Positions 1-40,448 of a stretch of DNA of 40,448 nt are shown here, piece after piece (within the stretch, counting starts at the first letter, position 1; every line of letters begins with the position of its first letter). Source of the stretch: an uncultured Erysipelotrichaceae bacterium (GTDB taxonomy: Bacteria > Bacillota_I > Bacilli_A > Erysipelotrichales > Erysipelotrichaceae). The position numbers were made by a program, and so were the translations under genes. A model generated the notes under the pieces. The model had not been told where the DNA came from and made no database searches. It saw nothing but the letters and a program-made list of their open reading frames with translations. The DNA is taken from the NCBI GenBank assembly GCA_944325935.1, contig CALVCF010000060.1, positions 1 through 40,448 on the forward strand, written 5' to 3'.

Positions 1-1607
1 ATACGGGAGTAGCGCTATATGCATCGATCTTTTCTTTTATTATTGCAGTCATTAATTTCTTTGCGATCTATACCTTTGCCAATCAACTGATGTGGGGCTT
101 AGTCGAATCCGTGCTCTTAACATGGCTTATTACGATCGTGCTGACTTTTATGAGCTTCAATATGATTACCGATGTTCATGATATAGGAAAAAGCAATCTT
201 TTTATAGGCATTGCCTTTGTTGATATTCTTATATTCGCACTCTTGGAGTATTTGTTGGGATTGTTTTTATACAGTCATGCCTTCTCGATGTTTTTGGTGA
301 GTATCATAGTTTGCGTGCCATTTTACTGGATCTTAGTTAGCCAAATAATTGCTGATAAAGGAAAAAGACAGATCTATTTTGATATCAAAAGTAAAATGGA
401 AGACAATTATCTGCAACTTTTTCTATTTATTTGTCTATCATGTGTTGCGATATTGCTGACAAGATGGAACGATATTGAGATCATGAGCATTATCGATATC
501 AGTGTCCTGGTCTCTTTGTCGATCGTCTTTTTATCAAGCTCTTTGATAAAAGTGATCCACCAAAAGATCCAGACCAATCTAGAAGATAATGCCAAGCTCA
601 ACAGTAACAATCAGGAACTTCTTAAACAATATCCCCTCGAAAATGTTTTAAAGGTCAATAATAGTCAAAAGGTCGCTATTAGTATTCTGTACTTAAAGGG
701 TGAGAATGAAAAATGGAAGTTTAAGATCGATGATCATGAGGATAAGTATTATGATTTGCCCGAACAGATCAAAACATATTCCAAGGAATTATTCACTTCA
801 CACGAATCTTCTAATGTCTATAATAGCTTGATGATCCGTTTGGATGATGTTGTTATAGACAAGGGCGAAGTGAGACTGACAACCTCAAGGACTTTTTATT
901 ATGATCTATTAGTCACAAACCGGGCTTGTGACTATCGCTTAAGCAATGATAAAAGTGTCAGGGAGATCTATGAGCCAGGACCTTATCTTCGCTATTTGAA
1001 GGAATCAAAACTTTCGAATCATTTAGGTTTTAACGGGTTGATCGTTACTAAGGATAACTACATTCCTTTAATACTTAGAAGCGAAAACGTCTCCATTGGG
1101 AAAAGAAAACTCAGTCCCAGTATTGCGGCTTCTTTAAAAGTGAAATATGCAGTTGATGATCATGACCATAAGTTTAAAGAAAACTTATTGGCTAATGCTA
1201 TCATACGAGAAATCGGTGATGAACTAAACCTTGGATCTGACAAGGAGGAAGTTTTAAAAGTATTAGGTTTGAGCGAAGAAGATGTATTAGATGGTATCTT
1301 TTGTTTCTATCGCGATCTTGAAGAGTGCGGTAAACCGCAATTCTTGTTTTGTCTAAATACCGGCATCACAAAAAAAGACCTAGAAGATCATTTCTATGCC
1401 AAAGGTAGCAGCCAAAAACAGGAAACAAAAGAGATGAAAAAAGATGGAAAAGAGATCGTTTTTATTAATACCAATGATCTAAATCACATTAAGATCGATG
1501 TATCTAAGGAGTGTTCCATTACGATCAACAACAAAGAATATCGCATGGATGTCTCGGCAATGGGATCGTTATGCCTGTGCGTGGAGACAATAGAGAATAA
1601 ATTGTGA
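1..1607 (+). CDS. Multi-pass membrane protein with C-terminal degenerate NUDIX-like domain (5' end outside window)
   Basis: The reading frame is open to the left edge with no stop before the first ATG at 90. The 28 codons upstream read as another hydrophobic segment, so the true start probably lies outside the window. Counted from the ATG at 90, about five further hydrophobic segments fill residues 1-165, followed by a soluble domain of about 340 residues. That domain contains SNHLGFNGLIVT, LSPSIAASLK and then IIREIGDELNLG, which resembles a NUDIX box (REUxEExGU) with E-to-D and G-to-N changes. It could therefore bind nucleotides without hydrolysing them. Membrane plus NUDIX architecture is known for SMODS-associated NUDIX (Cap16-type) effectors of CBASS, where a cyclic nucleotide triggers membrane damage. 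The nucleotidyltransferase partner would have to lie left of the window. Membrane location is well supported; the CBASS role is inference. Confidence 0.55.
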   Translation, partial: TGVALYASIFSFIIAVINFFAIYTFANQLMWGLVESVLLTWLITIVLTFMSFNMITDVHDIGKSNLFIGIAFVDILIFALLEYLLGLFLYSHAFSMFLVSIIVCVPFYWILVSQIIADKGKRQIYFDIKSKMEDNYLQLFLFICLSCVAILLTRWNDIEIMSIIDISVLVSLSIVFLSSSLIKVIHQKIQTNLEDNAKLNSNNQELLKQYPLENVLKVNNSQKVAISILYLKGENEKWKFKIDDHEDKYYDLPEQIKTYSKELFTSHESSNVYNSLMIRLDDVVIDKGEVRLTTSRTFYYDLLVTNRACDYRLSNDKSVREIYEPGPYLRYLKESKLSNHLGFNGLIVTKDNYIPLILRSENVSIGKRKLSPSIAASLKVKYAVDDHDHKFKENLLANAIIREIGDELNLGSDKEEVLKVLGLSEEDVLDGIFCFYRDLEECGKPQFLFCLNTGITKKDLEDHFYAKGSSQKQETKEMKKDGKEIVFINTNDLNHIKIDVSKECSITINNKEYRMDVSAMGSLCLCVETIENKL

Positions 1608-1718
1608 AATAATGTTTTGAATAGTATAGGCAAGCGAATAGATAACCTCAATAACGCGAATGAAACATAAATTATAAAATCAAACTCTAATTTCGTATAT
1701 GATTTTGTGGCTGCTGTT

Positions 1719-2713
1719 TTAATCAATATAGGGTCTAATTCCCCGCCGCTTGCGAAGCAAGTGAGATAGACATTGTAGTAGTTCTGTCTCATGGCTCTGC
1801 GCCGGTAGTTTATTTTTTTGTTCCCAATAAATATCATATACACAACATTCCTTGTGTGCTAAAAGTTCAATAGCCCACAATGGTAAATTCAACAGCCAAT
1901 CTTCTTCCTTATAGTCTGCCATGGATATCCGGATCGATAGCTGAGACCGGAACTTATCTCGGAATACTTTCAAACTCTTGGCTTGGTGATTAACCTCAGC
2001 TTTGACCTCGACTGGAATTATATCTTTGCCATTATCGATGGCAAAATCCACTTCTGCGGTTCCACGATCTGCAGTCCAATAGTAGATGTCCAATCCTTTG
2101 ATCGCTTTTAATCGCTGCAGGACATATTGCTTTGTCAATGCGCCCTTAAACTCTTTGAACAAGCCATTCCCATCTAGCAACACATCCTGCCGGAGTCCAA
2201 CCATACAAGACAAGAGACCCACATCCAGCAAAAACAGCTTGGACGCTTTTTGATCTTCGTATGCTTTTAGTGGCAAGCTGGGCCAGGATGTTGTTCCAAA
2301 GCATCCGAATACGGGGCATAGTCTTGTTAGGCGCGTGTTTGGAAAAATCCTGCTCGTAAGCAGTCAGAATTCGCTGTTGAATTTCTCGCACCTCGTTGAA
2401 GTCATGATTGTTCACAAAAGATTGGACAACTTCCGGCATGCCGCCCACATAGTAGTACTGCTTCAAAAGATTGGAATAATCCCGCTTGAACATGGTAGCC
2501 ATATCAAAATCGCGCTGGTTCAAAAGCTCTACATAAATTGCGCATTCGTTCGTTGTTGTCAAAGTTGATATAAACAACAGATTCATATTCAGCGGCGCCG
2601 AACGCCTTCATGAGCCAAGTTTTTTCCACCTGACGGGTTCCGCGGATAACTAGCGGCTAGCGATGTTTTTTAGCCCTCCATTTTTGAAGCTGCTCCATGA
2701 CAGCTCGATACAT
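1719..2713 (-). pseudogene. Decayed AAA_14/DUF4143 ATPase
   Basis: Pieces of one ATPase of the AAA_14 plus DUF4143 type can be followed on the minus strand. From 2713 the N-terminus reads MYRAVMEQLQKW, then meets an in-frame TAG, then GTRQVEKTW, a Walker A whose central Gly has become Glu, then VVYINFDNNERM. The Walker B region is deleted. The reading then resumes near 2510 with YYYVGGMPEVV and a helical stretch to about 2290. A second deletion plus a frame change leads to PLKAYEDQKASKLFLLDVGL and the nuclease-fold core AEVDFAIDNG...IPVEVKA. With a stop, a broken Walker A, two deletions and a frameshift it cannot make a working ATPase. The last 40 or so codons run into the dispersed repeat. 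Confidence 0.85.
1730..1813 (-). repeat. Dispersed repeat, copy A
   Basis: Read on the minus strand, this stretch matches 7975-8093 on the plus strand. Shared blocks include GCAGAGC, TGAGACAG, ACTACTAC, ACTTGCTTCG and CAAGCGGCGGGGAATTAGAC. It contains a small stem, CTTGC-TTC-GCAAG. Copy B carries about 30 extra bases in the middle. The type of element is unknown; it may be an end of an insertion sequence or a small non-autonomous element. It abuts the broken ATPase gene. Confidence 0.5.
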
Positions 2714-2952
2714 TCTATCAACCCTTAAAAATCCTAACTGTGTTATACCACATATCTTAAAAAAATCAAACGACTTTAAGGTAATAAACACATTTTATAA
2801 AGCGACTAATGGGTAGGCGGATCAAGTTCTTTAAAGAATTATTAATAATCAAATCCAATAAAAGAAGTTTAGTATATAAATTAAATCATGTCTTTACAAA
2901 AGAATAGCTAATATAAGCGCGAGAAGTAATTAAAAATAGTAACGATAGATAT

Positions 2953-3013
2953 AAAATCCCGAAATCGAGATTAAATTAATAAAGTTATATAAAAATACCG
3001 AAATCGGGATTTT
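2953..3013. promoter_or_regulatory. Paired palindromes upstream of ATPase gene (operator candidate)
   Basis: Two 22-bp imperfect palindromes occupy 2953-2974 and 2992-3013. The consensus arms are AAAATCCCGA and TCGGGATTTT separated by AA. The first copy has its mismatches in the right arm, the second has one in the left arm. Start-to-start spacing is 39 bp. The second copy ends one base before the -35 hexamer, the usual position of a repressor or activator site. The binding protein is unknown. Confidence 0.6.
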
Positions 3014-3014
3014 A

Positions 3015-3043
3015 TTGATTATTCTTCTAGGTTTTGCTATATT
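3015..3043 (+). promoter_or_regulatory. Sigma-A-type promoter of the ATPase gene at 3063
   Basis: TTGATT at 3015-3020 and TATATT at 3038-3043 are separated by 17 bp. A Shine-Dalgarno sequence, GAGGTG (3050-3055), lies 7 nt before the ATG. Confidence 0.6.
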
Positions 3044-3062
3044 TTAGTTGAGGTGAACGGCT

Positions 3063-4283
3063 ATGGTAATACGTAAAGCTTATTTAGAAAAACTTATCTC
3101 ATGGAAAGATCAGGACATCATCAAAGTCATTACCGGAATCAGGCGATGTGGAAAATCAACATTATTGAAACAGTTTCAAAATTATTTAAATACTAATGGA
3201 GTGACTAAGGAACAGATTATCTCAATCAATTTTGAAGATTTAGCATTTGAAGATCTATTAGATTACAGATCTTTATATCAATATGTAAAAAGCCATCTTC
3301 TGCCAGACCAAAAAATGTATGTTTTTTTAGACGAAATTCAAAAGGTTGCCAGTTTTGAAAAAGCAGTTGATAGTTTATATATCCAAAAAAATGTTGATAT
3401 TTATATCACTGGTTCAAATGCATATATGCTTTCTTCTGATTTATCTACTCTTTTATCAGGCCGTTATATTGAAATTTCGATGCTCCCTTTATCCTTTAAA
3501 GAAGTTTATGAAGAAAAGGGAGGAGATAAAGAAGAAACTTTTAGGCAATATCTAAAATACGGAGGTTTCCCTTATTTGAAAACTGTATCATTGGATGAGG
3601 AACAAATTAATACGTATTTAGAAGGTATTTATAATACAGTCATCATAAAAGATATAGAGGAAAGAGAAAACAGGAAAAATCAGGATCCAAACAAAAGAAG
3701 AATTACGGATATTGTCCTTTTAAAGTCGATCGCCAGGTATCTGGCAAGTACCATCGGCAGCATCGTCTCCGTCAAAAATGTGACTGGATACCTGACTTCA
3801 AGCGGCAGGAAAGTATCGCCATCGACCGTAGATGATTATATGGAAGCTTTGCATGAAGCATTTATCTTCTACCCCGTGGAGCGTTTTGATATATCAGGGA
3901 AAAAGGTTCTAAAAACATTGAATAAATGGTATATCGTCGACCTTGCGCTAAGAGACTACATGGTTCCCAAGAAAACATATGATCTAGGTTTTTCATTAGA
4001 AAATATCGTCTATTTCGAATTGATTCGCAGAGGATATCGCGTAAGTATAGGTAAATTAGGATCGGCAGAAGTTGATTTTGTTGCTCAAAAGAAGGGCGAG
4101 ATAATCTATTATCAGGTATCAGCAAGTATGATTGATCAGACAACATTTGAAAGAGAGTTAGCTCCATTGAGATCTATTAAAGACAACTATAAAAAAATAG
4201 TTTTGACGCTGGATAAATTTAGTCAAGGAAATTATGAGGGAATCGAAGTAGTTAATGTGATCGATTGGCTCTTAGAGGAATGA
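3063..4283 (+). CDS. AAA_14/DUF4143 ATP-binding protein, intact copy 1
   Basis: The protein has 406 residues, the usual size for this family. Walker A is GIRRCGKST (residues 25-33) and Walker B is VFLDEIQ (87-93). A sensor-like ITGSNAYML follows. A winged-helix-like middle (around VSPSTVDDYMEAL) leads to the C-terminal DUF4143 nuclease-fold region, with LENIVYFELIRRGY and AEVDFVAQKKGEIIYYQVS. The acidic D is present, but the usual ExK is Q-V-S, so nuclease activity is doubtful. The function of the family is not established; members are often in accessory DNA. This copy groups with the IRR-C-GKS subtype and differs clearly from the RQIGKT subtype at 4457 and 13410. It has its own promoter, ribosome site and operator-like palindromes and is transcribed alone. 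Confidence 0.9.
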   Translation: MVIRKAYLEKLISWKDQDIIKVITGIRRCGKSTLLKQFQNYLNTNGVTKEQIISINFEDLAFEDLLDYRSLYQYVKSHLLPDQKMYVFLDEIQKVASFEKAVDSLYIQKNVDIYITGSNAYMLSSDLSTLLSGRYIEISMLPLSFKEVYEEKGGDKEETFRQYLKYGGFPYLKTVSLDEEQINTYLEGIYNTVIIKDIEERENRKNQDPNKRRITDIVLLKSIARYLASTIGSIVSVKNVTGYLTSSGRKVSPSTVDDYMEALHEAFIFYPVERFDISGKKVLKTLNKWYIVDLALRDYMVPKKTYDLGFSLENIVYFELIRRGYRVSIGKLGSAEVDFVAQKKGEIIYYQVSASMIDQTTFERELAPLRSIKDNYKKIVLTLDKFSQGNYEGIEVVNVIDWLLEE

Positions 4284-4391
4284 GATGGCAAGTGATAAAG
4301 ATCATGTCAAATTATATTTATACCGCACCTTTCTATTCAAAAACAGTCTTGGATAATAAAAGTTAAGCTAAAAATATGTAATTAGTATTAA

Positions 4392-4444
4392 AAACTCCCC
4401 ATAAAAATCTGCATAGTTTTATTGAAACTCCCCATAAAAATCTG
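4392..4444 (+). promoter_or_regulatory. Two exact 20-bp direct repeats over a promoter
   Basis: AAACTCCCCATAAAAATCTG occurs at 4392-4411 and again, identical, at 4425-4444. Start-to-start spacing is 33 bp, close to three helical turns. The second copy directly abuts the -10 hexamer TAATAT (4445-4450), so a bound protein would cover the -35 region. This is a strong operator candidate for the ATPase gene at 4457. Confidence 0.7.
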
Positions 4445-4450
4445 TAATAT
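4445..4450 (+). promoter_or_regulatory. -10 element 6 nt before the ATG (leaderless start predicted)
   Basis: TAATAT is followed by six bases and then the ATG at 4457. Transcription normally starts about 7 nt after the -10 hexamer, which puts the first base of the mRNA on the start codon. No Shine-Dalgarno sequence is visible before the ATG, in agreement with a leaderless mRNA. Confidence 0.5.
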
Positions 4451-4456
4451 ATTTAT

Positions 4457-5803
4457 ATGGGAATACTATTTAAAAGAAAGATCGAAAATGAATTTATTCG
4501 CTGGAAAGAATCGCTAAAGATCAAGAAACGTGCCTTGGTTGTCAAAGGTCTAAGGCAGATTGGCAAGACGACATCGGTATTAGAATTTGCGCAAGCTAAT
4601 TACGAAAATGTTGTCTATATTAATTTTGTCGATCAAAAATCAGTCAAAGAAGTGTTTGACAATGACTTTGTTGTGGATAATTTGATTAGGGATCTATCAG
4701 CTATTCTGCCAGATAGTCGGTTTATTGAAAACAGGACTGTTATTATTTTTGATGAGATCCAAGAGTGCACTAATGCCAGATCTTCTATCAAAGCCTTCAT
4801 GTTGGATGGGCGCTTTGATATTATTGCTACCGGCTCCTTGCTAGGATTAAGAGGCTACAACAAGAAAGATTCAAGAGGTGTACCCGTAGGTTTTGAAACC
4901 ACGGTAAATATGTACCCTATGGATTTTGAAGAATATCTTTGGGCCAAAGGCATTGAGAACCGAACTATAGAATATCTTAAAGATTGTTTTAAAACTAAAC
5001 AGAAAGTATCTGAAATAGTAAATAAAACGATGCTTGGATATTTCAAAGAATATCTTTGTGTTGGTGGTATGCCGGATGCCGTAAATACTTTTTTAGCGAC
5101 ACATGATATGAATCAAGTACGCCAGGTTCAAAGGGACATACTAGAGAATTACCATGATTATTTTGGAAAGCATCTCAATAAAGACGAAAAAGATGTCAAA
5201 AATAAGACTGAGGCTATAAAAATAACGGAAGTTTATAATTCTATTCCCCGCCAATTAGCTAAAGAAAACAAAAAATTTATGTACAGAGAAATAAATGCGA
5301 AAGCAACCGCTAGAGAGTATCGAAACGCAATAACCTGGCTTGAGGAATTTGGCTTAATTGATCTTTGTTACAACCTGAATGTGATGGAAATGCCATTAGA
5401 AGGAAATAAAATAGATAATATTTTCAAAGTATATGTTGCGGATACCGGACTTTTTGTAGCAATGTTAGAAAAGGGAGCAGCTTATAATATTTTAAATGGT
5501 GATATGTTCGCCTATAAAGGAGCAATCTTTGAAAATGTGATCGCCGATGCCTTTTCTAAACTCGGTAAAAAACTATATTACTTTAGTAAGAATTTGGAAA
5601 TCGATTTTGTTACAATGTACGACCAAGAAGTTACAGCCATTGAAGTAAAGGCTACTAATGGCAATTCAAAGTCCCTCAGATCAATTCTTGGAAACTATGA
5701 GAAATATCATGTCAAAGGTAATTTTAAACTGATCGACGGGAATATTGGCAGTAAGAACGGCATTAATACCATCCCTCTTTACATGGCATTCTTAATAGAA
5801 TAA
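4457..5803 (+). CDS. AAA_14/DUF4143 ATP-binding protein, intact copy 2
   Basis: The 448-residue protein has Walker A GLRQIGKTT (31-39), Walker B IIFDEIQE (about 95-102), and the family signatures IATGSLLG, YPMDFEEYLWAKG and VGGMPDAVNTF. The C-terminal DUF4143 region has YVADTGLF, then LEIDFVTMYDQEVTAIEVKA, which keeps the D...ExK pattern of the restriction-endonuclease-like fold. It resembles the gene at 13410 and the pseudogene at 1719-2713 far more than its neighbour at 3063. The start was chosen because a -10 box lies 6 nt upstream. The biological role of the family is unknown; they are suspected mobile or defence-associated ATPases. Confidence 0.9.
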   Translation: MGILFKRKIENEFIRWKESLKIKKRALVVKGLRQIGKTTSVLEFAQANYENVVYINFVDQKSVKEVFDNDFVVDNLIRDLSAILPDSRFIENRTVIIFDEIQECTNARSSIKAFMLDGRFDIIATGSLLGLRGYNKKDSRGVPVGFETTVNMYPMDFEEYLWAKGIENRTIEYLKDCFKTKQKVSEIVNKTMLGYFKEYLCVGGMPDAVNTFLATHDMNQVRQVQRDILENYHDYFGKHLNKDEKDVKNKTEAIKITEVYNSIPRQLAKENKKFMYREINAKATAREYRNAITWLEEFGLIDLCYNLNVMEMPLEGNKIDNIFKVYVADTGLFVAMLEKGAAYNILNGDMFAYKGAIFENVIADAFSKLGKKLYYFSKNLEIDFVTMYDQEVTAIEVKATNGNSKSLRSILGNYEKYHVKGNFKLIDGNIGSKNGINTIPLYMAFLIE

Positions 5804-5836
5804 TTAATAGATGTTCGAATAAATGCGAAAAGACAT

Positions 5837-6122
5837 ATGGATGATCAAGCAAATATCTTAGAACTAAAAAATCAGATCGAAGATCTTAAAAAAGAGAACC
5901 AATATTTGAGAAAACTTTTTAAGGAGCATAATATCTCTATAAACTATGACTCTCAGAATAAGGAAGTTCACAAAAGCTTAAAACAAGATAAAGCTCGTCT
6001 TTTCTTCAGCTATTTCTGAGGTAGGACAGATGTTTATGCCAAACGATCAGTAAATAAAATAACTGGTAAAGCTAGTTATTTCCCGCAATGTGATAACTTT
6101 TGGAAAAATGGATGTCATCGCA
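5837..6122 (+). pseudogene. Truncated duplicate of the primase/helicase 5' end
   Basis: This stretch aligns with 8207-8493 at about 90% identity by eye. It encodes 60 residues beginning MDDQANILELKN, a coiled-coil-like start, and ends where TGG (Trp) of the long copy is TGA. Homology continues past the stop (GRTDVYAKRSVNK) to 6122 and then ends abruptly. Its first codons are in frame, unlike the long copy, which has one extra A in the A-run. It lacks the catalytic primase and helicase domains, so it is either dead or makes only a 60-aa peptide. Its last 50 bases are read on the other strand as the tail of AbiEii. Confidence 0.8.
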
Positions 6123-7061
6123 TGGTTCTCTGGTTTTCCATATGGCCATGGGATGATTTTGAATTCTTTTTAATTCATCTCCGTCATAAAGCAGTTCAGG
6201 GATATATTTCCTTTGTTTAAACTGTTCAATGAACATGGATTCATTTTCGTCTAATACAAAGTGTATGTTAAAGAAATCATTAATGGCTTGTTTGGCTTCT
6301 GGCAATGAGAAAAATTCTTTGGCATTGATAACAGGCATCAAAAATCTTTTGATATTATTTTGTGTAATAGAATCTAAGTTGTCTAAGTTAAAATCAAACA
6401 AACCATCTTCGTTACTAATTGCTCTATAGAATACGGCACATCTTTTGATTTTTTTAATTTCTGCTTCATTAAAAATATCTGCATTTATCATGCGAAAGAA
6501 ATCATAAAGGTCTCTTGGTGTCGAGCGAGTCATTAGAGCTACGAGTTTGCTTCCAAATATCTCGATTGGATCGATCGTCCGAATTTCAACTTCGTTAATT
6601 AATCCATAGTTTCTTGTTTTTGCGATCACCGGTTCATAGATGTGGGCTCTTAACATATAGTTTATTTCTATTTTGATGTTATCGAGATTTCCTCCAGCAT
6701 TAGTGTAGGTTGCTTTAATGCTGTCAAGCGCATGATGTTCGCGTGTATCTTTATCAAGCTGATAACCGTTTTTTTCTAGGTAATCAATGAGTAATGATTT
6801 GATTTTTATTCTATCCTTTAACATACCATCTCTAGAAGAATTGTTCGTGTAATCTAAATCGATATCAACCGATAATCGTGGTAAATCAAATATTGTTAAA
6901 TTTATAGCTGTCCCGCCCTTTAAAGCTAAGTTTTCAAATAAAAATTTTTCAGAACGTATATAAGACAATATATCGACTAAGCGAACGACTTTTTCGTATG
7001 TATCTCTGACATAATGATATTGATCAGCTTCTTTTTGTAACTGTCTTTTATTAAAGTTCAT
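6072..7061 (-). CDS. abiEii: AbiEii/AbiGii-family nucleotidyltransferase toxin
   Basis: The 329-residue protein has the family core KGGTAINL (48-55) followed by RLSVDIDLDY (62-71), where D66 and D68 are the expected metal-binding acids. A second conserved block, FGSKLVALMTRSTPRDLYDFF, lies near the middle. AbiEii proteins are nucleotidyltransferases that act as toxins in the AbiE abortive-infection system and are neutralised by AbiEi. The start overlaps the end of the upstream AbiEi gene by 11 bp, so they are translationally coupled, and GGAAGTGATG precedes the ATG. The last 15 or so residues (DDIHFSKSYHIAGNN) are encoded by the antisense strand of the truncated primase copy. This suggests the original C-terminus was replaced when the segment landed here. 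Confidence 0.9.
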   Translation of the reverse strand: MNFNKRQLQKEADQYHYVRDTYEKVVRLVDILSYIRSEKFLFENLALKGGTAINLTIFDLPRLSVDIDLDYTNNSSRDGMLKDRIKIKSLLIDYLEKNGYQLDKDTREHHALDSIKATYTNAGGNLDNIKIEINYMLRAHIYEPVIAKTRNYGLINEVEIRTIDPIEIFGSKLVALMTRSTPRDLYDFFRMINADIFNEAEIKKIKRCAVFYRAISNEDGLFDFNLDNLDSITQNNIKRFLMPVINAKEFFSLPEAKQAINDFFNIHFVLDENESMFIEQFKQRKYIPELLYDGDELKRIQNHPMAIWKTREPCDDIHFSKSYHIAGNN

Positions 7062-7818
7062 TCACATCACTTCCTTTACTTAATATTGCCGAAATATAGC
7101 GAGGAACACAAATATTCCACTTTTTATCTAATCTTGTATTGGATGTCTTTTTGGAGGTATTCAGATAACATTTTGATGAACCGATCTTAGACTGAATGTA
7201 ATCAAGAAAAGCATCACTGATGCCAAGATTAGTTTGAAATGTTTCTAAAATATAACCTGTCCGCTGGTATAAAACTTTTTTGTCATAGAAGTGTAATATT
7301 TCTAACAGCTTATCTTCGCTTATATTGTGAATGTTATTAAATGCGCGATAGATTTCTTCTATACCGCCGGCTAAATCGATTCGATCAATACAATCGATCA
7401 TTGTTCTTTCGATGCCGGTGATTTTGACTCCATCATAATTTGATTCTATCTGCAGATCGCATTTGCTTTGAACAAAATGATAAGTAATATATTCAAATTC
7501 AAAATCATTCACTCTGTTATTTCCTGAATATACAAGCTCCCTAAATACCTGATTGTTTAAACCGCGGTATTCTAAAGCGGAATGATAGGATACATAATTG
7601 CTATTATCTAGTTTTGTAGCAATTGTATATTTATTGTAGAGTGGGCTGTTGTTTACGATGTCCATTGCAACATAATAATTGTGTTTCACTCTTTTGATAT
7701 ATCCTTTTTTTAGGGAACGCGATAAAAATGACTCAGCTGTTTTAGGGTTTTGAATCACTTTTTCAATATCTTTTTTTGTGAAGACGCCTAAATCCAAAAT
7801 CTCATCATAGTACTTCAT
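7051..7818 (-). CDS. abiEi: AbiEi-family antitoxin
   Basis: The protein has about 255 residues from the ATG at 7818; a TTG two codons upstream (7824) is an alternative. GGTAG precedes the ATG. The N-terminus looks like a winged helix typical of AbiEi: LGVFTKKDIEKVI, then SFLSRSLKKGYIKRVKHNYYV. The middle has the family block YVSYHSALEYRGL and then GIERTMIDCID. AbiEi binds its own promoter and represses the operon as well as neutralising AbiEii. The gene pair forms one operon in antitoxin-toxin order, as usual. Confidence 0.88.
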   Translation of the reverse strand: MKYYDEILDLGVFTKKDIEKVIQNPKTAESFLSRSLKKGYIKRVKHNYYVAMDIVNNSPLYNKYTIATKLDNSNYVSYHSALEYRGLNNQVFRELVYSGNNRVNDFEFEYITYHFVQSKCDLQIESNYDGVKITGIERTMIDCIDRIDLAGGIEEIYRAFNNIHNISEDKLLEILHFYDKKVLYQRTGYILETFQTNLGISDAFLDYIQSKIGSSKCYLNTSKKTSNTRLDKKWNICVPRYISAILSKGSDVNEL

Positions 7819-7925
7819 ATTCAACTACCTAGTTAAATATTAACATGAAACACTTTAAAAAGTAAGGCTATTATGCAAAAATCAAACTAAATTTATATCA
7901 AATTTAGGTTCGAAAATATCTTTAG

Positions 7926-7960
7926 GAAAGTACCAGTTATATAGAAATGTTTCAGTTGAA
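7926..7960 (+). repeat. 35-bp perfect direct repeat, left copy
   Basis: The 35 bases at 7926-7960 (beginning GAAAGTACCAG, ending TTTCAGTTGAA) recur exactly at 12801-12835 in the same orientation. Read on the minus strand, both copies fall in short open frames encoding STETFLYNWYF, followed here by PKDIFEPKFDINLV and a stop at 7882. The repeat could thus be the 3' end of a lost gene that served as an integration or recombination site. Confidence 0.75.
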
Positions 7961-7974
7961 ATATATGTCCAATC

Positions 7975-8093
7975 AATAAACTATCTCGGGGCAGAGCTCT
8001 GAGACAGGACTACTACGATGCCTGTCTTACTTGCTTCGTAAGCGGGGTATTCTAATCTAAGCTTCACGCTGCAAGCGGCGGGGAATTAGACCA
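7975..8093 (+). repeat. Dispersed repeat, copy B
   Basis: This is the plus-strand relative of 1730-1813. It carries the same blocks (GCAGAGC, TGAGACAG, ACTACTAC, ACTTGCTTCG) and ends with the shared CAAGCGGCGGGGAATTAGAC. Compared with copy A it has about 30 extra bases around GGGGTATTCTAATC. The region from 7819 to 8206 otherwise holds no gene. Confidence 0.5.
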
Positions 8094-8191
8094 TATGTTG
8101 GCTAAAAAAGATATCGATACATGAATAAACGAATTATGAAATGTCGATATATCAATTTTGCGAATAAAAAATTACCGGGCGCACCAATAAA

Positions 8192-8200
8192 TGTGATAAT
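8192..8200 (+). promoter_or_regulatory. Extended -10 promoter of the primase/helicase locus
   Basis: TGTGATAAT (8192-8200) is an extended -10 element. It is followed by six bases and the ATG at 8207, so a leaderless mRNA is predicted. No Shine-Dalgarno sequence precedes that ATG. Confidence 0.45.
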
Positions 8201-8206
8201 AAATAT

Positions 8207-8276
8207 ATGGATCATCAAGCAAATATCTTAGAACTAAAAAAAACAGATTAATGATCTGAGAAAAGAGAACCAATAT
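8207..8276 (+). other. Frameshifted 5' end of the primase/helicase gene (A8 run)
   Basis: The ATG at 8207 opens MDHQANILELKK and meets TAA after 13 codons because the A-run at 8236-8243 has one base too many compared with the in-frame duplicate at 5837. Removing one A joins it to the main frame as QINDLRKENQYLRK. This is either a loss-of-function frameshift bypassed by a downstream start, or a site of polymerase slippage. Confidence 0.65.
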
Positions 8277-11105
8277 TTGAGAAAACTTCTTAAGGATCAT
8301 AATATCTCTATAAACTATGACCCTCAGAATAAGGAAGTTCACAAAAGCTTAAAACAAGATAAAGCTCGTCTTTTCTTCAGCTATTTCTGGGGTAGGACAG
8401 ATGTCTATGCCAAGCGATCAGTAAATAAATTAACCGGCAAGGGCCATTATTTCACGCAATGTGAAAATTTTTGGAAAAGTGGCTGTCATCGCAAGATCAA
8501 AGACAATGTAAAATGCAAAGATTGCCACTTGAAAAAGCATAAGCGATTAGAAAAAGCGGACATTTTAGCTCATTTAAATGGATACAAAGAAGATGAAAGT
8601 GATGTGATCGCAATATATCCGCTTTTTGAAGACAATACTTGTCGCTTTTTGGTATTTGATTTTGATGATCATCAAGATAAGAACCCTGACATTAGTTTTG
8701 ATAAGCTCAAAGAAGAAGTCCAAATAATAAAGGATATCTGTATCGATAATGGACTTGACCCTTTGATCGAAAGATCTAGATCGGGCAAAGGAGCACATAT
8801 ATGGCTGTTTTTGAAAGATCCTATCGAAGCGTCTTTAGTTAGAAAGTTTGCAGATTATTTGCTTAAAAGCGGTTCCGAAAGGTATAACATGAAGTCGTTT
8901 GACTACTATGATCGTATCTTGCCTGCTCAGGATAAGTTAAACGAAGGAATGATCGGTAGTGCCATTGCCCTGCCCCTACAAGGGCGAGCTTTAAAATTAG
9001 GTAATAGTGCTTTTGTCGATGATAATTGGATACCATATGAAGATCAGTGGGCAGTCCTTTTTAGTAAAAACAAGATCACAAGAGAATATATTAAAGATAG
9101 ATTGAGACATTGGAATAATAGGAATGCTTCTTTAACACTCTTTGACGATGAAAATCCATGGGAGCGTAATGATATTTTCCAAAAAACAGATATAAATGGT
9201 AAGCTTAACATAACCTTAGCGAATGCTATCTATATCAATAAGTCTAATCTTAAGCCTAGATTACAGAACAGGATAAGAGAATTAGCTGCCTTTAGTAACC
9301 CAGTTTTTTATAAAAATCAAGCTATCAATTTAAGTAATCTTAACAATCGCCGTTATATTTATCTTGGTGAAGACAGCAAAGATCACATAAGTATCCCGCG
9401 CGGCCTTTTAAACACTCTTTTAAGTAAATGCAAAGATTCCAATATGGAATATGAGATCAAGGACCTAAGAAACAAAGGAAAAACGATCAAGGTAGAATTT
9501 AAGGGCAATTTAAAAGAGAGCCAAAAATCGCTTATTGATATATTCGAGAATTATGATAATGGGATCATCGAAGCTGCGACCGCTTTTGGAAAAACGGCCG
9601 TATGTTGTTATGCCATTTCCAAATTCAAAACGAATACTTTGATTATTCTCGAAAAAACTAATCTTATCAAGCAATGGCAGGATGAGATCAACAAATTTTT
9701 ACAAGTCGACGAAGAATTGCCAGTATACAAAACCAAGACTGGTAAGATCAAACGAAGCAAAAGTGTCGTCGGCGTTTTGAAAAACGGAAAAGGGAACTTA
9801 GGCGGAATCATTGATATCGCAATGGTTGGTTCTTTAAAAAACAAAGATGGGTTTAACCCTAGGTTAAAAGAATATGGCCTAGTGATAATTGATGAATGTC
9901 ATCATTCTGCTTCTCAAACGATGATTGAAATCTTAAAAGAAATCAACGCCAAAAGAGTGTATGGCGTATCTGCCACACCTCGAAGAGGTGACAAGCTTGA
10001 AAAAATCAGTTACATGCTAATAGGGGATATTATTTTTAGATACACAGCAAAAGACAGAGCCATCGAACAGGGTATACCCCATTTAGTCTATCCAAGATTT
10101 ACAAGCACTTTTATCAAAAAGCTGTCACAAAAAGATCTGCACCCTAATGAGGCATATCAAGCTATAAGAGACGATAAGACCAGAGATCATTTGATCATCG
10201 AAGACGTAAAATATTGTATTAAAAATCAAAGAAGTCCACTTATTCTATCGAGATATCTAGATCATGTCGATAAACTGGAAAAAGATCTAAAAGATGTAGC
10301 GGATCACGTTTTTGTTTTATCGGGCAAATACTCGCGCAAAGAAAACGAAGAAACTTTAGGAAAGCTAAAAAATATAAAAGATGATGAAACAATAATTCTT
10401 ATAGGTACCGGCCAATACCTGGGTGAGGGATTCAACTTCCCTAGACTCGACACTTTGATCATGGCAACACCTATTGCTGATGCAAGTCTTTTAGAACAAT
10501 ATGTAGGTCGTCTAAACCGTGACTATCCTACCAAAAAAGATGTGATCGTCTATGATTATATCGATACTCATATTGCTATGTTTGATAGAATGTATATTAA
10601 TAAAAGATTGAAAACTTATCGCAAGATCGGTTTTGATGTGATAATCGATATTCAAAACAACATCACTAAGCGTAAGGCGATCTATGACTATTATGACTAC
10701 AAAGAAGTCTTTTATGACGATCTTCAAAATGCTAAGAAAGAGATTATTATTGCCAGTCCCTCACTCACTACAGCAAAGGTCCACGATTTTATTAGCGGCA
10801 TACAACAACTATTGACTAAAGGCGTCAAAGCGAAAGTTATTACTTTAAAAGCTGAAAGTATTAATTTTGGCGATACATACAAAAAACAGATGTTGCATGA
10901 AGAAATGATTGAAAATGGGATCGAACTTTTACTGAAAGATGAATGCTATGAAAGATATGCCATCATAGATGAGAAGCTCGCATGGTATGGAAGTACCTAC
11001 CTTTTAGGAAAAGATGATATCGATGATAATTTGATCCGCATTGAAAGCGAAATAATCGTTAAAGAATTGTTAAGCAAAACTTTTGTTTCTCAAAAAGAGA
11101 ACTGA
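8277..11105 (+). CDS. TOTE-type primase / superfamily 2 helicase / PLD-like protein
   Basis: This is the largest protein here (942 residues from an in-frame TTG at 8277; about 965 if the 8207 ATG is used after frame correction). It starts with a short coiled coil. A Cys-rich stretch follows (GCHRKIKDNVKCKDCH). The archaeo-eukaryotic primase domain has FDFDDH (about 128-133), SRSGKGAHIW, and LPLQGRALKLGN. The superfamily 2 helicase has TAFGKTAV (about 434-441), DECHH (539-543), GVSATPRRGD and a late EQYVGRLNRDY motif. The C-terminus (about 815-935) is a phospholipase-D fold, but its HxK motif reads YERYAIID, so it is probably inactive. The primase-helicase combination matches the TOTE conflict-system family, thought to act against foreign nucleic acid. 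No other partner is recognised; the AlbA_2 gene follows 180 bp later. Confidence 0.85.
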   Translation: MRKLLKDHNISINYDPQNKEVHKSLKQDKARLFFSYFWGRTDVYAKRSVNKLTGKGHYFTQCENFWKSGCHRKIKDNVKCKDCHLKKHKRLEKADILAHLNGYKEDESDVIAIYPLFEDNTCRFLVFDFDDHQDKNPDISFDKLKEEVQIIKDICIDNGLDPLIERSRSGKGAHIWLFLKDPIEASLVRKFADYLLKSGSERYNMKSFDYYDRILPAQDKLNEGMIGSAIALPLQGRALKLGNSAFVDDNWIPYEDQWAVLFSKNKITREYIKDRLRHWNNRNASLTLFDDENPWERNDIFQKTDINGKLNITLANAIYINKSNLKPRLQNRIRELAAFSNPVFYKNQAINLSNLNNRRYIYLGEDSKDHISIPRGLLNTLLSKCKDSNMEYEIKDLRNKGKTIKVEFKGNLKESQKSLIDIFENYDNGIIEAATAFGKTAVCCYAISKFKTNTLIILEKTNLIKQWQDEINKFLQVDEELPVYKTKTGKIKRSKSVVGVLKNGKGNLGGIIDIAMVGSLKNKDGFNPRLKEYGLVIIDECHHSASQTMIEILKEINAKRVYGVSATPRRGDKLEKISYMLIGDIIFRYTAKDRAIEQGIPHLVYPRFTSTFIKKLSQKDLHPNEAYQAIRDDKTRDHLIIEDVKYCIKNQRSPLILSRYLDHVDKLEKDLKDVADHVFVLSGKYSRKENEETLGKLKNIKDDETIILIGTGQYLGEGFNFPRLDTLIMATPIADASLLEQYVGRLNRDYPTKKDVIVYDYIDTHIAMFDRMYINKRLKTYRKIGFDVIIDIQNNITKRKAIYDYYDYKEVFYDDLQNAKKEIIIASPSLTTAKVHDFISGIQQLLTKGVKAKVITLKAESINFGDTYKKQMLHEEMIENGIELLLKDECYERYAIIDEKLAWYGSTYLLGKDDIDDNLIRIESEIIVKELLSKTFVSQKEN

Positions 11106-11138
11106 ATCGGCGATATATATGTATAACCGTATATGAAG

Positions 11139-11222
11139 AAATAACTCAATAATTAGTCAAAATAACTCAAATTAAATTTTAGTTTCTAGTAAAATAACTC
11201 AAATATTAATTAAATAACTAAA
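11139..11222 (+). promoter_or_regulatory. Iterated AAATAACTCAA sites upstream of the AlbA_2 gene
   Basis: AAATAACTCAA occurs at 11139-11149, 11160-11170 and 11192-11202, with a fourth variant AAATAACTAAA at 11212-11222. Start-to-start spacings are 21, 32 and 20 bp, close to 2, 3 and 2 helical turns. All repeats therefore face the same side of the DNA, upstream of the -10 at 11249. This pattern fits cooperative binding of a regulator, possibly the AlbA_2 protein itself. Confidence 0.65.
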
Positions 11223-11248
11223 ATTATTATAATAAAACTAAAATATAG

Positions 11249-11254
11249 TATAAT
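11249..11254 (+). promoter_or_regulatory. -10 element of the AlbA_2 gene
   Basis: TATAAT lies 30 bases before the ATG at 11285. A ribosome site, AGGGAGAAA, sits before the start codon. No good -35 is visible, which would fit an activator-dependent or repeat-regulated promoter. Confidence 0.5.
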
Positions 11255-11284
11255 AATTAAGTAAAAAAATAGGGAGAAACTAAA

Positions 11285-12730
11285 ATGACTTCAGAGGAAT
11301 TAAAAGAACTGCTGAACAGTATTCAAAAAGCTAAATGTGAAACGCAGACTTTAGAATTAAAAAGAGCTCAATATGAGTGCCCGAAACGCTTGTATGACAC
11401 CTTATCTAGTTTTTCTAACCAAGATGCAGGGGGCATTATAGTATTCGGAATAAATGAGGAAAATGATTACGAAGAAGTTGGCGTTTATGATGCGCAAGAT
11501 CTTCAAAAGAAAATAAATGAACAGTGCTTACAAATGGAACCGAAAGTCAGGCCGTTATTAACGGTTGCCGAAAAGAACGGTCGATATTTTTTATCAGCTG
11601 AAATTCCTGGTATCGATCTTGCACAGCGACCATGTTTCTATATCGGTAAAGGCCGATTAAAAGGTTCATATACCAGGGTTGGAGATAGCGACGAGCCGAT
11701 GACTGAATATGAAGTTTATAGTTATGAGTCATTTAGAAAAAAGCATCAAGATGATACAAGGATCGTAACGGGTGCTTCTTTTGCATCGCTAGATAAAGTA
11801 AAGCTAGAAGAGTATATGCATAAACTTAAAGTAGGCAAGCCGAAATTAGCTCTTCTTTCAAATGATGCAATCTATGAATTGATGAGCATCACAAAAAACA
11901 AGGAAGTTACTTTAGCAGCAACTTTATTATTTGGTTTATATCCGCAAGCGTTTTTCCCCCAACTTTGTATTATTGCCACGGTAATACCCGGCAAGGAAAA
12001 GGGAGATCTTGGCAATTCTCGCGAACGTTTTATTGACAATCAAAGGATCGAAGGGACGATACCTGATATGTTGTCGTTAGCGCTTGCCTTTGTGAGAAAG
12101 AATATGAGGACGAAAACGATTATAGATCCGATAACTGGTTTAAGAGAAGATGATACAGAGTATCCGATCATCGCAGTTAGAGAGGCGATCTTAAATGCTT
12201 TAGTACATCGAGATTACAGTATTCATACTGAAGGCATGCCCATTACGATCGAACTTTACGAAGATAGGATCGAGATCGGCAACCCTGGAGGTCTATATGG
12301 AAGGATCGGAATCGATCAGTTAGGTAAGGTGCAGCCCGATACAAGAAATCCCGTGATCGCGACGGCTCTTGAAACCCTTAATATAACCGAGAATAGATAT
12401 TCTGGCATTCCAACTATCCGTAGGGAACTTTTTGATCATGGCCTAAAAGAACCTGAGTTTAAAGATAATAGGGGCCACTTTCTTGTTACTTTTTATAAGG
12501 AAACAAATAAGGAAAAACTAAATAGCGGAGAAACAAAATATACCAAAAATGATCTTTTGGCTTTTTGCAGGACGCCAAGAACAAGGTCAGAAATAGCTGC
12601 ATTTTTGAATATAAGCTCGCAAGCCTATGCCATCACTAAATATGTCACGCCTTTAGTTAAAGAGGGTCTCATCAAACTTATGATCCCAGATAGGCCGAGA
12701 AGCTCTAAACAAAGATATTATTCAAAATGA
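11285..12730 (+). CDS. AlbA_2 (Schlafen-type) domain ATP-binding regulator
   Basis: The protein has 481 residues. The N-terminal AlbA_2 domain (about 15-140) is recognised by ETQTLELKRA, then LSSFSNQDAGGIIVFGI, and GSYTRVGDSDEPM. The middle has AVREAILNALVHRDYS and IELYEDRIEIGNPGGLYG (about 295-340), typical of the HATPase_c_4 domain that accompanies AlbA_2. The C-terminus (about 425-481) looks like a winged helix. Such proteins are annotated as putative transcriptional regulators or helicases; their biochemical role is poorly known. The gene stands alone behind an iterated repeat array, just after the primase/helicase gene. Both lie between the 35-bp repeats. Confidence 0.88.
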   Translation: MTSEELKELLNSIQKAKCETQTLELKRAQYECPKRLYDTLSSFSNQDAGGIIVFGINEENDYEEVGVYDAQDLQKKINEQCLQMEPKVRPLLTVAEKNGRYFLSAEIPGIDLAQRPCFYIGKGRLKGSYTRVGDSDEPMTEYEVYSYESFRKKHQDDTRIVTGASFASLDKVKLEEYMHKLKVGKPKLALLSNDAIYELMSITKNKEVTLAATLLFGLYPQAFFPQLCIIATVIPGKEKGDLGNSRERFIDNQRIEGTIPDMLSLALAFVRKNMRTKTIIDPITGLREDDTEYPIIAVREAILNALVHRDYSIHTEGMPITIELYEDRIEIGNPGGLYGRIGIDQLGKVQPDTRNPVIATALETLNITENRYSGIPTIRRELFDHGLKEPEFKDNRGHFLVTFYKETNKEKLNSGETKYTKNDLLAFCRTPRTRSEIAAFLNISSQAYAITKYVTPLVKEGLIKLMIPDRPRSSKQRYYSK

Positions 12731-12763
12731 TATAACAATATCAGTCTTTAAGGGATAATGATT

Positions 12764-12800
12764 GTGAGCTACCCAAGTCTAAAGCTCTTGGGTAGCTCAC
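12764..12800. other. Long perfect stem-loop abutting the right 35-bp repeat
   Basis: GTGAGCTACCCAAG (12764-12777) pairs perfectly with CTTGGGTAGCTCAC (12787-12800) across a 9-nt loop. No T-run follows on either strand, so it is not a standard terminator, though it could end transcripts of the converging flanks. Its right arm ends exactly where the 35-bp repeat begins, which suggests it belongs to the same element. Confidence 0.7.
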
Positions 12801-12835
12801 GAAAGTACCAGTTATATAGAAATGTTTCAGTTGAA
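12801..12835 (+). repeat. 35-bp perfect direct repeat, right copy
   Basis: This is identical to 7926-7960 over 35 bases and in the same orientation. The minus strand reads STETFLYNWYF here too, now followed by RELPKSFRLG and a stop formed by the hairpin. The two copies bracket 4.8 kb containing the primase/helicase and AlbA_2 genes. Confidence 0.75.
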
Positions 12836-13208
12836 TAACTCAATATATTTCCTTGTTTTATATCAATCATAAAGCTGTAATTGCTTAAATCGTTCCGGTT
12901 TCTATTTTAATACCTGCATCATGTAAATCTACATGCTCGTCATTCTTAGTAAATGTTCGAGCTATCTCAACCATAATATCCCCAATTGTTTGGCCGTCTG
13001 CATTAGTAAAGACTTAAAAATGTTGTCTATTCCACTTATTATGCTAGATTCATAGCTATAGCCGTTGAGAGCATTTCTGGCGCCCAATTCTCGTTTAATT
13101 ATTCTTGAAAGTCGTCTTGATACATCGCCATTTTGATTTTAGCTCCTTCTCCCCCTATCTGTTACTTTAGCAAGTCGCATCTTTCTTCTTATATTCTTCT
13201 AAAGTCAT
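12836..13208 (-). pseudogene. Decayed small-protein locus related to the one at 39.6-40.05 kb
   Basis: On the minus strand the ATG at 13208 begins MTLEEYKKKDATC and then stops. About 50 bases on, the same family resumes as YQDDFQE, a stop, then LNENWAPEMLSTAIAM, matching YDIDFPTFLEENWNIEL and the TATAM tail of the intact gene at 39869-40045. Downstream, another frame gives FTNADGQTIGDIMVEIARTF and HVDLHDAG, matching the remnant after the 40-kb gene. At least one stop, a deletion and frame changes are present. The stretch 13209-13339 upstream has no gene. Confidence 0.6.
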
Positions 13209-13339
13209 AATCTGCCTCACCTTATGAGTTATTGCTGTTTTCATTCTTTTACATTATTTTTTGTGGCCGATCATTTGATAATGTTTTTATAGATTATCGA
13301 TATAAACTAAACTATGATATTTCTGAATTATAAGACTGT

Positions 13340-13361
13340 AAATATGCATCAATGCATATTT
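13340..13361. promoter_or_regulatory. 22-bp palindrome upstream of the third DUF4143 ATPase
   Basis: AAATATGCAT and ATGCATATTT form perfect 10-bp arms around CA. A further half-site, AAATATGCATA, follows at 13372-13382, about where the -35 of the downstream promoter should be. This is an operator candidate. Confidence 0.6.
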
Positions 13362-13397
13362 TTAATATATAAAATATGCATACTCACATATTTTTTG

Positions 13398-13403
13398 TAT
13401 AAT
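13398..13403 (+). promoter_or_regulatory. -10 element 6 nt before the ATG (leaderless start predicted)
   Basis: TATAAT is followed by six bases and the ATG at 13410. There is no Shine-Dalgarno sequence. The frame is open further upstream to 13314, but those codons overlap the palindrome and promoter, so 13410 is the better start. Confidence 0.55.
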
Positions 13404-13409
13404 ATAGTC

Positions 13410-14714
13410 ATGTTAAAGAGGAAAGCATTAGATTATTTAAAGAGATGGAAAGATTCTGATAAACGATTGTCACTTGTTATTAATGGGCCAAGACAGATCG
13501 GTAAGACATTCATCGTCAGAGAGTTTGCTAAGGAATATGATTCTTATATTGAGATAAACTTTATTAAGAATCCATCGCTTATCGAGTATTTTAAAGGGGA
13601 TCTCGATACAAATACATTGATAAACGGCTTATCATTTGCCGGTGTTGGTAGTTTTATTCCCTATAAAACACTGATACTGCTCGATGAAGTCCAGACCTGT
13701 CCTGAAGCGATCACATCACTTAAGTTTTGGTCAGAAGACGATCGCTTTGATGTGATTGCTACCGGATCGGCTTTGGGTATGCGCTATAATATCAGTTCAT
13801 ACCCTGTTGGTTATATCGAATATTATGATATGCATCCTTTGGACTTTGAAGAATTCTTATGGGCAAGTGATATTAATGAAGATCAGATCCAAATGTTGAA
13901 AAATTATTTCATCGATAAAAGGCCTGTCCCAGATCCCGTCAATATAAAGATGATGGATCTTTTAAGACTGTATATGGTATTAGGTGGAATGCCTGAGATC
14001 CTGGATAGCTACTTTAAAGATCGGGACCTGTTAAAAGCCGATGATCGTCAAAGAACGATATATCGTGACTATATCAATGACATCGCTATCTATGCCGATC
14101 CCAATATCAAGATTAAAGCCGAAGCTTGTTTCAAAAGTATTCCCAATCAGTTAGCTAAGCCCAATCATAAATTCCAGTATAAGATAGTAGAACATAAAGG
14201 GAATGCGCGCAAGTTTTCATCCAGTATCGATTGGCTTCATAATGCTGGTTTTATCATGCCAGCTTATAATGTATCGTTATTATCATATCCTTTAGAAGGA
14301 TATGAGATAGAAGATAACTTTAGGATCTACAATACTGATATCGGTATGTTGATGGCATATTTCCCATTTGAACTTAAAACAGCGATATTAAAAAGTGATG
14401 ATAACAATATCATCCTGAAAACAGTAAAAGGGGCGCTGTATGAAGCTCTGATCGCTGACTTCATATCTAAAAAAGGCCACCATAAAACACATTTTTATAA
14501 ACCGGACGATAATCTGGAGATAGAATTCATCTGGGAAAATAAAGATGGCATAATACCGATCGAAGTGAAAGCTAGTAGAAAACAAACCCGGTCTTTAGAT
14601 AAAGTGCTTGAACTTGAAGATATGCCCTATGCCTATAAATTAGCTGACCAGAATATCGGCGTTTTAGATAAAAAGATCACCCTTCCTTTGTGGATGATGA
14701 TGTTTATGGATTGA
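13410..14714 (+). CDS. AAA_14/DUF4143 ATP-binding protein, intact copy 3
   Basis: The protein has 434 residues from the preferred ATG. Walker A is GPRQIGKTF (26-34) and Walker B is LILLDEVQT. Family signatures VIATGSALG, HPLDFEEFLWASD and LGGMPEILDSYF follow. The C-terminal DUF4143 region has RIYNTDIGML, and LEIEFIWENKDGIIPIEVKAS, which keeps the acidic residue and ExK of the nuclease fold. It belongs to the same subtype as the gene at 4457. The three intact copies lie apart, each alone behind its own promoter and repeat, so they look like independently regulated single-gene units. Confidence 0.9.
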   Translation: MLKRKALDYLKRWKDSDKRLSLVINGPRQIGKTFIVREFAKEYDSYIEINFIKNPSLIEYFKGDLDTNTLINGLSFAGVGSFIPYKTLILLDEVQTCPEAITSLKFWSEDDRFDVIATGSALGMRYNISSYPVGYIEYYDMHPLDFEEFLWASDINEDQIQMLKNYFIDKRPVPDPVNIKMMDLLRLYMVLGGMPEILDSYFKDRDLLKADDRQRTIYRDYINDIAIYADPNIKIKAEACFKSIPNQLAKPNHKFQYKIVEHKGNARKFSSSIDWLHNAGFIMPAYNVSLLSYPLEGYEIEDNFRIYNTDIGMLMAYFPFELKTAILKSDDNNIILKTVKGALYEALIADFISKKGHHKTHFYKPDDNLEIEFIWENKDGIIPIEVKASRKQTRSLDKVLELEDMPYAYKLADQNIGVLDKKITLPLWMMMFMD

Positions 14715-15106
14715 TCCTTGATGCCAGTCAGGTATGATCTTAGTAAAAATATCATACTAACTAAGCATATCCTTTGCCTGGTCTATCTTTTTCTACGGGG
14801 GATCGCCCAAGGCAAAAAACTATAGTGCTTAAGACACATACATCACCGTCCCCTATCATCATATTGCCGATATGATAACAGGGGACGATAGGTATTGGGA
14901 CGACCATACAGAAAATGTTTGTGATCGTCGATATAATAAACAAAAGCTTGTCTGTTTTCGTATTTTAGCGTACTTCTGACTTTAAAATATGTCTGCTGAT
15001 AAGATCTATTAAAAACATTTGGATGATAATATCAACAACAGCGCAATATCAGCCATTTTTCTGTCTCATACACCATTTATTACTCAAATCAGAGTTTAAG
15101 TGAGTA
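14715..15106. other. Intergenic region without a convincing gene
   Basis: About 390 bases separate the ATPase gene from the 3' end of the surface protein gene. GTATGAT (14732-14738) can pair with ATCATAC (14751-14757) but lacks a T-run. The main structure is the inverted repeat at 14847-14887. No promoter, RNA gene or coding signal is convincing. Confidence 0.5.
14847..14887. repeat. Nested inverted repeat (CGTCCCCT...AGGGGACG)
   Basis: Outer arms CGTCCCCT and AGGGGACG are perfect over 8 bp. Inside them, ATCATAT and ATATGAT form a second pair around TGCCG. Further GGGACGA-like words follow nearby. GGGGAC-type repeats are common REP-like sequences in Firmicutes; that assignment is only a guess. 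Confidence 0.45.
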
Positions 15107-17332
15107 CTATTGATGGTTTTTGCGTCTTAGATAGATCAAGGAAGCAGATAAAATAGCTAATACTCCGGTTATGATAATGAGATCATTGATCTTAGCAGCG
15201 CTTGTGTCGGGGATGATGATGGGCTTTTTATCGTCTATCACTTCATCACCTATGATAGAAAAACGCATTGCTTCACTTGTCATTCCGTTGTAGTTATTAT
15301 TGCCTTTAACTGTAGCTCGTACATAATAAGTACCGATATCTACAGGAATTTCGGTAGTATAGGGACCATCTTTCTTCTTAGCATATTCGAGTATAACTTC
15401 GCCAAATTGTGCCTTAGGAGGGGTGATATTCAGTGCCTCGCCAAACTTGCTGTCAGATACTTCAAATGCGCTTAACCATTTATTGTAAGCCTTGCTGATC
15501 GATACCTTATCATAGGTGATGCTTCCATAGTGATCGCGATCTTCTAACCTAAAGGCTACAAGCTCATATTCACCAACATTGATTGGAGCTTCATTCATTA
15601 AGATATAGCGGCCATCAACTATTTCAAACCACTCTAACACCACCTGGCCTTCAGCATCCATATTGATCAGATCTTCAGGCACGACAACATTTTTGCCATC
15701 GTATATCTTATCTAGATCTTTAGTCAATTCAATATGTGACAAAACACGGGCGATCATAAAAGTGTGGGGTTGAGAAGTTGCCGCGACATAATTGCGTCCC
15801 TCTTTTACATTTGCTGTTACGCGATAGATACCGGCGTTAGTAGGAATGCCATTAAAAGTATGCCAGCCACTATTGTCAAGGATCTCATATGTGTAAGTTA
15901 TGATGCCATCACTATCCGTTATAGCCTTGATATTGTCGATCGGTTTGCCATCGTACTTTTTCGATATACCTCTTTCGATATAAACATCAGGAACAGCTTT
16001 TGTTATTTCTATATTGAAATCAGCCTGTTTGGCCTTATAAAAATCATCTTCAGCAACCTTGACAGTCAAGACATAGTCCCCGGCATTAATGCCATCTCCT
16101 CCGCTTATCGTATATACGGGTTTGGCGTTAGATCCTGTCACCTGGATCTTTGGTACATATGCTTTACCATCATAGACTTTGTTGAGCTCGCTAACCTCGA
16201 TCTTTGTTTCCCCTTTTAAGGCTGTGACTTTTAGTGATACCGCAAGATAATTGCCGCTACCAAGATCATACTTATAGCTAACAGCGTTAGTACCGATTTG
16301 ATAATCCTTAAAATAGGCGTTTTCCATCTTGATCCCATTTACATCAAAGGCCTTTTGAAAAGTGAAATACTTTAAAACCTCATTGATCGGATATTCTTTG
16401 CCATAGACTGTTATCTCAGGATAAGTGTTCTTGTCATAATATAAACTGCGTACATTACTGGCATTTAAATAAGCCAGCGGGCAGCCTCTTAGATCCAGAT
16501 AGCGCAGCCTTGGATTATTCTGGGTATCTAGTCCAATCAAAGCGGCATTTCTGGCATTCAGATATTCTAAAGATGGATTATCCTTTAGATCGATCACTTT
16601 GATACCGGTATTTGAGATATCTAGGGAGCTTAAAGAGGGGAAAAGACTTAGATCGAGAGCTGTTAGCGCAGTATTTCCTGATAGAGAAATATAGGACAGT
16701 GCTTCATTGCGCCCAATATTAAGATCTTCAAGCCCTAAATTAGTCAAATGAATATTGCCAAGCAAGCTCTGTTTGCTAAGATCCAGACGCTTTATGTTTG
16801 ATCCATCGATCATTAGCGAGCGCAAATCAGTGTTGTCTTTAAAGTCAAGACTACTAATGCCTGGTGAGTCTGTGATGACAAGATTATTTAAAGATGGTAG
16901 TTTGCTAAGATCTAATTCAGATATGCCGGTGTTTTGAATGGCCAGCTGAGTCAAATAGGGATGAAAGGAAAACCTTAGCTCTTTCAAAGCACTGCCGCCA
17001 AGATATACTTCTTCAAGATTGGTATTGCTGCTAAGATCCAGCGATACAACAGCTGTATCGTGTAGTTCAATAGATGTGAGATCTTCAAGATATTCAATAC
17101 CTGCAAGATCCATGAGCGTGGAATTTCTAATTGTGATCTTAGTAGCTGAAGCTATTTCATCTTCTTCTAAAAAGCCATCTTGATTCTTATCAAAATTAGC
17201 ACTTACATACTCTTTAAAGATCGGGTCCTTAAAGACAGTATCATCAACTGCAAGGGCATCAAAGGCATTGACGGAATCAGCCATCGCCAGCATTAGCGCT
17301 AAGCCTAAACATATTTTTATTATTCTTTTCAT
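15107..17332 (-). CDS. Secreted leucine-rich-repeat / MBG-domain surface protein
   Basis: This 741-residue protein begins with a signal peptide (MKRIIKICLGLALMLAMADS, cut near NAFDA). An EF-hand-like DKNQDGFLEEDE follows at about 49-60. Residues 67-300 are leucine-rich repeats of about 21-23 residues built on LxLxxNxxL and LDLSxxxxL. From about 385, repeats of the MBG/YDG type follow: VYDGKAYV, KYDGKPID and IYDGKNVV. The last, SKFGEALNI, is divergent. The C-terminus has IPDTS (707-711), a hydrophobic segment LIIITGVLAILSASLIYL, and RRKNHQ. Together these look like a sortase sorting signal with a variant of LPxTG. The protein is probably wall-anchored and used in binding. The start has GGGAGG upstream. 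No sortase gene is in the window. Confidence 0.88.
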   Translation of the reverse strand: MKRIIKICLGLALMLAMADSVNAFDALAVDDTVFKDPIFKEYVSANFDKNQDGFLEEDEIASATKITIRNSTLMDLAGIEYLEDLTSIELHDTAVVSLDLSSNTNLEEVYLGGSALKELRFSFHPYLTQLAIQNTGISELDLSKLPSLNNLVITDSPGISSLDFKDNTDLRSLMIDGSNIKRLDLSKQSLLGNIHLTNLGLEDLNIGRNEALSYISLSGNTALTALDLSLFPSLSSLDISNTGIKVIDLKDNPSLEYLNARNAALIGLDTQNNPRLRYLDLRGCPLAYLNASNVRSLYYDKNTYPEITVYGKEYPINEVLKYFTFQKAFDVNGIKMENAYFKDYQIGTNAVSYKYDLGSGNYLAVSLKVTALKGETKIEVSELNKVYDGKAYVPKIQVTGSNAKPVYTISGGDGINAGDYVLTVKVAEDDFYKAKQADFNIEITKAVPDVYIERGISKKYDGKPIDNIKAITDSDGIITYTYEILDNSGWHTFNGIPTNAGIYRVTANVKEGRNYVAATSQPHTFMIARVLSHIELTKDLDKIYDGKNVVVPEDLINMDAEGQVVLEWFEIVDGRYILMNEAPINVGEYELVAFRLEDRDHYGSITYDKVSISKAYNKWLSAFEVSDSKFGEALNITPPKAQFGEVILEYAKKKDGPYTTEIPVDIGTYYVRATVKGNNNYNGMTSEAMRFSIIGDEVIDDKKPIIIPDTSAAKINDLIIITGVLAILSASLIYLRRKNHQ

Positions 17333-17344
17333 AAGGAACCTCCC

Positions 17345-17371
17345 GTTTAAGTACCCGCTTGCTGCTTAAAC
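17345..17371. promoter_or_regulatory. Inverted repeat in the 5' leader of the surface protein gene
   Basis: GTTTAAG (17345-17351) and CTTAAAC (17365-17371) are perfect 7-bp arms with a 13-nt spacer, just upstream of the ribosome site of the minus-strand gene. It may be an operator or a leader hairpin; nothing links it to a known regulator. The remainder of 17372-17516 holds no clear element. Confidence 0.4.
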
Positions 17372-17516
17372 TACCTTTATTATATACCTTATATCTGTTT
17401 TTTTAGTGTCATATGACCGCCAGCAGGGAATTAATCGCTAGCTTACTCATTATTTCTATTCCCGTCTTTGGTAAATCTACACCATAGTCTTTTAAAAGGC
17501 AGGCTTGATATTATTT

Positions 17517-17549
17517 AGTCGGATTTAACCGAGTCGGAGGTAACCGAGT
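17517..17549 (+). repeat. 15-bp tandem repeat that carries the ribosome binding site
   Basis: AGTCGGATTTAACCG (17517-17531) is directly followed by AGTCGGAGGTAACCG (17532-17546) and AGT. Only the second unit contains GGAGG, the Shine-Dalgarno sequence for the ATG at 17553. A change in copy number would move or remove translation signals. Confidence 0.6.
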
Positions 17550-17552
17550 AAA

Positions 17553-18938
17553 ATGCAGTTTATCGGAAGAAAAAAGGAAATCAGTCTTATCAATAAAATA
17601 TTCGCTAGTGACGATTTGGAACTGGCTGTTATTTATGGAAGAAGAAGGATCGGCAAAAGTGAGCTGATCAAATACTGTCTTTCTAGCAGTTCGCTCGATT
17701 CGATCTTTTATGAGTGTTTAGAGACAAACGAAACGCAAAATGTCGAGAGTTTAGGGGAATTGATCCTTAAAAAATGGGGCTTGGAAGATTTGAGTTTAAG
17801 AGGGATCAAAGAGGTCTTGACATTCGTCTTTAAAAAATCGATCGGTACCCCTTTGATTCTGGTGTTAGATGAATATCCCTATCTAAGAGAAAAGGTGACG
17901 GGTCTTGACAGTATCATAAAGGCACTTATCGATGAATACAAAGACAGCTCTCAATTAAAACTGATCCTTTGCGGTTCTTATATCGACATCATGAAGTCGC
18001 TTTTTGAACATGATAATCCCCTATACGGCAGGATCTCTTTAAAGATCGAACTTAAACAGATGGATTATTATGATTCATTTAAGTTCTACGAGGGTTTCTG
18101 TATGGAAGACAAGGTGCGGCTATATAGCGTATTTGGTGGAATCCCATATTATAATCGGTTGATTGACAAGACGATGACCTTTAAAGAAAATATCATCAAT
18201 CTCATCGCTTCTAAAAATTCGCGTTTAGAATCGGAGATCAGCATCTATCTTAAGAATGAACTGAATAAATTAGAGAACGCCAATGCCGTAATCGATATTT
18301 TGGCTAAAGGCGTTACCAAATATAAGGATATTCTTTCCTACTCAAACATATCATCTTCGCCGACCTTGGCCGATGTTTTAAATAAGCTTCAAAAGCTAGA
18401 ACTTGTTAAAAAGGAAACTGCCATAAATAACCATGTGGCAAAAGGAAGCTATTATATTTGCGATAATTTAACCTTGTTTTATTATCGTTATATATTCAGA
18501 AATTCCTCAATATTGACACTCATGGATCCGGGTATTTTCTATGACGAGTTTATATCGCGGGATTTTGAGGATCAATATGTCCCTAAAATGTTTGAAACGA
18601 TCGCTAAACAATTCCTGATCCGCTTAAACCTAAAGGGCAGATGTGAGCCGCCTTTTTATGCGATTGGAAAATATATTTTTAATGATCGCCATAATAAAAT
18701 AAATCGGGAATTTGATGTGGTCACCTTAGATCAAAATGGCTATATTTTTTATGAAGCAAAATATAAAAATCGTCCATTAAACGACCATGACATTAAAGAG
18801 GAAATCGAACAAGTCACATCTTCAGACTTGAAGGCTTACCGCTATGGCTTTTTTTCTAAAAGCGGTTTTAAGCTAGATGACAAACGCAAGGATTTAATTT
18901 TGTATACCTTGGAAGATATGGTTAAAGAAGACCTTTAA
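17553..18938 (+). CDS. ATPase_2/DUF234-type ATP-binding protein
   Basis: The protein has 461 residues. It starts MQFIGRKKEI, the typical FIGR opening of archaeal-type STAND-like ATPases. Walker A is GRRRIGKSEL (29-38) and Walker B is LILVLDEYPYL. CGSYIDIMKSL and GRISLKIELKQM follow, and VFGGIPYYNRLID is characteristic. A winged helix (about 275-315) leads to a DUF234-like C-terminal nuclease-fold region with NREFDVVTLDQNGYIFYEAKYK, where D and ExK are kept. It is a relative of, but distinct from, the AAA_14/DUF4143 proteins of the island. Its cellular role is unknown. It has a canonical ribosome site (GGAGG, spacing 12) inside a tandem repeat. Debris follows it. Confidence 0.88.
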   Translation: MQFIGRKKEISLINKIFASDDLELAVIYGRRRIGKSELIKYCLSSSSLDSIFYECLETNETQNVESLGELILKKWGLEDLSLRGIKEVLTFVFKKSIGTPLILVLDEYPYLREKVTGLDSIIKALIDEYKDSSQLKLILCGSYIDIMKSLFEHDNPLYGRISLKIELKQMDYYDSFKFYEGFCMEDKVRLYSVFGGIPYYNRLIDKTMTFKENIINLIASKNSRLESEISIYLKNELNKLENANAVIDILAKGVTKYKDILSYSNISSSPTLADVLNKLQKLELVKKETAINNHVAKGSYYICDNLTLFYYRYIFRNSSILTLMDPGIFYDEFISRDFEDQYVPKMFETIAKQFLIRLNLKGRCEPPFYAIGKYIFNDRHNKINREFDVVTLDQNGYIFYEAKYKNRPLNDHDIKEEIEQVTSSDLKAYRYGFFSKSGFKLDDKRKDLILYTLEDMVKEDL

Positions 18939-18946
18939 AGTTTATT

Positions 18947-19048
18947 TTATAGTGGTAAATCCTTAACTTCATCATACAGAGTCTTTAATCCAAACTTGTC
19001 AGCATCAGCAATGAAACCACAATCAAATTCACCTTTACTAATCCTAGT
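18947..19048 (-). pseudogene. C-terminal fragment of an unidentified protein
   Basis: An open minus-strand stretch of 33 codons reads GEFDCGFIADADKFGLKTLY then DEVKDLPL and stop. It looks like a real protein C-terminus but has no start and is cut at its 5' side near the neighbouring plus-strand anchor fragment. I do not recognise the family. Confidence 0.3.
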
Positions 19049-19129
19049 TCAACCTATATCATGTCAGGAGCACTAGCTATCCTTGGTGCAGCTACGATCT
19101 ACTATCTAAAAAAGCGTTTGAGCAAGTAA
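19022..19129 (+). pseudogene. C-terminal membrane-anchor fragment of a surface protein
   Basis: Thirty-five codons encode a tail starting KFTFTNPSS, then a hydrophobic stretch SGALAILGAATIYYL, and KKRLSK with a stop. The anchor resembles that of the surface protein at 15107-17332 (GVLAILSASLIYLRRK). No upstream coding sequence remains, so this is the end of a deleted surface protein gene. Confidence 0.5.
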
Positions 19130-19146
19130 TCATATAAGCTCATTCA

Positions 19147-19527
19147 CTATGACAAAACGAGGCAATATGAATTGGTGATGACGGTAATGGCTTTATTGCG
19201 CAAATACTTGCACATCCTGAAAACAGTCGTACCGCCTAGCATAATGATCGTGGAGCCTGGTTTGACCATTTCAGCCGCCCTTTTGGCGATCTTGTCTTTA
19301 CTGTCGACATTGTCGAGATAGCGTTTTTGGATCTCGCTAGAGATCGGCTCGCCATTGAAGATCGCTCCTCCATGGTATCTAGTAATTTGCCCGCTATCTT
19401 CGATTCGCTGCAAGAGCCTTCTTACCGTACTTTCACTCAAATGGTAATGATCGCATAACTCTAGAGTCGAAACTGTCTGGTGGATCTTAATGTAATCCAA
19501 AATTTCTTTAGCCAATTCCTGTTTCAT
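19147..19527 (-). pseudogene. Truncated DeoR-family regulator (DNA-binding half)
   Basis: The 126 residues contain a complete N-terminal DeoR helix-turn-helix: VSTLELCDHYHLSESTVRRL, then IEDSGQITRYHGGA. The start of the sugar-sensing domain (DSKDKIAKRAAEMVKPGSTI, then ITVITNS) is also present. DeoR proteins are normally about 250 residues; this one stops after ITNSYCLVLS, where a deletion joins it to unrelated debris. It is divergent from the sugar operon, the usual place for its local repressor. If translated, it might bind DNA without responding to the inducer. It could also be simply dead. Confidence 0.8.
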
Positions 19528-19597
19528 ACTATTGTCCTTAAGGTAATTTCATTGTAAACAATCAATTTTCAATTTTCACCAGTTTAAAAAGCAAATT

Positions 19598-19615
19598 ATG
19601 ACCGTTTACGGTCAT
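19598..19615. promoter_or_regulatory. Palindrome in the DeoR/sugar-operon divergent region
   Basis: ATGACCG and CGGTCAT form perfect 7-bp arms around TTTA. The site lies about 70 bp from the deoR-like start and 240 bp from the aldolase start, a plausible operator for the divergent regulator. The rest of 19528-19857 contains only a doubtful 39-codon frame and the second palindrome. Confidence 0.5.
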
Positions 19616-19705
19616 TTTAAGATCAATTTAGCAAGAAAAACGAATAAACGCTCGAAAATAGTCACTTTGGCAATCAAGCAATTACATTGATCATAGAGAA
19701 ATCTT

Positions 19706-19825
19706 ATGGCTAATACATCTAGCAGCAACAAAACACGTTGGCCAAGAGGACAATTTGTCGCTAAGTCCTGTAAACAAAAGTTGTTCTGTAAAAAAAGACA
19801 GTCTACTTATAAGATTAAGGTATAA
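19706..19825 (+). CDS. Possible small basic protein, 39 aa
   Basis: The ATG at 19706 opens 39 codons (MANTSSSNKTRWPRGQFVAK..., with many Lys/Arg and two Cys) ending at TAA 19823-19825. There is only a weak ribosome site (GAGAAA). I know no family for it, and it could be chance in a leader region. It overlaps the first base of the palindrome at 19825. Confidence 0.2.
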   Translation: MANTSSSNKTRWPRGQFVAKSCKQKLFCKKRQSTYKIKV

Positions 19826-19836
19826 GAAGCGCTTCT
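19825..19836. promoter_or_regulatory. Perfect 12-bp palindrome before the aldolase gene
   Basis: AGAAGCGCTTCT lies 21 bp before the aldolase ATG, just upstream of the ribosome site AAAGGGG. The centre GAAGCGCTTC resembles the core of CcpA cre sites (GAAANCGNTTNC-like), although the outer T and A differ. A DeoR operator is an alternative. The position would allow a roadblock. Confidence 0.5.
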
Positions 19837-19857
19837 AAATGAAAGGGGTAGATTAAA

Positions 19858-20778
19858 ATGAGCTTAGTAAGAGAAAGCTACCTGATCGATTGTGCAGAAA
19901 AAGGTGGTTATGCCGTACCTGGGTTTTTCCCGTTTAACCTCGATTTTATCAAGCCGATAATTGAAGTTGCCGAGGAAGAAAGAAGCCCAGTTGTCATCTG
20001 CCAAGGTCCTGAATTTATTAAAAGCTTTGGAGAACATGTTTTTACTAATGCATGTTTGACGGCGGCACATTATGCAAGGGTACCCGTTGCCTTATCAGTT
20101 GATCATACTTTCGTAACTGACGATTCAACTATTCCCGCTCTTTTAAGAGATATTCATCTTGGTTGGGGATCTGTGATGCTTGATGGATCTTTGCTTCCAT
20201 ATGAAGAGAACGTCGCTAAGATGAAAGAATTAAGCAAGATTTGCAAAGGGGCAGGCGTTGATTGTGTTGCGGCTTTAGGCGAAGTAAGAAGATTCTTCCC
20301 TCAAGCCATGAAGTATAATGGTCCATTCCAAGAAGATTTTGTCGTCCCCGACGAAATCATGACCGATCCGCAGCAAGCAAAGGAGTTTGTTGAAGAGACG
20401 GGGGTCGACACCTTGGCAATTTCAATTGGACAATATGTCAGATCGCTTTGGGATGGTGAGTTGCCACCATTTAAGAAAACAGCTCACCTTGATATCAAGA
20501 GGCTCGATGCGATCAGAGAAAGCACAAAAGCGCATCTTCTTCTGCATGGTTCTACTCATGTATGCGAAGATGATCTTAAGGAAGCGATCAGACATGGCGT
20601 TGGCATGATCAAGGTTGCATCAGAACAAGCCTTGCTCTGGTCAAATGAGATCAGGAACTTTACTTCTGAAAATCGAGAAGTAATGTTTCCTGAAGACATC
20701 CAAAAACCTGCTTTGGCTAAAGTCAAAGAATCAATGAGAAGTTATATCAGACTTTTCAACTCCAATAATAAAGTTTAA
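19858..20778 (+). CDS. Class II aldolase-family protein lacking one metal-binding His
   Basis: The 306-residue protein has the length and order of motifs of the fructose-/tagatose-bisphosphate aldolase class II family (FbaA/GatY/KbaY). It opens with YAVPGFFPFNLDFIKPII. LSVDHT carries the catalytic Asp (D82) and the first metal His (H83). LLLHGSTHV carries the last His (H230). In the family the middle ligand lies in IGTxHG; here the block reads IGQYVRSLWDGEL (190-202), so that His is missing and a short insertion follows. The enzyme may use another ligand, have changed chemistry, or be a non-aldolase paralogue. It starts a sugar operon, 17 bp before PTS IIC, so a role in cleaving the imported phosphosugar is likely. 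AAAGGGG serves as ribosome site. Confidence 0.85.
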   Translation: MSLVRESYLIDCAEKGGYAVPGFFPFNLDFIKPIIEVAEEERSPVVICQGPEFIKSFGEHVFTNACLTAAHYARVPVALSVDHTFVTDDSTIPALLRDIHLGWGSVMLDGSLLPYEENVAKMKELSKICKGAGVDCVAALGEVRRFFPQAMKYNGPFQEDFVVPDEIMTDPQQAKEFVEETGVDTLAISIGQYVRSLWDGELPPFKKTAHLDIKRLDAIRESTKAHLLLHGSTHVCEDDLKEAIRHGVGMIKVASEQALLWSNEIRNFTSENREVMFPEDIQKPALAKVKESMRSYIRLFNSNNKV

Positions 20779-20795
20779 TCATCAAAAGGAGAATT

Positions 20796-22067
20796 ATGAA
20801 TTACATAGTTGATTTCTTGAACTGGTTCGGCAATCTTCCAGGACCAGTCATGATGTTCTTGCTGTTCTTAGTCATTAACTTGGCTTTGCGCATCAGCATT
20901 GGTAAATCAATCAAGGCTGCTTTCATGTATGCTTTGGGATTATTTGCTTTATCAACATTTGCTTATGACATCTTCTTGTCAACTGTTGTCAGTGTCGGTG
21001 ATGCGATGGTTGCCAACATGGGGCTTACTAAGACGATCGTCGATTTTGGTAATGGTGTTACGCCGATTATTCTGTCTAATCCAATCATCGTATGGGCAAT
21101 TCCGGTCGGTATCGGTATCAACATTATCATGTTGCTCTTGAAGTTGACCAAGACCCTTGATGTCGATATTTATAATATTCTTTACTTCTGGGGTACTCCC
21201 GCCGTGCTTGTCTTAGCTACAACCGGCAATGTTGTATTTGCGATCTTGTCAATCATTATAACAGGTGTCATCACTCTAAAGATTGCCGACTGGTCAGCAC
21301 CAAAGATCCATGAGGCCTTGCCACAATATAAAGGACTATCTTTCCCATATGTTTATTCAGCATATTATGGCCCGGTTGCTTATTGGTTCAATAAGTTATT
21401 CGACAAGATCCCCTTTATTCGAGATTCTAATATCAATGCCGAGACCATCAAACAAAAACTTGGCGTCTTGGGTGAACCTGGATTGTTGGGCTTTGTTATC
21501 GGTATCGTAATGGCATTCATGGGCGGTTATAATGTAACTGACGCCTTATACACAGGTATCAAACTTGGAGCAGCCTTATACTTTGTTCCACTTAGTACAA
21601 AGATCTTGATCGAAGGTTTGAATGAAACAACTGGTGTTTTAACATCGCTTGTCAAGAAGCGTTTCAAAGACCGCGAGATCTATATTGGTCTTGATGGTGT
21701 TGTCTTAGCGGGTGCTCCTGAATCATTAGCTGTTGGCTTGCTTTTAGTACCTATTGCCTTATTAGTATCGTTTATCCTTCCATGGAATAAGGTATTGCCG
21801 ATCGGTATGTTGTCAGTAGGTTTTATCCTATGTGCGATCTTTATGCCCTTCTTTAAGATGAATATCTTAAAAGGTGTTATCTTCTTAGTATTTGTAATAA
21901 CCTGTGAATTATTCATCGGACAAGTACTGGCTCCAGTTTTCACCGATTTAGCTGTCAGTGCCGGCGCATCCATTCCTTATGGTTCAATCGAAATTACCAA
22001 TGCCGCCAACTGGCCGAATCTAATATGTGTCGAGCTGTTTAATTTCATCCAGGGCTTGATGGGTTAA
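20796..22067 (+). CDS. PTS galactitol-family transporter, subunit IIC
   Basis: The protein has 423 residues with about ten hydrophobic segments. GatC-family features include an N-terminal pair of helices and a gene order with separate IIB and IIA. It forms the sugar channel of a phosphotransferase system of the galactitol family. The blocks SAYYGPVAYWFNKLF and GEPGLLGFVIGIVMAFMGGY are typical of the family's transport domain. AAAGGAG lies before the ATG. It is followed 13 bp later by IIB. The substrate cannot be read from the sequence; galactitol or a related polyol is only suggested by the family. Confidence 0.9.
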   Translation: MNYIVDFLNWFGNLPGPVMMFLLFLVINLALRISIGKSIKAAFMYALGLFALSTFAYDIFLSTVVSVGDAMVANMGLTKTIVDFGNGVTPIILSNPIIVWAIPVGIGINIIMLLLKLTKTLDVDIYNILYFWGTPAVLVLATTGNVVFAILSIIITGVITLKIADWSAPKIHEALPQYKGLSFPYVYSAYYGPVAYWFNKLFDKIPFIRDSNINAETIKQKLGVLGEPGLLGFVIGIVMAFMGGYNVTDALYTGIKLGAALYFVPLSTKILIEGLNETTGVLTSLVKKRFKDREIYIGLDGVVLAGAPESLAVGLLLVPIALLVSFILPWNKVLPIGMLSVGFILCAIFMPFFKMNILKGVIFLVFVITCELFIGQVLAPVFTDLAVSAGASIPYGSIEITNAANWPNLICVELFNFIQGLMG

Positions 22068-22080
22068 AGGGATATTTAAC

Positions 22081-22374
22081 ATGAAAAGAACGATTTTAGT
22101 AATATGCGCCTTAGGCTATGCAACATCAACGATGATCAAAAAGAATATCGAAGAATTCTTAGAGGCTAATGGTGTTAAGGATTGGAAGGTCGAAGCCATC
22201 GGCTACAATATGTCGGAAAACTTAGCCAAAGAGGCTTCAATCATTGTTTCGTCTTTAGACTTAAACAAAGAAGATTATAGTGTTCCGGTCATCAATGGCG
22301 TTCCTTTGATCAGTGGAATCAATGCTGATGACACGTTGCAAGAGATTTTATCAGAAATTAAGAAGTATCAGTAA
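22081..22374 (+). CDS. PTS galactitol-family subunit IIB
   Basis: The 97-residue protein is the size of GatB. Its phosphorylation Cys is C9 in VICALGYATSTM, a variant of the Cys-x-x-Gly-x-x-Thr-Ser P-loop. It accepts phosphate from IIA and passes it to the sugar bound by IIC. It lies between IIC and IIA with short gaps, in the same operon. Confidence 0.9.
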   Translation: MKRTILVICALGYATSTMIKKNIEEFLEANGVKDWKVEAIGYNMSENLAKEASIIVSSLDLNKEDYSVPVINGVPLISGINADDTLQEILSEIKKYQ

Positions 22375-22392
22375 GTTTTTAAGTTGAGGTAA

Positions 22393-22833
22393 ATGATGGA
22401 AAATATCACAGATGTAAGATTATTGCATATAAAAGGAGATGGTTATTATACCGATGTTTTGAAAGAACTTGGTGATTATTCCATCAAAGAGGGCCTCGCT
22501 TTTGAAGGTTTGACAGATGCTTTATTAAAAAGGGAAGATGAGTACCCCACCGGGCTTGATGTCAACGGTGGGGTGGCCATCGCCCATGCGGATATCGTAT
22601 ATACTAAAAAGCCAACTATTTTAGTGGTCAATCTCCAAGAGCCAACAATCTTTAGATCAATGGTCGAGAAAAAGGAAATCAATGTTAGGACGATCTTTCT
22701 TCTTTTGGTCAAGGAGGCTGAAAATCAAGTCAAGGTCCTTGAAAATATTGTCGGTATTATCCAAGATGAAGAAAAGATGGCGAAGATCAAAGGCACAGAA
22801 GGCAAAAGGTATGTAAAGGAGCTATTTGCATAA
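22393..22833 (+). CDS. PTS IIA subunit (fructose/mannitol/galactitol type)
   Basis: The 146-residue protein has the PTS_EIIA_2 fold signature GGVAIAHADI, with the phosphorylated His at H65. It takes phosphate from HPr and gives it to IIB. Two ATGs are adjacent (22393 and 22396); GAGGT at 22386-22390 is better spaced for the second. It ends one base before the start of the small membrane peptide. Confidence 0.9.
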   Translation: MMENITDVRLLHIKGDGYYTDVLKELGDYSIKEGLAFEGLTDALLKREDEYPTGLDVNGGVAIAHADIVYTKKPTILVVNLQEPTIFRSMVEKKEINVRTIFLLLVKEAENQVKVLENIVGIIQDEEKMAKIKGTEGKRYVKELFA

Positions 22834-22834
22834 T

Positions 22835-22963
22835 ATGAGCGTACAATTAGCTACCTTTGGCATGATTTACGGGGAATTCAAAGGTGCAAATTATAAAGTA
22901 TTTATATTATTGTTAGCTGGTATACTTATGTTTATTGCTGGCGTCTTGCTGCTATCGATCTAG
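22835..22963 (+). CDS. Small membrane peptide at the end of the PTS operon, 42 aa
   Basis: The ATG lies one base after the IIA stop codon, suggesting translational coupling. The peptide starts MSVQLATFGMIYGEFKGANY and ends in one hydrophobic segment (FILLLAGILMFIAGVLLLSI). It is followed directly by the operon terminator, so it is inside the transcription unit. I know no family. It could help assemble or regulate the IIC transporter, but that is inference. Confidence 0.5.
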   Translation: MSVQLATFGMIYGEFKGANYKVFILLLAGILMFIAGVLLLSI

Positions 22964-22969
22964 TTCTTT

Positions 22970-22992
22970 AAAAACCTACGCTGTAGGTTTTT
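22970..22992 (+). terminator. Terminator of the PTS operon
   Basis: AAAAACCTAC (22970-22979) pairs perfectly with GTAGGTTTTT (22983-22992) around a GCT loop. The T-run is part of the stem, and the matching A-run makes it work in both directions. Confidence 0.75.
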
Positions 22993-23010
22993 GGACTTAA
23001 AGAGGACACT

Positions 23011-24987
23011 ATGAACAAATACCTTATTGAAATTTTGAAGATCGTCATTCGCGAAAAAGGAATAGTCAAATTTGATGATATTGTTGATGAGATGTCGATC
23101 AGCAAAAGAAGAGCAACTTACTATCTAGAACAACTAGATTTTTATTTGTGTCAAAATGAACTTGCCAAGATCGAATTAAATAAAACAGAACCTTTAAGCG
23201 CAGAGACGATCCTTCAATATAAAGAATTCTTAAAGATGATCGATATAAACGAATACAACTTCAGCGCTAATGAAAGAAAGAATATCATTGTCTTACATTT
23301 TTTGACTTCTCAAGAAAAACTGACACTAGATTCCTTGAGCAAAGAATTTAAGATATCAAGAAGCACCTTGATCAATGACATGATTGAGATCAAAGAATTC
23401 ATCAGCAAGTATTCCATCAAATTAGTCTATCAAAAAAGTTGCGGTTATGAATTTGTTGGCGATCCAGTTAATATTAGACACATGGGGATGTTGGCTTTGA
23501 ATAATAGCGATGCAAGTTTTGCCAGCAATTATATCAATGATTTGCTTGCCAGTTATATGAAAAGATCTGATGTGTTGTCTAGTATCAAAGAGAGCTTGAC
23601 GCTTATTACTAAGGCGGCTGAAGAACATTTTTCCTTTTTCTCGATCGATTCCTTTGTTTCTTCGCTTATTTTGGTCTCTTTGATCAAAGATAAATATCCT
23701 GTTTCTATCAAACTGACCAGAAAAGATGCCAGGATCATCGAATTAGTCGAAGTAATCAAATTAATTCTCAAAAATAACGACGCTGAACTAATTGAAGATG
23801 ATTATCTGTATTGTATGGTTGCCGGTTCGATCATAACCGACTTTGATCCTTTGGTGGAAGATGAATGTATCAAGGTTGCCGATATGATCATAGCTGGATT
23901 TAATGATGTAACAGGGATAAATCTTGTCGACAATAAAGAGATATACAAGATGTTTTTAAGGCACATGCGCTCGGCATATTATAGGGCGAAATATCGCATT
24001 AAAACCAATAGTATCGTCAACACCAATAATGAAGGCGGTTATTTCTTTATCGTCTCGCGCCTTGTAGAGCGTGTAAATAAACTGTATGACATTTCTTTTG
24101 ATAGTGATGAGATCAATCTGATCAGCTATTATTTCTATTGCGCCAATATCATTAAGGACAACAAGAATGAAAAAGAGGAGATTTTGATCGTTTGTGCCAG
24201 TGGGGTAGGAACTTCTATATATGTACAATTCCAGCTTAGTCATTTGATCAAAGATATGTTCCGGATGGTAATTGTCGATAATGACGAATACAAACACTAT
24301 GACCTCTCCAGGGTTAAATTGATCGTAACGACAGTCGATCTTGAAAAACCTAAGAAAGATATGATAAAAGTCCATACCGTTTTCACAGATAGTGATAAGA
24401 AAAATATTATTTCATGGCTTATGGAAAACATGGGGCAAAGTTTAAATACGCAGGTTAAAGAATTGCTGACAATCTTCCAAGATTATGGGACGATTCTTGA
24501 AAAAGAAATGCTGTTTCAGAAGCTAAACAATTATTTTTATGATGCTAGAAGCGCTAATTTTGCCTTGAAGGATATCTTTAAGATTGATGATATTGCTATC
24601 ATTCCTTCGGCGGATAATTATGCGGATGCCATATGGAAGGCGACCCGTGAATTGAGGGCGGAAGAGATCATCGACAATCAATATGTTGAGTCCATCTTAA
24701 AGACCCTGGCTAAATTTGGACCATATTGTGAATGCGCCGAGGGTTTTTATCTTATTCATGGCGATATCATACCCGAATTATTGATGCCTTTGATTAAAGT
24801 AGCGCTGTTTGTAAGGCCGGTACCAATTCCATCCTACAATAAGGAGATTAGAGGAATTGTTGTACTTGTGGCTAATGATCAGATGAACCATGCAGATGCC
24901 CTTCGCAAACTTGTATCAAACATCGTTAAAAATCAGAGTGGATTAAGCTCCGACATCAGTCGGACATATAAACTTCTAACAGAATAA
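23011..24987 (+). CDS. PRD-containing transcriptional regulator with IIB- and IIA-like domains (MtlR/LicR type)
   Basis: The 658-residue protein has two N-terminal helix-turn-helix regions (around 15-50 and LTLDSLSKEFKISRSTLIND). Two PTS-regulation domains follow (about 190-390), with RHMRSAYYRAKYR in the second. A IIB-like domain has the P-loop ILIVCASGVGTS (Cys near 395), and a IIA-like domain at the C-terminus has its His near 583 (YLIHGD). Regulators of this design sense PTS phosphorylation and, in the MtlR branch, bind DNA to activate their operon. It lies directly behind the PTS operon terminator and is its natural regulator. The nearby DeoR gene is truncated, so this may be the only functional one. 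Confidence 0.9.
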   Translation: MNKYLIEILKIVIREKGIVKFDDIVDEMSISKRRATYYLEQLDFYLCQNELAKIELNKTEPLSAETILQYKEFLKMIDINEYNFSANERKNIIVLHFLTSQEKLTLDSLSKEFKISRSTLINDMIEIKEFISKYSIKLVYQKSCGYEFVGDPVNIRHMGMLALNNSDASFASNYINDLLASYMKRSDVLSSIKESLTLITKAAEEHFSFFSIDSFVSSLILVSLIKDKYPVSIKLTRKDARIIELVEVIKLILKNNDAELIEDDYLYCMVAGSIITDFDPLVEDECIKVADMIIAGFNDVTGINLVDNKEIYKMFLRHMRSAYYRAKYRIKTNSIVNTNNEGGYFFIVSRLVERVNKLYDISFDSDEINLISYYFYCANIIKDNKNEKEEILIVCASGVGTSIYVQFQLSHLIKDMFRMVIVDNDEYKHYDLSRVKLIVTTVDLEKPKKDMIKVHTVFTDSDKKNIISWLMENMGQSLNTQVKELLTIFQDYGTILEKEMLFQKLNNYFYDARSANFALKDIFKIDDIAIIPSADNYADAIWKATRELRAEEIIDNQYVESILKTLAKFGPYCECAEGFYLIHGDIIPELLMPLIKVALFVRPVPIPSYNKEIRGIVVLVANDQMNHADALRKLVSNIVKNQSGLSSDISRTYKLLTE

Positions 24988-25024
24988 TAAACTTAATATG
25001 ATTTCTGAATCTTATTAGCTAAAA

Positions 25025-25040
25025 TTGTGGAATTCCACAA
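25025..25040. promoter_or_regulatory. Perfect 16-bp palindrome behind the PRD regulator
   Basis: TTGTGGAATTCCACAA is its own reverse complement. It lies 38 bp after the regulator's stop codon and is followed by an A-run (a T-run on the minus strand). It may end a minus-strand transcript or be a binding site. The remaining sequence from 24988 to 25560 contains gene debris only. Confidence 0.45.
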
Positions 25041-25090
25041 AAAAAGAGAGTAGAAACGAGCATAGTATTTAAACGCCGCCATTATCTTTG

Positions 25091-25234
25091 GCAACTAGTA
25101 TCGCTATCAAAAACGGAAGAGTAAAAATTATTACTGGAATCCGAAGGTGTCGGAAGAGTTTTTTACTAAAGATATTATTAACACGATATTTGAGAGCTAA
25201 TGGAATTGAGAAACTATCATATATAATGAGCTGA
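25091..25234 (+). pseudogene. N-terminal remnant of an AAA_14/DUF4143 ATPase
   Basis: Forty-seven codons encode VKIITGIRRCRKSFLLK, a Walker A region like that of the intact gene at 3063 (GIRRCGKS) with the invariant second Gly changed to Arg. RYLRANGIEKLSYI follows, then a stop. No downstream domain remains. Confidence 0.7.
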
Positions 25235-25388
25235 TATATCGTTGGTATTCGGTACAAATAGGTGTTGTTGCAATATTTGAAGATAACAAAAATGGCAAAA
25301 CAAAACGCATAAATCTTGCGACGGATTTTGTCGCCAGCAAAGGAGTTTCAGGAAACAAGATCATTAATGAATATCAAAGATTCCTTTA

Positions 25389-25550
25389 AAAATAGTAATT
25401 GCCAAAGATCAAGGCCTTATTAGAAGAGATATTGATGGTTTTGTGAAAGAAGGCTTTAAAAAAGAAAACTTGTTCAGAATGATTATTGAGCTTGGAATTG
25501 GCGTTTTAAACAATATTGTAGTTGAGAATAGAGATGAAATAGTTAACTAG
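25389..25550 (+). pseudogene. C-terminal fragment, possibly carboxymuconolactone-decarboxylase/AhpD-like
   Basis: The open stretch reads IVIAKDQGLIRRDIDGFVKE, then GFKKENLFRMIIELG and ends at TAG. The pattern of a dozen helical residues after GF resembles the last helices of CMD/AhpD-like proteins. There is no start or catalytic Cys. A separate upstream piece (INLATDFVASKGVSGNKIIN) may belong to the same lost gene. The assignment is weak. Confidence 0.3.
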
Positions 25551-25560
25551 AAATGCTAAG

Positions 25561-26397
25561 ATGATAGCGATGTCAGAAATAAAGGATCTTAAGTTAGTTA
25601 TCTGTGATATTGACGGAACGCTGGTTACTGATAAGCGTGAGCTTACGCCTTTGACCAAGCAGGTCGTCTTGGCTTTGCACCAAAAGGGGATCGGCTTTGG
25701 TTTGGCGTCTGGAAGAGATGTGACAGAGCTTAAATATCTAGCAAACAAATGGGAACTAGGTTTTCCTTTCGATGCTGTCATTGGCATGAACGGCGCCCAG
25801 CTTTGGGATGAGCTTAATCATAAAAGGTATGATTATTACATGATGAAAAGGGAATGGCTGAAGGAAGTTTTGGATATAATGCGGCCTTTTGACTTAAATC
25901 CTTATATCATCGTCGATGATAAATTATATTGCAAGCGGGAAGATGATCAGATCTTTGCTTCGGCGAAAAGAAACGGCACCAAGATCATTGTCGTCAAGGA
26001 TGAAAGTGATTTTTATAAACGTGAGAATCCTAAAATCATGTTTAAGATCAAAGAAGACAAGATCGATGCGATCATGGAATATGCTAAAGAGCGCATTAGT
26101 GGAAATTACACGGCTTTTAAGACGCAACCGATCATGTTGGAATTTTGTGATAAGCGCACAGATAAGGGCTATGCCTTAAAAGAATATGCACGCCTGAATA
26201 ATTTAGATTTGAAATATGTGATAGCCTTTGGCGATATGACCAACGACAATGGCATGCTGAAAACGGCCGGGTATGGAGTCTGTCTTATCAATGGTGCTGA
26301 CGATACCAAAGAGGCGGCCGATTATATTACAGAATACGACAATGACCATGATGGCTTTGCCAGGTTCATCATAGATAACAAGATAGTGGAATTGTAA
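25561..26397 (+). CDS. HAD-superfamily hydrolase, Cof type
   Basis: The 278-residue protein has motif I CDIDGTLVTD (nucleophile D16, acid D18), a Cof-type cap domain in the middle, and motif IV AFGDMTNDNGML, with Lys in DKGYALKEY before it. Cof-type HADs dephosphorylate sugar phosphates, nucleotides or flavin precursors. The substrate is not evident. The second ATG (25570) is an alternative start; neither has a strong ribosome site. A second HAD gene of another subfamily follows 73 bp later. Confidence 0.9.
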   Translation: MIAMSEIKDLKLVICDIDGTLVTDKRELTPLTKQVVLALHQKGIGFGLASGRDVTELKYLANKWELGFPFDAVIGMNGAQLWDELNHKRYDYYMMKREWLKEVLDIMRPFDLNPYIIVDDKLYCKREDDQIFASAKRNGTKIIVVKDESDFYKRENPKIMFKIKEDKIDAIMEYAKERISGNYTAFKTQPIMLEFCDKRTDKGYALKEYARLNNLDLKYVIAFGDMTNDNGMLKTAGYGVCLINGADDTKEAADYITEYDNDHDGFARFIIDNKIVEL

Positions 26398-26470
26398 AAC
26401 AGCAACTGTCTTTAGTAAAGAGATAAGAAGGATGCACTTTTTTATGAAAGAAAGTGCTAAGATAGAGAAG

Positions 26471-27118
26471 ATGATTAAAGCGATATTTTTTGATTTAGAT
26501 GGCGTGCTGGTCGACTCGGAGCGGGCCAATGAAGAAATGTTTGAAGAATATGCCGATCGCCATGGCTACAAGATACCCCATGAGCGTTTTTATCGTTTGA
26601 TCGGCTCACATAAGTCCTTGGACCCTTGGGCCAGCGTGATGGAAGGCTTAGATCTTCCTAAACCATATCGAGTGATCGCAGATGAGCTTGAGGATTATCA
26701 GGTCTATTGTTGGGAAAGACTAGACATTGCCAAGATCATTTTTCCCGATGTCATGACAAGCCTAAAAAAGATCAGGGCGCTTGGCATCAAGACGGCCTTG
26801 GCTTCTAGTAGCGATATGCACTATATTGGACGTATTTTAAAAGTCAATGATCTAGGCGGCTTGTTTGATCTTGTGGTAAGTTGTGACGACTTTGAAAAAA
26901 GTAAGCCCGAGCCTGATATCTATCTTTATTGTTTAAAGCACTTTGGCTTTGAAAAAAGCGAGTGTTTAGTTATTGAAGATTCACCATTTGGCATCAAGGC
27001 TGCCAAAAGAGCCGGACTTGCAGTCTATGCGCGCAAAGACGATTACTTTGGCCTTGATCAAAGCGAAGCCGATCTCTATTTACGCGATCTGAATGATCTA
27101 GTGAAATTACTAAGATGA
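26471..27118 (+). CDS. HAD-superfamily hydrolase, beta-phosphoglucomutase/phosphatase type
   Basis: The protein has about 215 residues from this ATG; the frame is open upstream to 26432, but MIKAIFFDLDGVLVDSE is the typical family start. Motif II is LASSSD, motif III lies in KSKPEPDIY, and motif IV is VIEDSPFGIKAAKRAG. The cap is the helical type seen in beta-phosphoglucomutase-like phosphatases. Substrate is unknown. The gene ends inside the stem of a weak terminator. Confidence 0.88.
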   Translation: MIKAIFFDLDGVLVDSERANEEMFEEYADRHGYKIPHERFYRLIGSHKSLDPWASVMEGLDLPKPYRVIADELEDYQVYCWERLDIAKIIFPDVMTSLKKIRALGIKTALASSSDMHYIGRILKVNDLGGLFDLVVSCDDFEKSKPEPDIYLYCLKHFGFEKSECLVIEDSPFGIKAAKRAGLAVYARKDDYFGLDQSEADLYLRDLNDLVKLLR

Positions 27119-27144
27119 CCTTAAGAGGGTCATTTTGTTATAAT
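27115..27144 (+). promoter_or_regulatory. Terminator hairpin joined to an extended -10 promoter
   Basis: ATGACC (27115-27120) pairs with GGTCAT (27128-27133). The following TTTTG runs straight into TGTTATAAT, an extended -10 (TATAAT at 27139-27144). The same 20 or so bases thus appear to end one transcript and start the next. The stop codon of the HAD gene lies in the stem. Confidence 0.6.
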
Positions 27145-27163
27145 GGACGTATAGGTGTGATTT

Positions 27164-28495
27164 ATGGATATGCTGTTAAACTTAAACTGGAGTGCGATCT
27201 TTGAGACCTTCTTAGCTGATTTTTCGGTGGCTTTGATCATGGCGATCGTCGGCGCTTTATTTTTAAATCGTTATGTATCAAAGCTCAACTTTTCAAGGCG
27301 TTTGAATGAGCTCGGTTTTGATAATGCCAGTGTCCGCAACCAAACAAGAGCCGAAATCAATGAAATGTTTTCAGAGGCCAATATGATCAAGATGATCTTT
27401 GTTTCGGGCACTCATTTTTTAAAAGAGAACGAGAATAATATCAAAGGGGCCTTAAAAAGAGGGGCTAGAGTACAGGTGCTCATAGCTAGACCGACCAGTG
27501 AATTCATCAAGGATATCGAACATATGGAAAATGATCACATGGTCAATGGTGCCAGGTTAAGAAAAAAGGATGATCATATTGATGCGGAGATCTTAGAAGT
27601 AATCGATCTATTCAAGGATTCTAAGCTTGAACTGCGCTTTTATGATACAGAATACCGCTTGCCCTTTAAACTGGCCTATTATCCAAACGGTATGGTCAAA
27701 GCCTGGCTTACGATGTCGCTTCCGCCGTATAAATCGACCCAGTCCTTCGTTTTAAGGGGCAAAAGAGCGAGCATCATTGAAGTAGAGGGCTTGCACTTTG
27801 TCGAGATGATGGAAACACATTTCGATTCGGTCTTTGCCCACGCCCTTGAAGTCGAAGATGTTTTAAATGAGTATTATGCCTATACTAACTACAAAAAGAA
27901 AGAAGCCAAAGCTTTTGAAAACATGCTTAAAGCTAAAGACAACAATGGTATTTTGATCGAAGTTGCTGCCCAACACCCCTTGATCGAGGGAAGATTTCCC
28001 AATGAAGAATTTAAAAGGCGCTTAGATAGAGCCTTTGATCTGTATCAGAAGTTATGCGGGCAAAATGAAGATGTCAAGATCTATGTGCCAGGCGATGTCC
28101 ATTATGACGACAAGATCTCTTTGTCCTTGGCTGGTGTCAATTACCTTAAAGAAAAGGGAATTGCCACAAGAGACCTCTATGGTCAAGAAAAGAACGATGA
28201 GTATAGCGAAGATGGCGTCTATAATTCAAGCGATGAGTGTTATGTAGCTGCGAAGATCTTTTTTGATGAAAAGATGAAAGAGCTCTACTGCGTCTGTTCG
28301 CCAGCTCAATTAGAGCGGAAAGCATTAAGCTATATTCGCTTTGCCTGTTTGCCGCATTTCATTGCCGTCGATGTCGATGATATGTACCACAGTTATGTCG
28401 ATGAAGCCTTTTTCAAGATCCCGACTATGCTAAATGAAAGAAGCTTTCGCCAGGAAATGGATAAAACACATACTGAGCGCAATCAAACAACGTAA
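27164..28495 (+). CDS. Membrane-anchored protein with PLD-like and DUF218-like regions
   Basis: The 443-residue protein has one N-terminal membrane helix (about 18-40, SVALIMAIVGALFLNRYV). A region at about 60-240 looks like a phospholipase-D fold without the HxK motif: FVSGTHFLKEN, VQVLIARPT and a late HFVEMMETHFD. The C-terminal part (about 255-420) resembles DUF218/YdcF-type domains (VKIYVPGDVHYDDKISLSLA, then GVNYLKEKGI). I do not recognise a characterised homologue. It is transcribed from its own extended -10 promoter, with AGGTGTG as ribosome site. It probably faces the cytoplasm, close to the membrane. Confidence 0.6.
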   Translation: MDMLLNLNWSAIFETFLADFSVALIMAIVGALFLNRYVSKLNFSRRLNELGFDNASVRNQTRAEINEMFSEANMIKMIFVSGTHFLKENENNIKGALKRGARVQVLIARPTSEFIKDIEHMENDHMVNGARLRKKDDHIDAEILEVIDLFKDSKLELRFYDTEYRLPFKLAYYPNGMVKAWLTMSLPPYKSTQSFVLRGKRASIIEVEGLHFVEMMETHFDSVFAHALEVEDVLNEYYAYTNYKKKEAKAFENMLKAKDNNGILIEVAAQHPLIEGRFPNEEFKRRLDRAFDLYQKLCGQNEDVKIYVPGDVHYDDKISLSLAGVNYLKEKGIATRDLYGQEKNDEYSEDGVYNSSDECYVAAKIFFDEKMKELYCVCSPAQLERKALSYIRFACLPHFIAVDVDDMYHSYVDEAFFKIPTMLNERSFRQEMDKTHTERNQTT

Positions 28496-28521
28496 GCCTA
28501 AGGGCTTATTTTTGTTATAAT
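28493..28521 (+). promoter_or_regulatory. Terminator joined to an extended -10 promoter; leaderless start predicted
   Basis: TAAGCC (28493-28498) pairs with GGCTTA (28503-28508), followed by TTTTTG. The T-run is continuous with TGTTATAAT (TATAAT at 28516-28521). The ATG of the next gene is at 28528, six bases after the hexamer, so the mRNA should begin at or next to the start codon. The stop codon of the previous gene forms the start of the stem. Confidence 0.65.
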
Positions 28522-28527
28522 TGGGAC

Positions 28528-29139
28528 ATGGAAACAAAACTATTAAGAAAATATGAGCAAGATCTGATCGTGGAGGCTTTTAAAGAAGGCCTTATTGTCG
28601 CTATGCCGACTGATACGGTCTTTGGCCTGGCTTGCATCTATCATGATTTAGCAGCTAAGGAGCGCATCAAAGAGATCAAGGGGCGTGAGAAGGTCAAATC
28701 ACTGCCGATGATGGTCAATGGCCTTATGATGGCTAAAGAATATTGTGTGATCGATGATCGCTGTGCCAAACTGATGAGCGCCTTTTCTCCTGGCGCAATC
28801 ACCTATATTTTAAAAAGGAAGCATGATCTTGACCCCAGAATCACGGATGGTAAGGATACGGTAGCTTTAAGGATACCTGCTGATGATCTGATCCTAGATG
28901 TCATCACCAAGCTTGATTGCCCGATCTTGATGACCAGCGCCAACTTATCGCATCACGATAATCTGAGTGAATACCGCGATGTCTATGCCTTATTTAAGGA
29001 TAAGGTCGATGTCTTGGTGATGGAGAATGCCAAAAGTTTAGTGGCTTCGACTATTGTTGATGTAAGTGAAGGTGATCTTAAGATCATCAGAAGCGGGATG
29101 ATAAGCGAAAAGGAGCTAAGAGATGTCTATGCGGGATGA
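28528..29139 (+). CDS. L-threonylcarbamoyladenylate synthase (Sua5/YrdC/TsaC family)
   Basis: The 203-residue protein is the size of single-domain YrdC/Tsa[10 protein letters not shown] (26-34) is the signature, with [13 protein letters not shown] and MTSANLS further on. The enzyme makes threonylcarbamoyl-AMP from Thr, bicarbonate and ATP, the first step of the t6A37 tRNA modification. It overlaps glyA by 17 bp, so they are co-transcribed. Short for Sua5 (which has a second domain), so the TsaC/YrdC branch is more likely. Confidence 0.9.
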
Positions 29140-30352
29140 AAGATTATTTAAGATCATTGATAAGGAATATCAAAGACAAAACGATAATATCGAACTTATC
29201 GCTTCAGAAAATTATGTCTCAAAGGCTGTGCTAGAGGCAGCTGGTTCGATTTTGACCAATAAATATGCCGAAGGATATCCTAATGCCAGATATTATGGCG
29301 GCTGCGTCTATGTCGATGAAGTGGAGGAGCTGGCCCGCACCTATCTCAAGGAGCTTTTTAAAGCTGAACACGTCAACGTTCAACCCCACAGTGGCTCGCA
29401 AGCCAACATGGCTGTCTATAATGCCTTATTAAAACCGGGCGACAGGATCTTGGGGATGGATCTAAAAAGCGGCGGTCATCTAACGCATGGCTATAAGCTC
29501 AATTTTTCCGGTGCGATCTATGAAGCTTATACTTATGGAGTAAGCGCGGAAAGTGAAAGTCTTGACTACGAGGAAATCTTAAGGATCGCCAAAGAAGTTA
29601 AACCAAAGCTCATTGTCGCCGGAGCCAGCGCCTATGCCTTAGAGATCGATTTTAGGGAATTTAGAAAGATCGCTGATGAGGTCGACGCTTATTTGATGGT
29701 CGATATGGCCCATATCGCCGGACTTGTCGCTACCGGATATCATATGTCGCCGCTTCCCTATGCCGATGTTGTGACATCGACGACCCACAAGACCTTAAGA
29801 GGTCCCAGGGGTGGGATCATCCTTTGCAGGGAAAAATACGCCAAAGCGATCGATAAAGCCTTATTCCCCGGCATTCAAGGCGGCCCCTTAGAACATATCA
29901 TTGCCGCCAAAGCAGAGTGCTTCTTTGAGGCCTTAGATCCAAGCTTTAAAGAATATATCGGCCATGTAGTGAAAAACGCCAAAGTTTTGGCAAGGGAGCT
30001 AGAAAATGGGGGAGTAAGGATCGTTTCCGGGCGAACTGATAATCACCTGGTCTTAGTCGATGTCTCGCCTTTAGGCCTAACTGGCAAAGAAGTAGAAAGC
30101 GTCTTGGACAGGGTCCATATCACCGTCAACAAGAACGCGATCCCCTATGATCCCTTAAAAGCCAATATAACAAGCGGCATCAGAGTGGGGACGGCAGCTA
30201 TGACCACCAGAGGTTTTAGGGAAGAAGAATTCTCTAAAGTGGCAAAGCTCATCTTAGCTACCTTAAAGAACATTCATGATGAAGCTAAGCTAAGTGAGAT
30301 CGCCGATGAAGTATTGACCCTGACCCATGCCTTTCCCTATAAGCCTTTTTAG
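29123..30352 (+). CDS. glyA: Serine hydroxymethyltransferase
   Basis: The 409-residue protein interconverts serine and glycine using tetrahydrofolate and PLP, feeding one-carbon metabolism. The PLP Lys is K223 in [15 protein letters not shown]-terminal [20 protein letters not shown] and VDMAHIAGL are typical. The length fits bacterial GlyA (about 410). The start lies inside the end of the upstream gene; AGGAGC is available as ribosome site. Confidence 0.97.
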
Positions 30353-30364
30353 AAAGAGATAGAT

Positions 30365-31993
30365 ATGAAGAAAGAAAATCCTGTTTATGTTATTGGACAC
30401 AAAAATCCTGACACTGATTCCATCGTTTCAGCTATTGCCTATGCGCATTTAAAAAATGAACTCGGCATTAAAGCGATCGCTGGACGTTTAGGCGGTGTGA
30501 GCTCCGAGACTGAATATCTTTTAAAACGCTTTGGCTTTGACGAACCCTTAAATATCTTCACTGCCAAAAGTATCATCAAGGAAATCGATATTGACGATGC
30601 CTATTTGATCTCTCCGGAATCTACGATCAAAGAAGCCTTGGATCTGATCGCCCTTGGCAATAATCGCTCGATCTTTATTGCCAACAAGGATAAGACGCTG
30701 GAAGGGGTTATCGCTACCGATGATTTCACCAAGATCTTTACTTCTTGTGATGATGATCTCATGAAGATGCTCAAGGTGGCGGAGTTTGATGATATCGTCA
30801 AAGTCCTGGAGGCGGAAGTCATCCATAGGGAAGATCATTTATTAAGCGATGGGATCGTCGATTTCTTCCCGACTTTTGCGACCAAGATCCACCCTCATTC
30901 GATTGTCGTCACTAACAATTCTCCAGAGATCCAAAGATATTGTCTCAATGAAAAAATAGCGCTTTTAGTGATCGTTGGGGAAAGCTGGATCGATGATGTG
31001 ACGTTAAAGAAAGCCAAAGAGATGCATGTCAGCGTTATTGCCACGAGGCTTTCGCCTTTAAGTGTCTCGCGCCTCATCTATCAAGTCGCCAAGATCACCA
31101 AGATCATGACCCCTAAAGAGAAGGTCATCTCTTTTTCGACGCGCGATACCGTTGATGAGGCTGGTTATAAGATGACTAAATCGCGTTATCATGCCTACCC
31201 CGTCTTAAATCATCACGGTCAGATCGTCGGTTCGATCGGGCGTTACCATGTTTTAAATTCGAAAAAGAAACAGTTTATCTTAGTTGATCATAACGAACTG
31301 GGTCAAAGCTTAAGCGATCTTGATCCTTCGGAGATCATCGAGATCGTCGATCATCATCGTTTTGGCGGCCTTGAAACTAATAATCCCGTTATGATCACCA
31401 CGATGGTCGTGGGTGCCACAGCGACCATCGTTGCCTATAAGTATTTTGAAAACGAGGTCAAGATCGATCAGAATATGGCCGGTCTTTTATTGGGCGGAAT
31501 CATTGCCGATACGCTCAATTTCAAGTCGCCGACAACAACTAATATCGATATCGAGATGGCTAAGCGCTTAGAAAAGATGGCAAAAGTATCGATGGAAGAG
31601 ATCTCAAAGGGCCTTATTAATGCCAGTGAGTCGATCTTGAATAAGCGCAATATCGAGATCGTCTATAATGATTTCAAAGAATTCGAGATCCATAACTTGC
31701 GCATTGGTCTTGCCCAGACTCAGATCAAAAACAAGGATGAATTCTACAAGGTCAAGGATAAGATGAGCAACTATCTCGATGAAGTATGCGCCATGCAGAA
31801 GTATGATCTTTTAGGTGTCATGTTTACCATGCAAAGCGGTTCAGGATCTTATTTCTTAGAAGCAGGCGAGCATAAAGGAGTGATCGCAAAGGCCTTTAGC
31901 GAGATCATGAAAGAAGACAATTATGCCCCGGAAGTCGTTTCGCGTAAAAAACAGGTCCTACCGGCGATCATTGCTTACTTTGAGAAAAACTGA
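30365..31993 (+). CDS. ppaC: Manganese-dependent (family II) inorganic pyrophosphatase with CBS and DRTGG domains
   Basis: The 542-residue protein is longer than the simple enzyme (about 310) because a regulatory insert with two CBS regions and a DRTGG-like domain lies between about 70 and 300. The DHH catalytic core begins GHKNPDTDS (11-19, metal ligands H12, D16, D18) and resumes after the insert with VDHNELGQS and VDHHRFGG. The DHHA2 half ends near SRKKQVLPAI. Such CBS-PPases hydrolyse pyrophosphate and are regulated by adenine nucleotides. The gene lies 12 bp after glyA and overlaps the next gene by one base. Confidence 0.95.
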   Translation: MKKENPVYVIGHKNPDTDSIVSAIAYAHLKNELGIKAIAGRLGGVSSETEYLLKRFGFDEPLNIFTAKSIIKEIDIDDAYLISPESTIKEALDLIALGNNRSIFIANKDKTLEGVIATDDFTKIFTSCDDDLMKMLKVAEFDDIVKVLEAEVIHREDHLLSDGIVDFFPTFATKIHPHSIVVTNNSPEIQRYCLNEKIALLVIVGESWIDDVTLKKAKEMHVSVIATRLSPLSVSRLIYQVAKITKIMTPKEKVISFSTRDTVDEAGYKMTKSRYHAYPVLNHHGQIVGSIGRYHVLNSKKKQFILVDHNELGQSLSDLDPSEIIEIVDHHRFGGLETNNPVMITTMVVGATATIVAYKYFENEVKIDQNMAGLLLGGIIADTLNFKSPTTTNIDIEMAKRLEKMAKVSMEEISKGLINASESILNKRNIEIVYNDFKEFEIHNLRIGLAQTQIKNKDEFYKVKDKMSNYLDEVCAMQKYDLLGVMFTMQSGSGSYFLEAGEHKGVIAKAFSEIMKEDNYAPEVVSRKKQVLPAIIAYFEKN

Positions 31994-32529
31994 TGAAATA
32001 TTTATTTAAGAATGCTGATATTGTGATCGATCAAAGGCGCCTTTTACATCGAGGTTCGCTTTTGATCGAAGACGATAAGATCCTTGATCACTTCTATGAT
32101 GGAAGAGAAGTGCTTGGCGCAAGATGTTTTGATCTTCATGGAAGTATCATTATGCCCTTACCTTTAAGCTCTAAAGATCCAGCTTATGTGCTTCATGATA
32201 GCTCGATCTTGGATGATGAACTTTTGGGAATGTTATTAAATGACAAAGCGATCTTTTTAAGAAAAGAACATATAAAAAAAGATCTATTGGAATTATTGCT
32301 GCGTTTAAAAGACTATCGAAAGCTCATCTATCTTGAAGAAGATTTGAGCCCCTTTATAGGCATGGAAGATATTATGTCGCCCCTCATCTTGGCCTCCATG
32401 ACCTCTTTGAATGCTCATAAGAAAAATGGTCTATATCGGGGCAGGATAGCGAGTTTTATTCTACTAGAAAAGAATTATCGACCTTTTGGTAAAGTTGTTA
32501 AAGGCCGCTTTGAAAGGATACTGTTATGA
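31993..32529 (+). CDS. Amidohydrolase-like protein without catalytic barrel, 178 aa
   Basis: The N-terminus reads MKYLFKNADIVIDQRRLLHR, then GSLLIEDDKILDHF and FDLHGSIIMP. This matches the beta-sandwich start of amidohydrolases such as N-acetylglucosamine-6-phosphate deacetylase. The C-terminus (MTSLNAHKKNGL, then GRIASFILLEKNY and KVVKGRF) matches the other half of the same sandwich. The barrel between them, about 250 residues in the family, is reduced to about 80 and has no HxH or other metal ligands. It is probably not an enzyme. It is translationally coupled to ppaC (1-bp overlap) and to the DUF1146 gene (4-bp overlap). Confidence 0.5.
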   Translation: MKYLFKNADIVIDQRRLLHRGSLLIEDDKILDHFYDGREVLGARCFDLHGSIIMPLPLSSKDPAYVLHDSSILDDELLGMLLNDKAIFLRKEHIKKDLLELLLRLKDYRKLIYLEEDLSPFIGMEDIMSPLILASMTSLNAHKKNGLYRGRIASFILLEKNYRPFGKVVKGRFERILL

Positions 32530-32726
32530 TGATATATGTGCGCGATCTCTTGATCTATTTTGTCTTTTTTGCCTTATCTTTGTATGCTTTAAGTGCAATT
32601 GATTTTGCCCGTTTTATGAAAAGGGGAAGGGTCAAGGAGATCCAGATCCTCTATATCTTACTATCAATGGCGCTAGCTTTTCTTGCCGGCAGTTTCCTGA
32701 TCGGTATCATCAGCAGGGGCTTTTAA
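32526..32726 (+). CDS. DUF1146 (YwzB-type) small membrane protein
   Basis: The 66-residue protein has two hydrophobic helices, LLIYFVFFALSLYALSAI and LLSMALAFLAGSFLIGII, around a basic loop FARFMKRGRVKEIQIL. This matches the DUF1146 family of Firmicutes, often found near ATP synthase or cell-wall genes. Function is unknown. It overlaps the previous gene by 4 bp and ends the operon that begins with the YrdC gene. Confidence 0.8.
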   Translation: MMIYVRDLLIYFVFFALSLYALSAIDFARFMKRGRVKEIQILYILLSMALAFLAGSFLIGIISRGF

Positions 32727-32739
32727 AACATTGACTCAT

Positions 32740-32762
32740 AAGGCTCAAACGGAGCTTTTTTA
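32740..32762 (+). terminator. Terminator after the DUF1146 gene
   Basis: AAGGCTC (32740-32746) pairs with GAGCTTT (32752-32758), with one G-T pair and a 5-nt loop, followed by more T's. Confidence 0.55.
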
Positions 32763-32813
32763 AAGTTTAGGGTAATGAAAACCAGTTTTTATGTCCTCAT
32801 TATCAAGATAGTG

Positions 32814-32844
32814 TATAATATTCATGAAATTTAGATTAAATTTC
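32814..32844 (+). promoter_or_regulatory. Promoter and leader inverted repeat of the teichoic acid cluster
   Basis: TATAAT (32814-32819) is the -10. GAAATTT (32826-32832) and AAATTTC (32838-32844) are perfect arms around AGATT, in the predicted leader. GGTAA at 32850 precedes the GTG start. This is the only promoter seen for the six tag genes. Confidence 0.5.
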
Positions 32845-32860
32845 GATCAGGTAAAGATAA

Positions 32861-33664
32861 GTGAAAAGTGTAATATATGTTATAAAGGAAAATCTCAGCA
32901 ATATCTATCGGATATTCTGTATTGCTAAATATGAATTATTGGCTGACATGCGCGATTCTAAATTCGGTCTTTTTTGGAATTTTGCCTCACCCGCCATTCA
33001 AGTCTTGACCTATTGGCTAGTGTTTGGCATCGGTATGCAAAGAAGGGGTTACGATGGAATACCCTATCTTCCTTGGGCAATAGTTGGTTTTGCAGCTTGG
33101 TGGTATATCTCACCATGCATCACCAGCGGCTGTAGCGCCATTTTTTCTAAACAGAATGTCATCACCAAGATGAAATTCCCGGTCAGCGTCTTGCCAGCCA
33201 CTGTCTGCGTCAAAGAGTTTTTTAATCATCTATGTATGATGGCGATTGCCATTGTAATGTTGTTTTTGTTTGGTTATTTTCCAAATATATATTGGTTAGG
33301 TCTAATTTATTATGCTTTCTGCGCTTTTATGTTTGTCGAAGCGCTTGCTTTACTGACCTCGGTCTTAACGATGATGTGGCGCGATGTCAAAAAGCTCGTT
33401 ACATCTTTGATGCGGATGCTGCTTTATTTATCGCCTGTTTTGTGGCCGGCGGCTTTCAGCGGTTATCCTTTTATGACCTTTATCATGAAGTTAAATCCAG
33501 TCTATTATATAGTCCAAGGATATCGCGATTCGATCTTCTTTAATAAGACTTTTCTAGATCATCCGGCAATGACGATCTATTTTTGGGTTGTTGTCGTTGT
33601 TTTGTTTTTCTTGGGTTCTAGTCTTATGTATCACTTTAAACATAAGATGGTCGATATGTTGTAG
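32861..33664 (+). CDS. tagG: Wall teichoic acid ABC exporter, permease subunit (TagG)
   Basis: The 267-residue protein starts with GTG. It has about six membrane helices and the ABC-2 features of TagG/TarG: FGLFWNFASPAIQVLTYWLV near the N-terminus, ISKQNVI-like SKQNVITKMKFPVSVLP, and LNPVYYIVQGYRDSI near the end. With TagH it exports completed teichoic acid across the membrane. It starts the tag cluster, eight bases before tagH. Confidence 0.93.
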   Translation: MKSVIYVIKENLSNIYRIFCIAKYELLADMRDSKFGLFWNFASPAIQVLTYWLVFGIGMQRRGYDGIPYLPWAIVGFAAWWYISPCITSGCSAIFSKQNVITKMKFPVSVLPATVCVKEFFNHLCMMAIAIVMLFLFGYFPNIYWLGLIYYAFCAFMFVEALALLTSVLTMMWRDVKKLVTSLMRMLLYLSPVLWPAAFSGYPFMTFIMKLNPVYYIVQGYRDSIFFNKTFLDHPAMTIYFWVVVVVLFFLGSSLMYHFKHKMVDML

Positions 33665-33672
33665 AGGTAAGT

Positions 33673-34482
33673 ATGTCAGATTATGTAGTTAAGCTCGATG
33701 GTGTATCTAAGATCTACACTTTAAAACAGAAAGATAAATCAAAAAAGAAGACTTATTTCTACGCCCTCAAGGACATTTCTTTTGAAGTGAAAAAGGGTGA
33801 CACTGTCGGGATCCTCGGAACTAATGGCTCAGGTAAATCGACTCTATCTTTATTACTGTCAGGAATCAGCGAATACGACGAAGGCACGATGGACATAAGA
33901 GGCGAACAGGCCCTTATCTCGATCAATACCGGTCTTAATATGCAGTTGACCGGTGAAGAAAACATTAATGTTAAAGGAGCGCTTTTAGGACTCAGTAAAA
34001 AGAAGATCCAAGAGATCAAGGATAAGGTCATCGATTTTGCCGAACTTGGCGATTTCTTATATCAACCAGTCAAGAAGTATTCAAGCGGTATGAAATCCAG
34101 GCTTGGTTTTTCCATTTCCTTAGCTCTAGACCCCGACATCATCATCGTCGATGAAGCTTTGTCGGTCGGTGATAAGGGTTTTGCCCAAAAATGTCTGAAT
34201 CATATGGCAAAGGTTCGTGATGAACAAAATAAGACGATTTTCTTTATTTCACACTCTTTAGGTCAAGTCAGAAATTTCTGCACGACCGGCATGTGGATCG
34301 AAGGTGGAAGGCTTAAAGAATTTGGTGAGATCAACGAGGTTTGTGATCACTACGCCGAATACGTCGATGGACTAAATGCCTTAGATGAAAAGACTAAAAA
34401 GGCAGCTCTAGATGAAAAGTTTAAGGAGAGAATTCTAGATAAAGCTCCCAGTAGAACTTTCTGGGACATGTTGATCAGATGA
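33673..34482 (+). CDS. tagH: Wall teichoic acid ABC exporter, ATPase subunit (TagH)
   Basis: The 269-residue protein has Walker A GTNGSGKS (about 48-55), signature YSSGMKSRLGF (about 135), and Walker B IIIVDEALS (about 156). The Q-loop and H-loop (FFISHSLGQ) are present. B. subtilis TagH has a long extracellular C-terminal extension that this protein lacks, as do TagH/TarH proteins of other Firmicutes. It drives TagG. FYALKDISFEVKKGDTVGIL is the typical start. Confidence 0.93.
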   Translation: MSDYVVKLDGVSKIYTLKQKDKSKKKTYFYALKDISFEVKKGDTVGILGTNGSGKSTLSLLLSGISEYDEGTMDIRGEQALISINTGLNMQLTGEENINVKGALLGLSKKKIQEIKDKVIDFAELGDFLYQPVKKYSSGMKSRLGFSISLALDPDIIIVDEALSVGDKGFAQKCLNHMAKVRDEQNKTIFFISHSLGQVRNFCTTGMWIEGGRLKEFGEINEVCDHYAEYVDGLNALDEKTKKAALDEKFKERILDKAPSRTFWDMLIR

Positions 34483-34492
34483 GGTAGAACAT

Positions 34493-34882
34493 ATGAAAAC
34501 AGTAATAACATACGGTACCTATGATTTGTTTCACATAGGGCACTTAAATCTGTTAAAAAGAGCCAAAGCTTTAGGAGATTATTTGATCGTTGCCGTATCG
34601 AGCGATGACTTCAATAAACAAAAGGGCAAAGTCTGCGAGATAAAAGATACAGATCGCATGGAGATCGTTAAAGCTATCCGCTATGTCGATAAAGTAATTC
34701 CTGAAACATCCTGGGACCAAAAGATCGATGATGTCAAAAAATATAACGTCGACGTTTTTGTCATGGGTGACGATTGGAAAGGCAAATTTGATTTTTTAAA
34801 GGACTATTGTGAAGTAGTATATCTTCCAAGGACAGAAGGCATCAGTACAACTATGCTTAAAGAGGAAATCGGTAATAAATAG
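34493..34882 (+). CDS. tagD: Glycerol-3-phosphate cytidylyltransferase
   Basis: The 129-residue protein has the full catalytic pattern of TagD: GTYDLFHIGH (8-17) and RTEGISTT near 113. It makes CDP-glycerol from CTP and glycerol 3-phosphate, the donor for the polymerases downstream. Its stop codon overlaps the ribosome site of the next gene. Confidence 0.95.
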   Translation: MKTVITYGTYDLFHIGHLNLLKRAKALGDYLIVAVSSDDFNKQKGKVCEIKDTDRMEIVKAIRYVDKVIPETSWDQKIDDVKKYNVDVFVMGDDWKGKFDFLKDYCEVVYLPRTEGISTTMLKEEIGNK

Positions 34883-34893
34883 GAGGGATTAAA

Positions 34894-37311
34894 TTGAATA
34901 TCTTAAAACAGTTGCCAAAATTATTACCAAATAGTCCGTATATGAATCGTATTGCGTATTATCGCTACTATAAAAAAATGGAAGTAGACGAAAATGTTAT
35001 CCTTTTAGAGTCACAACACGGGGATAACTTAAATGGCAATATTTTTTATTTGCTTAAAGAGCTAAATAAGAATAATTATGGTCTTAAAGTTTATGTCGTT
35101 GTTAAGGAGAATAAGATAGATAGTTTTTCTTTGTTGCTTAATGAGTATGGGATCAACAATTTTGAATTTGTCAAAATGTTTTCAAAAAAATATTACAGAT
35201 TATGTGCCAGTGCGAAGTATTTGGTTAATGACACTAGTTTTTTACCATTTTTCATAAAGAAGAAAGGACAAGTATGTTTAAATACGTGGCACGGTACACC
35301 TTTTAAAACGTTAGGGCGAAGTGATAATACTGACTATTATAATTTAGGCAATGTGCAGAGAAATTTCATTTTTTCTGATTATTTGCTTTATCCAAATGAA
35401 TATACAAAAAAGCGTATGGTCGAAGATTATATGTTAGAAAATACAGCCGAGTCAGAGATAGTTCTTTCTGGATATCCAAGAAATTCGGTCTTTTTTACAG
35501 ATAATAATAGCTCAAAGCAAAAAATCAAGACTTTTATGGCGCAAAAGAAAGGTGTCAATATCGATAATAAAAAGCTGATAGCTTATATGCCTACATGGCG
35601 CGGCAATTTAAGCAACAAGGACGAAGATCAAGAGGATATAACATATAGCATATTGCGCGAAATAGATCGCAAGTTAAGCGATGATCAAATAATGTTTGTT
35701 AATTTGCATCCTTTTGTTGCGGACAGTATCAATTATGATGATTTTAAGCATATCTATCCTTTTGTACAAGGAATAGAAACATATGATTTTTTAAATACCT
35801 GCGACATACTTGTCACCGATTATTCAAGTGTTTTCTTCGATTTTGCCATTACAAAAAAGAAGATCGTCCTGTTTGCATATGACGAGGAAGAATATTTTAG
35901 AGACCGAGGAGTCTATTTTTCATTCAAAGATCTGCCATTTACAATGTGCAAAACGGTCGATGAATTGATGAAAGAGTTGTCTTTGCCCAAGAATTATGAT
36001 GATGCTCAGTTCATTCAACAGTTTTGTCCCCTCGATAGCATAGATGTGTCTAGAAAACTGCTAGATCTATTTATTCAAGGCAAAAAGTCAGATCTGCAAA
36101 TAGAAAAAATGAAAGATAACGGCAAAAAGAAAGTATTGATTTATGTTGGAAATCTTGCCAAGAATGGGATAACCTCTGCTGTTATGAGCCTTTTAAGAAA
36201 TGTGGATCTAGATAAATATAATTACTACATTACTTTTTCAGCACGTCGCATAGAGGGCAATGAAGCTGTAATTAAAAACTTAGATAAAAGAATAAAATAT
36301 ATACCTTTAAGTGGGAAGATGAATGCAACGCTATGGCAGAAATTCGTTTTAAAAGCTTATCGCCGAATGAAGCTTCCCCAATCAACGCTGGAAAACATGT
36401 TTGATGAACTCTATCTCCATGAAATAAGAAGATGTTATTATAATGTGTATTTTGACAATGTTGTACAATACAACGGCTATGAGTACAAAAGGCAATTGAT
36501 GTTTGGACGTTTCAGAGGAAACAAGATCATCTTTGTTCACAACGATATGTTGGGCGAAACCAATACCAAAAATAATCAACACCTTCCAACAATCAGATAT
36601 GCATATAGTCATTATAATAAAGTAGCTATCGTTTCAGAGGATATCCGAAATTCCACCGTCAAAATCTCAGGCAATCCTGACAATATATATCTTGTTGAGA
36701 ATACAATTGATTACAAAGGCATTCAAACAAAGGCTAAATTAGATGTGACGTTTGATGATGATACAGAATCTACTATTGCGTTAGATGATCTTAAAGTCAT
36801 TCTATCATCGCCAAATAAAAAATTTATAACGGTGGGCCGTTTTTCGCCGGAAAAAGGTCATCGACGCCTAATTGATTCTTTTTATAGACTTTGGCAAGAA
36901 CATAAGGATATTTATTTAATAATTGTCGGCGGGCTAGGTGTTAAGTATCAAGAAACGCTTGAATATGCTAAGAATCTGCCATGCAAAGACCACATTGTTT
37001 TGATCAAATCTCTATCTAATCCATATACAGTATTGTCACGTTGCGATTACTTTGTATTATCTTCTTTCTATGAAGGTTTAGGCCTTGTTCTTTTGGAGGC
37101 TAATATAGTAGGTCTTCCTATTATGTCGACTGATATAACTGGGCCAAGAAATTTCATGCTAAAAAATGGCGGATATCTTTGCGAGAATAGCGATGAAGGT
37201 ATTTATGATGGAATGGCAAAAATGCTAAAAGGCGAAATTAAGCCAATCAGCATAAACTATGAAGACTACAATAAAAAAGCGGTCGAGGAGTTTGAGTCTA
37301 TATTGAATTAG
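34894..37311 (+). CDS. Two-domain enzyme: CDP-glycerol glycerophosphotransferase fused to a GT4 glycosyltransferase
   Basis: The 805-residue protein starts with TTG, 7 bases after a perfect AGGAGG. Residues 1-400 are a Glyphos_transf domain of the TagB/TagF family with NTWHGTPFK (about 130-138), NLHPFVADS and VTDYSSVFFDF (about 307). After a linker at about 410, KKKVLIYVGNLAKNGITS starts a GT-B glycosyltransferase of the GT4 type, with FITVGRFSPEKGHRRL and VLSSFYEGLGLVLLEA (about 719-734). The first half would add or polymerise glycerol phosphate; the second would add a sugar to the polymer or to its linkage unit. Such fusions couple polymer growth and decoration. No other enzyme of this cluster is fused. 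Confidence 0.85.
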   Translation: MNILKQLPKLLPNSPYMNRIAYYRYYKKMEVDENVILLESQHGDNLNGNIFYLLKELNKNNYGLKVYVVVKENKIDSFSLLLNEYGINNFEFVKMFSKKYYRLCASAKYLVNDTSFLPFFIKKKGQVCLNTWHGTPFKTLGRSDNTDYYNLGNVQRNFIFSDYLLYPNEYTKKRMVEDYMLENTAESEIVLSGYPRNSVFFTDNNSSKQKIKTFMAQKKGVNIDNKKLIAYMPTWRGNLSNKDEDQEDITYSILREIDRKLSDDQIMFVNLHPFVADSINYDDFKHIYPFVQGIETYDFLNTCDILVTDYSSVFFDFAITKKKIVLFAYDEEEYFRDRGVYFSFKDLPFTMCKTVDELMKELSLPKNYDDAQFIQQFCPLDSIDVSRKLLDLFIQGKKSDLQIEKMKDNGKKKVLIYVGNLAKNGITSAVMSLLRNVDLDKYNYYITFSARRIEGNEAVIKNLDKRIKYIPLSGKMNATLWQKFVLKAYRRMKLPQSTLENMFDELYLHEIRRCYYNVYFDNVVQYNGYEYKRQLMFGRFRGNKIIFVHNDMLGETNTKNNQHLPTIRYAYSHYNKVAIVSEDIRNSTVKISGNPDNIYLVENTIDYKGIQTKAKLDVTFDDDTESTIALDDLKVILSSPNKKFITVGRFSPEKGHRRLIDSFYRLWQEHKDIYLIIVGGLGVKYQETLEYAKNLPCKDHIVLIKSLSNPYTVLSRCDYFVLSSFYEGLGLVLLEANIVGLPIMSTDITGPRNFMLKNGGYLCENSDEGIYDGMAKMLKGEIKPISINYEDYNKKAVEEFESILN

Positions 37312-37327
37312 TGTGGTGTAAGGCTTA

Positions 37328-38533
37328 ATGAATGTGAATATTAAGGGAATAATTAAAAATACAGCTAGTAAACTCATTGAAATAGCGTATAAGGCAGTCT
37401 ATCGTTTTATCGGGATCGATGATAAGACAGTTTTATTTATCGCTTTTCATGGCAAAGGCTATTCTGATTCGCCTAAGGCGATCTATGAAGAGATGCTTAA
37501 AGACGAACGCTTTAAAAATTATAAATTTATCTGGGCGATTAAGAACCATAAGAAAAAAGATATAAAAATCGAAGGCGCTAAGATTGTTGAATATTTAAGT
37601 ATCCCCTACTTTTATTACCTGTCGAAAGCTAAATATTGGATCTTTAATTGTAAGATGCCGGCTTATATCATTAAAAAAGACGAACAGATCTATTTGCAGA
37701 CCTGGCATGGAACTCCTTTAAAAAGACTGGGGCATGATATCCATGTCGATGAAAAGACCACTTTCTACCGCTCTAAGGTCGATGCAAAGACAATGTATGA
37801 ATCATATGATATTGATGTCGCACGCTATAACTACATGATCTCGCCTAACCCTTTTTGTACCAAAGTATTTCAATCGGCTTTTGGCATTGACAGAGAGCGC
37901 TTGATCGAAACCGGCTATCCACGCAACGATATCATGGTCAATGCGAGTGAAAAAGACAAGCTTGAAATCAAGAAAAGTCTCGGGATTCCTTTAGATAAAA
38001 AAGTCATTTTATATGCACCCACTTGGCGTGATAATCAATATGTAAATCGCGGTTATACATTCAAGTTAGAAGTTGATTTCCATAAATGGTACGATTACCT
38101 GGGCAATGATTATGTCGTTTTATTTAAACCGCATTATTTAATAATCAATCACTACCAAAATGATGATAGTTTAAAAGGATTTCTATTCAATATAGATGCT
38201 AAAGAGGACATTGCCCCGCTTTATTTGATAACTGATATTTTGGTCACGGATTACTCAAGCGTATTCTTTGATTTTAGCGTCATGAAAAAACCAATGTATT
38301 TCTATATGTATGATCTTGATGATTATCGCGATGAACTAAGAGGTTTTTATATCGATATCTATAAAGATCTGCCAGGAAAAGTCTACGAGGATGAAGGAAC
38401 GCTTTTAACGGAGATTCTGCATGGTGTATATGACGGCGAGCGATTAAAGGCATTTAATAACTATTTTAATAAATTTGACGATGGTAAGGCATCAAGGCGT
38501 GTTATCGACATTGTGTTTGGAGAAGGGCAATGA
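37328..38533 (+). CDS. CDP-glycerol glycerophosphotransferase family protein (TagF/TagB-like)
   Basis: The 401-residue protein has the family signatures QTWHGTPLKRLG (about 124), FKPHYLI and VTDYSSVFFDF (about 305). It transfers glycerol phosphate from CDP-glycerol to teichoic acid intermediates at the membrane. Its length matches the single-domain (TagB-sized) enzymes, so it may be a priming or polymerising enzyme. It overlaps the next gene by 4 bp. Confidence 0.9.
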   Translation: MNVNIKGIIKNTASKLIEIAYKAVYRFIGIDDKTVLFIAFHGKGYSDSPKAIYEEMLKDERFKNYKFIWAIKNHKKKDIKIEGAKIVEYLSIPYFYYLSKAKYWIFNCKMPAYIIKKDEQIYLQTWHGTPLKRLGHDIHVDEKTTFYRSKVDAKTMYESYDIDVARYNYMISPNPFCTKVFQSAFGIDRERLIETGYPRNDIMVNASEKDKLEIKKSLGIPLDKKVILYAPTWRDNQYVNRGYTFKLEVDFHKWYDYLGNDYVVLFKPHYLIINHYQNDDSLKGFLFNIDAKEDIAPLYLITDILVTDYSSVFFDFSVMKKPMYFYMYDLDDYRDELRGFYIDIYKDLPGKVYEDEGTLLTEILHGVYDGERLKAFNNYFNKFDDGKASRRVIDIVFGEGQ

Positions 38534-39618
38534 AGTTAAAACAATTGGTCTTAGATATTGTACTTCGCATCTGCAATTTTTTTGTTGGATTTATGAAGAT
38601 CGATCCCAAAAAGATCGCTTTTGTGTCGCTTGAAAGTACAGAGCTTGAGAGCGATATGAAGATGATCTACGATGAACTGAAAAAGCGAGACTATAAATTG
38701 GTCAGTGTTTTGACCTCCTTTAAAAACAATGGCCTTTTGATGAATTTCTTATATTTTTTAAATACGATCAAACAGATCTTTGTGATCAATACATCTAAAC
38801 TTGTGATCATTAGTGACAACAACTATGTCATTTCCAAGTTTAAAAGAGAAGGGGTGACAGTCTTAGAGATCTGGCATGCATCGGGAGCTATTAAAAAGTT
38901 CGGCAATGCGATCAAAAGGGCCTACCCGATCCAAAACTATGACTATGTCATCGCAAATGGAACATATTGGAGGAAGCCTTATGCTTTAGCTTTTGGAGTC
39001 AGGGAAGAAGATGTTATTATTACCGGTATGCCAAGGCTTGATGAGCTTTTTGATAAAGAAAGACTGAAAGAGGATAAAAAGAAATTACTGAATAAATACG
39101 AAGTTTTAAAAGATAAGAAAGTCATTTTATATGCCCCGACCTTCAGAGGCAATGTCTTAGATGGCATTACAAATATAAAAATCGATTTAGAAAAACTTTT
39201 GAATCATCTAGGCGATGGTTATGCCATTGTATATAAGCTTCATCCTTTGCAGAAGAATGATTACCAAGGCAATAGTGAGCTGATCATCAATGCCAGCAGA
39301 GAGAACCTCTATGATCTATTTGCCCTCAGTGATCTTTTGGTTAGTGATTTTTCGTCTATTATTTTGGACTACAGTCTATTAGACAAAGCGATCTTTTACT
39401 ATGTCCCAGATCTTGACAACTATTTAAAAGACCGCGGCTGTTTTATTGATTATCAGAATGAAATGAAAGGTTTCATGGCGAAAGAAGAAGGGGAATTAGC
39501 TGATTTGATATTGAATCACCCCCGCACTAATGAAGTTTATCTGCGAAATAAATTCTTAGATCATCGCGACGGTCAAAACCTAAGAAGAGTTGTCAATTTA
39601 ATTGAAGATATCATGTAG
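38530..39618 (+). CDS. CDP-glycerol glycerophosphotransferase family protein (TagB-like)
   Basis: The 362-residue protein belongs to the same family but is shorter and more divergent. It has EIWHASGAIKKFG (about 113) for the WHG(T/S) motif, KLHPLQK and VSDFSSIILDY (about 270). Its N-terminus has an amphipathic, likely membrane-associated helix. A primer (TagB) role is possible. The three enzymes in series suggest linkage priming plus polymerisation. The gene ends the tag operon. Confidence 0.87.
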   Translation: MKLKQLVLDIVLRICNFFVGFMKIDPKKIAFVSLESTELESDMKMIYDELKKRDYKLVSVLTSFKNNGLLMNFLYFLNTIKQIFVINTSKLVIISDNNYVISKFKREGVTVLEIWHASGAIKKFGNAIKRAYPIQNYDYVIANGTYWRKPYALAFGVREEDVIITGMPRLDELFDKERLKEDKKKLLNKYEVLKDKKVILYAPTFRGNVLDGITNIKIDLEKLLNHLGDGYAIVYKLHPLQKNDYQGNSELIINASRENLYDLFALSDLLVSDFSSIILDYSLLDKAIFYYVPDLDNYLKDRGCFIDYQNEMKGFMAKEEGELADLILNHPRTNEVYLRNKFLDHRDGQNLRRVVNLIEDIM

Positions 39619-39619
39619 A

Positions 39620-39865
39620 TAAGCTGCATGTCACTAGCGTTAAATACGCTAATTAAATCACCATCAGGGGTAATAAAAAACCACTCATTCCATCATCGGG
39701 TAAATAATTCTTGCAATATTTATAACCGATTTCATGTTCATCAGTGGTTTCTATATCGTGTAAATCTACTAATTCACCATTTTCCGGTGTTAGCCTAGCG
39801 ATTTTCAAATATATCTCTGAATGTTTGGCCATCAACGTTGGAATAAAATTTGAAGTCTCCAGTAT
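39620..39865 (-). pseudogene. Frameshifted remnant downstream of the small protein gene
   Basis: On the minus strand, pieces in three frames read in order: GDFKFYSNVDGQTFRDIF; LKIARLTPENGELVDLHD through GYKYCKNYLPDDGMSG; and FFITPDGDLISVFNASDMQL. Similar pieces (FTNADGQTIGDI, VDLHD) follow the decayed relative at 12.8-13.2 kb. At least two frameshifts separate them. The family is unknown. Confidence 0.55.
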
Positions 39866-39868
39866 CGC

Positions 39869-40045
39869 TTAATAACCCATAAGCATTGCCGTTGCTGTTA
39901 GCTCTATATTCCAGTTCTCTTCTAAGAACGTCGGAAAGTCTATGTCGTAGTTCTTCATCAACTCGTTCGTGCGTTTTGAACCAATCGTCTCGTTTAGATA
40001 GTTCTCTACCGATTTCTTGTACTCTTCTAAAGTCATCTGTTCCAT
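39869..40045 (-). CDS. Conserved-looking small protein, 58 aa
   Basis: The ATG at 40045 has a good ribosome site (GAGGTAAATT). The protein begins MEQMTLEEYKKSV and ends DFPTFLEENWNIELTATAML with MGY. The pattern Asp-Phe...Phe-Leu...Trp...Ala-Thr-Ala-Met...Gly-Tyr is also kept in the decayed relative at 13 kb (DDFQE, LNENWAP, STAIAM), which supports that it is a real gene. Small proteins with such tails occur in other Firmicutes, but I know no function. A mobile or toxin/antitoxin-type role is possible because both copies are next to decayed partners. Confidence 0.6.
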   Translation of the reverse strand: MEQMTLEEYKKSVENYLNETIGSKRTNELMKNYDIDFPTFLEENWNIELTATAMLMGY

Positions 40046-40148
40046 AATTTACCTCTGTATTTGTATTAGCATTTTTCGATCAGGATCCAACTTCGGATCC
40101 ATCGAGAAATATCTAGATTAATAATTCAGCAGGTAATTATTAAAACGC

Positions 40149-40183
40149 AAAAGGGCTTTTGATGCATTTCTAAGCCCTTTTTT
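40149..40183. terminator. Bidirectional terminator
   Basis: AAAAGGGCTT (40149-40158) pairs perfectly with AAGCCCTTTT (40172-40181), followed by more T's; the A-run on the left serves the minus strand. It separates the small minus-strand gene region from the peptide gene at the right edge. Confidence 0.75.
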
Positions 40184-40242
40184 CACTGGAAATAAAATAT
40201 TCGTTAAGCTTTTGTTAAAACAGGTCTGTCATCTTTGTTTGG

Positions 40243-40251
40243 TGGTAAACT
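40243..40251 (+). promoter_or_regulatory. Extended -10 element 6 nt before an ATG
   Basis: TGGTAAACT is a weaker extended -10 (hexamer TAAACT), six bases before the ATG at 40258. The spacing equals that at 4445, 8195, 13398 and 28516. Confidence 0.35.
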
Positions 40252-40257
40252 TAGGGC

Positions 40258-40398
40258 ATGAAGATAGATAAAATTTTAAGTCTGATCCTTTTAGTGGTGA
40301 TCTTACTAAGCTTGTATTTTGAAAATGATCTTCTTTTGATTATGGCGGCTATACTGACAGCTATTTTGGTCATTCTTACTTTTGGTAAAAAAGAGTGA
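40258..40398 (+). CDS. Small membrane peptide, 46 aa
   Basis: The ATG opens 46 codons: MKIDKILSLILLVVILLSLY, then FENDLLLIMAAILTAILVIL and TFGKKE. Two hydrophobic helices with a short acidic turn and basic ends suggest a hairpin in the membrane. It lies behind a strong terminator with its own possible promoter. AGGG near the ATG is too close to be a good ribosome site. Family unknown. Confidence 0.5.
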   Translation: MKIDKILSLILLVVILLSLYFENDLLLIMAAILTAILVILTFGKKE

Positions 40399-40448
40399 TA
40401 GTCTTAAATTGAATGTATTGTCAAAGATCTCTTGCAAGTTTAAATAAG

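Follow-up and report, generated by a model that had tools for sequence, protein, structure and literature searches.

What is left of an enzyme once its catalytic core has been stripped away, and why would selection hold on to the remnant? This question is raised by a gene for a 178-residue protein within the window, the whole stretch of 40,448 nucleotides that we analyzed from an uncultured Erysipelotrichaceae bacterium. A preliminary description of this gene had read its product as a NagA-like amidohydrolase pared down to its composite beta-sandwich. Our comparisons confirm its descent from NagA (GlcNAc-6-phosphate deacetylase) and a predicted loss of catalysis, and to that first reading they add a graded series of reduction in relatives, the retention of the last barrel unit, selection measured in relatives, constraint that has shifted within the protein, and evidence that speaks against either of two obvious partners in general.

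Descent and anatomy of the reduced protein

The gene stands in the order sua5-glyA-ppaC-pseudo-NagA-DUF1146 (Table 1), followed by an ABC-2 permease and an ABC ATPase and, further 3', by a cytidylyltransferase-like protein and two proteins with CDP-glycerol glycerophosphotransferase domains; the whole is probably a teichoic acid cluster. In G001, a genome of the same genus, the ortholog occupies the same place and encodes 180 residues, with 57% identity over 175 aligned codons. Adjoining sua5, positions 27164 to 28495 (+) encode a 443-residue protein that has a hydrophobic N terminus and matches no Pfam model at E ≤ 1e-4; in its place G001 has a 445-residue open reading frame (ORF). A second PpaC-like gene of the window genome (G000), on contig C56 (4643 to 6199), is 31% identical over residues 7 to 535.

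Table 1. Genes of the window around the reduced NagA, and segments of its product
Feature	Coordinates	Strand	Remarks
Barrel-eroded pseudo-NagA gene	31993..32529	+	ORF, 178 aa, ATG start
ppaC, pyrophosphatase with DHH, CBS, DRTGG, and DHHA2 domains	30365..31993	+	Pfam/NCBIfam
DUF1146 gene	32526..32726	+	Constant downstream neighbor in relatives examined
sua5/yrdC-type gene, same cluster	28528..29139	+	
glyA, same cluster	29123..30352	+	
N-terminal half of composite beta-sandwich, residues 1-55	31993..32157	+	56/60 reference positions retained
Linker, remnant of barrel units 1-6, residues 56-82	32158..32238	+	Alignment
Segment matching last barrel strand-helix-strand, residues 83-116	32239..32340	+	Catalytic Asp position is Glu
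Last barrel helix and C-terminal sandwich half, residues 122-174	32356..32514	+	N140 and G150 invariant in 16 reduced forms

Pfam and NCBIfam models, the curated NagA model included, returned no match to the window protein at E ≤ 10. Compared by hhalign with 26 full-length proteins encoded at the same position in relatives, the four shortest proteins of the window's genus (g1) gave a probability of 99.3 (E = 9e-21), the five longer proteins of g1 99.9 (6e-33), the g19 forms 99.4 (3e-21), and the g52 forms 99.6 (9e-25); control alignments of PpaC, GlyA, and Sua5 gave E values of 0.011 to 0.62 (0.14 to 0.24 for the four shortest g1 proteins) and probabilities of at most 3.9. A search of the PDB with a profile of 16 reduced forms placed NagA first (2vhl, 4.5e-12), amidohydrolase-superfamily entries making up nearly all of the 60 matches listed, and the full-length copy of G010 matches solved NagA structures (best 3egj, 2.2e-42). 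The Pfam model Amidohydro_1 recognizes the G177 form above its cutoff and the G002 and G149 forms below it; the forms of G001, G026, G157, and G247 have no Pfam match. Besides this homology, the window gene shares its position with the full-length NagA of a sister genus, and the NagA-like origin first proposed stands.

Both halves of the sandwich are recognizable, as had been claimed (Table 1), and the window protein retains none of the six metal ligands of NagA (HxH, E, H, H, D), so that the catalytic motif is indeed gone; the complete eightfold barrel with its lid, which an active NagA would show along with the ligands and a match to the NagA model, is absent as well. The barrel, put at about 80 residues in the preliminary description, amounts to about 90 residues between the two halves. 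Within the last strand-helix-strand, 35 of 42 aligned positions survive, against 26 of 171 in the barrel before it; 6 of 38 are left in the lid. Measured on G173 as a ruler, the dead forms keep 51 to 60 of 60 positions in the N-terminal sandwich half, 31 to 41 of 42 in the last strand-helix-strand, and 53 to 68 of 68 in helix 8 and the C-terminal sandwich half, with 25 to 140 of 171 left in the first six barrel units and 0 to 6 of 38 in the lid. The last strand-helix-strand (segment 232-273) was so named from the places that the cited account gives for the catalytic Asp and the lid (PMC6016474). The first reading is thus to be amended, for besides the sandwich the dead forms keep this last unit and helix 8. 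Nine positions are invariant or nearly invariant among the 16 reduced forms, all of them D, G, P, I, or N, and nothing among them looks like a newly conserved catalytic cluster.

Structure prediction, which had been suggested as a check, bore out an amidohydrolase-like N-terminal part and gave no confident full model. AlphaFold reached a mean pLDDT of 34 for the window protein alone and of 48 with three NagA rows (ten-residue blocks at 51 to 77 over residues 1 to 60 and 24 to 59 beyond), with five strands at residues 2-13, 16-26, 29-34, 43-47, and 52-55; the NagA-row alignment is wrong in its C-terminal part, and this model is informative for the N-terminal portion only. Foldseek returned 311 matches to that portion at E ≤ 10, two of them at E ≤ 0.001 (best 2.3e-4). 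The best 50 of the 311 are amidohydrolase-superfamily or unnamed entries over 53 to 61 columns, NagA 3iv8 and 3egj among them, a likeness that is not independent because the rows fed to AlphaFold were NagAs.

Loss of the core at one gene position

To follow the gene through its relatives, 74 stretches (L023 to L096) were taken from a sample of genomes with DUF1146, L095 being another NagA locus without it. DUF1146 is present in 252 of the 272 genomes of the family, only some of which showed a NagA or pseudo-NagA neighbor. Just 5' of DUF1146, 26 of the genomes examined have a full-length NagA of 373 to 386 residues and 19 have a shorter form. Genus g3 mostly has the full-length enzyme there; two g3 genomes with full-length matches, G164 and G166, fall outside the count of 26. 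Lid and six ligands are complete in all 25 full-length rows aligned, the 26th genome, G169, with an open frame at this position, standing outside the alignment. The 331-residue form of G179 keeps the six ligands and has no lid. Dead forms, which span 308 to 178 residues, occur in 18 genomes (19 rows), namely all nine of the window's genus, two of g52, four of g19, and G157, G161, and G177 of g3; each row has at most two of the six ligands, and the HxH pair is found in none. G175, partial and split over two contig ends, was set aside from these counts.

A reduced-form profile found no further reduced forms in the 272 genomes of the family, nor in 315 genomes of the order that include them, where the list of matches is complete at E ≤ 1e-12 and the others on it are full-length frames except the split G175. 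Among 80 loci listed from a scan with the PpaC alignment, only L097 to L099 carry the gene at E ≤ 1e-3, all full length. In this group of gut bacteria the catalytic core has been lost in steps at one fixed gene position. In G157, whose copy beside DUF1146 is a dead protein of 186 residues, a full-length relative of the g3 NagA lies on contig C35 (L182:978-2111), the two copies being placed as after a duplication.

A tree of 44 genomes built from PpaC, Sua5, and DUF1146 groups G179 with the full-length G010 and G188 (support 100); it gives poor support for where G157 and G177 stand. One clade with a single, shared loss of catalysis may account for the dead forms, a topology that an AU test does not reject (p = 0.615; 16 of the 18 genomes were included, as G007 and G161 had too little sequence). 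Several independent losses of catalytic activity are therefore not claimed, and a clade that also includes G179 is rejected (AU p = 1e-5). Because G179 falls outside the dead clade, the lid was probably lost at least twice, and because G179 keeps six ligands without it, the lid may have been the first part to go.

Forms of 178 to 220 residues sit in three places of the tree: in G000, G001, and G004, beside longer g1 forms (support 100); in G026, beside 308-residue sisters (support 100); and in G157. Since lost barrel segments cannot return, these are separate shrinkages, and the three groups retain the same segments. We tentatively propose, at a little under an even chance, that the NagA sandwich (domain II) is itself the working module and that, once catalysis became dispensable, the enzyme was trimmed to the same core, in a protein of 178 to 220 residues, in at least three separate lineages (the window genus, G026, and G157).

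Selection on the remnant

Of the two outcomes named at the outset as refuting the first reading, a predicted fold unrelated to amidohydrolases did not appear in the part that could be modeled, and decay in sister species was not seen either: the frame is open in all nine same-genus genomes. Pairwise dN/dS (Nei-Gojobori, bootstrap ranges in parentheses) is 0.13 (0.07 to 0.23) for the dead pair G247-G249, 0.14 (0.08 to 0.22) for G003-G008, 0.13 (0.07 to 0.22) for two contigs of G161, and 0.21 (0.11 to 0.39) for two contigs of G177, with binomial p values from 2e-5 to 2e-19; the last two pairs each come from within one draft genome and may reflect strain variants or contamination. Dead pairs at greater distance gave 0.17 to 0.32 where computable. 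Full-length NagA gave 0.06 to 0.10 in five pairs and 0.28 in the more distant G010-G188. Constraint on the dead forms is therefore weaker than on the full-length enzyme but clear, neither a disabled frame nor a dN/dS near 1, the marks of a pseudogene, was found, and decay is unlikely.

In the window's own lineage the route is indirect. Between G000 and G001, dS is saturated in glyA (2.18) and ppaC (2.25) and not computable for pseudo-NagA, whose dN is 0.41. Among 500 neutral simulations at one substitution per site none remained free of stops, and the median identity was 0.18 against the 0.57 seen, which argues against neutrality of the window gene. The early claim that the gene is kept by selection, and with it the maintenance expected of a pseudoenzyme, is thus borne out by measurement in four pairs of relatives, and for the window's lineage we infer it.

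The distribution of this constraint differs between the two kinds of protein. The sandwich of full-length proteins mostly changes more quickly than their middle (median ratio 1.27, with the sandwich the slower part in 84 of 300 pairs), whereas in reduced proteins it is slower in 21 of 21 pairs (10 + 6 + 3 + 1 + 1), counts that serve as a description and not a test because the pairs share species. The four shortest g1 proteins have p-distances of 0.72 in the C-terminal half, 0.73 in the middle, and 0.57 in the N-terminal half, and in G003-G008 the C-terminal 62 residues are by dN no slower than the middle. Constraint has moved from the barrel to the sandwich, chiefly to its N-terminal half.

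Function and candidate partners

We infer, with the preliminary description, a function other than catalysis. Stripped of its lid, its ligands, and most of its barrel, and selected for its sandwich, last strand-helix-strand, and helix 8, the pseudo-NagA is most likely a noncatalytic binding or scaffold protein, a reading that we hold with moderate confidence. The lid would have been lost first; the metal ligands and most of the barrel would then have gone, leaving under selection a remnant that presumably folds as a sandwich-centered domain and would act by binding another protein. As to that putative partner, elimination favors the small DUF1146 protein because it is the constant neighbor, and naming it is a guess that we rate as rather doubtful. 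All 46 rows have the gene directly 5' of DUF1146, which is partly so by construction, the gene having been located via DUF1146; two profile searches independent of DUF1146 recovered the same reduced loci and, in addition, another G161 contig, whose end lies immediately beyond the gene.

Any attachment to ppaC is looser. The preliminary description had the gene intact and coupled to both neighbors, and in the window it shares one base with ppaC (TGATG) and four with DUF1146 (ATGA), but the tie to ppaC is not general among dead forms (G157, G161, and g19 depart from it). In G250, moreover, ppaC and DUF1146 are immediate neighbors with nothing separating them (L061, oriented 3840-5662), so neither neighbor requires the gene in general. 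It is improbable that the dead protein serves PpaC as a subunit for regulation or assembly, in the manner of pseudo-dihydroorotase (pDHO) and aspartate transcarbamoylase, a precedent described in the cited account (PMC7053772). The gene does adjoin ppaC in 32 of the 46 rows, among them the window (from a 14-base overlap to an 18-base gap), yet the dead forms of G157, G161, and the four g19 genomes occur where no PpaC of the window type is present, as judged by identity in drafts; the best PpaC there is 30 to 33% identical, a type also present in the window genome on another contig. The g19 cluster does have a PpaC of this second type upstream, so the case is weakened without being lost.

That the frame is decaying and is kept open only for translational coupling to DUF1146, eroding by in-frame deletion, strikes us as quite improbable. 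It would agree with an overlap or gap of at most 4 bases to DUF1146 in 46 of 46 rows (long overlaps being upper bounds, from most upstream starts), with frames that remain open through large losses, and with a pseudo-NagA that changes faster than its neighbors (57% identity between G000 and G001 against 88% for PpaC); it is contradicted by the amino acid constraint in the four pairs (dN/dS of 0.13 to 0.21, p ≤ 2e-5), by the neutral simulations, and by the direct joining of ppaC and DUF1146 in G250. Purifying selection on the dead forms would suit a newly acquired catalytic or ligand-binding activity, which we think very improbable, the conserved D, G, P, I, and N positions being mostly typical of turns and packing.

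Active NagA is an unlikely partner in general, as the g19 genomes indicate. The window genome carries two other full-length NagAs (the stop in the second lies 5' of the start codon, and its ORF is intact), and other NagAs accompany a full-length copy beside DUF1146 in G167, G170, G173, and G189; in G010 and G188 the copy beside DUF1146 is the genome's only match to the NagA model. No match to the NagA model exceeds the cutoff in five genomes with dead forms, G149 and the four of g19 (drafts, 82 to 100% complete). Redundancy may have permitted the loss of catalysis, and it neither strictly predicts that loss nor explains retention. That the dead protein pairs as a hetero-oligomer subunit with an active NagA encoded elsewhere, as the window genome's other NagAs and the dimeric state of NagA (PMC6016474) might suggest, is highly improbable given these five genomes, the purifying selection that g19 dead forms are nonetheless under, and a dimer interface that the same account places in the barrel, the part lost.

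The favored reading, a noncatalytic binding or scaffold protein, can be set beside known systems. The window protein is like NagA (PDB 2vhl, 3egj, 1o12) in direct descent, in a gene position shared with the sister genus, and in its composite sandwich, and unlike it in lacking metal ligands, lid, and most of the first six barrel units. The dihydropyrimidinase-related proteins (CRMP/DPYSL) are amidohydrolase relatives matched both by profile and by fold, and they are not known to act as enzymes; unlike the window protein, they are eukaryotic and retain the full barrel. The cited account places pDHO in class A2 aspartate transcarbamoylases of Pseudomonas and in a fungal multifunctional protein; it too is an inactive amidohydrolase relative, necessary for transcarbamoylase activity in P. 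aeruginosa and without zinc ligands in the fungal domain, but that domain is described as having the size of an active DHOase and closely resembling it in fold, and in Pseudomonas the chain has a mass of 45 kDa (PMC7053772), whereas the barrel of the window protein is mostly gone. These named amidohydrolase pseudoenzymes retain the whole fold; here, many stages from enzyme to module survive at one position, with the remnant still under selection. One study describes the role of the NagA sandwich domain as unclear and reports that an attempt at its removal yielded no soluble protein (PMC6016474); natural barrel-poor forms allow this domain to be examined almost alone. Among the open-license papers listed in literature searches, none concerned a reduced or pseudo NagA, and DUF1146 is mentioned in two, once in each.

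Two further peculiarities were seen at these loci. In four of the nine same-genus genomes a DeoC-like gene (L024:4210-4863, +, with matching genes in G003, G006, and G008) lies between ppaC and the dead NagA. Its ORFs of 210 to 256 residues have lost the lysine of the KTSTG motif, which we take to be the catalytic motif of DeoC, and its dN/dS is 0.14 in G003-G008 and 0.27 for G002 with G003 or G008, so that two dead TIM-barrel enzymes stand side by side in one operon. Just upstream of the 308-residue dead NagA of G247, G249, and G248 (L089, L090, and L049), a single open frame encodes a Sua5-GlyA fusion of 613 residues, or 704 in G248 with the most upstream start.
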